A stretch of 64,000 nucleotides of DNA, taken from contig NZ_LBCQ02000011.1 in assembly GCF_001014615.2 (NCBI RefSeq), positions 62,001 to 126,000 of the forward strand, given 5' to 3'. Position 1 is the stretch's first letter. Each line of letters starts with the position of its first letter. The notes beneath the pieces are model-generated. The model saw nothing but the letters and a program-made list of their open reading frames with translations, did not search any database and had not been told where the DNA came from. Position numbers and translations under genes: made by a program. The DNA is from Aquamicrobium sp. LC103 (GTDB taxonomy: Bacteria > Pseudomonadota > Alphaproteobacteria > Rhizobiales > Rhizobiaceae). Below, in pieces: positions 1 to 64,000 of the stretch.

Positions 1-947
1 ATCGCGGCCGCCGATCCGGCGAAGGTTACCGCGTTCGAGCGATAGGTACGCGACCAGGCGTCGGCGACGAGTGCGAGCGAGACTTCGTCCATGCCCGTCC
101 GCAACTCGATGCCGAGCCGCTCGCGGTTCCAGAAGGCGAGCCCGTTGCCGATCGCCGTCAGCGCGAAGGGGCGCGTGAACTTGAACGCCTCGCTGGCATG
201 GCGCGCATCCCAGTTTGCGAGGCCGAGATCGCTGGCGACAGCTTCCGCCTTGCCGCGACCGGCGATCGCCTCGATCAATGTGAGCATCATCGGCATGGAC
301 GCGGTGATGCCCGTCGTCGTCGCCACGCCTTCATCGACCACCAGCCGCCGGTCGGCAACGTAGCGAAGCGCGGGGTGCTTCTCGCTCATCTCCTCGAGAT
401 AATACCAATGCGTCGTCGCCCGCCTGCCGTCGAGCAAGCCGGCTTCGCCGACGATCTTGGCGCCGGCGCAGATGCCGATGACGACCGCGCCCTTGTCGGC
501 CTGGCTGCGCACCCATCGCAGGACCGCCGGGTCGTCGTCGCGGCTCATGGCCGGAACGACGACATAGTCGGCGCCTTCGGGGTGCAGCGTGTCGAACTCC
601 GCCACCGTCGCGTCCGGCTCTATCTTGAGCGCCGGGTAGAGCGTCACTGGTCCCGGCCCGGTCGCCAGCGCCACCACGTCGCCGATCTCGGCGCGCCGGA
701 GGATGCCATAGGGCATCAGATAGTCGGTGGTCTCGGTGGCGTCGTTGAGGCCTATGATCGCGATCAGCGGCCGCTCGCGCGTGGGCGGCTTCAGCGCCGC
801 GAGCGTGTCGGCCGTCTCCTGCCCGTCGATCGCCGGCGCGGTTGCCGCGGCCGCGGCGGGCGGAAGGGTGAGAATCCAGCCGGCAAACCCAGCAAGGCCG
901 AGCAAAATGGCCCCGAGCACACCCCACAATGCGATCCGCCGGTACAT
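1..947 (-). CDS. Membrane-anchored DJ-1/PfpI family protein (3' end outside window)
   Basis: The frame opens at an ATG at 947 and stays open for 315 codons to the left edge, so the C-terminus is missing. A short basic start is followed by a hydrophobic stretch at about residues 5-22, which suggests a membrane anchor or signal peptide. The body is a DJ-1/PfpI (class I glutamine amidotransferase-like) fold. A nucleophile elbow, GICAGAK, puts the cysteine near residue 160, and GLLDGRRATTHW follows, a motif typical of the amidotransferase half of GlxA-type regulators. I see no AraC DNA-binding domain in the visible part. It is transcribed away from a GlxA-type regulator that carries nearly the same motif, so the pair may be co-regulated. 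The substrate is unknown. Confidence 0.8.
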   Translation of the reverse strand, partial: MYRRIALWGVLGAILLGLAGFAGWILTLPPAAAAATAPAIDGQETADTLAALKPPTRERPLIAIIGLNDATETTDYLMPYGILRRAEIGDVVALATGPGPVTLYPALKIEPDATVAEFDTLHPEGADYVVVPAMSRDDDPAVLRWVRSQADKGAVVIGICAGAKIVGEAGLLDGRRATTHWYYLEEMSEKHPALRYVADRRLVVDEGVATTTGITASMPMMLTLIEAIAGRGKAEAVASDLGLANWDARHASEAFKFTRPFALTAIGNGLAFWNRERLGIELRTGMDEVSLALVADAWSRTYRSNAVTFAGSAAA

Positions 948-1042
948 GGTCGTTCCCTCGATGGCTTTCGCCGGTCAGCTTGACGCGCAGCTTACAGCGG
1001 CTCATGCTTGTCCGAAATGACATAAAACAGGCGAAAACTGCC

Positions 1043-1978
1043 ATGCAGAGAAATATCGCAATCGTCATACATCCCGGTTTTCAACTGCTGGATACGTCAG
1101 GCCCCACGGCGGTGTTCGAGATCGCCGGGCGCTTCCGCCCCGGAAGCTACGAATTGCGGCTGATTTCGCCGGGTGGCGGCGAGGTGGAGAGCTCGTCGGG
1201 GCTGAGGCTCTCCGCGACACCTCTGGACGATGGCCGCTTCGACACGGTGATCGTGTCGGGCGGCGAGATCATCCGTTCCATGGCCGCGGCGCGGGACGTC
1301 GCCTCCTGGCTGCGCACCGTGAAGGCGCGACGGATCGCCAGCGTCTGCTCGGGCGCCTATCTGCTGGCGGAAGCCGGACTGCTCGACGGTCGCCGCGCCA
1401 CCACGCACTGGGCCAGCACGGAGGATTTCGGCCGCCGCTATCCGAAGATCACGCTGAACGCGGACCGCATCTTCGTCAGGGATGGCGATGTCTGGACCTC
1501 GGCCGGAATTTCCGCCGGCATCGACCTGGCGCTTGCCCTCGTCGAGGACGATCTCGGTCCCGAAGTCGCCCGCCGGACGGCGCAGCAGCTCGTCGTCCAC
1601 CATCGCCGGCCGGGCGGCCAGTCGCAATTCTCGGCGCTGGTGGAGCTCGGTGGCAGAACCGGCCGCTTCGCCGAGCTGATCGAGTGGATGCAGGTGCATC
1701 TCGCCGAACCGTTGACCGTCGATCGCCTCGCCGATCGCGCCGCCATGAGCCCGCGCAACTTTGCGCGCGCCTTCCTGGCGGAGACGGGGACCACGCCGGC
1801 GAAGGCCGTGGAGCGGCTGCGCCTGGAGGCCGCCCGCACGGCGGTCGAGGCGACCCGCGCCCCTCTCGACCGCATCGCGGAAGCGGCGGGCTTCGGCGAT
1901 CCCGGCCGCATGCGCCGCGCCTTCCTGCGCGGCTTGGGCCAGCCGCCGCAGGCACTCAGGCGCGTCGCGCGGGCATAG
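1043..1978 (+). CDS. GlxA family transcriptional regulator (DJ-1/PfpI + AraC HTH)
   Basis: A 311-residue cytoplasmic regulator. Residues about 5-170 form a DJ-1/PfpI-like domain with a nucleophile-elbow cysteine at residue 102 (SVCSGAY) followed by GLLDGRRATTHW. Residues about 215-310 form an AraC-type double helix-turn-helix (PLTVDRLADRAAMSPRNFAR, then a second helix around LDRIAEAAGFGDPGRMRRAF). That is the normal GlxA architecture and length. The start is the ATG before QRNIAIVIHPGF, which begins the first beta strand; an upstream in-frame ATG would add an unlikely tail. In this family the N-terminal domain usually senses a ligand rather than catalysing. The divergent DJ-1 gene is a likely target. 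The ligand is unknown. Confidence 0.88.
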   Translation: MQRNIAIVIHPGFQLLDTSGPTAVFEIAGRFRPGSYELRLISPGGGEVESSSGLRLSATPLDDGRFDTVIVSGGEIIRSMAAARDVASWLRTVKARRIASVCSGAYLLAEAGLLDGRRATTHWASTEDFGRRYPKITLNADRIFVRDGDVWTSAGISAGIDLALALVEDDLGPEVARRTAQQLVVHHRRPGGQSQFSALVELGGRTGRFAELIEWMQVHLAEPLTVDRLADRAAMSPRNFARAFLAETGTTPAKAVERLRLEAARTAVEATRAPLDRIAEAAGFGDPGRMRRAFLRGLGQPPQALRRVARA

Positions 1979-2032
1979 CACGGAGGTGGAAACCTCGGCC
2001 TTGCCGTCCGGCGCGACTCGTATATGGTGAGT

Positions 2033-2173
2033 GCGTTCTCAGGGCGGGGTGAAAGTCCCCACCGGCGGTATGCAATGCAAGTTGCGAGCCCGCGAGCGCC
2101 TTCCTCGAGGAAGGGTCAGCAGATCAGGTGCGATGCCTGAGCCGACGGTCACAGTCCGGATGAAAGAGAACGC
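2033..2173 (+). promoter_or_regulatory. FMN riboswitch (RFN element)
   Basis: All conserved blocks of the RFN element are present in order: GGGCGGGGTGAAAGTCCCC, ACCGGCGGTAT, AGCCCGCGAGC, GGTCAGCAGATC, GAGCCGACGGTCACAGTCCG and GATGAAAGAGAACGC. The closing P1 helix is eight perfect pairs: GCGTTCTC at 2033-2040 and GAGAACGC at 2166-2173. It lies about 80 bases upstream of ribH. The element binds FMN and lowers expression of the downstream gene. No strong intrinsic terminator is visible between it and the start codon, so control of translation initiation is the likelier mechanism here. Confidence 0.97.
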
Positions 2174-2254
2174 GCGATGCCGAATGCCCCGCGGGTGATC
2201 GGTCTCGCTCGTGATCGCCTTGGGTGACGTGTCTGTTTGCCAAAGGAGATCACA

Positions 2255-2689
2255 ATGACACCCACCCGCTATGCCTTCGTCAAAGCCAACTGGCACGCCG
2301 ACATCGTCGACCGTGCGCTCGACGGCTTCCTCGAACTCGTGCCGGCCGATCGGGTCGACGTGTTCGACGTGCCGGGCGCCTTCGAAATGCCGCTGCTCGC
2401 ACGCGATCTCGCCGCGACCGGGCGCTACGCCGCCGTCGCCGCTGCCGCCTTCGTCGTCGACGGAGGCATCTATCGCCACGAATTCGTCGCCCAGGCGGTG
2501 GTGGACGGGCTGATGCGCGCCGGCATGGACACCGGCGTGCCGGTCCTGTCGGTCTCGCTGACGCCGCACCAATATCAGGAGACGGAGCATCACAGGCAGA
2601 TCTACCGCGCGCATTTCGTCGAGAAGGGGCGCGAGGCGGCAAGAGCGGCGCTGATGATCGGCAGGACCCGCGCTTCTCTGGCGGCATGA
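2255..2689 (+). CDS. ribH: 6,7-dimethyl-8-ribityllumazine synthase, type 2 (orphan RibH2)
   Basis: 144 residues, lumazine synthase: condenses 5-amino-6-ribitylamino-uracil with 3,4-dihydroxy-2-butanone 4-phosphate, the penultimate step of riboflavin synthesis. VPGAFEMPLLARDL is the substrate-binding region, followed by AAFVVDGGIYRHEFVA and SLTPHQYQETEHHRQIY. The start is the ATG preceded at good spacing by AAGGAG (2243-2248); an upstream in-frame TTG is less likely. It is a single gene behind the FMN riboswitch, away from any ribD-ribE-ribBA cluster. That matches the known Rhizobiales arrangement of a housekeeping RibH1 plus a riboswitch-controlled, decameric RibH2 (the Brucella lumazine synthase antigen). 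The type 2 call rests on context and family resemblance. Confidence 0.92.
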   Translation: MTPTRYAFVKANWHADIVDRALDGFLELVPADRVDVFDVPGAFEMPLLARDLAATGRYAAVAAAAFVVDGGIYRHEFVAQAVVDGLMRAGMDTGVPVLSVSLTPHQYQETEHHRQIYRAHFVEKGREAARAALMIGRTRASLAA

Positions 2690-2753
2690 CGATCCGCGTC
2701 GGGATGGCGCCTCGCGCGCCGTTCCGATGCCCGCTTCCGGTAAGGCGGCAGGT

Positions 2754-2926
2754 CCTAGGGCGTTTCCAGATGAAAATGGAATCGTCGCTTGGAACGCCCC
2801 ATCCACCATGAAGATGGGGGAGGATCCACGGTGCGGCCGGTCGCGACGCTGGTTCCTCCCCTGCGGAGCGGGGGAGGGGGACCACGAAGTGGTGGAGGGG
2901 GCGGTGAAAACCTGAACTGCCCTAGG
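2754..2926. repeat. Dispersed intergenic repeat, copy A
   Basis: The element is bounded by the perfect 8-bp inverted terminal repeat CCTAGGGC (2754-2761) and GCCCTAGG (2919-2926). The left arm reads GGGCGTTTCCAGATGAAAAT and on through GGAATCGTCGCTTGGAACGCC. The right arm ends GTGAAAACCTGAACTGCCC. Both arms recur in the same orientation at 22253-22424. The middle (about 2801-2898), rich in GGGGAGG/CCTCCCC palindromes, recurs there inverted. It contains no ORF of its own. The right terminus supplies the stop codon of the GNAT gene that follows on the minus strand. Confidence 0.85.
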
Positions 2927-3659
2927 AAATCCGCAAGCTGGCGCCGAGAAAACGCAGGCCCAGACGCGAAACGACACGCCGTGAGGCGAGATTTGCCTGG
3001 TCGGTGCTGTAGAACAGCCTGCGCGAAGCGAGCACGGGCAGATGCGACCACCCGCAGACGGCTTCCGCGGCAAAGCCCTGTCCCCTGAACTTCGCCGCCG
3101 TCGCCAGCCCGAGTTCCGCGCCGACGTCGCAGATGCGGGCAGCGAACGCGACCGAGGCGATCTCGCCGTCGACGAGGGCGGCGCACCATGGCGGCCAGAA
3201 ATCCGAGACGACGCGGAAGCCTAGCTCCGCCATTCCCTCGGGCATTCCGCGGTCGCACAGGGTCCGGTGAAGCGCCCGTCCTTCCTCGCTTTCGCTTCCG
3301 ATCAGTCTGGCGCGGCTTTCATGTCGAAGCGAATGGGGCAGTTCGTAAATCAGCCCGCTGGTGGCGCGAAGTTCCGAGGCCTGCTTGCCGAGCAGGGCCA
3401 CATAGCGCTCGATATGCCTTGGAAACCCGTCATGGCTAGCGAAGGGCGGTTCGGACGCGGCGATCGAGCCTATCTCGGCCGCTATCTCGTTGGCGACATC
3501 CGCACGAATGCCGAAGACGTTGCCGGAGGCGCAGCCGGCCAGCCAGAAGCGGGGGCCGGGCGAACGGTCGGGGTCGTTTTCGCGCTCGATGCGCCCGTTT
3601 GCAGCGAGAAGAAAAAGCGTTCGATAGTCGATGCCGAGCAGTTCGATGTCGGAAATCAT
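2922..3659 (-). CDS. GNAT family N-acetyltransferase-like protein
   Basis: 245 residues. The C-terminal half (about 130-245) looks like a GNAT fold: a strand with FWPPWCAALVDGEIASVAFA, then LGLATAAKFRGQGFAAEAVC, which fits the acetyl-CoA pyrophosphate-binding motif (R/Q-x-x-G-x-G/A), and a terminal ASRRVVSRLGLRFLGASLRI. The N-terminal half is family-specific and contains a possible substrate-recognition region. It is divergent from dmeR, with about 90 bases between the starts. The last codon and TAG stop lie inside the inverted terminal repeat of the adjacent dispersed element, so the original C-terminus may have been changed by its insertion. Substrate unknown. Confidence 0.75.
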   Translation of the reverse strand: MISDIELLGIDYRTLFLLAANGRIERENDPDRSPGPRFWLAGCASGNVFGIRADVANEIAAEIGSIAASEPPFASHDGFPRHIERYVALLGKQASELRATSGLIYELPHSLRHESRARLIGSESEEGRALHRTLCDRGMPEGMAELGFRVVSDFWPPWCAALVDGEIASVAFAARICDVGAELGLATAAKFRGQGFAAEAVCGWSHLPVLASRRLFYSTDQANLASRRVVSRLGLRFLGASLRIS

Positions 3660-3728
3660 TTTCGAAAGTCTATCGTCCGCGCCGCCGGCTGCAAAGACTG
3701 CCTCACCGATAACTTGCCGAACACTCGA

Positions 3729-3748
3729 ATATAGGATACCCCCCTATA
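3729..3748. promoter_or_regulatory. DmeR/RcnR-type operator
   Basis: ATATAGGATACCCCCCTATA is an AT-rich inverted repeat around a C6/G6 tract. It closely resembles the operator described for the rhizobial cobalt/nickel repressor DmeR and, more loosely, the G-tract operators of RcnR/CsoR proteins. It ends two bases before the dmeR start codon, so a bound repressor would block transcription of dmeRF. Confidence 0.8.
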
Positions 3749-3750
3749 CC

Positions 3751-4029
3751 ATGACGCATTTGCAGAAGGACAATGCCAAGCTCGTCGCCAGGGTCCGCCG
3801 GCTGCGCGGACAAATGGAAGCGATCGAGCGGGCGCTGGAGAACCACACGCCCTGTGGTGACATCCTCCAACTGGTGGCTTCCGCGCGGGGCGCGATCAAC
3901 GGGCTGACGATCGAACTCGTGGAAGACCACATCCGGCACCACGTCGTGAATCCCGACCTCGATGCCGACCCGGCCAGGGCGAAGGGAGCGGCGGATCTCA
4001 TTGCCGTCCTGCGCACCTATATGAAGTGA
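3751..4029 (+). CDS. dmeR: DmeR, metal-sensing repressor of the CsoR/RcnR family
   Basis: 92 residues, the usual size for this all-helical, non-HTH repressor family (DUF156). LVARVRRLRGQMEAIERALE is the conserved first helix. A His near the start (THLQKDN), Cys35 (HTPCGD) and the later His (EDHIRHHV) fit the His/Cys metal-binding set of RcnR/FrmR-like members. It is followed after 12 bases by the cation diffusion facilitator dmeF, as in the rhizobial dmeRF operon, where Co(II) or Ni(II) releases the repressor. The ATG has no visible Shine-Dalgarno sequence because the operator abuts it. An RcnR- or FrmR-like name would be the alternative; neighbour and operator favour DmeR. Confidence 0.88.
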   Translation: MTHLQKDNAKLVARVRRLRGQMEAIERALENHTPCGDILQLVASARGAINGLTIELVEDHIRHHVVNPDLDADPARAKGAADLIAVLRTYMK

Positions 4030-4041
4030 CGGAGAAGACCG

Positions 4042-5004
4042 ATGCAGCAGCAGGCTTATGCCGCGCCGGGCGGTCACAACCACGACTTTCTAGGGCGTGA
4101 CCATGGACGCAACGAGCGGCGCATCTGGGTCGTCGTCGCCCTGACCGCCTCGATGATGGTCGTTGAGATCGTTGCCGGAACCGTCTACGGCTCGATGGCG
4201 CTGGTGGCCGACGGGTTCCATATGTCGACCCACGCCGCCGCCATGCTCATAGCCGCCGGCGCCTATTTCTATGCCCGCAAATACAGCCACGATGCCCGCT
4301 TCAGCTTCGGGACGGGAAAGCTCGGCGATCTTGCCGGCTTCGCGAGCGCGGTGATCCTGGCGCTGATCGCCCTTTTCATCGGCTATGAAAGCGTTCTTCG
4401 CCTGGCCGCCCCCGTACCGATTTCTTTCGGTCAGGCCATCTCCGTCGCGGCGATCGGCCTGCTGGTCAATCTTGTCAGCGCCTGGCTGCTGCGGGACGAT
4501 CATGCGCATCACCATCACCATGACCATTCCCACACCGACCATTCCCACGGCCGGCACCGGCACGAGGAGGGCGGTCGCGATCACAATCTTCGCGCTGCCT
4601 ATCTTCACGTCCTCGCCGATGCGCTAACCTCCGTGCTCGCGATCGTCGCGCTTGCCTTCGGCAGTCTCTATGGCTGGATTTGGCTGGACCCGATGATGGG
4701 CATCGTCGGAGCTCTGATCATAGCGCGATGGTCATGGGGCCTGATGCGCGACGCGGGCCGCGTGCTGGTCGACTACCTGCCCGAGAGCGACGAACTGCCG
4801 CGAGAGATACGGGAGGCGATAGAAGCGGAGGGCGACCGGATCACCGATCTGCATGTCTGGCAGGTTGGCCCCGGTCACCACGCCGCGATCGTTTCCCTGG
4901 TCACGGAAAGGCCACGCCCCGTCGCCTTCTACCGACGCAAGCTTGCTCACCTTCGCGACCTGTCGCACCTGACCGTGGAAATCGACGCCCTTCGGCGAAA
5001 CTGA
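4042..5004 (+). CDS. dmeF: DmeF, cation diffusion facilitator (Co/Ni efflux)
   Basis: 320 residues, inner-membrane cation/proton antiporter of the CDF family. The transmembrane core includes the metal-site motifs ALVADGFHMSTHA (HxxxD type, helix 2) and HVLADALTSVLA (helix 5). A histidine-rich cytoplasmic loop at about residues 154-180 (DDHAHHHHHDHSHTDHSHG) is typical of DmeF. The C-terminal cytoplasmic domain begins near ITDLHVWQVGPGHHA. RBS-like GGAGAAG precedes the ATG. It forms an operon with dmeR under the operator at 3729-3748. Expected role: cobalt and nickel export from the cytoplasm, inferred from homologues. Confidence 0.93.
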   Translation: MQQQAYAAPGGHNHDFLGRDHGRNERRIWVVVALTASMMVVEIVAGTVYGSMALVADGFHMSTHAAAMLIAAGAYFYARKYSHDARFSFGTGKLGDLAGFASAVILALIALFIGYESVLRLAAPVPISFGQAISVAAIGLLVNLVSAWLLRDDHAHHHHHDHSHTDHSHGRHRHEEGGRDHNLRAAYLHVLADALTSVLAIVALAFGSLYGWIWLDPMMGIVGALIIARWSWGLMRDAGRVLVDYLPESDELPREIREAIEAEGDRITDLHVWQVGPGHHAAIVSLVTERPRPVAFYRRKLAHLRDLSHLTVEIDALRRN

Positions 5005-5093
5005 GCAGGCTGCGCGGACTGCGTTGACATCGCAAAAATGCGCGCTACGCCTATTGGCAGCCTGCAGTTTGGCATCACGCAAGGACAAAGCCA

Positions 5094-5744
5094 ATGGACA
5101 TCGTCGTTCCGAGTGCCGCCGCGCTTGGCCTTTTCGTCAGCGCATCCATCATCATGCTGCTCACACCGGGACCGTCCGTCCTCTATCTTGTGGGGCGTTC
5201 TGTCGAGCAGGGCCGGCTTGCCGGCTTCGTCTCGGTCCTCGGCATCCACACCGGGACAGGGGTCCATATTCTCGCCGCCGCCGTCGGCCTGTCGGCGGTG
5301 ATCGCTTCGTCGGCCCTGGCTTTCGGCATCGTCAAATATGCGGGCGCCGCCTATCTCATCTGGCTCGGCCTCAGAAAGATCTTCGGCCGCGCGGAGGCGC
5401 CGGGGCCCGGGATATCCTTGCCCAAGCACGGCTATGCAAAGCTCTTCCGCGACGGTTTCATCGTCAATCTGCTCAACCCGAAGACGGCACTGTTCTTTCT
5501 CGCTTTCCTGCCCCAATTCGTCGATGTCGGGCGCGGCCATGTGGCGGCGCAGATGATATTTCTCGGTTTTCTCTTCATGCTGATCGGTCTCGTGACCGAT
5601 AGCTGCTACGCGCTTGCGGCCGGCACCGCCGGCAATTGGCTGAAGAGCAACCGTGCCTATCTCGGCTTCGAACGCTATGTCAGCGGGGTCCTGTTCATCG
5701 GCCTGGGGCTGACGGCCGCCTTCGCCGGAAATCACCGGAAATAG
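5094..5744 (+). CDS. LysE family translocator
   Basis: 216 residues, about six hydrophobic segments. It begins with the family signature LLTPGPSVLYLVGRSVEQGR and has the conserved loop NLLNPKTALFFLAFLPQF around residues 122-140. Members export amino acids such as lysine, threonine or homoserine lactone, or related small molecules; the substrate cannot be read from sequence. It lies 89 bases after dmeF on the same strand and probably has its own transcription start. Confidence 0.88.
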   Translation: MDIVVPSAAALGLFVSASIIMLLTPGPSVLYLVGRSVEQGRLAGFVSVLGIHTGTGVHILAAAVGLSAVIASSALAFGIVKYAGAAYLIWLGLRKIFGRAEAPGPGISLPKHGYAKLFRDGFIVNLLNPKTALFFLAFLPQFVDVGRGHVAAQMIFLGFLFMLIGLVTDSCYALAAGTAGNWLKSNRAYLGFERYVSGVLFIGLGLTAAFAGNHRK

Positions 5745-6194
5745 GCGGGCGGCACGGTTGCGCGCGGCACAAGCCGAGCCCGGGCGCCGCCTTTCCATGG
5801 CACTATACTTCCGGTTGTGGCCGGGCACTCATCGTCGACGCCGTGTTGCAGGAAGATCATGCAAGAGGGTTAAGCCAGCAGCAACCTTGCAACTCGTCCA
5901 CACCGGTGCGCTTCCGCCGCCATACGCCGATAGCCGCAGCCGCCGGGCGCTCGCGGCCACCTCTCGACGGATTGACAGTCGCGCTGTATTTCCCCGCGCG
6001 CGGAACCGGCTGCGACGCCCCTCGTTAGCCATCAGCCGAGAGGGACAATTGACAGCGCGTATATTAGGGATTCATAGTGCGCGCGCCGTTTGCCGGGAGG
6101 CATTGAGCGCCGGAATATGGGGCGTCGAGCGGGGTTTGGGATTTCGGAAAATGAGGCGAGACAAGTAGAGCCCGCAAAAATGGGCGAGGAACAC
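5745..6194 (+). other. Intergenic region with candidate promoter for the XRE gene
   Basis: 450 bases with no ORF I trust. TTGACA at 6049-6054, an 18-base gap and CATAGT at 6073-6078 form a plausible sigma-70 promoter for the XRE regulator, giving a leader of about 110 bases. The rest is GC-rich without an obvious repeat or stem-loop. In many Rhizobiales lnt lies immediately upstream of this regulator; it is not here. Confidence 0.45.
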
Positions 6195-6608
6195 ATGCCG
6201 GAAAACAAGAAAAAACCGAATCCGATCGATATCCATGTAGGCGGACGTATAAGACTGCGGAGAAACATGCTCGGGATGAGCCAGGAAAAACTTGGCGAAA
6301 GCTTGGGAATTACGTTTCAGCAGGTTCAGAAATACGAAAAGGGAACGAACAGGGTGGGCGCGAGCAGGCTGCAGTCGGCCGCCGCCGTCCTCGGCGTGCC
6401 CGTTTCGTTCTTCTTTGAGGATGCCCCAGGCCAGGAAGGGACGCCTCAGGGCGGATTCGCCGAGGAATCCTCGGCAAACTACGTCGTCGACTTCCTGAGC
6501 AGTTCCGAGGGTCTTCAACTCAATCGCGCCTTTGTAAAAATTTCTGATCCAAAAATTCGCCGCAAGGTGATCGACCTGGTAAAGGCCCTCGCGACGGACG
6601 AGGAATAG
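6195..6608 (+). CDS. XRE family HTH regulator, PraR/PhrR-like
   Basis: 137 residues. Residues about 13-68 form a lambda-repressor-like helix-turn-helix: GGRIRLRRNMLGMSQEKLGE, then LGITFQQVQKYEKGTNRVGA. The C-terminal part (residues 70-137) is a short tail ending in RKVIDLVKALA. The ATG has GAGGA just upstream; an in-frame ATG five codons earlier is an alternative. Small XRE proteins of this type sit ahead of metK-trmB in many Rhizobiales, and rhizobial PraR/PhrR regulators (quorum sensing, surface attachment, low-pH response) look like this. The PraR name is my inference from family resemblance, so no symbol is given. Confidence 0.85.
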   Translation: MPENKKKPNPIDIHVGGRIRLRRNMLGMSQEKLGESLGITFQQVQKYEKGTNRVGASRLQSAAAVLGVPVSFFFEDAPGQEGTPQGGFAEESSANYVVDFLSSSEGLQLNRAFVKISDPKIRRKVIDLVKALATDEE

Positions 6609-6645
6609 GGCAGGGATTGCTCCAATCCGGCGTTTGAAGAGAAAA

Positions 6646-6770
6646 AAGCCGCAGGATCTCACGCATCCTACGCAGGCTCCGCCGCCAGGTGGAACCAAGA
6701 TGCGGCTTGACGAACGAAGACCGGCTTCGCTAACAGATTGCCGTCCCTGCCGTTTCATCGGCAGTCTTCT
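6646..6770 (+). promoter_or_regulatory. Candidate structured leader of metK
   Basis: The non-coding stretch between the XRE gene and metK folds on paper into a three-way junction. A closing helix of eight perfect pairs (AAGCCGCA 6646-6653 with TGCGGCTT 6701-6708) encloses GGAT/ATCC (6654-6657/6665-6668) and GGCTCC/GGAACC (6675-6680/6691-6696, one mismatch). Downstream, CTGCCG-TTTCAT-CGGCAG (6747-6764) followed by TCTTCTTTC resembles a weak terminator 19 bases before the GTG start. It does not match the SAM-I, SAM-II or SAM/SAH consensus as I know them. It may be a leader RNA, a terminator for the XRE gene, or chance folding. Confidence 0.35.
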
Positions 6771-6788
6771 TTCAAGTGGGGGTTACCC

Positions 6789-8063
<1,275 letters not shown>

Positions 8064-8080
8064 GGCCGCCGGAAGCATCG

Positions 8081-8779
8081 ATGACCCAACAGAGAAGACA
8101 GCGGGCGACCGAAGCATTCTTCGGCCGCCGGCACGGCAAGACCTTGCGGCCGGTGCAGGCAGGGGCCGTCTCGCGCCTCTTGCCGGCGTTGAAGGTCGAT
8201 CTCGATCGACCCGCGCCCGCCGATCCGCGTGAACTGTTTCCGGTTGCGGTCGGTGCCGTCAGGCTGGAAATCGGCTTCGGCGGCGGCGAGCACCTGCATC
8301 ACGAAGCCGGCAGGTTTTCCGACACCGGCTTCATCGGCGTCGAACCCTTCGTCAACGGAATGGCCAAGTTTCTGGCCCAACTGGAGGCCGAGCCGCGCGC
8401 CAACATCCGCGTCTACGACGACGACGCGACGAGATTGCTGGACTGGCTGCCGGAGGGCTCGGTCGACGGCATCGACCTTCTCTATCCCGATCCCTGGCCG
8501 AAAAAGCGGCACTGGAAACGGCGCTTCGTCAGCGCGGCGAACCTCGACCGCTTCGCGCGCGTCATGCGCACGGGCGCGAAGTTTCGCTTCGCCTCCGACA
8601 TCGATACCTATGTGAACTGGACTTTGGCGCATTGCCGCGCGCATCCATCCTTCGAATGGATCGCGTCGTCGCCCGACGATTGGCGCCTGGCCTATGAGGG
8701 GTGGCCGGGAACTCGCTACGAAGCGAAGGCCGTCAGGGAAGGGAGGGCGCCAGCCTATCTCGCATTTCTGCGCAGATAG
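8081..8779 (+). CDS. trmB: tRNA (guanine-N7-)-methyltransferase
   Basis: 232 residues, SAM-dependent methyltransferase that forms m7G46 in t[18 protein letters not shown] is the SAM-binding motif [21 protein letters not shown] is the family hallmark (PDPWPKxRHxKRR). A C-terminal [13 protein letters not shown] segment is also conserved. Length and start are normal. It is coupled to metK upstream and followed by a hairpin at 8794-8809. Confidence 0.96.
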
Positions 8780-8793
8780 GCCGGCAGCCGCAT

Positions 8794-8812
8794 GCGGGCT
8801 TCGGCCCGCTTT
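8794..8812 (+). terminator. Terminator of metK-trmB
   Basis: GCGGGC (8794-8799), a TTCG tetraloop and GCCCGC (8804-8809) followed by a short TTT. It sits between trmB and the convergent DUF1127-like gene, touching the latter's stop codon, so it could act in both directions. Confidence 0.7.
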
Positions 8813-8975
8813 AGAAGCGCTTGATCTCGCGGAACCGCGCCGGCTCGATACCGAGGCGGACCAGGTCCGCATCGCGGGCAGGCGTACGGTTGCGAGTTGC
8901 CGCCGATACGGCGATCGCGCTTCCCACTATGCCGAGGAATTCGGTGATTCCCCGCGTCAGACGTCCATTGGACAT
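8811..8975 (-). CDS. DUF1127-like small protein
   Basis: A 54-residue minus-strand gene with AAAGGA ahead of its ATG. The C-terminal part, ARDADLVRLGIEPARFREIK, resembles the DUF1127/YjiS pattern (DxxLxxLGIxRxxI). The N-terminal 25 residues form a mildly hydrophobic helix (GITEFLGIVGSAIAVSAA). Such small, Arg-rich proteins in alphaproteobacteria have been linked to RNA binding and to phosphate or carbon physiology, but function here is unknown. It is convergent with trmB. Confidence 0.6.
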   Translation of the reverse strand: MSNGRLTRGITEFLGIVGSAIAVSAATRNRTPARDADLVRLGIEPARFREIKRF

Positions 8976-9291
8976 TTTTCTCGTTCCTTTCGCATCGCAT
9001 TGTGCGATGCAACATAAATAGGAGGCCAGGCCTCGATCTTGAAGGGCCGGCAGCGCAGGGCAGCCATGCGTTTTGTGCAGTGCAACACCATGGGCGGGCG
9101 CATGGGGACAGGAACGGTCGCTTGTTCCGGCTTCCATCCGCGCGCCACTTGCTCCGCCCGCCCTTGATAACGCGGCCTGTCTGGTCTATATGCTGCTTAA
9201 ATTCTTGGTCGGTATGGCGAAGAGTGGGTCCACCCGGTCCCGCTCTTTTTTGTTACCCGAAGGGCGTCAGGCCGGCGACGATGGAGATGGA
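8976..9291 (+). promoter_or_regulatory. Upstream region and promoter of the rimP-nusA-infB operon
   Basis: 316 bases without a credible gene. TTGATA (9164-9169), a 17-base spacer and TATATG (9187-9192) make a near-consensus sigma-70 promoter, with a leader of about 95 bases before rimP. The remainder up to the divergent DUF1127-like gene shows no repeat. No other gene start is visible. Confidence 0.7.
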
Positions 9292-9912
9292 ATGAATTCT
9301 GCCCAGGCTGAACATGGCGACGACCGGATCATCCGCGAGACGGGCATCGACGCGCGCATTGCGCTGATCGTCGAGCCGGTGCTTCGCGACATCGGCTTCC
9401 GGCTGGTGCGCGTGCGGCTGTCGGGACAGAACGGATTGACGCTGCAGATCATGACCGAGCGCAACGACGGCACCATGACCGTCGAGGATTGCGAGGAGGT
9501 CAGCCGCGCGCTGTCGCCGGTGCTCGATGTGGAAGATCCCATCGAGAAGGCGTATCATCTGGAGGTTTCCTCGCCGGGCATCGATCGGCCGCTTGTCCGC
9601 AAGTCGGATTTCGAGGCGGCGAAGGGTCATCTGGTGAAGCTCGAGACCGCGATTATGGTCACCGACAAGAAGCGGTTTCGCGGCAAGATCGTCGACGCGG
9701 ACGGCGAGGGCTTCGTGCTCGAGCGCGACAAGATGGGCTACGGCGAAGAGCCGACGGTGCGCATTCCCTTCGACGCGGTGGCCGAGGCGCGGCTGATCCT
9801 GACCGACGATCTTATCCGCGACGCGCTCAAGAGCGACAAGGAAGCGCGTCAGCAGGCCAAGAAGAATAGCGGCGGCGACGCCGCCGAAGACGAAGCAGAA
9901 ACGGATGAATGA
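9292..9912 (+). CDS. rimP: Ribosome maturation factor RimP
   Basis: 206 residues; helps assemble the 30S subunit. The N-terminal alpha/beta domain has [17 protein letters not shown] and the conserved [20 protein letters not shown] segment; the C-terminal Sm-like beta barrel follows (about 105-175). An acidic tail (AEDEAETDE) is typical of alphaproteobacterial members. The start [11 protein letters not shown] follows GGAGATGG. It is the first gene of the rimP-nusA-ylxR-infB-rbfA-truB operon. Confidence 0.95.
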
Positions 9913-9962
9913 TTCGAGCACCCGGCGCCTTGCCGGACGAATTGCCCAGGGAGACTACTAAG

Positions 9963-11579
9963 ATGGCAGTCAGTGCAAACAGGCTAGAACTTCTGCAGAT
10001 CGCCGATGCGGTCGCGCGTGAAAAGGCGATCGACAAGCAGATCGTCATCGCGGCGATGGCCGATGCGATCCAGAAGGCCGCGCGTTCGCGCTATGGCCAG
10101 GAGACCAACATTCGCGCCGACATCAATCCCAACACGGGCGAGATGAAGCTTCAGCGATTGATGGAGGTCGTCGAGACCGTCGAGGAATATGCCCGCCAGA
10201 TCTCGCTGGAAGACGCGCGCACCCGCAACCCGGACGCGCAGGTCGGCGACTTCATCGCCGAGCAGCTTCCGCCGATGGATTTCGGCCGCATCGCCGCCCA
10301 GTCCGCCAAGCAGGTAATTGTTCAAAAAGTGCGCGAGGCCGAGCGCGACCGCCAGTACGACGAGTACAAGGACCGCGTCGGCGAGATCGTCAACGGCACG
10401 GTCAAGCGCGTGGAATACGGCAATGTGATCGTCGATCTCGGCCGCGGCGAGGCGATCATCCGCCGTGACGAGCTGATCCCGCGCGAGAACTTCAAGTACG
10501 GCGATCGCGTCCGCGCGTATGTCTACGACGTGCGCCGCGAGCAGCGCGGCCCGCAGATATTCCTGTCGCGCACGCACCCGCAATTCATGGCGAAGCTCTT
10601 CACCATGGAAGTGCCGGAAATCTACGACGGTATCATCGAGATCAAGTCGGTTGCCCGCGATCCGGGCTCCCGCGCCAAGATCGCGGTCGTCTCGCGCGAT
10701 TCGTCGATCGATCCCGTCGGCGCCTGCGTCGGCATGCGCGGCAGCCGCGTCCAGGCGGTCGTCGGCGAGCTCCAGGGCGAGAAGATCGACATCATTCCGT
10801 GGAACGACAACGCCGCCTCCTTCATCGTCAACGCGCTGCAGCCGGCGGAAGTCGCCAAGGTGGTGCTCGACGAGGATGCCGAACGCATCGAGGTCGTCGT
10901 GCCGGACGACCAGCTCTCGCTGGCGATCGGCCGCCGCGGCCAGAACGTGCGCCTCGCCTCGCAGCTCACCGGCTGGGACATCGACATCCTGACCGAGGAA
11001 GAGGAATCGCAGCGCCGCCAGAAGGAGTTCGTCGAGCGTTCGTCGCTGTTCATGGACGCGCTCAACGTCGACGAGATGGTCGGCCAGGTCCTGGCGTCGG
11101 AAGGCTTCACCTCGATCGAGGAACTGGCCTTCGTCGATTCCGACGAAATCTCCTCGATCGACGGTTTCGACGAGGACACCGCCAGCGAGATCCAGATGCG
11201 CGCCCGCGAGTATCTGGAGCGCATCGAGGCCGAGCAGGATGCGAAGCGCAAGGAACTGGGTGTCCTGGACGAGCTGCGCGAGCTTCCCGGTATCACCACC
11301 GCCATGCTGGTGGCGCTCGGCGAGGACGGCGTGAAGTCGATCGAGGACTTTGCCGGCTACGCGGTCGACGATCTCGTCGGCTGGAAGGAGCGCAAGGACG
11401 GCGAGACCAAGACCTATGCGGGCGTGCTGGCTGATTTCGACATCGGCCGCGCGGAAGCCGAGCAGATGGTCGTCGCGGCACGCCTGCGGATGGGCTGGAT
11501 AACGGAAGAGGACCTCGCCGCCGAGCAGGACGAAACCGAAGCCGAAGCCGCAGAGGCAGAGGAAGCCGCCGGAGCCTGA
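9963..11579 (+). CDS. nusA: Transcription termination/antitermination factor NusA
   Basis: 538 residues. The N-terminal RNA polymerase-binding domain (residues 1-125) is followed by an S1 domain (about 135-200, [20 protein letters not shown]), two KH domains ([20 protein letters not shown] and [20 protein letters not shown]) and two C-terminal acidic repeats (about 360-500) ending in a Glu/Ala-rich tail. The start is the ATG before [16 protein letters not shown]; the ORF could open earlier but without a RBS. It acts in pausing, termination and rRNA antitermination. Confidence 0.97.
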
Positions 11580-11606
11580 TGATCATGCGTCCGGAGGGAG
11601 AGGCAC

Positions 11607-12266
11607 TTGAACGAAATGAACGAGCGCACATGTATAGTGACGCGCCGCGCGGGCGAGCCGGAAGAGCTGATCCGTTTCGTGGCGGGGCCGGACATGTCCG
11701 TCGTTCCCGATCTCAAGCGCCAGCTTCCCGGACGCGGATGCTGGGTCACCGCTGACCGGACGCATGTCGACGAGGCCGCGCGCAAGAATCTGTTTGCGCG
11801 CGCCTTGAAGATCAAGGTTCAGCCGGCTGGCGATCTTGGCCTTCTCGTCGATTCGCTTCTGGCGAAGTCCGCCCTTGGCCTCCTCGGCCTTGCCCGCAAG
11901 GCCGGGCAGGTTGCGTTGGGCGCCACGAAGGTCGAAAGTGCGGTGCGCGGCGGCAAGGCGATGCTTGTCCTGCATGCCGTTGAAGCGTCTCCGGACGGCG
12001 TCCGGAAGATGACGCAGGCCCGCCGGGCGGTTGCATATGCCGGCGGCCCGGATATACCCGCCTACAAACTCTTCTCCGAAGCGGAATTGGGTTTGGCATT
12101 GGGGGCCACAAATGTGATACATGCTGCCGTGCTCGCCGGGGATACGGGCAAGGCAGTGCTTAAGCGCATGGTCGCGCTTGACCGATATCGGGGCGGAACC
12201 CCGGAAGACCGGCTGGATGTTGCGGCGACCGGCGAAGCAGATGATGCCGCAGAGGATACGGAATGA
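11607..12266 (+). CDS. YlxR family RNA-binding protein with L7Ae-like domain
   Basis: 219 residues combining two families that are separate genes (ylxR and ylxQ) in Bacillus. The N-terminal YlxR/DUF448 domain has [20 protein letters not shown] and [18 protein letters not shown]. The second half (about 85-190) is an L7Ae/L30e-type fold with [19 protein letters not shown]. The start is uncertain: TTG at 11607 is well placed after GGAGGGAG, while the in-frame ATG at 11616 lies rather far from it. Its stop overlaps infB (ATGA), a sign of translational coupling. Expected role: RNA-related, near the ribosome; exact function unknown. Confidence 0.92.
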
Positions 12267-14839
12267 GCGATACCAAATCGGGTGACGACAAGACGCTGAG
12301 TGTCAACACCAAGAAGACGTTGACGCTGAAGCGGCCCGGGATAGAGCAGGGCACCGTGCGGCAGAATTTCTCGCACGGGCGCACGAAGTCCGTCGTCGTC
12401 GAGACGAAGAAGCGGAAGTTCTCGCGGCCCGACGAGCAGCCGGCGCCCGTTCAGGCTCCCGTCAGCCTGAAGCCGCGCGCGCAGCCGCAGCCGACGCCTC
12501 CCGCGCCGCCGCCGGCTCCCTCGCAGCCGTCGCGGCCCGCGCCTGCGACCGAGCGCTCCGGCATGGTGCTGAACGAACTTTCCTCCGAGGAGATGGACGC
12601 CCGCCGCCGCGCGCTGCAGGATTCGAAGGTGCGCGAGGTCGAGGAGCGCAAGCGTGCCGCCGAGGAAGCCCAGCGTCGCGCCGAGGACGAGGAGCGCCGC
12701 AAGCGCGAGCGTGAGGAATCCGCGCGCCGCCAGGCGGAGGAGGAAGCGCGCTTGAAGGCCGAGGCCGAAGCCCGCCGCCGCGCCGAGGAAGAAGCCAAGC
12801 GCCGTGCCCCCGCTCAAGCCGCAGTCGCGACGGAAGCGGACGAAGAGGAAGAGAAGCCGCGCGGTGCCGCCGCCGCGGTGCGCCGCGGGCCGGTCAAGCC
12901 CGAGGTCGCGGCTCCGCGCCCGGTCAAGACCAAGGGCGAGGACGATCGCCGTCGCGGCAAGCTGACGCTGAATACCGCGCTGTCCGACGACGACGCCAAA
13001 CGTGGACGCTCGCTGTCCTCGATGCGTCGTCGCCAGGAGAAATTCAAGCGCGGCATGCACCAGGAGCAGCGGGAGAAGATCATCCGCGAGGTCGTTCTGC
13101 CGGAAACCATCACGATCCAGGATCTCGCAAGCCGAATGGCCGAGCGCGCCGTGGACGTGGTCAAGTATTTCATGAAGCAGGGCCAGATCATGAAGCCCGG
13201 CGACCTGATCGACGCCGATACGGCGGAACTGGTGGCCTCGGAGTTCGGCCATACCGTGCGCCGCGTCGCGGAATCCGACGTCGAGGAGGGCCTGTTCGAC
13301 ATCGAGGACAGGACCGAGGATCTGAAGTCGCGTTCGCCGGTCGTCACCATCATGGGTCACGTCGACCACGGCAAGACCTCGCTTCTCGATGCGATCCGCA
13401 ATGCTAATGTCGTCTCTGGCGAAGCCGGTGGCATCACCCAGCATATCGGCGCCTACCAGGTCGAGAAGAACGGTCAGAAGATCACCTTCATCGACACGCC
13501 CGGCCACGCCGCCTTCACCGCCATGCGTGCCCGCGGCGCGCAGGCGACCGACATCGCCGTGCTGGTGGTGGCGGCCGACGACAGCGTGATGCCGCAGACG
13601 ATCGAATCCATCAATCACGCCAAGGCGGCAGGCGTGCCGATCATCGTGGCGATCAACAAGATCGACAAGCCGGAAGCCAATGCCCAGAAGGTGCGCACCG
13701 AACTCCTCCAGCATGAGGTGTTCGTCGAATCGATGGGTGGCGAGGTGCTGGATGTCGAGGTGTCGGCCACCAAGGGCACGAATCTCGACAAGCTTCTCGA
13801 GGCGATCCTGCTGCAGGCCGAAATCCTCGACCTGAAGGCCAATCCGGACCGCACCGCCGAGGGCGTCGTCATCGAGGCCAAGCTCGACAAGGGCCGCGGC
13901 TCGGTCGCGACCGTGCTCGTGCAGGCCGGCACGCTCCACACCGGCGACATCCTCGTCGCCGGCAACGAATGGGGCCGGGTGCGCGCGCTGGTCAACGACC
14001 GGGGCGAGCAGCTCAAGGATGCCGGCCCGTCGATGCCGGTCGAGGTGCTGGGCCTCCAGGGCACGCCGCAGGCCGGCGACCGCTTCGCCGTCGTCGAAAA
14101 CGAGGCGCGCGCCCGCGAGATCGCCGAATATCGCCAGCGTCTCGCCCGCGAGAAGGCGGTTGCCCGCCAGGCCGGCCAGCGCGGTTCGCTCGAGCAGATG
14201 ATGTCGCAGCTCCAGACCTCGGGCCTCAAGGAGTTCCCGCTGCTCATCAAGGGCGACGTGCAGGGCTCCATCGAGGCGATCGTCAACGCGCTCGACAAGC
14301 TCGGCACCGACGAGGTGCGCGCCCGCATCGTCCATTCCGGCGCCGGCGCGATCACGGAAAGCGACGTCTCGCTAGCCGAGACCTCGAACGCCGCGATCAT
14401 CGGCTTCAACGTCCGCGCCAACAAGCAGGCGCGCGACGCGGCCGAGCAGGCCGGCATCGAAATCCGCTACTACAACATCATCTACGATCTCGTGGATGAC
14501 ATCAAAGCGGCGATGTCGGGCCTTCTCTCGCCGGAGCGCCGCGAGACCTTCATCGGCAATGCCGAGATTCTCGAGGTCTTCAACATCACCAAGGTCGGCA
14601 AGGTGGCCGGCTGCCGCGTGACCGAAGGCAAGGTCGAGCGTGGTGCGGGCGTCCGCCTGATCCGCGACAACGTCGTGATCCACGAGGGTACGCTGAAGAC
14701 GCTGAAGCGCTTCAAGGACGAGGTCGCCGAGGTTCCGGTCGGCCAGGAATGCGGCATGGCCTTCGCCAATTACGAGGACATCCGTGCCGGCGACGTCATC
14801 GAGTGCTTCCGCGTCGAGATGGTGAAGCGGACGCTTTAA
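12263..14839 (+). CDS. infB: Translation initiation factor IF-2
   Basis: 858 residues; GTPase that delivers initiator fMet-tRNA to the 30S subunit. The long N-terminus is low-complexity, with Pro/Ala-rich then Arg/Glu-rich helical sequence (about residues 50-200), followed by the IF2-N motif. The G domain carries [14 protein letters not shown] (G1), [15 protein letters not shown] (G3) and NKIDKPEA (G4). Domains II to IV follow, with [15 protein letters not shown] in domain III. Length is normal for Rhizobiales. It overlaps ylxR by four bases. Confidence 0.98.
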
Positions 14840-14947
14840 GCAGTGCAGGGAGATACCGGACGGCGGGACTTTTCCGCCGCCCGCTCCAGTTGATGATGCG
14901 AGCGCGCCGGTTCGATCCCGGCCGCCGCCGTTTTCGGATATTTGCAA

Positions 14948-15355
14948 ATGTCACGCTTGCCTAGCTCAGGCCCCTCCCAGCGCCAGCTTCGCGTCGGCGA
15001 GCAGGTGCGCCATGCCCTTTCCGATCTCCTTCAGCGCGGCGACATCCGCGACGACGTGATCGAGACGGCCGTCATATCGGTTTCCGAGGTGCGCATGTCG
15101 CCGGACCTGAAGATCGCAACGGCCTTCATCGCGCCGCTGGGCGCGAAGGACGACGACGCGGTCATCAAGGCGCTGGCCCGCAATGCGAAGTTCATCCGCG
15201 GCCGCGTCTCGGGCGCGCTGCGGCAGATGAAATACATGCCGGAGTTCCGTTTCCGGCTCGACACCAGTTACGACAACATGGCGAAGATCGACGCGCTCCT
15301 GCGCTCGCCGGAAGTGGCGCGCGATCTCGACGACGAAGGCAAGGACGAAGATTGA
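14948..15355 (+). CDS. rbfA: Ribosome-binding factor A
   Basis: 135 residues, KH-like fold; acts in late 30S maturation and cold adaptation. [20 protein letters not shown] opens the domain, and [20 protein letters not shown] is the conserved beta-strand region. The ATG at 14948 is preferred over a TTG two codons earlier; the Shine-Dalgarno is weak. The stop codon TGA overlaps the ATG of truB by one base. Confidence 0.95.
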
Positions 15356-16338
15356 TGGCGCGTCGGGGAAAGAAGAAGGGCCGGCCGGTTTCCGGCTGGC
15401 TGGTGCTCGACAAGCCGAAGGGCATGGGCTCCACCGACGCCGTCTCGAAGATCAAATGGTTGTTCAATGCCGAGAAGGCGGGACATGCCGGCACGCTGGA
15501 CCCGCTCGCCTCCGGCATGCTGCCGATCGCGCTTGGCGAGGCGACGAAGACCGTGCCCTATGTCATGGACGGCGCGAAGGTCTATCGCTTCACCGTTGCC
15601 TGGGGCGAGGAACGCTCCACCGACGATCTGGAAGGCGAGGCGACGAAGACCTCCGCCGAGCGGCCGAGCGAGGAGGCGATCCGCGCCGCCATGCCGAAAT
15701 ATACCGGCGTGATCATGCAGACGCCGCCGCAATTCTCCGCGGTGAAGATCGCCGGCGAGCGCGCCTACGATCTCGCCCGTGACGGCGAGACCGTCGAGAT
15801 ACCGGCGCGCGAGGTCGAGATCGCCCGCTTCGACCTGATCGAACGGCCCGATGAAGGCCACGCCATCTTCGAAATCGAATGCGGCAAGGGCACCTATGTG
15901 CGCTCGCTGGCGCGCGACATGGGCCGCGATCTCGGCTGCTATGGCCATATCTCCGAACTGCGCCGCACCGAGGTCGATCCCTTCACGCCGGACGATCTCG
16001 TCACCATGGAGATGATCGAGGAGGCGATCGCCGCCGCCCGCGCCGAAAACGCGGACGCGGAGGACGGCCAGGAAGGCTCGCGCCGCCCCGGCCCGAGCGA
16101 GTGGAAGGCGCTGGACCGGCTCGTCGTCGACACCGGAGCGGCCCTGGACTGCCTGCCGCAGGTCATCATCGGCGACGACGCGGCCGCCCGCATCCGCCTC
16201 GGCAATCCGGTGATCATACGCGGTCGCGACGCACCGCTGGACGCCGACGAAGCCTGCGCCACTGCGCGCGGCAGGCTGGTGGCGATCGGTGCCATCGAAG
16301 CCGGCACGTTCAAGCCGAAACGCGTCTTCACCGGCTGA
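15355..16338 (+). CDS. truB: tRNA pseudouridine(55) synthase
   Basis: 327 residues. Isomerises U55 in the T-loop of tRNAs. [17 protein letters not shown] and [20 protein letters not shown], which holds the catalytic Asp, are diagnostic; the RNA-binding region [19 protein letters not shown] follows. An acidic insertion (about 230-245) precedes a C-terminal PUA-like segment. The start ATG overlaps the rbfA stop (TGATG), so translation is probably coupled. Confidence 0.96.
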
Positions 16339-16411
16339 TTTCCGCTGGCGCGAACGGCGCGGGGCATGCATTCTTCCGCGAGACCGATTCCATCAGGACG
16401 CGAAGTCAGGC

Positions 16412-17485
16412 ATGAGTGGAAAGCGATTGGTGCATCGCCGCCGTGCCCCGGTGGGGGCGCCGCCGGGCACGCTTATCCCCGACGAACGCGCCAGCCCGAC
16501 CTCGATGCGGCTGACGCTGATCGGCGACGACACGGTCGAGGAGATCGAGGCGCCGTCGATCGCCGATGTCGGGAAAGCCGTCGTCTCCGACAAGAGGCTG
16601 TGGCTCGACGTCGTCGGCCTCGGCGATCTCGCCCTGCTCGAGGAGCTGGGGCGCATCTTCGACATCAACCCGCTCGCGCTCGAGGACGTCCACAATACCG
16701 GTCAGCGGCCGAAAATGGACGTCTATGGCGACCATGCCCTCGTCTTCCTGCACATGACGGACGGACAGGACGTCGGCTCCAAGGAACAGCTCGCCGTGCT
16801 GTTCGACGACCGGCACGTGGTGACATTCCAGGAGCGGGCGGGCGACTGCCTCGATCCCGTGCGCAAGCGCCTGCGCGCCCCGCAGGGGCGGATGCGTCGC
16901 GGCGGTCCGGCCTATCTCGCCTATGCGATAATCGACACGGTGCTGGACGCCTATTTCCCGCTGCTGGAGCGGATCGGCGACGAGCTGGAGGATCTCGAAA
17001 ACCTCATCACCACCCGTCCCGATCCGCATAACATCTCGCAGCTTCATGCGATAAAGCGCGATCTCCTGGTGGTGAAGCGGGCCACCTGGCCGACGCGCGA
17101 AATGCTGTCCTCGCTCACGCGCGAGGATTTCGACCTTGTTCCCGACACAGTCCGCCTCTACCTGCGCGACACATACGATCACGCCGTCCAGCTCATCGAT
17201 ATCGTCGAGACCTATCGCGAGCTCACATCGGGCCTGCTCGACCTCTATCTGTCGAATGTCTCGACCAAGATGAACGAAGTGATGAAGGTGCTGACAATCG
17301 TGGCGACGATCTTCATTCCGTTGACTTTCATGGCCGGCGTCTGGGGCATGAATTTCGACCCCGCCTCTTCGCCGTGGAACATGCCGGAACTGTCGGCTCG
17401 CTACGGTTATCCGCTCGCGCTCCTGTCGATGGCGGCGACCGGCGTCGGCCTCCTTCTCTTCTTCCGCTGGAAAAAGTGGCTATAA
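16412..17485 (+). CDS. CorA family magnesium/divalent cation transporter
   Basis: 357 residues. A large cytoplasmic N-terminal domain (about 1-285) leads into two C-terminal transmembrane helices. The pore signature is WGMNFD (YGMN type), just after the first helix (VATIFIPLTFMAGV). It ends in a short basic cytoplasmic tail (RWKKWL). It lies 73 bases after truB and separates truB from rpsO. Mg is the likely substrate; some members carry Co, Ni or Zn. Confidence 0.9.
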   Translation: MSGKRLVHRRRAPVGAPPGTLIPDERASPTSMRLTLIGDDTVEEIEAPSIADVGKAVVSDKRLWLDVVGLGDLALLEELGRIFDINPLALEDVHNTGQRPKMDVYGDHALVFLHMTDGQDVGSKEQLAVLFDDRHVVTFQERAGDCLDPVRKRLRAPQGRMRRGGPAYLAYAIIDTVLDAYFPLLERIGDELEDLENLITTRPDPHNISQLHAIKRDLLVVKRATWPTREMLSSLTREDFDLVPDTVRLYLRDTYDHAVQLIDIVETYRELTSGLLDLYLSNVSTKMNEVMKVLTIVATIFIPLTFMAGVWGMNFDPASSPWNMPELSARYGYPLALLSMAATGVGLLLFFRWKKWL

Positions 17486-17568
17486 GCGGCTACTTGATTT
17501 AAATCAGTAGCTTAACCGCCGCCGCCTTGGGCGCGATTGATCTCATTCGATGCCAGGAGCAGACACTG

Positions 17569-19287
17569 TTGTCCACCGAGAACAACACCGATGGAAATGT
17601 GCCTGCGAGCGAGCCGTCGTCGCAAGCGCCGCGCCGGACGCGCCTGCTGCCGCTGCCCATCGGCGTCTTCCTGTCGCTCTTCATGGCGGCGACGCTGATC
17701 CCGGCGCTGATCTTCTCGGTCATCCTTCTCCAGCGCAGCAATCAGGCGCAGCAGGAGATCGTAACGACGCTGGCGGAGGCGACGGCCGGTTCCATCGCCG
17801 AAACGATCGACCGGCAGTTGATGGGCACGGTGACGACGTTGCGCGTGCTCGCCGCCACTCCGTCGCTCGGGGCGAGCGATCTCAGCCGCTTCTACGACGG
17901 TGCGAAGGTCGCGCTGGAGGGCACCGGCGCGCATCTCATCGTCGTCGACGAGAACATGAACCAGCTTCTGGACACGCGGTCGGAATACAGCCTGCCGCTC
18001 GGGCGGCTGCAGGACACCGCGGCCGCGGCGTGGGCGCTGCACACGGGCGAGCCTGTCGTTTCCGACGGCGTGCTCGAGGCCAATGCCAGCCGCTGGGGCT
18101 TCAACGTCATTCAGCCGCCGCTCTCCGAGGAGGGGCCGCGCCGTCTCCTGGTCATGACTCAGGACGCCGAGAGGCTCTCCGAGGCGCTGGCGAGCCAGAA
18201 CCTTCGCGGCGGCTGGAACGCCGTGCTGGTCGACCGCAACGACATAGTGCTCGCCTCGTCCTACATGTCCTCCGACATCGGCAAGCCGTTCTTCCTTGCG
18301 CAGGACATCGAGCCCAACGACACCACGGTGCGCCGCAGGGTGCGTCTGGAAGACCGGACCTACGAGACGATCACCACGAGGTCGTCGCTCACCGGCTGGG
18401 AGGTGATCGTCTGGGCGCCGTCGTCGATCGTGCAGGCGCCGATGACGCAGACGCTGCGGGCGCTGGCGATCGGCGGAGCGGCGATCATAGCTATCGGCGC
18501 CATACTTGCCTGGGCGCTCGGACGGCAGGTTGCCAAGCCTGTGCGCCGGCTGGCGCAGGACGCCCGCCGCCTCGGCGCCGGCGAGGCGGTCGAGGCGGTC
18601 GATTTCCCCGTGGCCGAAATCGCCACGGTTTCCGCAGCGCTGGCCCAGGCCGCGCAAGACAGGCGCGCGGCGGAGAGCGAGATACGCTTCCTGATGCGCG
18701 AGGTCGCCCACCGCTCCAAGAACCAGCTCACCGTGGTCTCGTCGATCGCCAAGCAGACGGCGCGCACCGCGCGCAGCTTCGCCGCCTTCCAGGACAGTTT
18801 CCAGAAGCGCGTGCAGGGCTTGGCGCGCTCGACGGACCTGCTGGTCGCGGGCGGCGTCGCGGGCGTGGAACTGCGCGAGCTTCTCAATGCTCAGATCGAG
18901 CCGTTCAGGCCGAGCGACGCCTCGCGGCTTGAGGTGAACGGCAATCACTTCCGCCTGTCCAACCAGGCCGCGCAGACACTGGGCCTCGCCATCCACGAAC
19001 TGGCGACGAACGCCGCCAAATACGGCGCCTTCGCCGCCTCGTCGGGACGGCTGGTCGTGTCGTGGAGCCGGTCGGGCGACCGCCTGGAGATGCGATGGCG
19101 CGAATTCGTGCCGCGGCTGCGCAGGCGAGCCGAGAGCCGCGGCTTCGGCACCGAGGTGATCGAGCGCATGCTGGGTGGGACGCTCGACGCCGAGATCGAG
19201 CGGACGCTGCATCGCGACGGCATCGAATACAGGTTCCGCATGCCGCTGGAGCGCGTCGAGCCCGAGCTTTCGGGCCCGGCGGAATGA
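17569..19287 (+). CDS. Sensor histidine kinase of the HWE/HisKA_2 type
   Basis: 572 residues from the TTG at 17569, which has AGGAG nine bases upstream; a TTG 14 codons earlier is also in frame. The first membrane helix (LPIGVFLSLFMAATLIPALI) is followed by a periplasmic sensor region of about 240 residues, a second helix (IGGAAIIAIGAILAWAL), a HAMP-like linker, then the kinase: REVAHRSKNQLTVVSSIAKQ with the phospho-acceptor His and HELATNAAKYGAF as the N-box. The Asn/Gly ATP-lid is short, with GFGTEVIERM near the end. No response regulator lies beside it, so the partner is elsewhere, perhaps the general stress pathway. The signal is unknown. Confidence 0.88.
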   Translation: MSTENNTDGNVPASEPSSQAPRRTRLLPLPIGVFLSLFMAATLIPALIFSVILLQRSNQAQQEIVTTLAEATAGSIAETIDRQLMGTVTTLRVLAATPSLGASDLSRFYDGAKVALEGTGAHLIVVDENMNQLLDTRSEYSLPLGRLQDTAAAAWALHTGEPVVSDGVLEANASRWGFNVIQPPLSEEGPRRLLVMTQDAERLSEALASQNLRGGWNAVLVDRNDIVLASSYMSSDIGKPFFLAQDIEPNDTTVRRRVRLEDRTYETITTRSSLTGWEVIVWAPSSIVQAPMTQTLRALAIGGAAIIAIGAILAWALGRQVAKPVRRLAQDARRLGAGEAVEAVDFPVAEIATVSAALAQAAQDRRAAESEIRFLMREVAHRSKNQLTVVSSIAKQTARTARSFAAFQDSFQKRVQGLARSTDLLVAGGVAGVELRELLNAQIEPFRPSDASRLEVNGNHFRLSNQAAQTLGLAIHELATNAAKYGAFAASSGRLVVSWSRSGDRLEMRWREFVPRLRRRAESRGFGTEVIERMLGGTLDAEIERTLHRDGIEYRFRMPLERVEPELSGPAE

Positions 19288-19326
19288 AGAGGGCCCGCAT
19301 CCGCCGTCCGATACTGGTTATTTAGC

Positions 19327-19355
19327 TGGAAATTGCCTCCATTATCGACTATATG
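19327..19355 (+). promoter_or_regulatory. Candidate promoter of rpsO-pnp
   Basis: TGGAAA (19327-19332), 17 bases, TATATG (19350-19355), about 100 bases before the rpsO start. The -10 is the same hexamer seen ahead of rimP and irr. It is in the only gap where an rpsO promoter could lie after the kinase gene. Confidence 0.45.
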
Positions 19356-19457
19356 CGCCGCAGCATCGCGCCATGAGGCGTCATGTTGAACGGCCCTTGC
19401 TGGACGACATCCTGGCTATGGGCGACCCGTTTCCTCAAAATCGAAAGGAAAAACGCG

Positions 19458-19727
19458 ATGTCGATAACCGCAGAGCGCAAGCAGGAACTGATGAGCGAAT
19501 TCGCGACCAAGCAGGGCGACACCGGTTCCCCGGAAGTCCAGGTCGCAATCTTGTCTGAACGCATCAAGAACCTGACCGAGCATTTCAAGGACCACAAGAA
19601 GGACAACCATTCCCGCCGTGGTCTGCTCGCCCTCGTTTCCCAGCGCCGCAGCCTCCTTGACTACCTCCGTGGCAAGGACGAAGGCCGCTATCAGACGCTG
19701 ATCGAGAAGCTCGGCCTGCGCCGCTAA
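19458..19727 (+). CDS. rpsO: 30S ribosomal protein S15
   Basis: 89 residues, normal length. Primary 16S rRNA-binding protein. [20 protein letters not shown] and [20 protein letters not shown] are the conserved RNA-binding segments, including the DxHSRRGL motif. AAAGGA precedes the ATG. It is followed by pnp, as in most proteobacteria. Confidence 0.98.
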
Positions 19728-19735
19728 GAAAGTTT

Positions 19736-19764
19736 GACCGGCGGGCCCCGACGGCCCGCCGGTC
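19736..19764 (+). terminator. rpsO-pnp intergenic stem-loop
   Basis: GACCGGCGGGCC and GGCCCGCCGGTC form twelve perfect pairs around a five-base loop. No U-run follows, so it may be a partial terminator or an RNase III processing site rather than a full stop. In E. coli a hairpin in the pnp leader is the target of PNPase autoregulation; whether this one plays that role is inference. The stretch from 19765 to the pnp start holds nothing else I can identify. Confidence 0.7.
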
Positions 19765-20019
19765 GATCATCAGGGCCGTCGATCGGGGATAAGAACCCCA
19801 AGGCCCGCCCGGCTCCGCATTATCGGAAAGGCAGTATCCGGAGCCGCCCATGGGACAGGTCATGGGGCAGGATTGCAGGGCGCTTTTGGCGGTTTCCGCC
19901 GCCCTTGATACACGAAGCGTCCCGTTGTCTTGCCCGTGGCTCGTCCGCAAACGAAGCCAGGGAACGTTTCCGTGCGCCGAAGGATATGGCGCGACCCGTT
20001 CCCTCATCGAGGACAAGAC

Positions 20020-22170
20020 ATGTTCAATCACCACAAAGTGGAAATCGAGTGGGGCGGCCGCCCCCTCATTCTGGAAACCGGCAAGATCGCACGTCAGGCT
20101 GACGGCGCGGTGCTCGCGACCTACGGCGAAACCGTGGTGCTCGCGACCGTCGTTTCCATGAAGGAGCCGAAGCCGGGCCTCGACTTCTTCCCGCTGACCG
20201 TCAACTACCAGGAAAAGACCTTCGCGGCCGGCAAGATTCCCGGCGGCTTCTTCAAGCGTGAAGGTCGCCCGAGCGAGAAGGAGACGCTGACGTCGCGTCT
20301 TATAGATCGCCCGATCCGCCCGCTCTTTGCCGACGGCTACAAGAACGACACCCAGATCGTCGTCACCGTCGTGCAGCACGACCTCGAGAACGATCCGGAC
20401 ATCCTCGCAATCGTCGCCACCTCGGCTGCTCTGACGCTTTCTGGCGTGCCCTTCATGGGGCCGATCGGCGGCGCGCGCGTCGGCTACATCGGCGGCGAAT
20501 ACGTCCTGAACCCGCATCTCGACGAAATGCCCGAGTCCAAGCTCGACCTCGTCGTTGCCGGCACGTCGGATGCAGTCCTGATGGTCGAGTCGGAAGCCCA
20601 GGAGCTTCCCGAGGATATCATGCTCGGCGCTGTCATGTTCGGCCACAAGGCGTTCCAGCCGGTGATCGACGCGATCATCAAGCTTGCCGAGGTTGCCGCC
20701 AAGGAGCCGCGCGAGTTCACCTCGCCGACCTATGACGAGCTGGAAGCGGAAATGCTGAAGCTGGTCGAGGGCGAACTGCGCGAAGCCTACAAGAACACGC
20801 AGAAGGCCGAGCGCTACGCTGCCGTCGACGTAGTCAAGGCCAAGGTCAAGGCGCATTTCACGCCGGCTGAGGACGAAGCGCCCAAGTGGACGCCGGAGCA
20901 GATCGGTTCGGTATTCAAGGACCTTCAGGCGAAGATCGTTCGCTGGAACATCCTCGACACCGGCTCGCGCATCGACGGTCGCGACCTGTCGACCGTTCGC
21001 CCGATCGTGTCGGAAGTCGGCATCCTGCCGCGCACCCACGGCTCGGCGCTGTTCACCCGCGGTGAGACGCAGGCGATCGTCGTTGCCACGCTCGGCACCG
21101 GCGAGGACGAGCAGTTCATCGATGCGCTGACCGGCACGTACAAGGAAACGTTCATGCTGCATTACAACTTCCCGCCCTATTCGGTGGGCGAGACCGGCCG
21201 CATGGGTTCGCCCGGCCGCCGCGAGATCGGCCACGGCAAGCTTGCCTGGCGCGCGATCCGTCCGATGCTGCCGGGAGCCGAGCAGTTTCCCTACACGCTG
21301 CGTGTCGTCTCGGAGATCACCGAATCCAATGGCTCGTCCTCGATGGCGACGGTCTGCGGCACCTCTCTCGCGCTGATGGATGCGGGCGTGCCGCTCGCCA
21401 AGCCGGTCGCGGGCATCGCCATGGGCCTGATCAAGGAAGACGATCGCTTCGCGGTTCTCTCCGACATTCTCGGAGACGAGGATCATCTCGGCGACATGGA
21501 CTTCAAGGTCGCCGGCACCGATGCCGGCATCACCTCGCTGCAGATGGACATCAAGATCAGCGGCATCACCGAGGAGATCATGAAGATCGCCCTCGACCAG
21601 GCCAAGGGCGGCCGCGAGCACATCCTCGGCGAGATGGCGAAGGCCATCACCGAGGGTCGTTCGGAACTCGGCGAGTTCGCGCCGCGCATCGAGGTCATGA
21701 CCATACCGACCGACAAGATCCGCGACGTGATCGGCTCGGGCGGCAAGGTCATCCGCGAGATCGTCGAGAAGACCGGCGCCAAGATCAACATCGAGGATGA
21801 CGGCACGGTCAAGATCGCCTCTTCCAACGCCAAGGAGATCGAGGCGGCGAAGAAGTGGATCCACACCATCGTGGCCGAGCCGGAAGTCGGCGAGATCTAC
21901 GAGGGCACGGTCGTCAAGACCGCCGATTTCGGCGCCTTCGTCAATTTCTTCGGCCCGAAGGACGGTCTCGTCCACATTTCGCAGCTCTCCAACGAGCGCG
22001 TCGCCAAGACCACCGACGTCGTCAAGGAAGGCGACAAGGTCTACGTCAAGCTCATGGGCTTCGACGAGCGCGGCAAGGTGCGCCTCTCCATGAAGGTCGT
22101 CGACCAGGAGACCGGCAAGGAGATCGCGCGCGAGAAGAAGAAGGAAGACGCCGAGGAGGCCGACGCCTGA
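20020..22170 (+). CDS. pnp: Polynucleotide phosphorylase
   Basis: 716 residues; phosphorolytic 3'-5' exoribonuclease of the degradosome. Two RNase PH-like domains (about 10-230 and 310-540, with [20 protein letters not shown] and [20 protein letters not shown]) flank an all-alpha domain. A KH domain ([20 protein letters not shown]) and an S1 domain (about 620-690) complete the protein. The start is the ATG before [15 protein letters not shown] with GAGGAC upstream; earlier in-frame starts are rejected because the family begins here. A strong terminator follows. Confidence 0.98.
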
Positions 22171-22193
22171 TTCCAGGCATCTCCGTTCAAACG

Positions 22194-22231
22194 AAAGAAG
22201 GGGCGCGACCGCAAGGTCGCGCCCCTTTCTT
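22194..22231 (+). terminator. Terminator of rpsO-pnp
   Basis: GGGGCGCGACC (22200-22210), GCAA loop, GGTCGCGCCCC (22215-22225), then TTTCTT. Flanking AAAGAA/TTTCTT lengthen the helix. A convincing intrinsic terminator. Confidence 0.9.
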
Positions 22232-22252
22232 GTCGTGGCGGGGAAATCGCTC

Positions 22253-22424
22253 CCGGGCGTTTCCGGATGAAATGGAATCGTCGCTTGGAACGCCTCCTCC
22301 ACCACGCTTCGCGTGGTCCCGCTCCGCAGGGGAGGAATCGGCGTCGCGGACGGCCGCACCGTGGATCCTCCCCCGTTTTCATGGGGGGAGGGGGCGTTTC
22401 GGTGAAAACCTGAACTGCCCTAAG
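22253..22424. repeat. Dispersed intergenic repeat, copy B
   Basis: The left arm GGGCGTTTCCGGATGAAATG through GGAATCGTCGCTTGGAACGCC and the right arm GGTGAAAACCTGAACTGCCC match copy A (2754-2926) in the same direction. The core (about 22296-22392) matches copy A only as reverse complement; 22351-22374 is a 24-base perfect inverted match to 2816-2839. The terminal inverted repeat is decayed here (CCGGGC left, GCCCTAAG right). The right end carries the TAG stop of the oxidoreductase gene on the minus strand. Confidence 0.85.
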
Positions 22425-23535
22425 CCGCGAAGGGATAGTCGATCAGGCCCTTGGCACCGCCGCCGTAGAACGTCTCCTTCCGCGGCTCGTTGAGCGGAAG
22501 CTTGTCCTTGAACCTGCGCACCAGGTCCGGATTGGCGATGAAGAGCTTGCCGAAGGCGACCATGTCCGCCCGGCCGCTCGAAACCGCGTCCTCGGCGAGT
22601 TGCCTGTCATAGCCGTTGTTGACGACCCATGCGCCGGCGCCGCCGGCGTTGCGGTAGGCCGTCTTGAAGGCCTCGTAGTCGAACGGCTTCTCACTCTGCC
22701 GGAAGGCACGGTCGCCTCCCGTGGCGCCTTCGATGACATGGATATAGGCGAGGTCGTAGGCGCCGAGCCCCGCCGCGACATGCTCGAACAGCGGTTGCGG
22801 GTCGGGATCGGAAGCATCGTTGGCCGGCGTCACCGGCGAAATCCGGATGCCGACACGGCCGCCGCCCACCTCCTCGACGACGGCCTTGACGACCTCGAAC
22901 AAAAACCGCGTGCGGTTTTCGATCGAACCGCCATATTGGTCGGTGCGATGGTTGCTGCCCGAGCGCATGAACTGGTCGATCAGATAACCGTTCGCGGCAT
23001 GGATCTCGACGCCGTCGAAGCCCGCTTCGGTCACCGCCGCGCGTGCTGCGCGCCGATAGTCCTCCACGATGCCGGGCAGTTCGCCCGCCTCCAGCGCGCG
23101 CGGCTCGGAGGTCTCCGCGAATGCGCCGGTGCCGTCCTCGTTGACAAGATAGGTCTTCGATTTCGCACGTATCGCCGACGGAGCGACGGGCTTGCCGCCG
23201 CCCGGCTGCAGTGTGTCGTGGGAAATGCGCCCGACATGCCAGAGCTGGGTGACGATCTTGCCTTTCTCCGCGTGCACGGCGTCGGTGACCTTGCGCCACG
23301 CCGCGAGCTGCTCCGGCGCGTAGAGGCCCGGCACGTCGGCGTAGCCCTGGCCCTGATGGCTGATCGCCGTCGCCTCGGTGATCAGCAGGCCGGCCGTGGC
23401 GCGCTGGCTGTAATAGGTCACCGAGAGCTCCGTCGGAACCGCGTTGGGGGAGCGGTTTCGCGTCAGCGGCGCCATGGCGAAGCGGTTTGCGACGTCGATG
23501 TCGCCGATCCTGGTCGGGTCGAAAAGAGTGGCCAT
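22420..23535 (-). CDS. Old yellow enzyme family alkene reductase (NemA-like)
   Basis: 371 residues, FMN-dependent NAD(P)H oxidoreductase. The TIM barrel starts at LFDPTRIGDIDVANRFAMAP. YADVPGLYAPEQLAAWRKVT and QLWHVGRISH are conserved flavin/substrate-contact regions, and DGVEIHAANGYLIDQFMRSG holds the HxxN pair that binds the phenolic substrate ring. GGSIENRTRFLFEVVKAVVE also fits. Such enzymes reduce activated alkenes (N-ethylmaleimide, quinones, nitroesters). It lies 28 bases after an ArsR-type regulator and probably shares its operon. The final codons and stop fall in the adjoining dispersed repeat. Confidence 0.92.
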   Translation of the reverse strand: MATLFDPTRIGDIDVANRFAMAPLTRNRSPNAVPTELSVTYYSQRATAGLLITEATAISHQGQGYADVPGLYAPEQLAAWRKVTDAVHAEKGKIVTQLWHVGRISHDTLQPGGGKPVAPSAIRAKSKTYLVNEDGTGAFAETSEPRALEAGELPGIVEDYRRAARAAVTEAGFDGVEIHAANGYLIDQFMRSGSNHRTDQYGGSIENRTRFLFEVVKAVVEEVGGGRVGIRISPVTPANDASDPDPQPLFEHVAAGLGAYDLAYIHVIEGATGGDRAFRQSEKPFDYEAFKTAYRNAGGAGAWVVNNGYDRQLAEDAVSSGRADMVAFGKLFIANPDLVRRFKDKLPLNEPRKETFYGGGAKGLIDYPFAA

Positions 23536-23563
23536 CAAAGAACCTTTCACGGTTTTAGGGGGA

Positions 23564-23854
23564 TTAGAGATCGTCGAGCGAGGAGCGGAAGGCGGCGATC
23601 GCCGCCTCGTCGCGCTTGTAGAAAACCCATTGCCCGACGCGCCGGCTGGATACGAGCCCGGCGGCGGTGAGCACGGCGAGGTGGGTGGATACGGTCGATT
23701 GGGACAGCTTGCACTTCTCGAACTGGCCGGCGCACACGCCCATCTCCAGCGGGTGCTCCTGGCCGCTGAAATGCTTCTCCGGTTCCTTGAGCCAGGCGAG
23801 CATGTTCCGGCGCACGGGGTGCGCGACGGCTTTGAGAACGGCATCCTTGTCCAT
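23564..23854 (-). CDS. ArsR family winged-helix regulator
   Basis: 96 residues. The winged helix contains AVLKAVAHPVRRNMLAWLKE and CKLSQSTVSTHLAVLTAAGL (recognition helix), then RRVGQWVFYKRDEAAIAAF. Two cysteines, in GVCAGQFEKCKLSQ just before the recognition helix, are placed where thiol-reactive electrophiles or metals could act; the spacing is not the usual ELCVCDL metal site. It precedes the old yellow enzyme, and a perfect palindrome lies just upstream of its start. A likely role is an electrophile-sensing repressor of its own operon; this is inference. Confidence 0.87.
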   Translation of the reverse strand: MDKDAVLKAVAHPVRRNMLAWLKEPEKHFSGQEHPLEMGVCAGQFEKCKLSQSTVSTHLAVLTAAGLVSSRRVGQWVFYKRDEAAIAAFRSSLDDL

Positions 23855-23884
23855 GGTCGGTCCACATTGATTTCTACCGATATA

Positions 23885-23906
23885 TATATCGTCGGGAGAC
23901 GATATA
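23885..23906. promoter_or_regulatory. Operator palindrome of the ArsR-oxidoreductase operon
   Basis: TATATCGTC (23885-23893), GGGA, GACGATATA (23898-23906): nine perfect inverted pairs, 31 bases upstream of the ArsR start codon. The AT-rich arms stand out from the GC-rich background and could include promoter elements. The probable binding site of the ArsR protein. Confidence 0.7.
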
Positions 23907-24017
23907 AAGGCATGTGGTGGTCGCTGTGGCTGCGATGTCGAGAAAATCTTTTCCCTCGAGCAAGGCCGTCCCGCCGGCATTCCATTTGTTCGCTTGATTT
24001 TCGGCACGCGAGCGGGA

Positions 24018-25073
24018 ATGACGACCGCAATGGTTTCAGATAAGGGAAGTTTCGTGAGCGAAGGACATGCAAGGACGCTCTTCCATCCGTTCGAGGCGGA
24101 AATGCTGCCGCTTCCCTGGTCGACGGAGCGCGTGCTGATCTTCAATCCGCCCCCCGGTTTCCGGGCGCCTACGGGCTTTCGCGCCGCGCTCTTCCCGGTT
24201 CAGGATTTTCGCCCCTTCTTCCTCGATCTCGTAAAGTCCGGCTATCCGGCGGCTTCGGAGGCTAGCGGCGACGGCTACGATCTCGCGCTGGTGCTGTGCG
24301 GCCGCCATCGCGGGCAGAACGAGCTTTGGGTCGCCGACGCCCTGCGCCGCGTCAAGCCGGGGAGCAGGGTCGTCATCGCGGGCGGCAAGACCGAGGGGGC
24401 CGCCAGCCTGCGCAAGCGCCTCGGCGGGCTGATGGAGATCGAGGGACACGCATCGAAGCACCATGGCGTCGTCTTCTGGCTGACGCGATCGGACGATCTC
24501 GCGGCCGCGTCGGCGCTCGAGGCGGCCAATCCGGCGATGCTGGTCGAAGGCAGGTTCCGCACCGCGCCCGGCATGTTCTCGCATGACCGGGTCGATGCCG
24601 GTTCGCGGCTTCTCGCCGGGAATCTGCCGGCCGACATCAAGGGCGCGGTGGCGGATTTCGGCGCTGGGTGGGGCTATCTCTCGGTCCGAGTGGCGGAGCG
24701 TGCGGCGGGGCTTTCGGCGCTCGACCTCTACGAGGCCGGCTTCACGGCAAGCGAGGCCGCGAAGGCGAATCTCGCCGTGCTCGCTCCGGACGTGCCCGCG
24801 CGCGTCTTCTGGCACGACCTGCTGAGCGAGAAGGTCGAGCGGCGTTACGATCTCGTCGTGATGAACCCGCCGTTCCATCAGGGCAGGGCGGCCGAACCCT
24901 CGATCGGCGAGCGCATGATCCAGACGGCGTCGGCGGCGCTGAAGCCCGGCGGCCGCCTTCTCCTCGTCGCCAACAGGCCGCTGCCCTACGAAGCGGTGCT
25001 GCAGGCGAAATTCGCGCGGCATGGCGAAATATGCCGCGACGAACGCTTCAAGATTCTCTGGGCAATCCGCTGA
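24018..25073 (+). CDS. RsmC-like class I SAM-dependent methyltransferase
   Basis: 351 residues from the ATG at 24018 (GAGCGGGA just upstream). A GTG at 24054 behind AAGGGAAG is a serious alternative. The layout is a degenerate N-terminal methyltransferase-like domain (about 30-175) and an active C-terminal domain with ADFGAGWGYLSVRVAE (SAM motif I) and DLVVMNPPFHQGR, the NPPF motif of N-methylating enzymes. This fits RsmC/RlmG, which make m2G in rRNA; RsmC modifies 16S G1207. Target assignment is by family only. It is convergent with fabI. Confidence 0.82.
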   Translation: MTTAMVSDKGSFVSEGHARTLFHPFEAEMLPLPWSTERVLIFNPPPGFRAPTGFRAALFPVQDFRPFFLDLVKSGYPAASEASGDGYDLALVLCGRHRGQNELWVADALRRVKPGSRVVIAGGKTEGAASLRKRLGGLMEIEGHASKHHGVVFWLTRSDDLAAASALEAANPAMLVEGRFRTAPGMFSHDRVDAGSRLLAGNLPADIKGAVADFGAGWGYLSVRVAERAAGLSALDLYEAGFTASEAAKANLAVLAPDVPARVFWHDLLSEKVERRYDLVVMNPPFHQGRAAEPSIGERMIQTASAALKPGGRLLLVANRPLPYEAVLQAKFARHGEICRDERFKILWAIR

Positions 25074-25083
25074 GGACCGGCGG

Positions 25084-25106
25084 CCGGCGAGATCAACTCT
25101 CGCCGG
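25084..25106. terminator. Hairpin between the rsmC-like gene and fabI
   Basis: CCGGCGAGA (25084-25092), TCAAC loop, TCTCGCCGG (25098-25106), nine perfect pairs. It overlaps the last codons of fabI on the minus strand. No U-run, so termination strength is uncertain; position suggests a shared bidirectional terminator. Confidence 0.5.
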
Positions 25107-25905
25107 TGTCGGTGCGCTTGAGTTCGGAAAGCGAGGGCATGGACGTGACGTGATAGCCCGAATCCACATAGTGGATTTCGCCAGTCACGCCGGAGGACAG
25201 ATCCGAGAGCAGATAAAGCGCCGAGCCTCCGACGTCCTCGATGGTCACGTTGCGCCGCAGCGGGGAATTGCGCTGCTGGTAGGAATACATGATCCGCGCG
25301 TCCGAAATGCCCGCGCCCGCCAGCGTGCGCACCGTGCCGGGCGACAGGCAGTTCACGCGAATGCCGCGCGGGCCGTAGTCGTTGGCGAGATAGCGCACGC
25401 TCGCCTCCAGCCCCGCCTTGGCGATCCCCATGACGTTGTAGTTGGGCATGACGCGCACCGAACCCGCATAGGTGAGCGTGATCATCGAGCCGCCGTCCGG
25501 CATGAGCGCCGCCGCCTTCCGCGCCACCTCGGTGAAGGAGTAGCAGGAGATCACCATGGTGCGGACGAAATTGTCCTTGGTGGTGTCGGCGTAGAGGCCC
25601 TTCAACTCGTTGCGGTCGGAAAAGCCGATCGCGTGGACGATGAAGTCCATCGTGCCCCATTCGGCCTTGAGCGTGTCGAAAACCTGATCGACGCTGGCGC
25701 TGTCCTCGACGTCGCAGGGCAGCACCAGCGAGGCGCCGACCTTCTCCGCCAGCGGCTTCACGCGGCGGCCGAAGGCTTCGCCCTGATAGGTGAAGGCCAT
25801 CTCGGCGCCGTGCTCGGCGAGGCGCTGGGCGATGCCCCATGCAATCGAATGGTCGTTGGCGACGCCCATGACGAGGCCGCGCTTGCCTTTCATCAATCCT
25901 TCCAT
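25093..25905 (-). CDS. fabI: Enoyl-[acyl-carrier-protein] reductase
   Basis: 270 residues, short-chain dehydrogenase fold, NADH-dependent last step of each fatty acid elongation cycle. KGKRGLVMGVANDHSIAWGI is the cofactor-binding start of the FabI family. The catalytic Tyr-Lys pair lies in PNYNVMGIAKAGLEASVRYL. The start at MEGLMKGKRG is chosen; an upstream ATG would overlap fabB. It is 13 bases after fabB in the fabA-fabB-fabI operon. This enzyme class is the triclosan target. Confidence 0.95.
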   Translation of the reverse strand: MEGLMKGKRGLVMGVANDHSIAWGIAQRLAEHGAEMAFTYQGEAFGRRVKPLAEKVGASLVLPCDVEDSASVDQVFDTLKAEWGTMDFIVHAIGFSDRNELKGLYADTTKDNFVRTMVISCYSFTEVARKAAALMPDGGSMITLTYAGSVRVMPNYNVMGIAKAGLEASVRYLANDYGPRGIRVNCLSPGTVRTLAGAGISDARIMYSYQQRNSPLRRNVTIEDVGGSALYLLSDLSSGVTGEIHYVDSGYHVTSMPSLSELKRTDTGES

Positions 25906-25918
25906 GGGAAGTATATCC

Positions 25919-27139
25919 TCAGCCGTTGTAACGCTGGAAAACGAGCGTGGCATTGGTGCCGCCGAAGCCGAAGGAGTTCGACAGCACGGTGTCGATCCTG
26001 GCGTCGTCGATGCGCTTGCGCACGATGGGCATGCCCTCGAATTCCGGATCGAGCTCCTCGATATGCGCGCTCTCGCCGATGAAGCCGCCCTGCATCATCA
26101 GGATCGAATAGATCGATTCCTGCACGCCGGCGGCGCCCAGCGAATGGCCGGTCAGCGACTTGGTGGAGGCAATATGCGGGATCTTCTCACCGAACACCTC
26201 GCGGATGGCGTTCATTTCCCTGGAATCGCCGACAGGCGTGGAAGTGCCATGCGTGTTGATGTAGTCGACGTCGCCCTGCACGGTCGCGAGCGCCTGCTTC
26301 ATGCAGCGCACCGCTCCCTCGCCCGAAGGAGCCACCATGTCGTAGCCGTCCGAAGTCGCGCCGTAGCCGACCACCTCGGCATAGATCGTCGCGCCGCGCG
26401 CCTTGGCATGCTCCAGTTCCTCGAGCACGAGCACACCGGCGCCGCCGGCGATCACGAAGCCGTCGCGGTTGATGTCATAGGCGCGGGAAGCCGCGGCCGG
26501 CCTGTCGTTGAACTTCGAGGACATGGCTCCCATTGCGTCGAACAGGTTCGACATGGTCCAGTCGAGATCCTCGTGGCCGCCGGCGAAGATCATGTCCTGC
26601 TTGCCCCACTGGATCAGCTCGTAGGCATTGCCGATGCAGTGCGCGGAGGTCGAGCAGGCCGATGAGATCGAATAGTTCACGCCGTGGATCTTGAACCAGG
26701 TGGCAAGCGTGGCCGAGGCCGTGGAGGACATCGCCTTCGGCACGGCGAACGGCCCGATGCGCTTGGGGCTGTTGTTCTTCTCGGTGATCTCGGCCGCCTC
26801 GACGATGGTGCGGGTCGACGGTCCGCCCGAGCCCATGATGATGCCGGTACGCTCGTTGGTGACGTCGCTCTCCTCCAGACCGGCGGACGCGATCGCCTGC
26901 TGCATGGCGACATGGTTCCACGCGCCGCCCTTGTGCAGGAAGCGCATGGCGCGGCGGTCGACCAGTTCGGTCGGGTCCAGCGTCGGCGCGCCCCAGACCT
27001 GGCAGCGGAAGCCGTGCTCGGCGAAATCGTCGGAGAAGGTGATGCCGGACTTCGCATCCCGCAGCGAAGCCTGAACCTCGTCGGCGTCGTTGCCGATGGA
27101 GGATACGATGCCTAGACCGGTGACAACCACTCGTCTCAT
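25919..27139 (-). CDS. fabB: Beta-ketoacyl-ACP synthase I
   Basis: 406 residues, thiolase fold. The catalytic Cys is in [16 protein letters not shown], and the two His in [15 protein letters not shown] and [12 protein letters not shown]. The ending [18 protein letters not shown] is standard. The start is the ATG before [16 protein letters not shown]. Between fabA and fabI it completes the unsaturated fatty acid module: FabA makes cis-3-decenoyl-ACP and FabB elongates it. Confidence 0.95.
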
Positions 27140-27193
27140 CTGGCTTTCCTTTGTTTGCAAGGCCCGCGGCCGTTGATGGCAAAGCCGGAGGGC

Positions 27194-27709
27194 TTACGCC
27201 GCTTCCTGCTTGGCGAGGCCGACGCGAAGGTCGGTCGCCGTATAGATGGTCTCGCCGTCGGCCTTGAGCCAGCCGTCGGCGGTGCCGAGAACGAGCCGGC
27301 CGCGCATCACGCGCTTGAAATCCACGCCGTATTCGACCTTCTTGACCTTCGGGGTGACCATGCCCTTGAACTTCACCTCGCCGGTGGAAAGCGCCATGCC
27401 CTTGCCGGGCTCGCCGAGCCAGCCGAGGAAGAAGCCCGTCATCTGCCACATCGCGTCGAGGCCGAGGCAGCCGGGCATGATCGGATTGTCGATGAAATGG
27501 CAGGGGAAGAACCAGAGGTCCCGCCGGATTTCGAGCTCGGCGCGCACATAGCCCTTGTCGAATGCGCCTCCGGTCTCGCTGATCTCGGTGATGCGGTCGA
27601 ACATCAGCATCGGGGGGTAGGGAAGCTGCGCGTTGCCCGGGCCGAACAATTCGCCCTTCGCGCAGGCGAGAAGGTCGTCATATGTGTAGCTCGATTTGCG
27701 TTCAGCCAT
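27194..27709 (-). CDS. fabA: 3-hydroxydecanoyl-ACP dehydratase/isomerase
   Basis: 171 residues, hot-dog fold. The catalytic His is in [20 protein letters not shown], with Asp nearby in the same motif ([11 protein letters not shown]). It introduces the cis double bond in unsaturated fatty acid synthesis. First gene of the fabA-fabB-fabI operon, divergent from irr across 250 bases. The ATG before [20 protein letters not shown] is the normal start. Confidence 0.95.
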
Positions 27710-27854
27710 CTCTTTTCCGTTTCGTCCCCGTTTCGACGCGTCGCGACCTTTGATATTTTCCTCGGCCGACGCCATTCCCCTATCACAGAGTGTTTCCCGC
27801 AGGAAACCGCCGAAGGGCTTATATCGTGGGTGCCCGGCGGTCAATGTGCCGCTA

Positions 27855-27883
27855 TTGATCGCTTCACCTTCACGGAATATATG
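27855..27883 (+). promoter_or_regulatory. Candidate irr promoter
   Basis: TTGATC (27855-27860), 17 bases, TATATG (27878-27883), with the irr start 77 bases further on. It is a good sigma-70 match in the irr-fabA intergenic region. I see no clear ICE-box-like palindrome within it. Confidence 0.6.
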
Positions 27884-27959
27884 TTGAAAAGGCGGCAGTC
27901 CGCGCGAATTGCCGAATTGGCGGAGCTTCGCCGGCTGGTCGCGAACCGAGTAGGGACAG

Positions 27960-28391
27960 ATGGACAGGAACGGCTGCAACATGACGTTCGAGGTGGAGAC
28001 GCGGGTGCGCGCCGCCGGGCTGCGCCCGACGCGGCAGCGTGTGGCGCTGGCCGACCTGCTCTTCGCCAAGGGCGACAGGCACCTGTCGGCCGAGGAACTC
28101 CACGAGGAGGCGCTGCAGGCGGGCGTGGCGGTTTCGCTGGCCACCGTCTACAACACGCTCCATCAGTTTACCGAGGCGGGGCTGCTGCGCATCCTCGCGA
28201 TCGAGGGGGCGAAGACCTATTTCGACACCAACACGTCCGATCACCATCATTTCTTCATCGAGGGCGAGAACCGGGTGATGGACATCGAGCACGGGCCGGT
28301 CAGCGTGATGAACCTGCCCGAGCCGCCGGAGGGCATGGAAATCGCCAATGTGGACATCATCGTCCGCCTGAGGCCTAAGACGACCCGCTGA
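27960..28391 (+). CDS. irr: Iron response regulator Irr (Fur family)
   Basis: 143 residues. The winged helix (residues about 10-85) contains [20 protein letters not shown] and [20 protein letters not shown]. The metal/haem site has [10 protein letters not shown], the histidine triplet typical of Irr, where Fur would have the HHD-type site. No N-terminal haem regulatory GCP motif is present, as in most Rhizobiales outside Bradyrhizobium. Irr represses haem synthesis and activates iron uptake under low iron, and is degraded or inactivated by haem. It is divergent from fabA, a common Rhizobiales arrangement. Confidence 0.93.
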
Positions 28392-28413
28392 CACGGCTTC
28401 GAAGCAGCGATCG

Positions 28414-28440
28414 AACCCGCCCGCAGAGGCGGGTTTTTTT
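28414..28440 (+). terminator. irr terminator
   Basis: AACCCGCC (28414-28421), CGCAGA loop, GGCGGGTT (28428-28435), then an uninterrupted T-run to 28440. A classic rho-independent terminator. Confidence 0.95.
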
Positions 28441-28536
28441 GTTCGCGATGAATCGCCGTAGGCGGCCGTTGCGCCGCAACTGGAGAGGCGGTGAGGGTCC
28501 GCACGGGCCCCAGCAGCGCGCGCCTTGCGGACAAGC

Positions 28537-29094
28537 TCAGTCCTTGTAGGTCTCGCCCGGATAGGCGCCCCAGATCTGCGATTGGCTGACCCAGCCCTTG
28601 TGGCCGGCGAAATCCATCTCGCACCAGGTTCCGTTGCACATGCTGATCGTGCCGATCACGCCGGGCTCGAGCCGGGCGATGATGCGCGAGGAGGTGTCGG
28701 GCTGCGTGCGCAGCAGAATCTCGGTTTCCTTGCCGCGCTGCCAGGGCGCGGCGATAGCCGTGCGGCGACCGGAAAGAAGCGACTGGTTGATCCAGCCCTC
28801 CGCCCCGTCGGCATCGCGCACGCGGCGCCAATTGTCGTATTCCTGGATGATCTCCATCGGCACGCCCGATTTCAGGTAGCGCCATTCGATCGCGTAGTTC
28901 AAACCGGGGCCGACCCTGAGATTGACCTTGCCGGATTTGAGGCTGACGAATCGCGGCAGCGGCAGTCCGCTGGAACCCACGCTCTGCGCGGCCGCCTCGG
29001 CCAGCGGAGCAAGCAGCATCGCCGCAACCAATCCGGCGCCCGCCAGCACCGTACCCAATCTCGACCGAAGTCGCATCAATCCCTGCATTCTCAT
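28537..29094 (-). CDS. Secreted bacterial SH3-domain protein
   Basis: 185 residues. An N-terminal signal peptide (LGTVLAGAGLVAAMLLAPLA, likely cleaved after AEAAAQ) leads to two SH3-like repeats: the first with KVNLRVGPGLNYAIEWRYLK, the second with EILLRTQPDTSSRIIARLEP and the ending GWVSQSQIWG. Proteins of this type (DUF1058 family) are periplasmic and thought to bind cell-wall material. There is no catalytic domain. It is convergent with irr and divergent from the 2-hydroxyacid dehydrogenase. Confidence 0.85.
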   Translation of the reverse strand: MRMQGLMRLRSRLGTVLAGAGLVAAMLLAPLAEAAAQSVGSSGLPLPRFVSLKSGKVNLRVGPGLNYAIEWRYLKSGVPMEIIQEYDNWRRVRDADGAEGWINQSLLSGRRTAIAAPWQRGKETEILLRTQPDTSSRIIARLEPGVIGTISMCNGTWCEMDFAGHKGWVSQSQIWGAYPGETYKD

Positions 29095-29270
29095 TCCCAG
29101 TACCGCATGCCGCGCTTTCCGACCGCGCATCGCGAAGAACCCTTTTCCTTTGTCATCGACGGGACGGCTTGGTACACAGATACCAAGTCCAGGACCTGTT
29201 CCGACACCGGTTTCAAGTGTCGCCTTTCTTGGTTAAAGAGGTCTCAACAAGACCCGGATTCGAGGAACTC

Positions 29271-30272
29271 ATGGCCGGCAGGAAAAAGCCTCTCGTCGTC
29301 ATCACCCGCAAGCTGCCGGATCCGGTCGAGACCCGCATGCGGGAGCTGTTCGACGCGCGGCTGAATGTCGAGGACCGGCCGATGACGCAGCCGGAGCTGG
29401 TCGCCGCAGTGCGCGAGGCCGACGTTCTCGTGCCGACCGTGACGGACCGCATCGACGCCGCGCTGATCGAGCAGGCCGGCGAGAACCTGAAGCTGATCGC
29501 CAATTACGGCACCGGCGTCGACAATGTCGACGTGACGGCGGCCGCGAAGCGGGGAATCGCCGTCACCAACACGCCGAACGTGCTCACCGAGGACACGGCC
29601 GACATGACGATGGCGCTGATGCTGGCAGTGCCGCGCCGGCTGACCGAGGGCGCCAACGTGCTGGAGACCAACGGCAAGTGGGCCGGCTGGTCGCCGACCT
29701 GGATGCTCGGGCGCCGCATCTGGGGCAAGCGGCTGGGCATCGTCGGCATGGGCCGCATCGGCACGGCGGTGGCGCGGCGCGCCAAGGCGTTCGGCCTGTC
29801 GATCCACTATCACAACCGGCACAGGGTGGCGCCCGCCACCGAGGACGCGTTGGAGGCGACCTATTGGGAAAGCCTCGACCAGATGCTCGCCCGCATGGAC
29901 ATCATCTCGGTCAACTGCCCGTCGACGCCGGCGACCTTCCACCTGCTTTCGGCGCGCCGGCTCGCGCTGATGCAGCCGACCGCCTATCTGGTCAACACCG
30001 CGCGCGGCGACATCATCGACGAGGATGCGCTGGTGAAGATGCTGGAGACGGGCAAGCTGGCCGGCGCCGGCCTCGACGTCTTCGAGCAGGAGCCGGCGGT
30101 CAACCCCAAGCTGGTCAAACTCGCCGCCAAGGGCAAGGTGGTGATCCTGCCGCATATGGGTTCGGCGACGATCGAGGGCCGCATCGACATGGGCGAGAAG
30201 GTCATCATCAATATCCGCACCTTCTTCGACGGGCATCGCCCACCGGATCGCGTGCTGCCGTCGCGTGTCTGA
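29271..30272 (+). CDS. D-isomer specific 2-hydroxyacid dehydrogenase (GhrB/GyaR-like)
   Basis: 333 residues. NAD(P)-binding motif LGIVGMGRIGTAVARRAKAF at about 155-175, then the catalytic set: Arg in VNTARGDIIDE, Glu in DVFEQEP, and His in LPHMGSATIEGR. These mark glyoxylate/hydroxypyruvate reductases and D-glycerate dehydrogenases. The start is the ATG before AGRKKPLVVITRKLP with GAGGA upstream. It stands alone, with a possible serine-cycle or photorespiratory-type detoxifying role; substrate not certain. Confidence 0.88.
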   Translation: MAGRKKPLVVITRKLPDPVETRMRELFDARLNVEDRPMTQPELVAAVREADVLVPTVTDRIDAALIEQAGENLKLIANYGTGVDNVDVTAAAKRGIAVTNTPNVLTEDTADMTMALMLAVPRRLTEGANVLETNGKWAGWSPTWMLGRRIWGKRLGIVGMGRIGTAVARRAKAFGLSIHYHNRHRVAPATEDALEATYWESLDQMLARMDIISVNCPSTPATFHLLSARRLALMQPTAYLVNTARGDIIDEDALVKMLETGKLAGAGLDVFEQEPAVNPKLVKLAAKGKVVILPHMGSATIEGRIDMGEKVIINIRTFFDGHRPPDRVLPSRV

Positions 30273-30377
30273 CGCGTCTGCCGCCGCCATGTCGCGCGCC
30301 TGACATTTAGAGGCGTTACATCCCGCCGCGGCGTCGGTAAGCTGGCTGCCATCCGTTCAAAACCGGTGGGGTGTTTC

Positions 30378-31370
30378 ATGCAATCCTTGGTCAGGGCCGC
30401 GCTGGCGGCCTGCTTCATCTTTCCCGGCGCTGCCCATGCGCAGTCCGGTTTCGAGGTGGTCACGCTCGGCGCGCGCGGCGGCATCGAGGACGGCAATCTC
30501 AGCGCCTATCTGATCCGGCCGCTGGACGACGAGCGCTATGTGACCTGCGACGCCGGTTCGATCGTCAGCGGCCTGCGCGCGGCGGACGAAAAGGGCGTCT
30601 TCAATGCGGTCGAAGTGCCGGAGGATTCGCCGAATGATCGCGTCGGCCATGTCCTGACCGAAAGGATCAAGGGCTATCTGATCAGCCACGCCCATCTCGA
30701 CCATTTCGCCGGCGTGATCATCGCCTCGCCCGACGACGGCAAGAAGCCGATCTACGCGCTGCCCTCGGTCAACGAGCGCATCGAGCGCAATTATTTCAAC
30801 TGGGAAGCCTGGCCCAATTTCGGCGATCGCGGCAAGGAACCGATGCTGAAGAAATACGGCTACGCCGACCTGCGGCCGGGAAAGGCGCGCGAGATCGACG
30901 ACACGGAAATGTCGGTGACCGCCTTTCCGCTGAGCCATGCAGGCGCCGAATCCACGGCCTTCCTGATCGAGAGCGGGGATGCGGCACTTCTCTGCTTCGG
31001 CGACACCGGGCCCGACGAGGTCGAGAAGTCGACGAACATCGAGAATATCTGGACCGCCGTCGCCGACCTAGCGCGCGACGGTCGGCTGAAGGGCATCATC
31101 ATCGAAACCTCCTACACCAACGAGCAGCCCGACGAATATCTCTTCGGCCATCTGACGCCGGCCTGGCTGATGAAATCGCTTGCCGGATTGGAAGCGGCCG
31201 CCGGCGCCGGCGCGCTCAAGGACATGCCGGTGGTCGTCAGTCACATCAAACATTCGATGAAGAAGGGCGAGACGCCGCAGGAGCGGATCCTCGAGCAGCT
31301 CGAGGAGGCAAACGACCTCGGCGTCCGCTTCATCATCCCCGAACAGGGCATGAAATGGGAGTTCAGGTAG
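30378..31370 (+). CDS. Periplasmic class II 3',5'-cyclic nucleotide phosphodiesterase-like protein
   Basis: 330 residues with a signal peptide (LVRAALAACFIFPGAAHA, cut before QSGFEV). Metallo-beta-lactamase fold: SHAHLDHFAGVII is the HxHxDH zinc signature, followed by FPLSHAGAEST and CFGDTGPDE, and VVVSHIKHSMKKGETP near the end. This pattern fits class II cyclic-nucleotide phosphodiesterases (CpdP/PDE1 type). If correct it would hydrolyse extracytoplasmic cAMP or related nucleotides. Start chosen: ATG after GGTGGGG rather than the GTG four codons earlier. Confidence 0.8.
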   Translation: MQSLVRAALAACFIFPGAAHAQSGFEVVTLGARGGIEDGNLSAYLIRPLDDERYVTCDAGSIVSGLRAADEKGVFNAVEVPEDSPNDRVGHVLTERIKGYLISHAHLDHFAGVIIASPDDGKKPIYALPSVNERIERNYFNWEAWPNFGDRGKEPMLKKYGYADLRPGKAREIDDTEMSVTAFPLSHAGAESTAFLIESGDAALLCFGDTGPDEVEKSTNIENIWTAVADLARDGRLKGIIIETSYTNEQPDEYLFGHLTPAWLMKSLAGLEAAAGAGALKDMPVVVSHIKHSMKKGETPQERILEQLEEANDLGVRFIIPEQGMKWEFR

Positions 31371-31690
31371 GAGCGTCCGCTCCTTCCCTCTGTGCCTGCA
31401 TGGTCCCTCTCCTCCCCCTTGTAGGCAGGTGAATCGCATATGGATTTACCCCTACCCCTAACCCCTCCCCACAAGGGGGAGGGGGACCTTGCAGGGATTG
31501 CGTCAAGGCGCCGCTCATCGGCGAATATGCGCGGCGTTGCAGTCAGGCAGCCCCCCCTTGTGGGGAGGGGTTAGGGGTGGGGGTACGAAGCCATGAGGAT
31601 GCCGGCCGATTCCATATGTGATCGCCCCGTTACGGTGGAAGGGGGCGATCCTCATGGTTCGACAGGCTCACCATGGGGGCTTGCGGGCAG
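31371..31690. repeat. Palindromic repeat cluster, no gene
   Basis: The arms 31447-31481 and 31552-31585 form an imperfect inverted repeat of about 34 bases (core ACCCCTAACCCCTCCCCAC) with about 70 bases between. A third related block lies at 31401-31425 (CCTCTCCTCCCCCTTGTAGG). At 31650-31678 is a separate short palindromic repeat, CCTCATGGTTCGACAGGCTC followed by ACCATG, of a kind common between genes in alphaproteobacteria. Together these look like REP/BIME-style DNA at the convergent junction of the phosphodiesterase gene and the aconitase X operon, and may act as a terminator. Confidence 0.75.
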
Positions 31691-32113
31691 TCACCCGCCG
31701 GCGTTCTCCAGCCTCCCGTCCTCGCTGATCCGGACGATGCGGCCCGCGAAGGCGTGGTGCCGCGGCTGCGGCAGGCGCAGGGCGAGCGGCGCTTCGAGCC
31801 CCATCTCGCGCGCGACGACGAGGCCGAGCAGCAGGATGGCGTCGGGTTCGTCGAGCACCAGCGCGGCCGGCGCGTTGCCATTGTGGACCAGTTCGAGAAG
31901 CACGGCCGAGGCCGATGACGAGCCGATCGTGCCCGGCAGGAAGAGGACGCGCCCGGCGATGCTCTCGCCGTGCTCCGGATGGCGCACGTCGGCGATCCTC
32001 CCGCTTCCAGGGTCGACGCCGCCCCAGAAGCTGATCGGCGCGCCAAGCACCAGCGCCGATGCCGTCACGCCCCTGCCGGGCATCAGGATCCCGCATCGCG
32101 CGGCCGCGCTCAC
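31691..32113 (-). CDS. Aconitase X swivel domain subunit (AcnX small subunit, DUF126)
   Basis: 140 residues. GTIGSSSASAVLLELVHNGN carries the conserved GSSS loop of aconitase swivelling domains, with ALVLDEPDAILLLGLVVARE following. It pairs with the large subunit encoded just upstream; the four-base ATGA overlap supports a 1:1 complex. Two-subunit aconitase X enzymes have been shown to dehydrate cis-3-hydroxy-L-proline in several bacteria. There is no proline racemase or dehydrogenase gene alongside, so the substrate here is not proven. Confidence 0.88.
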   Translation of the reverse strand: MSAAARCGILMPGRGVTASALVLGAPISFWGGVDPGSGRIADVRHPEHGESIAGRVLFLPGTIGSSSASAVLLELVHNGNAPAALVLDEPDAILLLGLVVAREMGLEAPLALRLPQPRHHAFAGRIVRISEDGRLENAGG

Positions 32114-33363
32114 GACAAGCTTTCCGTTAGCATGACCTTACCAAGCATCGCGCTCTCGACGCACTCGCGCAGCGATCCATAGATGACGGCATAGCCGGTA
32201 TTGCCCGGCGCGTAATGCGCGAACTTGCCGGAATTCGTCATCAGCACGGCGCCCTCGATCGCCGGCAGGATCGGGGTGACGACGACGCAGGTATCGGCCA
32301 CCAGCACCACGCCTGCCGCCTCCAGCGTCTTGCGGCGACCGGTCTTTTCGAGTTCCGTGAGCACGTGGCGGCCGGTGCAGGCATAGAGCGGGACGGCGAG
32401 CCTGCGCCCGGCGATGGCGCGTTCGAGCAGGTCGAACTCGGCGGGCGAAAGATGCGGACTGCCGATGGCGACCGCGTCGATGCGATCGGGCTTTTCCGCC
32501 GTCGAAAGCCGCGCCCTGGCGATGCGCGCCATTTCGGGCGTGACTCGGATCGTTGCTGCCGGCTGCGTGCCTGCAAGCGCTGTTTCGAGGTCGGGCGCTT
32601 CCGGCGTGACCCCCGCCACGTGGAAGAGCCCCACCGCGCCGGAGGAGGCGGCCGCGGCGCCGAACGCCTTCAGCGCGTCCTCGCCGGGGTGCGCCGCAAC
32701 GCCCTTGACGACGCCGACGGCGGTGCCGATCTCGCGCCCGTAGAGGCTGCCGAGCACCGGCCAGGCGATCTCGGAGGCGAGGAACTCTGCCGGCAGGCCG
32801 GAGACGTCGAAGACCGCAGTCGCGGCGCGGTTCTCGGGTCTGTGAAGCCCGTAGTCCGGGGCGCGGCCCGATATGGCGCAGGCGATGTCGAGGAAGTCGC
32901 CGTAGCGGTTGGTGCGCGCGCCGAGCACCGAGTTGCAGAAGACGACCGCGTTGGATTCGCCCCATGCGACGTCTGTTCCGAATGCCGGCCGGTGTCCTGC
33001 CTGGTAGGGCGCGCAGGTCCATGTCGGCTCGCAGCCGAGCCGGCGATAGGCGTCCATCATCCGCCTCGCCATTTCGCGCTCGCGCCCGCCGAGGCGCACG
33101 CGGCTGCAGCCGGTGAGATCGAGCGCGCCGACATTGAGGGTGGAGCGGACGGCGACCCTGGCGCCGCCCTCGACGAGCCTTTCGGCGAAGAGAGTGCCGG
33201 AATCGCCATGATAGAGCGCACCGTCGATATGGGCGGAGCGGATCGGGATCAGCCGCGGCGCCCCCATCAGCCGGGCAGCCTCGGCCACGATGCGCATGGC
33301 GATCGCCGCGCCGTCGTCGCCCGCGGCGATCGCGCTCTCCTCGGCCGTGAGGGAAAAGCTCAC
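32110..33363 (-). CDS. Aconitase X catalytic subunit (AcnX large subunit, DUF521)
   Basis: 417 residues, the length of a stand-alone large subunit. ALYHGDSGTLFAERLVEGGA is the conserved N-terminal motif; the Cys residues in VVFCNSVLGARTNRYGDF, VPLYACTGRHVLTELE and VADTCVVVTPIL are candidates for the iron-sulfur cluster ligands. APGNTGYAVIYGSLRECVES is near the C-terminus. Known activity of the family: cis-3-hydroxy-L-proline dehydratase; phosphomevalonate dehydratase in archaea. Its ATG overlaps the stop of the GNAT gene by four bases, so the operon is tightly coupled. Confidence 0.9.
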   Translation of the reverse strand: MSFSLTAEESAIAAGDDGAAIAMRIVAEAARLMGAPRLIPIRSAHIDGALYHGDSGTLFAERLVEGGARVAVRSTLNVGALDLTGCSRVRLGGREREMARRMMDAYRRLGCEPTWTCAPYQAGHRPAFGTDVAWGESNAVVFCNSVLGARTNRYGDFLDIACAISGRAPDYGLHRPENRAATAVFDVSGLPAEFLASEIAWPVLGSLYGREIGTAVGVVKGVAAHPGEDALKAFGAAAASSGAVGLFHVAGVTPEAPDLETALAGTQPAATIRVTPEMARIARARLSTAEKPDRIDAVAIGSPHLSPAEFDLLERAIAGRRLAVPLYACTGRHVLTELEKTGRRKTLEAAGVVLVADTCVVVTPILPAIEGAVLMTNSGKFAHYAPGNTGYAVIYGSLRECVESAMLGKVMLTESLS

Positions 33364-33848
33364 GTCAGCGCCTTGCGCATGGTGATCGTGGTCGGGCGTG
33401 AATAGCCCTCATGCGCCGTGCGCTGGGTCTCGACGAAGCCGAGCCGAGCGAAGATCGCGTGATTGGCGGCGAGCTCGATACGGGTCTGCAATTCGAGCAC
33501 GGGCTTGCCGAGGCTGCGCGCGACCGCTTCCGTCTTCGCCATCAGGTGACGGCCGATGCCCGCGCCTGACAGTGCCGGATCGACGGCCAGCTTGCCGACA
33601 TAGAGATGGTCGTCCTTCGCCCGCAGAAAGACGCAGCCGCAGAGCCTGTCGCCGTCGCGTGCGAGGAGGCCGATCTCCGTCCGCGCTTTTTCCCGGAGAC
33701 CTTGCTCGGTCAGGCGGTGCACGGAGGAGGGCGGGTCGATCACCCCGTCCATATAGGCGAAGGAGCGGCGGATGAGGTCGAGCAGTTCGGCCCAATGCGC
33801 GAAGTCGGGGGGGAGGCGTTCGATGGCGATCGGGTTTTGTGTAAGCAT
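33360..33848 (-). CDS. GNAT family N-acetyltransferase
   Basis: 162 residues, complete GNAT fold. LYVGKLAVDPALSGAGIGRH is motif A with the acetyl-CoA loop (RxxGxG variant SGAGIG). VLELQTRIELAANHAIFARL and GFVETQRTAHEGYSRP complete it. It sits between moeB and the aconitase X subunits with a 4-base overlap downstream and 8 bases upstream, so all four are one transcript. The substrate is unknown; an amino acid acetyltransferase role would fit hydroxyproline metabolism but is speculative. Confidence 0.88.
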   Translation of the reverse strand: MLTQNPIAIERLPPDFAHWAELLDLIRRSFAYMDGVIDPPSSVHRLTEQGLREKARTEIGLLARDGDRLCGCVFLRAKDDHLYVGKLAVDPALSGAGIGRHLMAKTEAVARSLGKPVLELQTRIELAANHAIFARLGFVETQRTAHEGYSRPTTITMRKALT

Positions 33849-33856
33849 GAGCTGAC

Positions 33857-34618
33857 CTATTTGCGGTAGCGCACGGTCTCGAAATTCGCGCCCAGCCCGT
33901 CATACATCAGCAGGCGCCCGACCAGAGGCTCGCCGATGCCGGTGATGAGCTTGATGACTTCCATCGCCTGCAGCGTGCCGATGACGCCGGTGAGCGCGCC
34001 GAGAACGCCGGCTTCGGCGCAGGAGGGAACGAGGCCCGCGGGCGGCGGTTCGGGAAAGAGGTCGCGGTAGGAAGGATTGGGCGAGCCGTCGGCGCCCGTC
34101 TCGAACGGCTTCAACACCGTGACGGAGCCGTCGAACCTGCCGACCGCGCCGGTCACCAGCGGCCGGGCAGCCTCCGCGCAGGAATCGGCGACGGCATAGC
34201 GGGTGGCGAAATTGTCGGAGCCGTCCGCGACGATGTCATATCCTTCGACGATGGACCGGGCGTTCTCCGCCGTCAGCCGCAGCATGTGCGGCTCGACCGA
34301 GACGGTCGGGTTGATGCGGCGGAGCCTGTCGGCCGCGCTGTCGATCTTCGTCCGGCCGACATGCCCGGTGTCGTGGATCACCTGGCGCTGCAGGTTGGAG
34401 AGCGAGACGACGTCGTCGTCGACGATGCCGAGCGTGCCGACGCCGGCTGCCGCCAGATATTCAAGAATGGGCGCGCCGAGCCCGCCCGCGCCGATGACGA
34501 GCACGCGCGCCCGCTTGAGCTTCTGCTGGCCGGGCCCGCCGACTTCGGGCAGCACGATGTGGCGCGCGTAGCGCTCCAGTTCCTCGGACGATAGCGGCGG
34601 AGTGTCGAGCTTGTTCAT
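33857..34618 (-). CDS. moeB: MoeB/ThiF family adenylyltransferase
   Basis: 253 residues, E1-like fold. RVLVIGAGGLGAPILEYLAA is the ATP-binding glycine loop and DGSDNFATRYAVADSC the adenylation region; VPSCAEAGVLGALTGVIGTL contains the active-site Cys position. It activates the C-terminal Gly of a sulfur carrier (MoaD, or ThiS if ThiF). Unlike E. coli MoeB, the zinc cysteines are absent: the first CxxC is replaced by SYRD (PSYRDLFPEPPP) and the protein ends without the second pair. It leads the operon moeB-GNAT-aconitase X. No other molybdopterin or thiamine gene lies nearby. Confidence 0.85.
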   Translation of the reverse strand: MNKLDTPPLSSEELERYARHIVLPEVGGPGQQKLKRARVLVIGAGGLGAPILEYLAAAGVGTLGIVDDDVVSLSNLQRQVIHDTGHVGRTKIDSAADRLRRINPTVSVEPHMLRLTAENARSIVEGYDIVADGSDNFATRYAVADSCAEAARPLVTGAVGRFDGSVTVLKPFETGADGSPNPSYRDLFPEPPPAGLVPSCAEAGVLGALTGVIGTLQAMEVIKLITGIGEPLVGRLLMYDGLGANFETVRYRK

Positions 34619-34684
34619 GGACGCACAATAGCGCCGTCGCGAAAGATTGTCAGCGCGCCAGGCCTCGCCAAGCGGAAGGCCAAT

Positions 34685-35851
34685 TTAGGCGGGCGTGACC
34701 TGCCCACCGGCAACCGTGAAGAACTGCGCGCGGCCGGAGAGGCTCGAAAACAGCGCGGCGTCGGTGCCGGTCATGAAGGCCTGGCAGTTCAGTTCCTCCA
34801 GGATGCCGAAAAGCGCGGCGCGGCGGCCGGCGTCGAGATGGGCGGCGATCTCGTCGAGCAGCAGGATCGGCGCCGCGCCGGAAAGCTCGGCGACCAGGCG
34901 GGCATGTGAGAGCACCAGTCCGGTCAGCAGCGCCTTCTGCTCGCCGGTGGAGCAGAGCTCGGCCGGCATGTCCTTGGGCCGGTGGCGCACGAAGAGGTCG
35001 GAGCGGTGCGGGCCGTCCAGGGTACGTCCGGCGGCGCGGTCGCGGGCGCGATTGGCGGAAAGCGAGAGCCGGTATTCCTCCTCCACCTCCACGGCGGGCC
35101 GTGCGGCGACTGCCTCCTCCAGCGTGCCGCCGAGCGCGATGTCGGCCTTGGGGAAGGGGCTGTCGTCGGGCAGCCTTTCCACCATGCCGCACAGAAGCCG
35201 CACGATCTCCGCACGCGCGGCGGCAATGGCGACGCCGGTTTCGGCCATCTGGGTCTCGATCGCCTCGAACCAGAGATCGTCGCGGCTGTTGTCGGCAAGC
35301 AGGCGGTTGCGGCTGCGCATCGCCTTCTCGAAGTCGAGCGAACGACGCCCGTGCGTCGGGTCGATCGTCAGCACCAGGCGGTCGATGAAACGGCGGCGCT
35401 CGGCGGCAGGGCCGGTGAAGAGCGCGTCCATTGCCGGCACCAGCCAGATGACGCGCAGCCATTCGAGCATCTCGTCGGCGGAGCGGGCGGATGCGCCGTT
35501 GATGCGAACCCGTCGCCCGGTCTCGCCGTCCTCGCCGAGCGTGCCGGTGCCGATCTCGCAATCGCCGAAGGAGCCGGCAATGCGGACATGCACTGCGAAA
35601 CCCGTGCTGCCCGTGCGCGCGACCGCGTCATAGGCCGCTCGGCGCAAGCCTCGCCCGGGTGTCAGGAAAGATATGGCCTCGAGAAGATTGGTCTTGCCGG
35701 CGCCGTTGTCGCCGGTGAGAACCACCGCGCCCGGCCGGAAATCCAGCACCAGGCCCGCATAGTTGCGGAAATCCGTCAGCAGCAGCCGCGCGACATGCGT
35801 TTGCGTCTCGCCATCCGGCCGGTCAGCGCCTTGTTCGTTTTCTCCAGGCAT
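34685..35851 (-). CDS. recF: DNA replication and repair protein RecF
   Basis: 388 residues. SMC-like ATPase that loads RecA at single-stranded gaps. Walker A GDNGAGKTNLLEAISFLTPG near residue 50, the ABC-type signature around LCSTGEQKALLTGLVLSHA, and Walker B ILLLDEIAAHLD. A 20-residue N-terminal extension precedes ARLLLTDFRNYAGL. It follows dnaN by 30 bases, in the dnaA-dnaN-recF order. Confidence 0.95.
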   Translation of the reverse strand: MPGENEQGADRPDGETQTHVARLLLTDFRNYAGLVLDFRPGAVVLTGDNGAGKTNLLEAISFLTPGRGLRRAAYDAVARTGSTGFAVHVRIAGSFGDCEIGTGTLGEDGETGRRVRINGASARSADEMLEWLRVIWLVPAMDALFTGPAAERRRFIDRLVLTIDPTHGRRSLDFEKAMRSRNRLLADNSRDDLWFEAIETQMAETGVAIAAARAEIVRLLCGMVERLPDDSPFPKADIALGGTLEEAVAARPAVEVEEEYRLSLSANRARDRAAGRTLDGPHRSDLFVRHRPKDMPAELCSTGEQKALLTGLVLSHARLVAELSGAAPILLLDEIAAHLDAGRRAALFGILEELNCQAFMTGTDAALFSSLSGRAQFFTVAGGQVTPA

Positions 35852-35881
35852 CGGCTTTGAGCGGAGAGGGTCCGCCCGGTG

Positions 35882-37000
35882 CTACACGCGCATCGGCATC
35901 AGCACGTAGAGCGCGTTGTCGTCCGTCGTGTCGTGGATAAGTGTCGGCGAACCGGCATCGGCCAGCATGAAGCGCGCGTCGCTGCCGGAGAGCTGCCCGG
36001 CGACGTCGAGCAGGTACTTGGCGTTGAAACCGATCTCCAGCGGGTCGGCGTCGTAATCCGCGGCGACCTCCTCGGTGGCGCTGCCGGAATCGGGATTATT
36101 GACCGTCAGCGTCAGCAGGCCGCTCGAAATCGACAGCTTCACCGCGCGACCGCGCTCCGACGATATCGTCGAGACGCGATCGACAGCCTGCGCGAAGGTC
36201 TGCCGGTCGATGACGAGTTGCTTGTCGTTGCCGGTGGGGATGACGCGCTGATAGTCGGGGAAGGTGCCGTCGATCAGCTTGGAAGTGAGCACGACGCTGC
36301 CGATCGTGAACCGGATCTTGGTGTCGGAAAGCTCGGTGGTGACCGCGATGTCTGGATCGTCGACGAGCTTCTGCAACTCGCTCACCGTCTTGCGCGGGAT
36401 GATGATGCCCGGCATGCCTTCCGAGCCGGCGGGCGCGTCGACCTCGGCGCGGGCGAGGCGATGGCCGTCGGTCGCCACCGAGCGCAGCTTCAGCTTGCCG
36501 CCCTCCTCATGGGTGTGGAGATAGATGCCGTTGAGATAATAGCGCGTCTCCTCGGTGGAGATGGCGAACTGGGTCTTCTCGATGAGCCCCTTGAGGGCCG
36601 CGGATTCGAGCCGGAAAATGTGCGAGAAGGAGCCGGCGGAAAGCTCGGGGAAATCCGACTGCGGCAGGCATTGCAGGCGGAAGGAGGAGCGGCCCGAGAT
36701 CACCGACATGGAGTTGCCGCTTTCGTCGACCTTGAGCATCACCTCGGCGCCGTCGGGAAGCTTGCGCACGATGTCGTAGAGCAGGTGCGCCGGCACGGTG
36801 GTGGCGCCCGTCTGCTCGACCACCGCGGCGGTCGCCTCGGTAACCTCGAGGTCGAGGTCGGTCGCCTTCATTTCGAGGCTCGCGCCGGCCGCCGAGAGCA
36901 GCACGTTCGAGAGGATCGGAATTGTGTTGCGCCGTTCCACCACGCGATGAACATGGTTCAACGATTTCAAGAGGTTGGAACGTTCCAGAACTACACGCAT
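35882..37000 (-). CDS. dnaN: DNA polymerase III subunit beta (sliding clamp)
   Basis: 372 residues, three clamp domains of about 120 residues each. MRVVLERSNLLKSLNHVHRV and ERRNTIPILSNVLLSA begin domain I; the ending ALYVLMPMRV is the conserved C-terminus. Standard length. Placed between dnaA and recF on the minus strand; a strong hairpin separates it from dnaA, so it may have its own promoter. Confidence 0.97.
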   Translation of the reverse strand: MRVVLERSNLLKSLNHVHRVVERRNTIPILSNVLLSAAGASLEMKATDLDLEVTEATAAVVEQTGATTVPAHLLYDIVRKLPDGAEVMLKVDESGNSMSVISGRSSFRLQCLPQSDFPELSAGSFSHIFRLESAALKGLIEKTQFAISTEETRYYLNGIYLHTHEEGGKLKLRSVATDGHRLARAEVDAPAGSEGMPGIIIPRKTVSELQKLVDDPDIAVTTELSDTKIRFTIGSVVLTSKLIDGTFPDYQRVIPTGNDKQLVIDRQTFAQAVDRVSTISSERGRAVKLSISSGLLTLTVNNPDSGSATEEVAADYDADPLEIGFNAKYLLDVAGQLSGSDARFMLADAGSPTLIHDTTDDNALYVLMPMRV

Positions 37001-37107
37001 GACGAGCCGATCTCGCTTCGATTATTTCCAGGAGTCTGCGGATGCGCCTCCCTTGGCGCCCGCCGAAATGGACGTGCAAACTGACAGGAAAATGCGCCCA
37101 AAGGCAA

Positions 37108-37141
37108 GCCCGCGCAACGGTTTCGGGCCGTTTGCGCGGGC
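37108..37141 (-). terminator. dnaA terminator
   Basis: GCCCGCGCAACGG (37108-37120) and CCGTTTGCGCGGGC (37128-37141) form a long hairpin with one bulged base and a short loop, between the dnaA stop and the dnaN start. On the minus strand it is followed by TTGCCTTT, a weak U-run. Confidence 0.7.
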
Positions 37142-37167
37142 TTTATCGGGGATAACCTTGCGGCCGA

Positions 37168-38706
37168 TCAGGCCTGGTCGTTGATCAGCCGTTTGAGGAG
37201 CTCGATCTCCTGCGCCATAGTGTTGTCGGCGCCGGAAAGATCCTCGATCTTTCGCACCGCATGCAGCACGGTGGTGTGGTCGCGTCCGCCGAAGCGCCGG
37301 CCGATTTCCGGCAGCGAGCGCGGCGTCATCACCTTGGCCAGATACATGGCGACCTGGCGCGGCTTGACGATGGTGCGGGTGCGCCGGTTTGAAAGCAGCT
37401 CGGTCTTCGAGACGTTGTAGTGGCGCGCGACGATGCGCTGGATGTCCTCGATGCGCACGCGCTTCGGCTCGCCGGTGCGGTACATGTGGCCGAGCAATTC
37501 CTCGACACGCTCGACCGAGATCTGCGGCTCGAAGGACTGGCGGAACAGGATCTGGTTGAACGCGCCTTCGAGTTCGCGGCCGCTGCCGGTGACGGTCTGG
37601 GCGACGTGGACGAGAATCTCCTCGGGAATGGCGAGCGAGGCGTCCTCGCTGGTCGCCGCCGCATAGCGCTGCTTGAGGATCTCCAGGCGCATCTGGAAGT
37701 CGGGTGCCGCCATTTCGAGGGCGACGCCGCCATTGAGGCGCGAACGCACGCGCGGTTCCAGCGATTCCAGCTCCGAAGGCGGACGATCACCAGCCACGAC
37801 CACCTGCTTGGCGCTGTCGAGCAGCGTGTTGATCAGGTGGCAGAACTCGTGCTGGATCGACTTGCCCTGCAGGAACTGCATGTCGTCGATGATGAGGAGG
37901 TCGATGTCGCGCAACTGCTCCTTGAAGGTGAGCGCATTGTTGTCGCGGATGGCGGTGGCGAAACGCCACATGAAATATTCCGCCGTCAGGTAGACGACGC
38001 GCGATTGCGGCCGGCGCTTGAGGGCCTCGGCGGCGATCGCCTGCAGCAGGTGCGTCTTGCCGAGGCCGACGGAGGCGTGCAGGAAGAGCGGGTTGAAGCG
38101 CAGGGCGTTAGAGGAGGATTCCGCCACCGCGCGAGCCGCCGCGAAGGCGACGCGGTTGGAAGGGCCTTCCACATAGGAATCGAAGGTATAGCGGCCGTCG
38201 AGCGGCGAGCCGAGCACGGTCTGCTTGCCGGCGCCTTCGATCGGAGACGGGCGCTGCGGCGTCACCTTGTCGAGACGGGAGGGGTTGAGATGGACGGCGC
38301 CGGCGCCGGCGATCACCTGGCGCTGCGGTTTCCTCGCGGCATCGTCGTCCTCGCAGACGGGGCGGATGTTGCGGGTGGCGCTGCGCACCACGATCTCGAC
38401 CTTGAGCACCTCCGGCGCGCTCTGTTTCCAGAGGTCGCAGATGGTGTCGAGATAATGGCCGTTGATCCACTGGCGCAGGAACGCGGTGGGAACCGACAGT
38501 CGAACGAGCCCCTTTGAAGTTTCGGCGAGCTGCATGCGCCCGAACCAGCTTGAGTAAACGTCGTTGCCGAGACGGGCCCTCAACTGCGTGTTCACGCGTT
38601 CGAAAATTTGCTCGGGCCCTACGGCGACGGTCATCTTGTTCCCCTCGATCTGATTCTTGGAAAGTGGCTGCCCAATCTGGGCCTCCAGCTCAATGCCGCT
38701 TTGCAT
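37168..38706 (-). CDS. dnaA: Chromosomal replication initiator protein DnaA
   Basis: 512 residues. Domain I (about 25-110, [20 protein letters not shown]), a linker, then the AAA+ domain with [20 protein letters not shown] (Walker A), [14 protein letters not shown] (Walker B) and the arginine-finger region. Domain IV ends with [20 protein letters not shown], the DnaA-box-binding signature. The longest start is taken; an internal ATG at residue 25 (before [13 protein letters not shown]) would give a form closer to many orthologues. Confidence 0.97.
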
Positions 38707-39502
38707 GTGACTGTCCCTGTATTGTCATTTCGCGTGCCGCGCCGCTGCTACGTTTGTTTTTCGCCTCATGGCGACGCGCACTCTTGGTATTTTTTTGCCG
38801 GTACTCAAAACACGTCAGGTCGGCCCCCGGTCTCCTTTCAATTTCATGTCGCGGTTGCCCGCAAAAAGCCCCGCCCCGGCGTTGCCACCGGAGTCGAACG
38901 TTAACTTTATCGCAGTTACCTGCAGTCCCACTTTGCTCGATAGGGCGCAGTCCAGACCGCACGCGGAATCAACTTCCGCGCTGCAAGCTCGCCGTTTTTG
39001 GGCTGGATCCGCAGGACAAATTCCCTGCCCTCTCGATGTCCAGACACTACAAAAAAGCCCGTGGAGAGGGCAAGCCCGCTGGTTACGAATTTTTCATGAA
39101 TCAGGCAGCGATGTGGCCATTCTGCGTCCCGCCGCGATGGACCGAAACGCATAAACCGTTTTGATTCAAAACCTTTTCCCGCAACCCGTCTGCTCCGAAA
39201 AAAAAACACAAAAATCAGCTTGACAGCTAAATGGCCCCGGCGGACTCGCGCCACCCCGGCAACACTCGCGCGATCCATCGATAATCGGTTGGAATTAAAA
39301 GATAATTTATGTCCCGGAAGAAACGGAATCCCTTTCCCGGAGGCGGCCCGTTAGATCAGTTTTTCCGAATATTCGGCTAACGAGAACGGGTCTCCCGGGG
39401 AGGTTCTTTTTTGCAATGCGGCAAGCCATTGCGCGGCAAATGAAAAACCCGGCGGGAAGCCCGCCGGGTCGAATTAAGTCGGCAATCCGTAAAAGGATGG
39501 GA
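38707..39502. other. dnaA-rpsT intergenic region
   Basis: About 800 bases with no credible gene; the open frames inside it do not resemble proteins. It is richer in A+T than its surroundings, notably around 39175-39235 and 39285-39320. GTTTTGATTCAAAAC (39158-39172) is a perfect palindrome. I find no good DnaA box (TTATCCACA or close variants) in it, so it is not supported as oriC. The dnaA promoter must lie on its left side, but no clear -35/-10 pair stands out. Confidence 0.6.
39443..39469 (-). terminator. rpsT terminator
   Basis: ACCCGGCGGG (39447-39456), AAG loop, CCCGCCGGGT (39460-39469). On the minus strand the stem is followed by TTTTC, a proper U-run just downstream of the rpsT stop. 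Confidence 0.9.
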
Positions 39503-39769
39503 TCAGGCGTCGAGCGACTTGAGCCGCTGCGTCAGGCGCGAAACCTTCCTGGAAGCCGTGTTCTTGTGGAGAACGCCCTTGGTGGCGGCGCGCATCAGCT
39601 CGGGCTGCGCGGCCTTCAGGGCGGCCTCGGCGGCTGCCTTGTCACCGGCCGCCAGCGCTTCCTCGACCTTGCGGACGAAAGTACGCACGCGCGAGCGACG
39701 GTTCTTGTTGATGGCCGTTCGGCGATCGATCTTGCGCGTAGCCTTCTTGGCCGAAGACGTGTTGGCCAT
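39503..39769 (-). CDS. rpsT: 30S ribosomal protein S20
   Basis: 88 residues, basic and helical: [20 protein letters not shown] at the start and [17 protein letters not shown] at the end. GAGAGGCAAT precedes the ATG. It binds 16S rRNA early in 30S assembly. Monocistronic by its own promoter (39865-39893) and terminator (39443-39469). Position next to dnaA is typical of Rhizobiales. Confidence 0.97.
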
Positions 39770-39864
39770 ATTGCCTCTCTCTATGTTCAGCGTGGGCGCG
39801 CCTGAGATCGGTTCGCAGGGCGCAAAAACAAAGGGGCAGCCGCTCGGCCGCCTCAGTTGGGCGG

Positions 39865-39893
39865 CTTATAGATCAGGTTTCGCAGCCCGTCAA
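39865..39893 (-). promoter_or_regulatory. rpsT promoter
   Basis: On the minus strand TTGACG (39893-39888), 17 bases, TATAAG (39870-39865). Near-consensus sigma-70 elements about 100 bases before the rpsT ATG. Confidence 0.75.
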
Positions 39894-39928
39894 CGCTCAT
39901 CGGCGGCAAAATGAAGCCGAAGCGGTTC

Positions 39929-40702
39929 TCAGCGGTTCCTGAAGGTCGGCGTACGCTTCTCGGAGAAGGCCGCCATGCCCTCCTTCTGGTCCTCCAGCGA
40001 GAACATGGCGTGGAAGACGCGCCGCTCGAAGCGGAGCCCCTCGGAAAGGGTGGTCTCGTAGGATCGGTTGACGGCTTCCTTGGTCATCATCACGGCCGGC
40101 AGCGAGAATTCGGCGATCTTGGCGGCCGCCTTGAGCGTCTCCTCGATCAGTTCGCCGAGCGGGACGACGCGCGACACCAGCCCGCTGCGCTCGGCTTCCG
40201 CGGCATCCATCATCCGCCCGGTCAGGCACATGTCCATGGCCTTGGACTTGCCGACGAAACGGGTAAGCCGCTGCGAGCCGCCCATGCCGGGCATGACGCC
40301 CAGCGTGATCTCGGGCTGGCCGAACTTGGCATTGTCCGCCGCGATGATGAAGTCGCACATCATGGCAAGCTCGCAGCCGCCGCCGAGCGCGTATCCCGCG
40401 ACGGCGGCGATGATCGGCTTGCGGATGCGGGTCATCGCGTCCCAGCCGGAAAAGAAGTCCTGCATATACATGTCTATGTAGGACTTCTGGTGCATTTCCT
40501 TGATGTCGGCGCCGGCCGCGAACGCCTTCTCCGAGCCGGTCAGGACGATCGCGCCGATCGCCGGATTGGCCTCGAAGCTTTCGAGCGCGGCCACGACGTC
40601 CTTGAGGACGGTCGAATTGAGCGCATTGAGTGCCTGGGGACGGTTGAGGGTGATCAGGCCCACCTTGCCGCGGGTTTCGACAAGAATCGTCTCGTAGGCC
40701 AT
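39929..40702 (-). CDS. Enoyl-CoA hydratase (crotonase family)
   Basis: 257 residues. Crotonase fold with oxyanion-hole regions [13 protein letters not shown] and [20 protein letters not shown]; the two catalytic Glu are in GGCELAMM and [19 protein letters not shown]. It hydrates trans-2-enoyl-CoA in beta-oxidation. It lies between mutM and rpsT on the same strand, a conserved Rhizobiales neighbour with no obvious functional link. The name fadB1-type is sometimes used; specificity cannot be read. Confidence 0.92.
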
Positions 40703-40744
40703 GGATACCTCCCTCTGAATATCGATTGGATCAGCTTCGAATAG

Positions 40745-41638
40745 CTAACGCTGGCAGGCAGGGCAATAGAAAGTGGAACGCCCGGACTGCACGATGCGCG
40801 AAATCGTCCCGCCGCAGCCGGGCTTGGGGCAGGGCTCGCCCTCGCGGTCGTAGACGCTGAAGGAATGCTGGAAATAGCCGAGCGAGCCATCGGCCCGTAC
40901 GTAGTCGCGCAGCGACGAGCCGCCCGCCGCGATCGCCTCGGCGATGACGTCCCTGATCGCGCCGGCGAGTTTGTCGCATCTTGCGCTGCGGCGTCCGGGT
41001 GCCGCCGCGATCGAGCCGGCGGCGCGGCGCGGCGAAAGGCCCGCCCGCCACAGCGCCTCGCAAACATAGATGTTGCCGAGCCCGGCGATCAGCCGCTGGT
41101 CGAGCAAGGCCGCCTTGAGCGGTACCTTCCTGCCGCGGAAGAGGTCGCTCAGCAGCGTTCCGTCGAACGCGTTTCCGGTCGGCTCGACGCCGAGCCCGGC
41201 AAGCGAGGGATGCGTGTCGAGCTGCGCGGCTTCCGCGAAGAGCATGAAGCCGAACCGGCGCGGATCGTTGAAGATGACGCGATGCTCGACGCCTTCGCGG
41301 CCCTTCAGCCGGAAAACGACATGGTCGTGCGCGGCATCCTTGGAGCGCTCGTGATGGAACGTGCCGGGCACGGCGCTTTCCGTGCCCGTTTCCACCCGGA
41401 ACGACCCCGACATGCCGAGATGGCAGATGAGGACCGGATCGCGGTCGAGATGGACGGTCAGGTATTTCGCCCTGCGTCCGAGCGAGATAACCTCGCGTCC
41501 GGTCAGCCTTTTCGCGAAATCGGCGGGAAAGGGGAAGCGCAGGTCCGGTCGGCGCTGCTCGACCGCGACGATGCGCGAACCCTCGAAGACCGGCTGCAGC
41601 CCGCGCCGGACGGTTTCGACCTCGGGCAGCTCAGGCAT
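40745..41638 (-). CDS. mutM: Formamidopyrimidine-DNA glycosylase (Fpg)
   Basis: 297 residues. [15 protein letters not shown] gives the catalytic N-terminal Pro (after Met removal) and Glu. The H2TH region includes [20 protein letters not shown]. The zinc finger is [20 protein letters not shown] and YCPACQR, four Cys intact. It removes 8-oxoguanine and FaPy lesions with beta,delta-lyase activity. Its start overlaps the end of deoB by eight bases. Confidence 0.96.
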
Positions 41639-42860
41639 GGGCGCGCAAGGCCGAGAGGAACGACGTGCCGTGGCGGCCGGGCGCGATGCCGAGATGCTCG
41701 GCGACGCCCTCGCCTATGTCGGAGAAGGTCTTGCGCAGGCCGATGGCGCCGGCGGACAGCCCCGGCCCGGTGCCGATGACCGGCACGCGCTCGCGCGTGT
41801 GATCGGTGCCGCGCCAGCCCGGATCGCAGCCGTGATCGGCGGTAAGCACGAGCATGTCGCCGGGCTGAAGCAGCGCGAAGGCCTCCGGCAGCCGCTGGTC
41901 GAACGCCTCGAGCGCCGCGGCATAGCCGGGAATATCGCGCCGATGCCCGTAATTGGTGTCGAAATCGACGAAGTTGGCGAATACCAGGTCGCCGTCCCCG
42001 GCGTCGCGCATCGCGCCGAGCGCGGCATCGAACATGCGCATGTTGTCGGGCGCCTTGCGGACCTCGGATATGCCGCGCTGGGCGAAGATGTCGCCGATCT
42101 TGCCGATGGCGAAGACGGTGCGGCCTTCCGCGGTCAGGCGGTCGAGCAGCGTAGGCTCGGGCGGCGGCACGGCGAGGTCCTTGCGGTTGGGCGTGCGCTC
42201 GAACTCGCGCGCGTGCTCGCCGACGAAGGGCCGCGCGATGACCCTGCCGATCTTCAGCGGGTCGGCGAGCCGGCGCACCACCTTGCAGAGGTCGTAGAGG
42301 CGCTGCAGGCCGAAATGGGTTTCGTGCGCGGCGATCTGGATCACCGAATCCACCGAGGTGTAGACGATCGGCTTGCCGGTGCGGATATGCTCTTCCCCCA
42401 GGCGCTCGATGATTTCCGTCCCGGAGGCGTGGCAGTTGCCGAGAATGCCGGGGACGTTTCCTTCCACGGTGATCGCCTGCGTCAGTTCCTCGGGGAAGGC
42501 CGGCTGCGTGTCCGGAAAATAGCCCCAGTCGAAGCGAACGGGCAGCCCGGCGATCTCCCAATGGCCGGAGGGCGTGTCCTTGCCGCTGGAGACCTCCTCC
42601 GCGGCGCCGTAGAAGCCGTCGGGGGTCTCGTCCGGGGCCTGCCTGCCGGTTGCCAGCGCGGCGGCGTGCCAGAGGCCGAGCGAGCGCATGTTGGGCAGCG
42701 AAAGCGGGCCTGAGCGCAAGCCAGCCACATCCGCCTTGCCGTCGGCGCAGGCCGCCTCGATATGGCCGAACGTGTCCGCGCCCGCGTCACCGAACTCGTC
42801 CGCATCCGGCGCACCGCCGATCCCGAAGGAGTCGAGTACGAAGAGGAAAGCGCGCACCAT
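41631..42860 (-). CDS. deoB: Phosphopentomutase
   Basis: 409 residues, alkaline-phosphatase superfamily metalloenzyme. [20 protein letters not shown] holds the first metal-binding Asp; [13 protein letters not shown] the phospho-acceptor Thr; [20 protein letters not shown] and [20 protein letters not shown] the remaining metal ligands. It interconverts (deoxy)ribose 1- and 5-phosphate in nucleoside salvage. Start: ATG before VRAFLF; longer frames upstream are not conserved. Overlaps mutM by eight bases. Confidence 0.95.
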
Positions 42861-42964
42861 TCTTACCCGGCCTGTTGCTCGTGAGGATAGCCCAGAGATA
42901 GGCGCGCGCGGCTGCCTTGGCAATTCGGAAACGTCAGGAGCGATTTCGGATCGTGGCGGCCGCG

Positions 42965-43630
42965 TCAGCAATCCTGGCAGGGAATGGTCTGGCTCATGCG
43001 TGGACGCAGATAGTAGGTCTCGCTCATCGGAAGGGCGTCGAACATGCCGAGAAGCCCGACGGCCTTTTGCTGGCTCGCGCTCCAGGTGATGACCGGGCGG
43101 TAGGAAAGTTCGCTGGTGACGCGGATGAGGAAGGTGTTTCTGATCCGCAGGCTGTCCGGCACCGTGGCGATCGTTCCCGGCGCCGCGTCTGCGTTGAAGC
43201 TGCCGTTCTTGAGCTTGCGCGACCACGCCACCCTCGCCCTCGGCGTGTTCTCGTCGGTGATCTGGATCGCCGTGACGACGATGTCGGCGCGCGAGCGGTT
43301 ATAGGGCTGGAGGATCGCCTCGCCGATCTTCATGATCGCTTCCAGCTCCGATCTGTTGATCGGGTGTTGCTGCGTCACGAGGTCGGCCACCATCGAGCCG
43401 ACGCGACTCACCTTCTTGTTGGCGTCGATGCCCTGCGCGACTTCCATCGTCACGAAATAGAGCGAGAGCAGGACCGGCGCGATGAAGGCGAACTCGACGG
43501 CGGCGACGCCGCGCCTGTCGGCTGCAAGCCGGCGCAGGCCCGTGAAAATCCGCCTGATGTCCAAGGCCTTCATCGCCATGATCCCAAATCCCCCCAAGCC
43601 ATTCTCCACGCCTTTCCGTCGGTCAGTCAT
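42965..43630 (-). CDS. TadE/TadF-like minor pilin (first of two)
   Basis: 221 residues from the ATG at 43630, which overlaps the preceding gene by eight bases. A downstream ATG ([10 protein letters not shown]) behind GGGGGGAT is an alternative. After a basic segment, [20 protein letters not shown] is the TadE-like pseudopilin signature: Gly before AAVEF and a hydrophobic helix of about 20 residues. The rest is periplasmic with two Cys at the very end (IPCQDC). Such proteins are processed by the prepilin peptidase and are needed for Flp pilus assembly. Part of the Tad locus. Confidence 0.85.
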
Positions 43631-44180
43631 CGAACGGCTCGTTCTGCCACGTCACGGTGGCGAACAGCAGCGTCTTGCCGTCCTTCAGGTTCGACATCGA
43701 CTTGCGCAGGAAGTCGGTCATGACCGGCCAGCGATAGAAGACCCGGAGCATGTTCTTGGACATGGACTGGCCCGGCTCGACCCTGAAATCCTCGGTGTCG
43801 ATATCCCTGGCCGAAGTGAAGGCGATGCGCTGCCTGGCCGCGTCCGCGAAGGTGTCGTAGGTGCGCAGGTCGATTTCCAGCCCCGGACAGCCCTGCGAGA
43901 CCATGATTTCCAGCCGGCCGCAGATTATGTCGCGCAGCCTGGTTTCCGTCATGTCGGCCGCCTTGAGCTGGCCGGTGCGGAACTGGCGCGCGACGTCGTC
44001 GGTCACGTTCGACATCGTCTGCTGGGCGGCAAAGGAGATGCAGCTTTCGAGGATGGCGAAGACGAGCAGCGAGAAAGGGATCGCAAGCGCCGCGAACTCG
44101 ATCGCCACGCTGCCCTTCCTGTCCCGCCTGAAGCGGTCGAGGAAATCGATGCGCCGTTTTTGAGCCTTTCCGGTGTCCAT
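43623..44180 (-). CDS. TadE-like minor pilin (second of two)
   Basis: 185 residues from the ATG before DTGKAQKRRIDFL; a start 12 codons earlier is possible. DRKGSVAIEFAALAIPFSLL is the TadE signature and membrane segment. A pair of Cys (IICGRLEIMVSQGCPG) may form a disulfide in the periplasmic part. It precedes the other TadE-like gene with an 8-base overlap, so the two are translated together and probably interact at the pilus base. Confidence 0.88.
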   Translation of the reverse strand: MDTGKAQKRRIDFLDRFRRDRKGSVAIEFAALAIPFSLLVFAILESCISFAAQQTMSNVTDDVARQFRTGQLKAADMTETRLRDIICGRLEIMVSQGCPGLEIDLRTYDTFADAARQRIAFTSARDIDTEDFRVEPGQSMSKNMLRVFYRWPVMTDFLRKSMSNLKDGKTLLFATVTWQNEPFDD

Positions 44181-44313
44181 GCTCGGCCCCCGCCGTTCAA
44201 CCTGGACCAAGCTCATACATGGCTTGCGTTGAAACCGGGTTTTAGCGGCCGCTAAAATTCTCCGTCGGCGATAAACCGAACGATAACCATGCCGGGCGGG
44301 CTTGGTGAAAAGC

Positions 44314-44754
44314 CTATTGGCTGGCGTTCATTTCCATTTCGGAGACGCGCTCGGCTTCGTTCTTGAACGAGCTTTCGCAATAGGGTGTGCAGGAGAGCGT
44401 CTGGATCTCGGAGCGGCGATAGACGCGCACGGACTTGTCGAACTGGCGCGAGACGACGATCTGCTCGTCGACGATCGGGTTGCCGTCGAGATCGAGCACG
44501 ACGAGATTGGTGACGCCGAAGCCCTTGCCGGTCAGCACGATGGTGGACGCATCCTGCACCGAGGCGTCGGCGATCAGCGGATTGCCGACCACGATCGTGT
44601 CGGCCGGCCGGGCGAGCTTGACGATCTTCGCCTGGTTCATCAGCACCTCGATCGGCAGGCCCTCGGCGAGCGCGGGCACCGCGAGGAGCGCGCCGCCCGC
44701 GAGCGCGGCCGCGAATACGCAAGCCTTGATGTTTCCGGACATGCCCCTGGCCAT
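44314..44754 (-). CDS. Pilus assembly protein with secretin N-terminal domain (PF13629-like)
   Basis: 146 residues. Signal peptide ACVFAAALAGGALLAVPALA, then a single domain (about 33-110) resembling the N-terminal region of CpaC: IVVGNPLIADASVQDASTIV against the CpaC ILVANPAVADAVTRT region, then GKGFGVTNLVVLDLDGNPIV. Two Cys follow in LSCTPYCESSF. It lacks the secretin channel domain. Convergent with nothing and divergent from flp pilin, it may be a secretin accessory in the periplasm. Start MARGMSGN is chosen; MSGN is also possible. Confidence 0.8.
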   Translation of the reverse strand: MARGMSGNIKACVFAAALAGGALLAVPALAEGLPIEVLMNQAKIVKLARPADTIVVGNPLIADASVQDASTIVLTGKGFGVTNLVVLDLDGNPIVDEQIVVSRQFDKSVRVYRRSEIQTLSCTPYCESSFKNEAERVSEMEMNASQ

Positions 44755-45109
44755 GAATGGCGTTCCCCAATCCCCGTTGCTGAACGGAAGATGAAGGAGA
44801 TTGGTGAAGCAAGCGTTAAGGCGGGACGAAGTCGGCACGAAACCGTCTCGAAGCAACGGCGGTCCGCTGGAACGTTCCGTTCGAGTTTCTCTTTATATTG
44901 CATGCGCCGATGCTGATGAGGTGTAATTAAAACAATATATTTCCGGTTATCCTTTGTTTAACCAAGCAAGCAGGGCGGCAGGTGAAAGGTTTCGGTAAGG
45001 CTGTTTTTTAAGCCGATCGAAAGAGCTCCCGGCATAGTGTCGGCCATCCGATCGACGCAGCAGAAAGTTGACGGAAGTGCTGTTAACTCGTGGAGTAAGG
45101 AGCTCACGA
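44755..45109 (+). promoter_or_regulatory. Divergent upstream region of flp pilin
   Basis: 355 bases without a gene, A+T-rich around 44890-44970. TATATT at 44936-44941 could be a -10 with a poor -35 (CTGATG, 17 bases upstream). TTAACCA at 44958-44964 resembles a CtrA half-site. AAGGAG (45097-45102) is the RBS of the pilin. The far left side should hold the promoter of the divergent pilus-assembly gene, which I cannot pin down. Confidence 0.4.
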
Positions 45110-45292
45110 ATGTCCAAGCTTTTCGCCCGTTTCATGAAGGACGAATCCGGCGCGACCGCCATCGAATATGGTCTGATCGCCGCCCTCATCGCACTCGCCA
45201 TCGTCGCCGGCGCCGGCGCGCTCGGCAGCTCGCTGAACACGCAGTTCGAGAACATCTCCGACTGTATCGCAGATACTGCGGCGTGCGAATAA
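45110..45292 (+). CDS. Flp family type IVb pilin
   Basis: 60 residues, typical Flp prepilin. A short basic leader (MSKLFARFMKDESG) ends at the processing site before ATAIEYGLIAALIALAIV, with the conserved Glu-Tyr pair after cleavage; the rest is a single helix ending with two Cys (SDCIADTAACE). It is the major subunit of Tad pili. A good RBS precedes it and a terminator follows, as expected for a highly expressed monocistronic pilin mRNA. Confidence 0.96.
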   Translation: MSKLFARFMKDESGATAIEYGLIAALIALAIVAGAGALGSSLNTQFENISDCIADTAACE

Positions 45293-45333
45293 TCCGAGAA
45301 GAACTCGATAAATAGCGGCATGGCCGCAAGATC

Positions 45334-45360
45334 AGGCCGCTCCATCCGGGGCGGCCTTTT
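45334..45360 (+). terminator. Terminator after flp pilin
   Basis: AGGCCGC (45334-45340), 10-base loop, GCGGCCT (45351-45357), then TTTT. Likely partial terminator separating pilin mRNA from cpaA. Confidence 0.8.
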
Positions 45361-45432
45361 CCTTTCCGCCGTTTCATCAAGAATTAAGCCGCGGCGGATA
45401 AGAATCACAAAGTCAAACAGGGCCGTCTTCAG

Positions 45433-45954
45433 ATGCTCGAGGCACTCATCTTCGTCGTCTTTCCGTTCTGCATGGTGTTTTCGGCCGTGTCCGACATGGT
45501 TTCGATGACGATCGCAAACCGCGTTTCGCTGGTCCTCGTTGCCACCTTCGCCGCGATCGCGCCCTTCACCGGCATGGACTGGGCGACCTACGGCATGCAT
45601 TTCGCGGGCGCCGGCCTCGTGCTGGCGGCAACCTTCGGCCTTTTCGCGATCGGCGGGATGGGCGGCGGCGATGCGAAACTTCTTGCGGCGACCTCGCTTT
45701 GGATAGGTTTCGGCGCGGGACTCTTCCAGTATCTCGTCTATTCGTCGGTGATTGGTGGCCTTTTGACCTTGCTGATTATTTTTTACCGCAAGTCGGATCT
45801 TTCGATCCTTACCGGCGGTAACCTCTTTTTGCGCCATTTCGCCAATGAAAAAGTCGGCATTCCTTACGGCGTCGCTCTCGGTGTAGGCGGATTACTCGTT
45901 TATCCCGACACTGCTCTCGTGCAATGGGCAGTGGAACGCTTGTCGGCCGGGTGA
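45433..45954 (+). CDS. cpaA: Prepilin peptidase CpaA/TadV
   Basis: 173 residues, A24 aspartic peptidase with about five membrane helices. The two catalytic Asp are in FSAVSDMVSMTIANR and IGGMGGGDAKLLAA. It has no methyltransferase domain, as usual in Tad systems. It cleaves the leaders of Flp and the TadE-like proteins. Located between the pilin and cpaB. Confidence 0.93.
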   Translation: MLEALIFVVFPFCMVFSAVSDMVSMTIANRVSLVLVATFAAIAPFTGMDWATYGMHFAGAGLVLAATFGLFAIGGMGGGDAKLLAATSLWIGFGAGLFQYLVYSSVIGGLLTLLIIFYRKSDLSILTGGNLFLRHFANEKVGIPYGVALGVGGLLVYPDTALVQWAVERLSAG

Positions 45955-46032
45955 CTTCAACTTTCGCGGACCAGGCGCCTTCCCCGTGAAAATTGCATAA
46001 ACCTTCTGTTAATCACGACCGTAAGCCTCCCG

Positions 46033-46047
46033 TTAACCATAAGTTGA
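46033..46047 (+). promoter_or_regulatory. CtrA-like site before cpaB
   Basis: TTAACCATAAGTTGA: TTAA, seven bases, TTGA, one mismatch from the CtrA consensus TTAA-N7-TTAA, and the left half is the common half-site TTAACCAT. It lies about 60 bases upstream of cpaB. Suggestive only. Confidence 0.4.
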
Positions 46048-46106
46048 CGATTGGGAAGGCAATGTCCTCCTCGGTATTGGGGTGCCGGGTTTAAGAGGGC
46101 GGGCAA

Positions 46107-46916
46107 ATGGCTCCTTCGCGAGTGATCATCCTGGGCGTTGCCGTCGTGGCGGCGATCGGCGCGGGCTATGTTGCAAAGAACATGGCCGCGCGGACGCCGG
46201 AGGTGATCGTCGAGACCAGGGAGGCCGAGCCGGCGGTCAAGCTCGCCGAGGTGCTCGTGCTGAGCGGCGACGTGCCGATGGGCAGCGTCGTCGGGGCGCA
46301 GCTTGCCTGGCAGGGCTGGCCTGAAGACAACCTCAACGACGCCTTCATCACGCGGACCAAGGAACCCGGCGCGCTCGAGGAACTGCAGGGCGCGATCGCG
46401 CGCGTGCCGATGTATGCCGGCGAGCCGCTGCGCCGTTCAAAACTCATCGGCGAAGGCCAGAGCTTCATGTCGTCGATACTGCCCGCGGGCAAGCGCGCGG
46501 TGGCCACGCAGATCGCCGCGGACACGTCGGCCGGCGGCTTCATCCTGCCCAACGACTATGTCGACGTCATCATGACGCGCCGCGCCCAGAACCAGACGGG
46601 CGGCGAGGGTTTCGTCACCGAAACCATCCTTCAGAACATTCGCGTCCTGGCGATCGACCAGACCATCCAGGAAGACGAGGAAGGAAAGAAGGTGCGCGTC
46701 GGCGACACGGCGACGCTGGAGCTGACCCCGCAGCAGGCGGAGATCATTACGGTCGCGCAACAGATGGCCGATCGCCTCACGCTGGCGCTGCGTTCGGTTG
46801 CGGATGCACAGGACAGGCCCGATTTCGAGGCAGACTATCTCGTGGGCAACGGCCGGCGCGGAACCGTGCGTCTCATCAAGTCCGGGGAAGTCTCCGAGGT
46901 AGGAGCCCGCAAATGA
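46107..46916 (+). CDS. cpaB: Flp pilus assembly protein CpaB/RcpC
   Basis: 269 residues. One N-terminal membrane helix (VIILGVAVVAAIGAGYVA), then an SAF-like domain with GDVPMGSVVGAQLAWQGWPE and GEPLRRSKLI, and the RcpC domain beginning PAGKRAVATQIAADTSAGGF. It is thought to work at the periplasmic side of the secretin. Its end overlaps cpaC by four bases. Confidence 0.93.
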   Translation: MAPSRVIILGVAVVAAIGAGYVAKNMAARTPEVIVETREAEPAVKLAEVLVLSGDVPMGSVVGAQLAWQGWPEDNLNDAFITRTKEPGALEELQGAIARVPMYAGEPLRRSKLIGEGQSFMSSILPAGKRAVATQIAADTSAGGFILPNDYVDVIMTRRAQNQTGGEGFVTETILQNIRVLAIDQTIQEDEEGKKVRVGDTATLELTPQQAEIITVAQQMADRLTLALRSVADAQDRPDFEADYLVGNGRRGTVRLIKSGEVSEVGARK

Positions 46917-48484
46917 TCAGGAACCGAAACATCGCGGCAACGAAGCCGCTTCCGGGGCGGCCGCGGCTTGCCGTTCTCGCGGCCGTTTCATTGCTGTCGC
47001 TTTGCGTGGCGGGCATCGTTCCGGGAACCCAGGCGACGGCGTATGCCAACGGGACGGCGGCCGTCAGCGCCACCTCCGCCAACCAGCGCGTGAAGCTCGG
47101 CCTCAACAAGTCGATCGTCATCGACCTGCCGCGCGATGCCTATGACATATTGGTGGCCAACCCCGCGGTTGCCGATGCCGTCACCCGCACGGCGCGGCGC
47201 ATCTATCTCTTCGGCAAGCAGGTTGGCGAAACCAACATATTCGTCTTCGGGCCGAACGGCGAGCAGATCGCCAGCCTCGACCTCGCGGTCGAGCGCGACG
47301 TGTCCGGCCTGGAGGACAATCTGAAGAGGTTCCTGCCGAATTCGGACATCAAGGTCGAGCTGATCAACGACAACGTCGTTCTCACCGGAACGGTGGAGAC
47401 GCCGCTCGACGCCAAGCGCGCCGAACAGCTCGCGCGCCTCTTCGTCAGCGGCGGTGAGGCGACGACCGGCCAGTTCGCGCAGACGGCGGCGGCACCGACG
47501 GACGGCGGCGGGGTGGACATCAACAACCCGGATTCCGAGCGCCGCGTCAGCCGCATCGTCAACATGCTGCAGATCATCGGCGAGGACCAGGTCACGTTGA
47601 AGGTGACGGTGGCGGAGGTCAGCCGCAACGTGATGAAGCAGCTCGGCGTCAACATGATCGGTTCCGGCAGCTTCGACGGGATAAGCTGGGGAGCGATCAG
47701 CGAAAACTCGATGGGGCTCGGCAAACCGCTTTCGGCTTCGAGCCTGCAGCTCAGCACGTCGCTGCTCGATGCCTATATCAACGCGATGGAGCAGGCCGGC
47801 GTCATGAAGACGCTCGCCGAGCCGACGCTCACGGCCGTCTCCGGCGAGAAGGCGACATTCCGCGTCGGCGGCGAGTTCAATCTCGTGACCGGCCGCGACA
47901 GCAAGGTCTCCGACGACAATCAGACGGGCCAGACGACCTACAATATCGAGCGCCTGGAATACGGCATCGGCCTCGAGTTCCAGCCGGTCGTTCTTTCGCC
48001 GGGGCGCATCAGCCTCAAGGTCAGGACGCAGGTTTCCGAACCGACCAACGAAGGGTCGGTGGCTTTCGAGGGCGGGACCCGGCAACTGCCGATCGGCACG
48101 AACATGCTGTCGATCCGCAAAAGGCTGGCGGACACGACGGTGGAGCTGCCGTCCGGCGGTTCGATGATGATCGCCGGCCTCGTGCGCGACGATGTTCGCC
48201 AGGTCGCGCAGGGTCTCCCCGGTCTCTCCAAGGTGCCCGTGCTCGGCACGCTCTTCCGCAGCCGCGATTTCGTGCGCAACGAGACCGAGCTCGTCATCAT
48301 CGTGACGCCGTATCTGGCGCGGCCGGTGGCGCGCAACGAGCTTGCCAGGCCGGACGACAATTTCAATGCCGCCAGCGACGGGGCCGGCATGTTCCTCGGG
48401 CGGGTCAACCGCGTCTACGGGACGATGAGCACCGACAGGCCCGCCGGCCGTTATCACGGCGTCGTCGGCTACATCTACAAATGA
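46913..48484 (+). CDS. cpaC: Outer-membrane secretin CpaC/RcpA
   Basis: 523 residues with a signal peptide (about residues 20-45). An N-terminal pilus-formation domain (70-140), a BON/N1-like domain (LEDNLKRFLPNSDIKVELIN), then the secretin channel domain (about 270-470), with LAEPTLTAVSGEKATFRVGG, GGSMMIAGLVRDD and VPVLGTLFRSRDFVRNETEL as hallmark motifs. It forms the outer-membrane pore for Flp pili. Confidence 0.96.
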   Translation: MIRNRNIAATKPLPGRPRLAVLAAVSLLSLCVAGIVPGTQATAYANGTAAVSATSANQRVKLGLNKSIVIDLPRDAYDILVANPAVADAVTRTARRIYLFGKQVGETNIFVFGPNGEQIASLDLAVERDVSGLEDNLKRFLPNSDIKVELINDNVVLTGTVETPLDAKRAEQLARLFVSGGEATTGQFAQTAAAPTDGGGVDINNPDSERRVSRIVNMLQIIGEDQVTLKVTVAEVSRNVMKQLGVNMIGSGSFDGISWGAISENSMGLGKPLSASSLQLSTSLLDAYINAMEQAGVMKTLAEPTLTAVSGEKATFRVGGEFNLVTGRDSKVSDDNQTGQTTYNIERLEYGIGLEFQPVVLSPGRISLKVRTQVSEPTNEGSVAFEGGTRQLPIGTNMLSIRKRLADTTVELPSGGSMMIAGLVRDDVRQVAQGLPGLSKVPVLGTLFRSRDFVRNETELVIIVTPYLARPVARNELARPDDNFNAASDGAGMFLGRVNRVYGTMSTDRPAGRYHGVVGYIYK

Positions 48485-48500
48485 TCGGGGAACGAGCGCG

Positions 48501-49220
48501 ATGTCTGACATGCTCATGAACAGGCCCGCCGGCCGCCGCGGCAGCCTCCCGCTGGCCGGAACCTTCACGCTTGCCGCGCTGGCATCGGTCGCGCTGCTTG
48601 CCGGCTGCGCGAACCGCGACAGCATCAAGGTCGGCGCCATACCGGACGACTACCGAACCAATCATCCGATCGTGATCTCCGAGAAGGAGACGAAAATCGA
48701 CATTCCCGTCGGCGTGCAGGATCGCGGCATGACCGGGATGCAGCGCACCGCGCTCGACGGCTTCATTTCCAGGTACGACCGCAAGGCAGCGCCCGTCGTT
48801 TCGATACTGGTGCCGACCGGTTCGGCGAACGAGGCGGCGGCTTCGCGCGTCTCGGCCGACTTCTTCAGGCGTCTGCGCGCCAACGGCGTGCCGGAGGGGC
48901 ATATCCTGCACCAGCCCTACCAGGCGTCGGCGCAGGAAGCTCCGCCGATCCGCGTGAGCTACTTCGCCATGAAGGCCTCGACCGGACCATGCGGCCGCTG
49001 GCCGGGCGATCTCCTGGATACCACGCAGAACAAGCACTACGCGAATTTCGGCTGTTCCTATCAGAACAACCTGGCCGCGCAGATCGCCGATCCGGCCGAC
49101 CTGCTCGGGCCGCGCAAGCAGACGCCGATCGATGCCGAGAACCGCAGCGCGGCGATCGACGTCTATCGCGAACGGGGTATCTCGGACGAGTTCTTCAGCA
49201 ATTCCGAGGTCGATTACTAG
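48501..49220 (+). CDS. cpaD: Pilus assembly lipoprotein CpaD
   Basis: 239 residues. Lipoprotein signal with lipobox LLAGC (Cys36). The family domain includes DYRTNHPIVISEKETKIDIP and the terminal region DLLGPRKQTPIDAENRSAAI. It is thought to act as the secretin pilotin or partner in the outer membrane. Between cpaC and cpaE. Confidence 0.92.
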   Translation: MSDMLMNRPAGRRGSLPLAGTFTLAALASVALLAGCANRDSIKVGAIPDDYRTNHPIVISEKETKIDIPVGVQDRGMTGMQRTALDGFISRYDRKAAPVVSILVPTGSANEAAASRVSADFFRRLRANGVPEGHILHQPYQASAQEAPPIRVSYFAMKASTGPCGRWPGDLLDTTQNKHYANFGCSYQNNLAAQIADPADLLGPRKQTPIDAENRSAAIDVYRERGISDEFFSNSEVDY

Positions 49221-49230
49221 GGGCACGGGC

Positions 49231-50517
49231 ATGAACAATCTGGCCTACGACGCCGCGCTGCAAGGCGAGGCTCCGAGCGAAAGCGAGGTCGCGGCGATGA
49301 GCACGCTGCGTCCGGTGCCGCGCATCTCCATCCAGGCCTTCTGCGAGACCGAGGGCGTGGCCGGCCCGATCGAGCGGGCGGCGGACGACCGGCGGATGTC
49401 GAAGACGCACCTCAAGGTGCATATGGGAGGCATCGCCACCGCGATCGACTTCTACCATTCGGCACCGACGCCGAACCTCATCGTGCTGGAATCGCGCGAC
49501 GAGCCCAGGCAGCTCATCGCCGCGCTGAAGCAACTGGCCGAGGTCTGCGATCCCAACAGCAAAGTCATCGTCATCGGCCACTACAACGATGTGTGGCTCT
49601 ATCGCGAGCTGATCCGCTTCGGCATCTCCGAATATGTGGTCGCGCCGATCTCGATGGCCGACATCGTCGCCGTCATATCGGCGATCTTCGTCGATCCGGA
49701 GGCCGCGCCGATCGGAAGATCCTTCGCTTTCATCGGTGCCAAGGGCGGGGTCGGGTCCTCCACCATCGCGCATAACATCGCCTGGTCGATGTCGTCGCTG
49801 TTTTCCTCCGAGGTAGTGGTCGCCGATCTGGATCTCGCGTTCGGAACGGCCAACATCAATTTCGATCAGGATCCGGCGCAAGGCATCGCCGAGGCCGTTT
49901 TCGCGCCCGAGCGCATCGACGAGGTCTATCTCGACCGCCTGCTCGCGCAATGCGCCGAGCACCTGTCGCTGCTGGCCGCGCCCTCGACGCTCGAGCGCGT
50001 CTACGATTTCGACCCGGAAGCCTTTTCGCAGATCATCGAGACGGCGCAGCGCACCGCGCCCGCGGTGGTGCTGGACGTTCCGCACATCTGGAGCGGCTGG
50101 TCGAAGACCACGCTGACGCAAGCCGACGAGATCGTGATCACCGCGACGCCGGAGCTCGCCAATCTGCGCAACGCGAAGAACCTGATCGACATGCTGAGGA
50201 AGCTGCGCCCCAATGACGGGCCGCCGAAGCTGATCGTCAACCAGGCCGGGATGCCCAAACGCCCCGAGATTTCGCCGGCCGATTTCGCCGAGCCGCTCGG
50301 CATCGCGCCGATGGCCGTCATTCCGTTCGATCCGCAACTCTTCGGCAACAGCGCCAATAACGGCCGCATGCTCGGCGAGATGGATGCGCAGCACGCCATT
50401 GTCCAGACGGTGAACGAGATCGCGCATGTACTGACGGGGCGCAGCGAGATCAAGACGAAGAAGAAGGTCGGACTTGGCGACCTGATCGCGCGCCTGAAGC
50501 GCAAGAAGCGAATGTGA
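49231..50517 (+). CDS. cpaE: Pilus assembly ATPase CpaE/TadZ
   Basis: 428 residues. An N-terminal response-regulator-like domain lacking a phosphorylatable Asp site (about 55-160) is followed by a MinD/ParA-type ATPase: FIGAKGGVGSSTIAHNIAW (deviant Walker A), VVVADLDLAFGTANINFD and VVLDVPHIWSGW. The C-terminus is basic (ARLKRKKRM). In the family it localises the Tad apparatus, often to a cell pole. Start ATG at 49231, ten bases after cpaD. Confidence 0.94.
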   Translation: MNNLAYDAALQGEAPSESEVAAMSTLRPVPRISIQAFCETEGVAGPIERAADDRRMSKTHLKVHMGGIATAIDFYHSAPTPNLIVLESRDEPRQLIAALKQLAEVCDPNSKVIVIGHYNDVWLYRELIRFGISEYVVAPISMADIVAVISAIFVDPEAAPIGRSFAFIGAKGGVGSSTIAHNIAWSMSSLFSSEVVVADLDLAFGTANINFDQDPAQGIAEAVFAPERIDEVYLDRLLAQCAEHLSLLAAPSTLERVYDFDPEAFSQIIETAQRTAPAVVLDVPHIWSGWSKTTLTQADEIVITATPELANLRNAKNLIDMLRKLRPNDGPPKLIVNQAGMPKRPEISPADFAEPLGIAPMAVIPFDPQLFGNSANNGRMLGEMDAQHAIVQTVNEIAHVLTGRSEIKTKKKVGLGDLIARLKRKKRM

Positions 50518-50534
50518 AACGGCAGGTGCGCTAG

Positions 50535-52040
50535 ATGTTCGGCAGGAGAGGCAACGACGGAGGCAATCGCGGGACGCCGGAATTCCGCGCGCCCACGCCG
50601 GCGCAGTTCAGCGCGCCAGCGGGCGACAGCCTCGTCCTCGACGAGCAGGTGCCGGCCACTCGTTCAGAACCATCCGTGCCCGTGTCTCCCGCCGCGCGGA
50701 CGCGGACGGTGGAAACGCCGCCGCTCGCGCCCGAGCCCAGGCGCATGCCGCGCGAGCGCAGCGAATCCTATTACGACACCAAGAGCCAGGTGTTCTCCGC
50801 GCTGATCGACACGATCGACCTGTCGCAGCTCGCCAAGCTCGAGCCCGACAGCGCCCGCGAGGAAATCCGCGACATCGTCAACGACATCATCGCGATCAAG
50901 AATTTCGCGATGTCGATCGCCGAGCAGGAGGAACTGCTCGAGGATATCTGCAACGACGTGCTCGGCTACGGCCCGCTGGAGCCGCTTCTGGCGCGCGACG
51001 ACATCGCCGACATCATGGTCAACGGCGCCAAGCAGGTCTTCATCGAGGTCAACGGCAAGGTCGAGCAGACCGGTATCCGCTTTCGCGACAACCAGCAGCT
51101 TCTCAACATCAGCCAGCGCATCGTCAGCCAGGTCGGCCGGCGCGTCGACGAATCGAGCCCGATCTGCGACGCGCGGCTTCCCGACGGCTCGCGCGTCAAC
51201 GTCATCGTCCCGCCGCTGGCGATCGACGGCACGGCGCTAACCATCCGCAAGTTCAAGAAGGACAAGCTGACGCTCGACCAACTCGTCCGCTTCGGCGCGA
51301 TTTCGCCGGAAGGCGCGGAGGTGCTGAAGATCATCGGCCGCGTGCGCTGCAACGTCGTGATCTCGGGCGGGACGGGCTCGGGCAAGACGACGCTGCTCAA
51401 CTGCCTGACCAACTATATCGACCGTGACGAGCGCATCATCACCTGCGAGGATTCCGCCGAACTCCAGCTCCAGCAGCCGCACGTCCTGCGGCTGGAGACC
51501 CGCCCGCCCAATCTCGAGGGCGAAGGCGAGATCACCATGCGCGACCTCGTCAGGAACTGTCTGCGCATGCGCCCGGAGCGCATCGTGGTGGGTGAGGTGC
51601 GCGGGCCGGAAGTGTTCGACCTGCTGCAGGCGATGAACACCGGCCATGACGGGTCGATGGGTACGATCCATGCCAACAGCCCGCGCGAATGCCTGAACCG
51701 CATCGAATCCATGATCGCCATGGGCGGTTTCCAGCTTCCGCAGAAGACCGTGCGCGAGATCGTCGTCGGCTCGGTGGACATCATCATCCAGGCCGCCCGT
51801 CTGCGTGACGGCTCTCGCCGCATCACCCACGTCACCGAGGTGATCGGCATGGAGGGTGACGTCGTCATCACCCAGGACCTGATCCTCTACGATCTCAAGG
51901 GTGAGGACGCGCAGGGCCGCCTGATCGGAAATCACGTCTCCACCGGCATCGCGCGGCCCGCCTTCTGGGACCGCGCCCGCTATTATGGCGAGGAACAGCG
52001 GCTGGCGAATGCGCTGGAAGCGATGGAGAAGCAGTCGTGA
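50535..52040 (+). CDS. cpaF: Pilus assembly secretion ATPase CpaF/TadA
   Basis: 501 residues, VirB11-like type II/IV secretion ATPase. After a Pro-rich N-terminus come [40 protein letters not shown] (Walker A), the Asp box [20 protein letters not shown], the Walker B-like [16 protein letters not shown] and the His box [20 protein letters not shown]. It powers pilus extension in the cytoplasm. Confidence 0.97.
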
Positions 52041-52094
52041 CGACGCCGCTCGCCGAGCCTCGGCCGGGCGACGGCGGTTAGGAGCGGGCACAAG

Positions 52095-53108
52095 ATGTTC
52101 GGCCTCGACACGACCACGCTGCTTTTCGTCCTGCTTGCCGGCCTGAGCGCCGGAGCGATCGCCTACGCGCTGCTCTTCGCCAGGATCGAGAACGAGAGGA
52201 AGGCGGACCGCCGCCTCGAGATCGTGAAGCGCGCGGAAACCGACCGGGCGCTGGTCAAGGCCTCGCGCGACAGGCTCGCCGAAGCGGCCAAGCGGCGCAA
52301 ATCCGTCCAGGATTCGCTGAAAGAGCTGGAGGTTAAGCAAAAGTCGCGCGATGAAAATCTCCGCAAACCGCCGCTGAAGGTGCAGATCCGCCAGGCCGGG
52401 CTGAACCTGTCGCTCGAGCGCTTCTATCTCTATTCGATGGCCGGCGGCTTCGTGTTAGCGGTGCTGGTTTTCATTCTCGGGGCGCCGCTGCCGGTGGTGC
52501 CGGGCGCCTTTCTCGTCGGCTTTCTCGGCATTCCGCGCTGGTTCGTCACCTTCAAGCGTGCGCGGCGGGTGAAGGCCTTTCTCGACGAGTTTCCCAATTC
52601 GCTCGACGTCATCGTGCGCGCGGTGAAATCCGGCCTTCCGCTCAACGACGGCGTGCGACTGATCGCAAATGAATCGCCGGAGCCGGTGCGCTCGGAGTTC
52701 CGCCGCATCGTCGAGGCTCAGCAACTCGGCATCTCGCTGCCCGACGCCGCGCTGCGCATGCACGAGACGATGCCCTGCCCGGAGGCGAGCTTCTTCGGCA
52801 TCGTGATCCAGATCCAGAGCCAGGCGGGCGGCAACCTTTCCGAAGCGCTCGGCAACCTTTCCAAGGTGCTGCGCGACCGCAAGAAGATGAAGGCGAAGAT
52901 CCAGGCGCTTTCGATGGAGGCGAAGGCGTCGGCCGTGATCATCGGCGCGCTGCCCTTCCTCGTCGCCTTCCTCGTCTATCTGTCGAGCCCGAACTACATC
53001 ATGCCGCTTTTCACCACCAGCACCGGCCATCTCATCCTCGGCGTGTCGGCGGTGTGGATGTCGATGGGCATCTTCGTGATGCGCAAGATGATGAATTTCG
53101 AGATATAG
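52095..53108 (+). CDS. tadB: Tad inner-membrane platform protein TadB
   Basis: 337 residues. Membrane helices at about 5-25, 110-145 and two near the C-terminus, with a T2SSF/GspF domain between (FPNSLDVIVRAVKSGLPLND, and SQAGGNLSEALGNLSKVLRD). It forms the platform with TadC. 54 bases after cpaF. Confidence 0.94.
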   Translation: MFGLDTTTLLFVLLAGLSAGAIAYALLFARIENERKADRRLEIVKRAETDRALVKASRDRLAEAAKRRKSVQDSLKELEVKQKSRDENLRKPPLKVQIRQAGLNLSLERFYLYSMAGGFVLAVLVFILGAPLPVVPGAFLVGFLGIPRWFVTFKRARRVKAFLDEFPNSLDVIVRAVKSGLPLNDGVRLIANESPEPVRSEFRRIVEAQQLGISLPDAALRMHETMPCPEASFFGIVIQIQSQAGGNLSEALGNLSKVLRDRKKMKAKIQALSMEAKASAVIIGALPFLVAFLVYLSSPNYIMPLFTTSTGHLILGVSAVWMSMGIFVMRKMMNFEI

Positions 53109-53120
53109 GCAGCGCGCGCA

Positions 53121-54116
53121 ATGACCGAACAGATCGTCAAGTCGCTTACCGATCCGAGCTTCCTCATCGCGCTTCTGGTGGCTGTGGCTGTCTTCGCCAC
53201 CGTGTTCACGGCGCTGCCCGCTTTCGGCGGAGATCCGCTGAAGGCCCGGATGAAGTCCGTGGCGCTCGAGCGCGAGGAACTGCGCGCCAGGCAACGGGCG
53301 CGGCTTGCCGCCGAGGCCGACCGCAAGCGCAGGGGCCTGCGCGAGGAACAGTCCGTCGGCATGCGCGCCGTGGTCGACCGCCTGGATCTCAGGCGCGCGC
53401 TGGTCGACGAGACGACGCTCAGCAAGCTCAGAATGGCGGGCTTTCGCGGCCAGAATCCGCTGACCAAGTTCCTGTTCTTCCGGCTCGTGCTGCCCTTCGC
53501 GGGCCTGTTCGCCGGCGCGTTCTACATATTCGTGCTCGGCGGACTCGCGGCGCAACCGCCCTTCGTCAAGCTGTTCGTTTGCATCCTGCTCGCCTATGCC
53601 GGCTTCTACGCGCCGGTGCTCTATGTTTCCAACCGGGCGACGAAGCGCAAGGAATCGATCCAGAAGGCCTGGCCCGACGCGCTCGACCTGATGCTGATCT
53701 GCGTGGAGTCGGGCATGTCGGTGGAAGCCGCCTTCCGCCGCGTTGCCGACGAGGTCGGCACGCAATCGGTCGAACTGGCCGAGGAATTCGTGCTGACCAA
53801 CGCGGAGCTCTCCTTCCTGCAGGAGAGGCGTCAGGCCTATGAGAATCTTGCCCAGCGCACCGGGCTTGAATCGGTAAAGGCGGTTTCGCAGGCGCTGATC
53901 CAGGCCGAACGCTACGGCACGCCGGTCGCCCATGCGCTGCGCGTCCTCGCCAATGAAAGCCGCGACATGCGCATGAACGCCGCCGAGAAGAAGGCGGCCG
54001 CCCTGCCGCCGAAGCTGACCGTTCCGATGATCCTGTTCTTCCTGCCGGTGCTGTTCGCCGTGATTCTCGGCCCAGCCGGCATCCAGGTCTCGCAGCAGGG
54101 CATCTTCCCGAACTGA
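53121..54116 (+). CDS. tadC: Tad inner-membrane platform protein TadC
   Basis: 331 residues, second T2SSF-type protein. WPDALDLMLICVESGMSVEA and GLESVKAVSQALIQAERYGT are conserved; C-terminal helix LTVPMILFFLPVLFAVILGP. Follows tadB by 12 bases and ends the flp-cpa-tad run; a bidirectional terminator comes next. Confidence 0.94.
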   Translation: MTEQIVKSLTDPSFLIALLVAVAVFATVFTALPAFGGDPLKARMKSVALEREELRARQRARLAAEADRKRRGLREEQSVGMRAVVDRLDLRRALVDETTLSKLRMAGFRGQNPLTKFLFFRLVLPFAGLFAGAFYIFVLGGLAAQPPFVKLFVCILLAYAGFYAPVLYVSNRATKRKESIQKAWPDALDLMLICVESGMSVEAAFRRVADEVGTQSVELAEEFVLTNAELSFLQERRQAYENLAQRTGLESVKAVSQALIQAERYGTPVAHALRVLANESRDMRMNAAEKKAAALPPKLTVPMILFFLPVLFAVILGPAGIQVSQQGIFPN

Positions 54117-54121
54117 CGTCG

Positions 54122-54152
54122 AAAAAGGCTCCGCGTATCGCGGAGCCTTTTT
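54122..54152. terminator. Bidirectional terminator between tadC and tadD
   Basis: AAAAAGGCTCCGCG (54122-54135), TAT, CGCGGAGCCTTTTTT (54139-54153). The A-run and T-run make it effective on both strands, fitting the convergent genes. Confidence 0.95.
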
Positions 54153-54181
54153 TCGATGCCGATGCGCTGAGCGGAGAAGCG

Positions 54182-55000
54182 TCAGTTGGCCTTCTTTTTC
54201 TTCTCGTCCTGCCTGAGTTCGTTCCAGGCGTTCTGCTGTGAAAGCATGGAGCGCAGATAGGCGACGTTGGCCTGCGCCTGCTCGCGGGAAAGCTCGCGGC
54301 TGGCGATCTGCTCGGCCTCCTGGAAACGGCCCTGCAGCCCGACGACCAGAGCGAGGTTCTGACGGACCCTGCTGTCGGCGTCCGGCGCTTCCGCCGCCTG
54401 CTGCATGTAGGTTTCGGCGGTCTTGAGATCGCCGCCGAGGACGTAGGACATGCCGAGATTGGAGAGCACGGACGATTCGCCGGGCTTGAGGTCGAGCGCG
54501 CGCCGATAGAGCTTGCGCGCCTCGTCCTGCTGGCCGAGCTGGTCGAGAATGGCGGCTTCGGCGGAGAGCAGCTTCCAGTCCGGATATTCGGGCGTCTGCG
54601 CGCGGCGCACCGCGTCCAGCGCGGGCTCGAGCTGTCCGGCGGCGGCGAGCGACTTGCCGTAGGCGGCAAGCACGGCGCGCTCCTTGGGATGCTCGATGGC
54701 GAGCTTGCGCATCACCGCGAGCGCCTGGTCGGTCCTGCCGTTCATCTGCAGGGAAGAGGCGTAGCGCATCGCCAGGTTCACGTCCTTCGGGTTGCGCGCG
54801 TAGGAGCGGCCGAGCGTATCGACCGCCGATTGAAGCTCCCTGCCGGACATCTGGGTGGCTGGTCCCGAAGAGGAGCCGGCTATCGATCCGGTCGTCATCC
54901 TATCCTTGGCACAGCCGGCCAGTGCGGCTGCCAGAACGAGCGCCAATGCGGTGGTGATAAACCGTTTTCCCGTTGCGTTCGCGCTGCGATTGGTCAACAT
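54182..55000 (-). CDS. tadD: Tetratricopeptide-repeat lipoprotein TadD
   Basis: 272 residues. Lipobox LAGC (Cys30) after a hydrophobic signal. About five TPR units from residue 70 on (for example PKDVNLAMRYASSLQMNGRT and DEARKLYRRALDLKPGESSV). It ends in a Lys-rich tail. Orthologous to TadD, a pilotin-like assembly factor of Tad pili, here encoded convergently to the main operon. Confidence 0.88.
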   Translation of the reverse strand: MLTNRSANATGKRFITTALALVLAAALAGCAKDRMTTGSIAGSSSGPATQMSGRELQSAVDTLGRSYARNPKDVNLAMRYASSLQMNGRTDQALAVMRKLAIEHPKERAVLAAYGKSLAAAGQLEPALDAVRRAQTPEYPDWKLLSAEAAILDQLGQQDEARKLYRRALDLKPGESSVLSNLGMSYVLGGDLKTAETYMQQAAEAPDADSRVRQNLALVVGLQGRFQEAEQIASRELSREQAQANVAYLRSMLSQQNAWNELRQDEKKKKAN

Positions 55001-55131
55001 CGGCGCAAGCCCCCATCCCGTATAAACGGCCGCCCGGCCGCTGTCGGTAAAGAGAAATATTCTGTTAACCCTAACGGACGGTTAAGAACCGTTCAGCGGC
55101 CCGTGCCGCGCCTGTTCGAGGATTGACTGAA

Positions 55132-56508
55132 ATGCCGCTGCAACTGATCGAAAAATCCAAATCCGCCGCCCTTCCCGTCCATCTCGTCGCCAAGGGTGGC
55201 CTGGCGAACGCGCAGATCGGCGATGCCGCCAGGACCTGGGCGGAGGCGAACGGATTTTGCGGCGAGCCGGGCAGGGTGCTGCTGCTGCCGGGCGAGGGCG
55301 GCAAGCTGGCTGGCGCGCTCTTCGGCCTGCCGGAGGAAACGGGCGGCTTCGCTTCGCTGACGACCGGTGCGCTCGCCAGGCAGTTGCCGGGGGGCGACTG
55401 GAAGTTCGCCGGCGAGCCGGCCGATCCCTCGCTCGCCGCTCTCGGGCTGGTGCTCGGCAGCTACGTCTTCACCCGTTACGGCAAGAACGGCGCCCGCGAC
55501 ATTCGCTTCGCGCTGCCGAAGGGCGCGGACGCGGCTGCCGTGAAGCGGCAGGCCGAAGCCGTCTTTCTCGTTCGCGACCTGACCAACACGCCGACCAACG
55601 ACATGGGCCCCGAGGAGCTGGAAAAGGCTGTCCGCGCGCTTGCCAGGACCCACAAGGCCAAGGTGAACGTGACGAAGGGCGACGCGCTGCTTTCCGCCAA
55701 CTTCCCCATGATCCACGCCGTCGGTCGCGCCTCGGTCACGGCACCCCGGCTGATCGACATGGTGTGGGGCGAGAAGGGCGCGCCGAAGGTGACGCTGGTC
55801 GGCAAGGGCGTGTGTTTCGACACGGGCGGGCTCGACATCAAGCCGGCGTCGGGCATGCTCTTGATGAAGAAGGACATGGGCGGCGCGGCGAACGTGCTCG
55901 GCCTCGCCTCGATGATCATGGCCGCGAAGCTGAAGGTGCGGCTGCGCGTGCTGATCCCCGCGGTGGAGAACTCGATCTCGGGCAACGCCTTCCGTCCCGG
56001 CGACATATTGAAGAGCCGCAAGGGCCATACGGTGGAAATCGGCAACACCGACGCCGAAGGCCGGCTGGTGCTTGCCGACGCGTTGGCGCTCGCCGACGAG
56101 GAGACGCCGGAAATCCTGATCGACATGGCGACGCTGACCGGCGCAGCGCGGGTCGCGCTCGGGCCGGACCTCGCGCCCTTCTACACCGGCGACGAAGCGT
56201 TTGCGGCGGAGCTTTTCGCGGCCGGCGACCATGTGGCAGATCCGTTGTGGCGCATGCCGCTTTGGAAGCCTTACGACGCCAGGCTCGCCTCCAAGTCCGC
56301 CGACTTCAACAACGTGAACGGCGACGGCTTCGCCGGTTCGGTGACCGCCGCGCTGTTCCTCAAACGCTTCGTCGAGAAGGCGAAGAGCTGGGCGCATTTC
56401 GACATTTTCGGCTGGGCGCCGAACGAGCGGCCGCACGGGCCGGTCGGCGGTGAGGCGCAGGCGATCCGCGCCATCGAGCATGTGCTCGTTTCGCGCTATC
56501 GGCGATGA
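55132..56508 (+). CDS. M17 leucyl aminopeptidase family protein
   Basis: 458 residues. C-terminal catalytic domain (about 160-455) with VTLVGKGVCFDTGGLDIKPA (metal-binding Lys/Asp), KKDMGGAANVLGL and the signature NTDAEGRLVLADAL. The N-terminal macrodomain-like part is diverged. Cytosolic, Zn/Mn-dependent removal of N-terminal residues, and cysteinylglycine hydrolysis in some. It precedes a regulator and an NlpC/P60 peptidase, suggesting a role in peptide salvage. Confidence 0.92.
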   Translation: MPLQLIEKSKSAALPVHLVAKGGLANAQIGDAARTWAEANGFCGEPGRVLLLPGEGGKLAGALFGLPEETGGFASLTTGALARQLPGGDWKFAGEPADPSLAALGLVLGSYVFTRYGKNGARDIRFALPKGADAAAVKRQAEAVFLVRDLTNTPTNDMGPEELEKAVRALARTHKAKVNVTKGDALLSANFPMIHAVGRASVTAPRLIDMVWGEKGAPKVTLVGKGVCFDTGGLDIKPASGMLLMKKDMGGAANVLGLASMIMAAKLKVRLRVLIPAVENSISGNAFRPGDILKSRKGHTVEIGNTDAEGRLVLADALALADEETPEILIDMATLTGAARVALGPDLAPFYTGDEAFAAELFAAGDHVADPLWRMPLWKPYDARLASKSADFNNVNGDGFAGSVTAALFLKRFVEKAKSWAHFDIFGWAPNERPHGPVGGEAQAIRAIEHVLVSRYRR

Positions 56509-56577
56509 GGGCATTTTTCCGCCACGATCCTGTCGGAATGAAACGCAACCGAAACAATTTCCTGATTGAGTGCGCGT

Positions 56578-56928
56578 ATGGGAATTGTGATGCGGCCGAG
56601 CCAGTCGCTGCGGCTCTGGCAACAAGTGATGCTGGGCGAGGTCCAGGCGGATTCGCCCGACCTGACCATGCGCCAGATGGCGATCCTGCTGACGATCTAT
56701 CTCGACCCGCCGCCGCACACGGTGCGGGGGCTCGCCGCCAAGCTCGGCGTCACCAAGCCGGTAATCACCCGCGCGCTCGACACGATGGGCGCGCTGAAGC
56801 TGGTGTCGCGGCACCGTGATCAGAAGGATCGTCGCAACGTGCTCGTCAAAAGGACCGTGGAAGGAGCGCTCTTCGTGGAGCGCTTCGGAGACGTGGTGAT
56901 CGACAAGGCTGCGGAGCTGCCGCTGTGA
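56578..56928 (+). CDS. MarR family winged-helix regulator
   Basis: 116 residues. A winged helix with LTMRQMAILLTIYLDPPPHT, VRGLAAKLGVTKPVITRALD (recognition helix) and SRHRDQKDRRNVLVKRT (wing). It is shorter than most MarR proteins, with little dimerisation helix. Start chosen at MGIVMRPSQ; TTG four codons earlier is possible. Its stop overlaps the GTG start of the NlpC/P60 gene (GTGA), so the two are coupled. Confidence 0.82.
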   Translation: MGIVMRPSQSLRLWQQVMLGEVQADSPDLTMRQMAILLTIYLDPPPHTVRGLAAKLGVTKPVITRALDTMGALKLVSRHRDQKDRRNVLVKRTVEGALFVERFGDVVIDKAAELPL

Positions 56929-57785
56929 CCAAGCTCGATGGAAGGCTCAATGCCCACAGGCCGGACCTTGCCGACATCCGCCTTCGCGGCAGGGTCGAGG
57001 CGACGGATTATGCCGAGGGAAGGCCGGCGCGGGTGTCCGCCCCGGTGCTTGACCTGCGCAACGCGCCGCGCGCCGATGCCGGCGTCGACACGCAGCTTCT
57101 GTGTGGTGACGACGTGCTGGTCTTCGAAGAGCGCGAAGGCTGGGCGTGGCTGCAATCCGAGACCGACGGCTATGTCGGCTACGCCTCGTCTGACGCGCTG
57201 GCACGGCAAGAGGGGGCGCCGACCCATGTCGTCGTCGCGCCGCGCACCTTCGTCTACCCCGGTCCCGAACTCAAATCGCCGGCGATGCGAACCCACTCCA
57301 TGGGGGCGCGGCTGCGGGTTGTCGAAACGGCCGAGAACAGGGGTACCGCCTACGCGCTTCTCGAAAACGGCGAAGCCGTGATCGCCTCGCATCTGCGCAC
57401 GGTCGAAAAGACGGCCGGCGACTATGTGACGATCGCGGAAGAGCTGGAACGCACGCCCTATCTGTGGGGCGGCGCCAGCGCGTTCGGCATCGACTGTTCG
57501 GGGCTCGTGCAGCTTGCCATGCGCATGGCGGGCCGTTCGGTCCTGCGCGACACCGACATGCAGGCCGGCTCGATCGGCGGGACGCTCGACATCGGCGATG
57601 ATCTGGCCGGTCTGCGCCGAGGCGATCTCGTCTTCTGGAAGGGCCATGTCGCGGTCATGCTCGACGGTGAGAACATCATCCACGCCAACGGCCATACGAT
57701 GATGGTTTCGCGCGAGCGGTTGCGGGACGCCGTCGACCGCATCGCCTATCTCTACGGCCGCCCGACCGTGTTCAGGAGGCCCTGA
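56925..57785 (+). CDS. NlpC/P60 family cysteine peptidase with SH3-like domains
   Basis: 286 residues, no signal peptide. Two SH3b-like domains (about 35-85 and 100-150) precede the C40 peptidase: catalytic Cys in FGIDCSGLVQLAMRMAG, His in FWKGHVAVML, and the third residue near HANGHTMM. The layout resembles cytoplasmic gamma-D-glutamyl-L-diamino acid endopeptidases (dipeptidyl peptidase VI type) that trim recycled murein peptides. Starts with GTG, overlapping the MarR-like gene. Follows the aminopeptidase gene, which supports a peptide-recycling function. Confidence 0.87.
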   Translation: MTKLDGRLNAHRPDLADIRLRGRVEATDYAEGRPARVSAPVLDLRNAPRADAGVDTQLLCGDDVLVFEEREGWAWLQSETDGYVGYASSDALARQEGAPTHVVVAPRTFVYPGPELKSPAMRTHSMGARLRVVETAENRGTAYALLENGEAVIASHLRTVEKTAGDYVTIAEELERTPYLWGGASAFGIDCSGLVQLAMRMAGRSVLRDTDMQAGSIGGTLDIGDDLAGLRRGDLVFWKGHVAVMLDGENIIHANGHTMMVSRERLRDAVDRIAYLYGRPTVFRRP

Positions 57786-57801
57786 GAATGCGAATCCAAA
57801 G

Positions 57802-57826
57802 AGCCGGCTGCCGTCAGTAGCCGGCT
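57802..57826. terminator. Hairpin between the P60 gene and ghrA
   Basis: AGCCGGC (57802-57808), 11-base loop, GCCGGCT (57820-57826). No U-run, and it overlaps the end of ghrA, so termination is only possible. Confidence 0.35.
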
Positions 57827-58761
57827 TCGCGATCGACCAGGTTCTCCATGGGTTCGCCGCGCTCCAGCCGTGCCATCTGTTCCAGCATCAGCGGCACGAG
57901 ATGGGCGGGATCCGAAGTGGCGGCCGCGTGCGGCGTGACGAAGACGCGCGGATGCTCCCAGAGCGGGCTTTCGGCAGGCAGCGGCTCGCGCTCGAAGACG
58001 TCGAGGCTCGCTTCCTTCAAGGTGCCGTCCTCCAACGCGCGCAGGATGTCGGCCTCCTTCTGAAGCTTGCCACGGCCGGCATTGACGAGAATGGCGCCGC
58101 CGAGCCCGTTGTCGCGGCGTAGCCGTCGGAGCAATTCATAATCGATTATGCCCTCGGTCGCCGGCGTGTGCGGCAGGAGCACGACGAGAATGTCGGTGGC
58201 GTTGAGGAAGCCCGGAAGGCCTTCCGCGCCATCCCAGCAGGTCACGCCCTCCATCGGACGCGGCGTGCGCGTCCAGCCGTTCACCTTGAAGCCGAGCGCC
58301 AGCAGCGCCCTTGCCGCGGCACGGCCGAGCTGCCCGAGGCCCATGATGCCGACGGCGACCTCGTTGGCCGGCGGCTGCTCGGGCTCGTGCCAGACCTTCT
58401 TGCCTTGCTGCGCGCGGTAAAGCATGCCCTGGCGCTGATGGTCGAGCACGCGCCAGACGACGAACTCGGTCATGTATTGCGACAGGTTTTGCGCCACCAC
58501 GCGCGCGATAGGCACGTCGGGCAGGTCGGTGTCGGCGAAGATGTGGTCGACGCCGGCACCGATGGAGAAGATCGCCCTGAGGTTGGGCAGGCGGGAAAGT
58601 ATGCCCGGCTTGTGCTTCCACACGACGGCGTAGTCGATGGTCGGGTCGCCGGGCTCGGCATCCAGCACGACGTCGTGCCTTGCCGAGAGCAGTTCGTGCC
58701 AGCGGCGCGGATTGTAGTTGGTGACCGAAAGGAGAATGCGCCGGCGCGGCGATGAAGACAT
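57814..58761 (-). CDS. ghrA: Glyoxylate/hydroxypyruvate reductase A
   Basis: 315 residues. Same superfamily as the enzyme at 29271 but of the GhrA branch: DYAVVWKHKPGILSRLPNLR, AIFSIGAGVDHIF, NAD(P) motif VGIMGLGQLGRAAARALL, and DVFEREPLPAESPLWEHPRV. Catalytic Arg (NAGRG), Glu (REP) and His (TPHAAA) are in place. Reduces glyoxylate and hydroxypyruvate with NADPH. It lies 24 bases after yejF on the same strand and may be at the end of the yej transcript. Confidence 0.92.
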   Translation of the reverse strand: MSSSPRRRILLSVTNYNPRRWHELLSARHDVVLDAEPGDPTIDYAVVWKHKPGILSRLPNLRAIFSIGAGVDHIFADTDLPDVPIARVVAQNLSQYMTEFVVWRVLDHQRQGMLYRAQQGKKVWHEPEQPPANEVAVGIMGLGQLGRAAARALLALGFKVNGWTRTPRPMEGVTCWDGAEGLPGFLNATDILVVLLPHTPATEGIIDYELLRRLRRDNGLGGAILVNAGRGKLQKEADILRALEDGTLKEASLDVFEREPLPAESPLWEHPRVFVTPHAAATSDPAHLVPLMLEQMARLERGEPMENLVDREAGY

Positions 58762-58785
58762 GACCGTTTTCCTTGAAAATCGATA

Positions 58786-60417
58786 TTACTGGCTGACGAC
58801 GCCCGTCGGCGCCGTCGCTATCTCGAATGCGGCGGCAATGAGCGCCCTGGTGTAGTCGGTCTGCGGCCTTTCGAATATCTGCTCCGACGGGCCATGCTCG
58901 ACGACCTTGCCGTGGCGCATGACGATCACCTCGTTGGCGAGCGCACGGACGACTTTCAGGTCGTGGCTGATGAAGAGATAGGCGAGCGAGTGCTTGTGCT
59001 GCAGCTCGCGCAGGAGATCCACCACCTGCGCCTGCACGCTCATGTCGAGCGCGGAGGTCGGCTCGTCGAGCATGACGAAGCGGGGTTTCAGGACCATGGC
59101 GCGGGCGATGGCTATGCGCTGCCTTTGGCCGCCGGAGAATTCGTGCGGGTAGCGGAAGCGCGAGGCCGGGTCGAGGCCGACCTCGTTGAGCACGTCGACG
59201 ACCATGTCGTCGCGTTCGTCCGCCGAAAGCCGCGGCTCGTGGATGGTCAATCCTTCCTCGATGATCTCGGACACCGACATGCGCGGGCTGAGCGAGCCGA
59301 ACGGGTCCTGGAAGACGATCTGCATCTCGCGGCGCAACGGGCGCATCTCCTTGAAGGAGAAGCGGTCGATCTCTCGCGCGCCCAGCCGGATGCGCCCCTG
59401 CGAGGAAATCATGCGCGACAGCGCGAGCCCCAGCGTGGTCTTGCCGGAACCCGATTCGCCCACCACGCCGAGGGTCTGGCCGGCGCGCACGGCGACGTCG
59501 ATGCCGTCCACCGCCTTCACGTGGTCGACGGTGCGACGGAAGAAGCCCTGCTTGATCGGAAACCAGACGCGGATGTTCTCGCCGGTCATCACCTTCTCGG
59601 CATCGGTGTCGAGCTTCGGCGGGCGTCCCTTGGGCTCGGCGGCGATGAGATGCCTGGTGTAGGCATGCTGCGGATTCTCGAAGATTTCCCGCGTCGGACC
59701 CGCTTCGACGATCTTGCCCTTGGTCATCACGCAGACGCGGTCGGCGATCTTGCGCACGATGCCGAGATCGTGGGTGATGAACAGCACCGACATGCCCTTC
59801 GCCTTCTTCAGCTTGGCGAGGAGTTCCAGGATCTGTGCCTGCACGGTCACGTCGAGCGCGGTTGTCGGCTCGTCGGCGATCAGCAGCTCCGGCTCGTTGG
59901 CGAGCGCCATGGCGATCATCACGCGCTGGCGCTGGCCGCCGGAAAGCTGGTGCGGATAGGCGCCGAGGCGTTTTTCCGGCTCCTGGATGCCGACCTCGCG
60001 CAGGAGTTCCAGCGTGCGCCTGCGCGCCTGATTGTCGCCCATGCCCTGATGAAGCCTGAGGATTTCGGCGATCTGCTGCTCGATCGTGTGCAGCGGGTTG
60101 AGCGAGGTCATCGGCTCCTGGAAGATCATGGTGATCTTGTTGCCGCGCACCTGGCGCAGCGCCTTTTCATCGAGCGACAGAAGGTCCTTGCCGTCGAACA
60201 GGATCTGGCCGGAGGGGTGGCTCGCCGAAGGGTAGGGCAGCAGCTTCAGGACGGAGAGCGCGGAGACTGACTTGCCAGAGCCGGATTCGCCGACGAGCGC
60301 CACCGTCTCGCCCTTGGCGATGTCGAAGGAGACGTGATCGACGGCATTCACCTCCTTGCCGCCTTGCATGAAGGCGACGGAAAGATCGCGCACGGAGAGG
60401 AGGGGAGAGGAACTCAT
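58786..60417 (-). CDS. yejF: ABC transporter ATPase YejF (fused double ATPase)
   Basis: 543 residues, two ABC domains in one chain. First: [20 protein letters not shown] (Walker A), [20 protein letters not shown]. Second: [40 protein letters not shown]. It drives the YejABE oligopeptide importer. The start is the ATG at 60417, overlapping yejE by four bases; a longer open frame has no support. Confidence 0.95.
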
Positions 60418-61565
60418 CGGAATGTCTTCCGCGGATCGAAGGCGTCGCGCGTCGCTTCGCCGATGAAGATCAGCAGCGAAAGCATGACCGACAGGGTGAG
60501 GAAGCCGGCGATGCCGAGCCAGGGCGCGTTGAGGTTGCGCTGACCCTGGCGCAGGAGCTCGCCGAGCGAGGCCGAGCCCGGCGGCAGGCCGAAGCCTAGG
60601 AAGTCCAGCGAGGTCAGCGTCGTGATCGAGCCGTTGAGGATGAAGGGCAGGAAGGTCAGCGTCGCCACCATCGCGTTGGGCAGGAGATGGCGGAACATGA
60701 TGGTGCGGTTCGGCACGCCGAGCGAGCGCGCGGCGTTGACATATTCGAAATTGCGCGCCCGCAGGAATTCCGCCCGCACCACGCCGACGAAGGCCACCCA
60801 CGAGAAGAGCAGCATGATGCCGAGCAGGATGAAGAAGCCCGGCGGCAGCACGGCCGCGATGATGAGGATGAGATAGAGAACCGGGATCGAGGACCAGATC
60901 TCGATGATGCGCTGGAAGATCAGGTCGGTCCAGCCCCCGAAATAACCCTGCACGGCGCCGGCCGAGACGCCGATGACGGCTGAGGCGAGCGTGAGGACCA
61001 GTCCGAACAGAACCGAGATGCGGAAGCCGTAGATGACGCGGGCCATCACGTCGCGCGCCTGGTCGTCGGTTCCGAGCCAGTTCCAGTTGCCGACCGTGCA
61101 GTTGGGGTCGTCGACGCCCTCGAAATAGCGGCCGCAGCGCTCTTCCACCGTGTACAGCCAGGACGGTCTTGCCGGAGCGGCTTCCGGAATCTCGTTGTTC
61201 ACCGTGCGGTAGGAGTAGCGGATCGGCGGCCAGACCAGCCAGCCATTCGCATTGATCTCTTCCTGGATGACCGGATCGCGATAATCGGTCACCGCGAGGA
61301 AGCCGCCGAATTTCTCTTCAGGATAGGAGACGACGGAGGGAAAGAGCAGCTCGCCCTTGTACATGGCGAGGATCGGCCTGTCGTTCGCGATGAACTCGGC
61401 GAAGAGGGAGAGCACGAACAGGAGGAGGAATATCCATAACGACCAGTAGCCGCGCCGGTTGGCCTTGAAGTTCTGCCAGCGGCGCTGGTTGAGCGGCGAA
61501 AGCCAGGGGCGCACGGCGCGCTCGCGAACCTGTTCGACCTCGCCCTTGGTGATGATGTCGGACAT
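60414..61565 (-). CDS. yejE: ABC transporter permease YejE
   Basis: 383 residues. N-terminal helix (WSLWIFLLLFVLSLFAEFIA), a periplasmic region of about 120 residues, then five helices with the permease EAA-type motif AARSLGVPNRTIMFRHLLPN. ATG overlaps the yejB stop (TGATG). Confidence 0.94.
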   Translation of the reverse strand: MSDIITKGEVEQVRERAVRPWLSPLNQRRWQNFKANRRGYWSLWIFLLLFVLSLFAEFIANDRPILAMYKGELLFPSVVSYPEEKFGGFLAVTDYRDPVIQEEINANGWLVWPPIRYSYRTVNNEIPEAAPARPSWLYTVEERCGRYFEGVDDPNCTVGNWNWLGTDDQARDVMARVIYGFRISVLFGLVLTLASAVIGVSAGAVQGYFGGWTDLIFQRIIEIWSSIPVLYLILIIAAVLPPGFFILLGIMLLFSWVAFVGVVRAEFLRARNFEYVNAARSLGVPNRTIMFRHLLPNAMVATLTFLPFILNGSITTLTSLDFLGFGLPPGSASLGELLRQGQRNLNAPWLGIAGFLTLSVMLSLLIFIGEATRDAFDPRKTFR

Positions 61566-62659
61566 CACACGTCCCTCCGCTCGAAATCGATACGCGGATC
61601 GATGAGGGTGTAGGTGAGGTCCGAGAGCAGGCTGACGAAGAGTCCGATCAACGAGAAGATATAGAGATTGGCGAACACGACGGCGTAGTCACGGTCGATC
61701 ACCGCCCGGAAGCCGAGCAGACCGAGACCGTCGAGCGAGAAGATGTTCTCGATCAGCAGCGAGCCAGTGAAGAAGGCCGAAATGAACGCGCCGGGAAAGC
61801 CGGCGATGATGATCAGCATGGCGTTGCGGAAGACGTGGCCATAGAGCACCTTGCGCTCGCTCAACCCCTTGGCGCGCGCCGTCGTCACATATTGCTTGCG
61901 GATTTCCTCGAGGAAGGAGTTCTTGGTCAGAAGCGTCGTCGTCGCGAAGGCCGACAGCACCATCGCGGTGAGCGGCAGCGTCAGGTGCCAGAAATAGTCG
62001 AGGATCCGCTGCGGCCAGGAAAGCTCGCTCCAATTGTCGGAGGTTAGTCCGCGCAGGGGGAACCAGTCGAAGAACGAGCCGCCGGCGAAAAGCACCATCA
62101 GCAGGATGGCGAAGAGGAAGCCCGGTATCGCATAGCCGATGATGACGATGCCGCTGGTCCACATGTCGAAGGAGGAGCCGTCCTTGACCGCCTTGCGGAT
62201 GCCGAGCGGGATGGAGATCGCGTAGGAGATGAGCGTGATCCACAGTCCGAGCGAGATGGAGACCGGCATCTTCTCCAGGATCAGGTCTATCACGGATATG
62301 TCGCGGAAATAGCTCTCCCCGAAATCGAAGCGGATGTAGTTCCATAGCATGGTGAAGAAGCGCTCGAGCGGCGGCTTGTCGAAGCCGAACTGCTGTTCGA
62401 GCTTGGCGATGAAGGCGGGATCGAGGCCTTGCGCCCCACGATAGCGGGAATCGCCGGACAGGTCGAAATTCTGCGCCGTGTCGGCGGCTCCGCCGCCGGA
62501 GATGTTGTCGAGCATTCCGCCGCCCTGGCCGCTCATGCGCGCGATGATCTGCTCGATCGGCCCGCCGGGGGCGAACTGGATGACGATGAAGGAGATCGCC
62601 ATGATGCCGAAGAGCGTCGGGATCATCAGAAGGATGCGGCGAAGGATATAGGCGCCCAT
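61565..62659 (-). CDS. yejB: ABC transporter permease YejB
   Basis: 364 residues. Starts [20 protein letters not shown], a typical DppB-type first helix, with a periplasmic insertion of about 60 residues, then helices and the EAA loop [20 protein letters not shown]. It pairs with YejE. Confidence 0.95.
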
Positions 62660-62800
62660 CAGGCGGCTCCCGCGTTGCGCGGCGCATGCGCGAGGAATTT
62701 GCGCCCTCTCGGGGAAACGAAAGGCTCCGCGACGGTGATGGAAACAGCGAGCATGGAAGGACGGCCGCCCGAGACCAGGTGAGGCTTCAAAAAATATCCG

Positions 62801-64000
62801 TCAGGCTCTGCCAATCGTTCTTGCCTTCTCTTCGTCGTGCCACCACAGCGATTCAACAGGAAAGCCATAGTCGGGTTTCGGTTCCTTGAAGCCGAACATG
62901 TCCCAATAGGCAGCCTTGTGATTCGCCATGTAGTAAGTTGGAATCCAGTCCGAGCGTGCGCGCAAGACCCGGTCGAGCGCACGCATGATCACCGTGAGGT
63001 CGTCGGTGTTGTCGACGCGCCCGACCATCTCGACCAGTTCATCGACGACCGGGTCCTTCGTGCCCGGCAGATTGCGCAGAGAGGGCAGGTCGGCCGAGCG
63101 GGAATGGAATATCTGGGTCAGCGAATCCTGCGAGGGAAGCGGGGTGAAGGACAGCGCCATCAGCACGACGTCGAAATCGAAATCGCGCTGACGCGCCTGA
63201 TACTGCGAGGCGTCGACCGTCCTGATCGTCGCGTCGACGCCGATGGCGCGCAGATTGTCCACGTAAGGCGTCGTGAGACGCACGATGCCTTCCTCCTGCG
63301 TCAGGAATTCGAGCGTCAGACGCTGGCCGGCATCGTTCGCGAGAAGCTGGCCGCTGGGTTTCCAGCCCGCTTCGATCAGCATCTGGCGCGCTTCGCGCAG
63401 CACCCTGCGATCGCGCCCCGAGCCGTCCGTGACCGGTTGGACGTAGACCTCGCCGAACACCTCCTCCGGCACGCGGCCGCGGAATGTTTCCAGGAGCTCG
63501 AGTTCCTCCGGCGATGGCGCGCCGCTCGTCTTGTAGTCCGATTTCTCGAAGGTCGAGTTGGAGCGCTCGTAGGCGCCGTAAAAGAGGTTGCGGTTCGTCC
63601 ATTCGAAGTCGAAGCACATGCCGATCGCGCGCCGGACGCGCGGATCCTGAAAGCGCGCACGCCGCTGGTTGATCGCCCAGGCCTGCATGGTCGGGTTCTT
63701 CTCGCCGGGGAATTCGCGCATGACGACCTTTTTCTGGGTAACGGCCGGGAAGTCGTAGCCCGTTGCCCAGACGCGCGAGGTGAATTCCTGGCGGAAATGA
63801 ATGTCGCCCTTCTTGAATGCCTCGAAGGCGGCCTGTCGGTCGCGGAAGAACTCGATGCGGAGGCGGTCGAAATGATTGAGCCCGCGGTTCACCGCCAGGT
63901 CGCGGGCCCAATAATCCTCGACACGGTCATATTCGATCCACTGACCGGCGGAGAAACGGCCGACCTTGAAGGCGCCGGAGCCGAGCAGCGCCTTGAGCTG
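62801..64000 (-). CDS. yejA: Extracellular solute-binding protein YejA (5' end outside window)
   Basis: 399 residues are visible; the N-terminus with signal peptide lies beyond the right edge. SBP family 5 sequence such as GSGAFKVGRFSAGQWIEYDR, RRARFQDPRVRRAIGMCFDF and YMANHKAAYWDMFGFK. It delivers peptides to YejBEF; in rhizobia and Brucella this transporter is linked to uptake of and tolerance to antimicrobial peptides, including plant NCR peptides. 141 bases separate it from yejB, with no clear terminator. Confidence 0.92.
   Translation of the reverse strand, partial: QLKALLGSGAFKVGRFSAGQWIEYDRVEDYWARDLAVNRGLNHFDRLRIEFFRDRQAAFEAFKKGDIHFRQEFTSRVWATGYDFPAVTQKKVVMREFPGEKNPTMQAWAINQRRARFQDPRVRRAIGMCFDFEWTNRNLFYGAYERSNSTFEKSDYKTSGAPSPEELELLETFRGRVPEEVFGEVYVQPVTDGSGRDRRVLREARQMLIEAGWKPSGQLLANDAGQRLTLEFLTQEEGIVRLTTPYVDNLRAIGVDATIRTVDASQYQARQRDFDFDVVLMALSFTPLPSQDSLTQIFHSRSADLPSLRNLPGTKDPVVDELVEMVGRVDNTDDLTVIMRALDRVLRARSDWIPTYYMANHKAAYWDMFGFKEPKPDYGFPVESLWWHDEEKARTIGRA

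Follow-up and report, generated by a model that had tools for sequence, protein, structure and literature searches.

A conserved hairpin at the predicted start of the metK mRNA in Rhizobiales, and an upstream fold that looks coincidental

The 5'-terminal stabilising hairpins of bacterial mRNAs combine a stable hairpin near the 5' end with an open ribosome-binding region after it, and the stem outlasts changes of sequence and loop. Other systems are described for SAM-cycle genes of Alphaproteobacteria. According to excerpts of the papers cited here, the SAM/SAH riboswitch (RF01727) precedes metK in Rhodobacterales (PMC2864571), SAM-II (SAM_alpha, RF00521) precedes methionine biosynthesis genes in Rhizobiales (PMC4239095, PMC9373788), and metK is controlled through a SahR operator in the same family as the bacterium studied here (PMC4239095, PMC8877191). 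Described alphaproteobacterial RNA elements include those of serC, speF, suhB, ybhL and metA/SAM-II (PMC1273637) as well as SAM/SAH (PMC2864571); those named in the excerpts of these two papers include no Rhizobiales metK leader. Likewise, titles and abstract openings among the matches listed from the open literature contain no report of a leader hairpin at Rhizobiales metK.

We analysed a window of 64,000 nucleotides from Aquamicrobium sp. LC103 (contig NZ_LBCQ02000011.1), in which metK is preceded by 180 nt of intergenic DNA. The features of the locus, in positions of the window, are:

6195 to 6608, plus strand: gene for an XRE-type helix-turn-helix regulator (Pfam HTH_3, E 1.4e-12), the context upstream of metK
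6646 to 6708, plus strand: three-way fold, in which the closing helix AAGCCGCA/TGCGGCTT encloses two hairpins; it lies in the DNA ahead of the promoter and is taken to be a chance fold
6707 to 6712, plus strand: predicted -35 box TTGACG of the metK promoter, kept in relatives at fixed spacing
6730 to 6735, plus strand: predicted -10 box CTAACA of the metK promoter, kept in relatives at fixed spacing
6742 to 6788, plus strand: predicted metK 5' UTR, its start placed from the -10 box
6747 to 6764, plus strand: leader hairpin CTGCCG-TTTCAT-CGGCAG (z -5.28 for 6742-6776), kept at this place in relatives
6765 to 6773, plus strand: T-rich stretch TCTTCTTTC ahead of the ribosome-binding site, whose position it tracks in relatives
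6778 to 6782, plus strand: likely ribosome-binding site GGGGG (aligned letters in relatives GAGGGG), its role presumed
6789 to 8063, plus strand: metK, S-adenosylmethionine synthetase, GTG start at 6789, three S-AdoMet_synt Pfam domains

The intergenic DNA is present as a single copy in its own genome (at E <=0.1) and hence is not a dispersed repeat. Elsewhere in the window an FMN riboswitch (RF00050) at 2031-2175 on the plus strand, with 116 bits, is the sole Rfam match over threshold.

The initial annotation proposed for these 180 nt a possible riboswitch-like leader, with the three-way fold as aptamer and the downstream hairpin as expression platform. As letters, the elements are all there. 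They lie between the XRE-type gene (ending at 6608) and metK; the 8-bp closing helix is perfect (AAGCCGCA at 6646-6653, complementary to TGCGGCTT at 6701-6708); the two inner hairpins are formed by AGGAT/ATCCT (6653-6657/6665-6669) and GG.TCCGCC/GGTGGA.CC (6675-6683/6688-6696); and CTGCCG/CGGCAG at 6747-6764 precedes TCTTCTTTC. The predicted fold gives the closing helix 7 pairs only, with A6653 pairing within an inner hairpin instead.

The same annotation had recognised no SAM riboswitch consensus, and covariance searches with Rfam 15 agree: no SAM or SAH family matches at metK. The region 6450-6950 yields only two snoRNA chance matches at E <=10, and the metK loci of ten relatives yield 0 matches at E <=1. 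A genome search with RF01727 returned no match anywhere, controls included, and hence shows no absence. SAM-II, also a SAM-cycle leader of the same bacterial order, does occur in the window's genome, where two copies of RF00521 exceed the cut-off (G000:C2:73422-73499 and G000:C6:112237-112313), but it has no match at metK here.

For the comparisons we assembled 170 metK loci (80 named from genome contigs, 30 from a search of 151 Rhizobiaceae genomes that includes the window's own genome, and 60 further stretches), of which 169 are usable (L037 was dropped as it has no recognisable MetK start), with 168 distinct upstream regions. Two genomes, G104 and G126, carry two metK copies each (L111/L113 and L108/L112), and L108 in G126 is without the conserved promoter described below. 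The genus of the window is represented by this genome alone.

Of 167 distinct 120-nt regions, 59 contain a promoter-like pattern close to TTGACG-N16-19-CTAACA, and in 44 of these the spacing is exactly 17 nt (shuffled mean 3.2, maximum 8 over 100 shuffled sets). Most of the patterns lie at a similar distance from the start codon. In the window it reads TTGACG-N17-CTAACA at 6707-6735. According to excerpts of the cited papers, the sigma-70 consensus of S. meliloti is CTTGAC(N17)CTATAT (PMC2573895), its -10 element is poorly conserved, and metK is among the genes with a predicted CtrA motif (PMC3616915). The -35 box and the spacing at metK agree with this consensus, and the -10 box matches it in 3 of 6 letters. 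From 60 promoter-like matches we derived a core set of 45 sequences (those with GTG starts, to which L150 and L154 were added, less identical leaders), which has spacings of 16 and 17 nt and differs from the 45 regions with exactly 17-nt spacing used in the box comparison below. The core set was used for leader z-scores, fold inspection, the count of 8-bp stems, the hairpin count, the XRE control and the loop and T-tract tests.

Two loci from different species of one genus, L197 and L210, contain an inverted repeat flanking the -35 box (AAGGCTGC/GCAGCCTT in one, AAGCCTGC/GCAGGCTT in the other) that is altered on both arms between the species. It could be an operator, perhaps one recognised by the XRE protein encoded next to it.

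The 3' arm of the closing helix (6701-6708) runs into the predicted -35 box (6707-6712), which would place the three-way fold upstream of the predicted metK mRNA. The layout of aptamer plus expression platform in one leader is not supported, because a conserved promoter separates the two structures. Moreover, the 180 nt as a whole fold no better than shuffled sequence (z -0.85, 35 of 200 shuffles as good). It might be argued that the fold is nevertheless a riboswitch or sensor confined to this genus, with its transcription starting further upstream or continuing from the XRE gene. Indeed, the 76-nt core folds independently (-27.8 kcal/mol, z -3.13, 1 of 200 shuffles as good), of 300 random stretches of this length in the window only 2 reach a z of -3.1, and the set contains no second genome of the genus. 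Against this, when the best 76-nt stretch is sought in each shuffle of the 180 nt, 88 of 200 equal the energy of the core; a perfect inverted repeat of at least 8 bp occurs in 17% of 2000 shuffles; the 3' arm shares bases with the conserved -35 box; Rfam offers no match; and the fold is not found at metK of the relatives tested. We therefore regard such a sensor as highly improbable.

Only one of the 45 core sequences, the window itself, has a stem of at least 8 bp (G-U allowed) at the homologous place, where 1.9 are expected from shuffles, and by eye the folds of the homologous region are mutually unlike. A covariance model of the three-way fold matched no other metK leader in the 151 Rhizobiaceae genomes; it recovered its own site (E 9e-29) and otherwise gave two weak matches (E 7e-4 and 1e-3), both away from metK. 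By eye the fold is also absent from eight loci (L192, L195, L196, L197, L203, L205, L206 and L210) that are close to the window in XRE-metK sequence within a set of 394 genomes. Given the promoter overlap, the missing conservation and the chance-level structure, the three-way fold is rejected as an aptamer; it looks like a coincidence in the DNA upstream of the metK promoter, and coincidence is also the best explanation for the overlap of its closing helix with the -35 box. Read on the minus strand, its 5' part (6672-6650) forms a terminator-like hairpin followed by CTTTTTT; such sites occur at chance level in the region.

The downstream hairpin behaves differently. Starting at the predicted transcription start, 6742-6776 has a z of -5.28 (0 of 200 shuffles as good), though the longer stretch 6742-6800 reaches -0.75 only. 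Hairpins of at least 5 bp are present in 43 of the 45 core leaders (shuffled mean 28.0, maximum 35), and hairpins with at least four GC pairs in 35 of 45 (shuffled mean 8.8, maximum 15). At the start of the XRE gene in the same genomes, taken as control, GC-rich hairpins are no more frequent than expected (3 of 27 against 2.6 shuffled), compared to 32 of 45 against 7.0 for metK. A point that weakens the case is that the mean z of the whole leader (-1.15) is close to that of the 64 nt upstream of the -35 box (-0.98), with +0.44 for the metK start; P <=0.05 is reached in 9, 9 and 0 of 45 sequences, respectively. What carries the signal in the metK leader is a short hairpin in a fixed position rather than the total folding energy.

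Of the 45 core leaders 41 were aligned, and covariation was scored on 19 of these, picked by eye as alignable. Over the six pairs of the stem 92.1% of cells are paired, with 11 cells and 3 pairs changed on both sides, and the covariation score of these eye-picked leaders is 0.299 against 0.135 for shuffled alignments (0 of 500 as high). Slid registers score lower on paired cells, doubly changed cells, pair types and covariation score, although one slide equals the 3 doubly changed pairs, and RNAalifold recovers the same helix. The GC core of the window's own hairpin runs in the opposite order to that of the 19 relatives, and in their alignment this hairpin is out of register. In Bradyrhizobium leaders a stem swap from CCGCC/GGCGG to CGTCG/CGACG can be seen by eye; since their alignment is misaligned in the 3' arm, they were left out of the counts. 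Taken together, the outcome that the initial annotation had named as refuting its proposal was obtained for the three-way fold, whose stem occurs in the window alone among the core sequences; compensatory changes are found in the downstream hairpin (in the 19 eye-picked leaders). A structured leader ahead of metK is upheld for the small hairpin only.

A covariance model of the leader, run on 61 genomes, gave a match at E <=0.1 in 47 of them. Fifteen of the 17 strongest matches (E <=1.7e-4) are at metK, six from training genomes and nine from outside. The remaining two (contig C12 of G013, E 7.6e-5, and contig C2 of G036, E 1.7e-4) have no methionine-cycle gene recognised by eye among their open frames. 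In the window's genome the model finds six matches, of which metK is the best (1.7e-5) and the next has an E of 0.0058. At the predicted start of the metK mRNA, the leader hairpin is conserved in evolution.

On balance, we favour the reading that this locus holds two separate things, a fold upstream of the promoter and a selected hairpin in the metK 5' UTR with a role in mRNA stability or translation start; we hold it to be somewhat probable. The metK mRNA would begin near 6742, and its first 23 or so bases would fold into the short GC-rich hairpin, with the T-rich stretch and the ribosome-binding site after it. Most likely such a 5'-end hairpin would slow mRNA decay that depends on the 5' end, a role suggested by general knowledge of bacterial mRNA decay, and it would leave the ribosome-binding region open and well spaced. 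Judged from sequence, the likeness to 5'-terminal stabilising hairpins lies in the stem near the 5' end, the open ribosome-binding region and the preservation of the stem despite changes in sequence and loop. What is foreign to that class is the complementary distribution with SahR-like boxes that we observe for the metK hairpin; the hairpin has probably been selected in the metK leaders of those Rhizobiales lineages that have no SahR-like operator at metK.

To describe this distribution, a SahR-like box was defined as a sequence resembling ATATAAAGATATATTTATGT with at most 5 mismatches, its likeness to the SahR motif being judged without the letters of the published motif. Of 168 regions, 40 have such a box ahead of metK, none of them in the promoter class of 17-nt spacing (0 of 45); the window's metK has none (12 mismatches of 20). 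With one genome per genus (62 loci), the hairpin is present in 23 of 26 promoter-class genera (5.5 expected), in 0 of 15 genera of the box class (0.1 expected) and in 15 of 21 others (4.6 expected). In the wider set, made up of 162 distinct stretches of 34 nt that have 200 nt of upstream sequence, the counts are 31 of 42 in the promoter class, 1 of 38 in the box class and 42 of 82 in the rest. Between promoter-class and box-class genera Fisher's test gives P 1.3e-8, a value that overstates independence as the classes partly follow phylogeny. Leaders of the box class are also richer in AT (GC 0.40 against 0.56), and with both effects the class contrast is weaker than its P value.

As in the described SahR control of metK within the family, the window's genome does contain SahR-like palindromes, three in number (L211, L212 and L214; contigs C23 and C1), but here none is at metK. 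One lies just before a gene for an ArsR-type helix-turn-helix plus methyltransferase protein (SahR-like), which by eye is followed by a metF-looking gene, one just before a metH-like gene whose product carries S-methyl_trans and Pterin_bind domains, and one just before ahcY.

These patterns might indicate that the hairpin is itself a regulatory RNA element, one that senses SAM or SAH or is bound by a protein such as MetK, and that replaces SahR control in these lineages. The mutual exclusion of hairpin and box across genera speaks for it, as do the boxes at the SahR-like gene, the metH-like gene and ahcY of the own genome yet not at metK, the fact that the best matches of the leader model are at metK, and the binding of RNAs by S. 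meliloti MetK, reported as cited in an excerpt of PMC8877191. Nonetheless, the loop varies in length and sequence, and conserved unpaired letters of a ligand-binding kind were not found in the hairpin. The most conserved unpaired letters flank the ribosome-binding site and are present also in the box class, which has no hairpin. Furthermore, there is no Rfam match, and the contrast between classes is confounded with base composition and phylogeny. We consider a regulatory element of this type quite unlikely.

A pseudoknot between the loop and the ribosome-binding site was evaluated on the core leaders and rejected: pairing is not in excess, with 119 of 500 shuffled loops as high. Like RF01727, the metK leader hairpin is a small alphaproteobacterial RNA structure situated immediately ahead of metK; it differs in that it has no Rfam match, no conserved loop and no excess of pairing between loop and ribosome-binding site.

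A wider proposal is that, in those Rhizobiales whose metK is outside the SahR regulon, a minimal 5'-UTR hairpin has taken over the feedback on SAM synthetase (through sensing of SAM/SAH, or binding by MetK or another protein). This too we regard as quite unlikely; were it true, control of a single gene would have shifted between the DNA level and the RNA level inside one bacterial family. Under the favoured reading of a hairpin with a role in stability or translation start, a false riboswitch candidate is removed and in its place stands a metK leader hairpin that is kept by compensatory change and found where metK is without a SahR-like operator. If functional, this hairpin would mark where control of SAM synthesis passes between repressor and RNA structure in rhizobia and their relatives.

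The initial annotation had called the downstream hairpin terminator-like, and an intrinsic terminator made of the hairpin and the T-rich stretch, serving attenuation of metK, is the remaining alternative. A GC-rich stem is indeed followed by T-rich sequence: in the 33 of 45 core leaders used for this test, the first 5 nt after the stem contain at least four T in 8 and at least three T in 20, and a pattern scan labels the window's site terminator-like. The same scan finds 2 such sites in 6000-6900 on both strands, against 1.6 expected, which is chance level. In the five leaders whose stem lies at least 13 nt from the ribosome-binding region the T content is 0.28 after the stem against 0.47 before that region, and in the hairpin-less box class the T-rich stretch is equally strong (6.4 against 5.5 T of 14). 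The T-rich stretch thus seems tied to the ribosome-binding site rather than to the stem. In addition, no alternative antiterminator was identified in the window's leader. The terminator reading is weakened by these observations and appears unlikely, even though both the stem and the T-rich run exist as described.

A further pattern concerns the ribosome-binding region itself. Self-complementarity of the form GGG-N3-6-CCC around the ribosome-binding site (6778-6788 in the window) is present at 90 of the 169 metK starts and in either promoter class. Covariation of its pairs does not exceed that of shuffles (258 of 500), and it may be a matter of sequence rather than structure; stems of at least 3 pairs around the site are found in 125 of 169 metK starts, against 68.6 expected.
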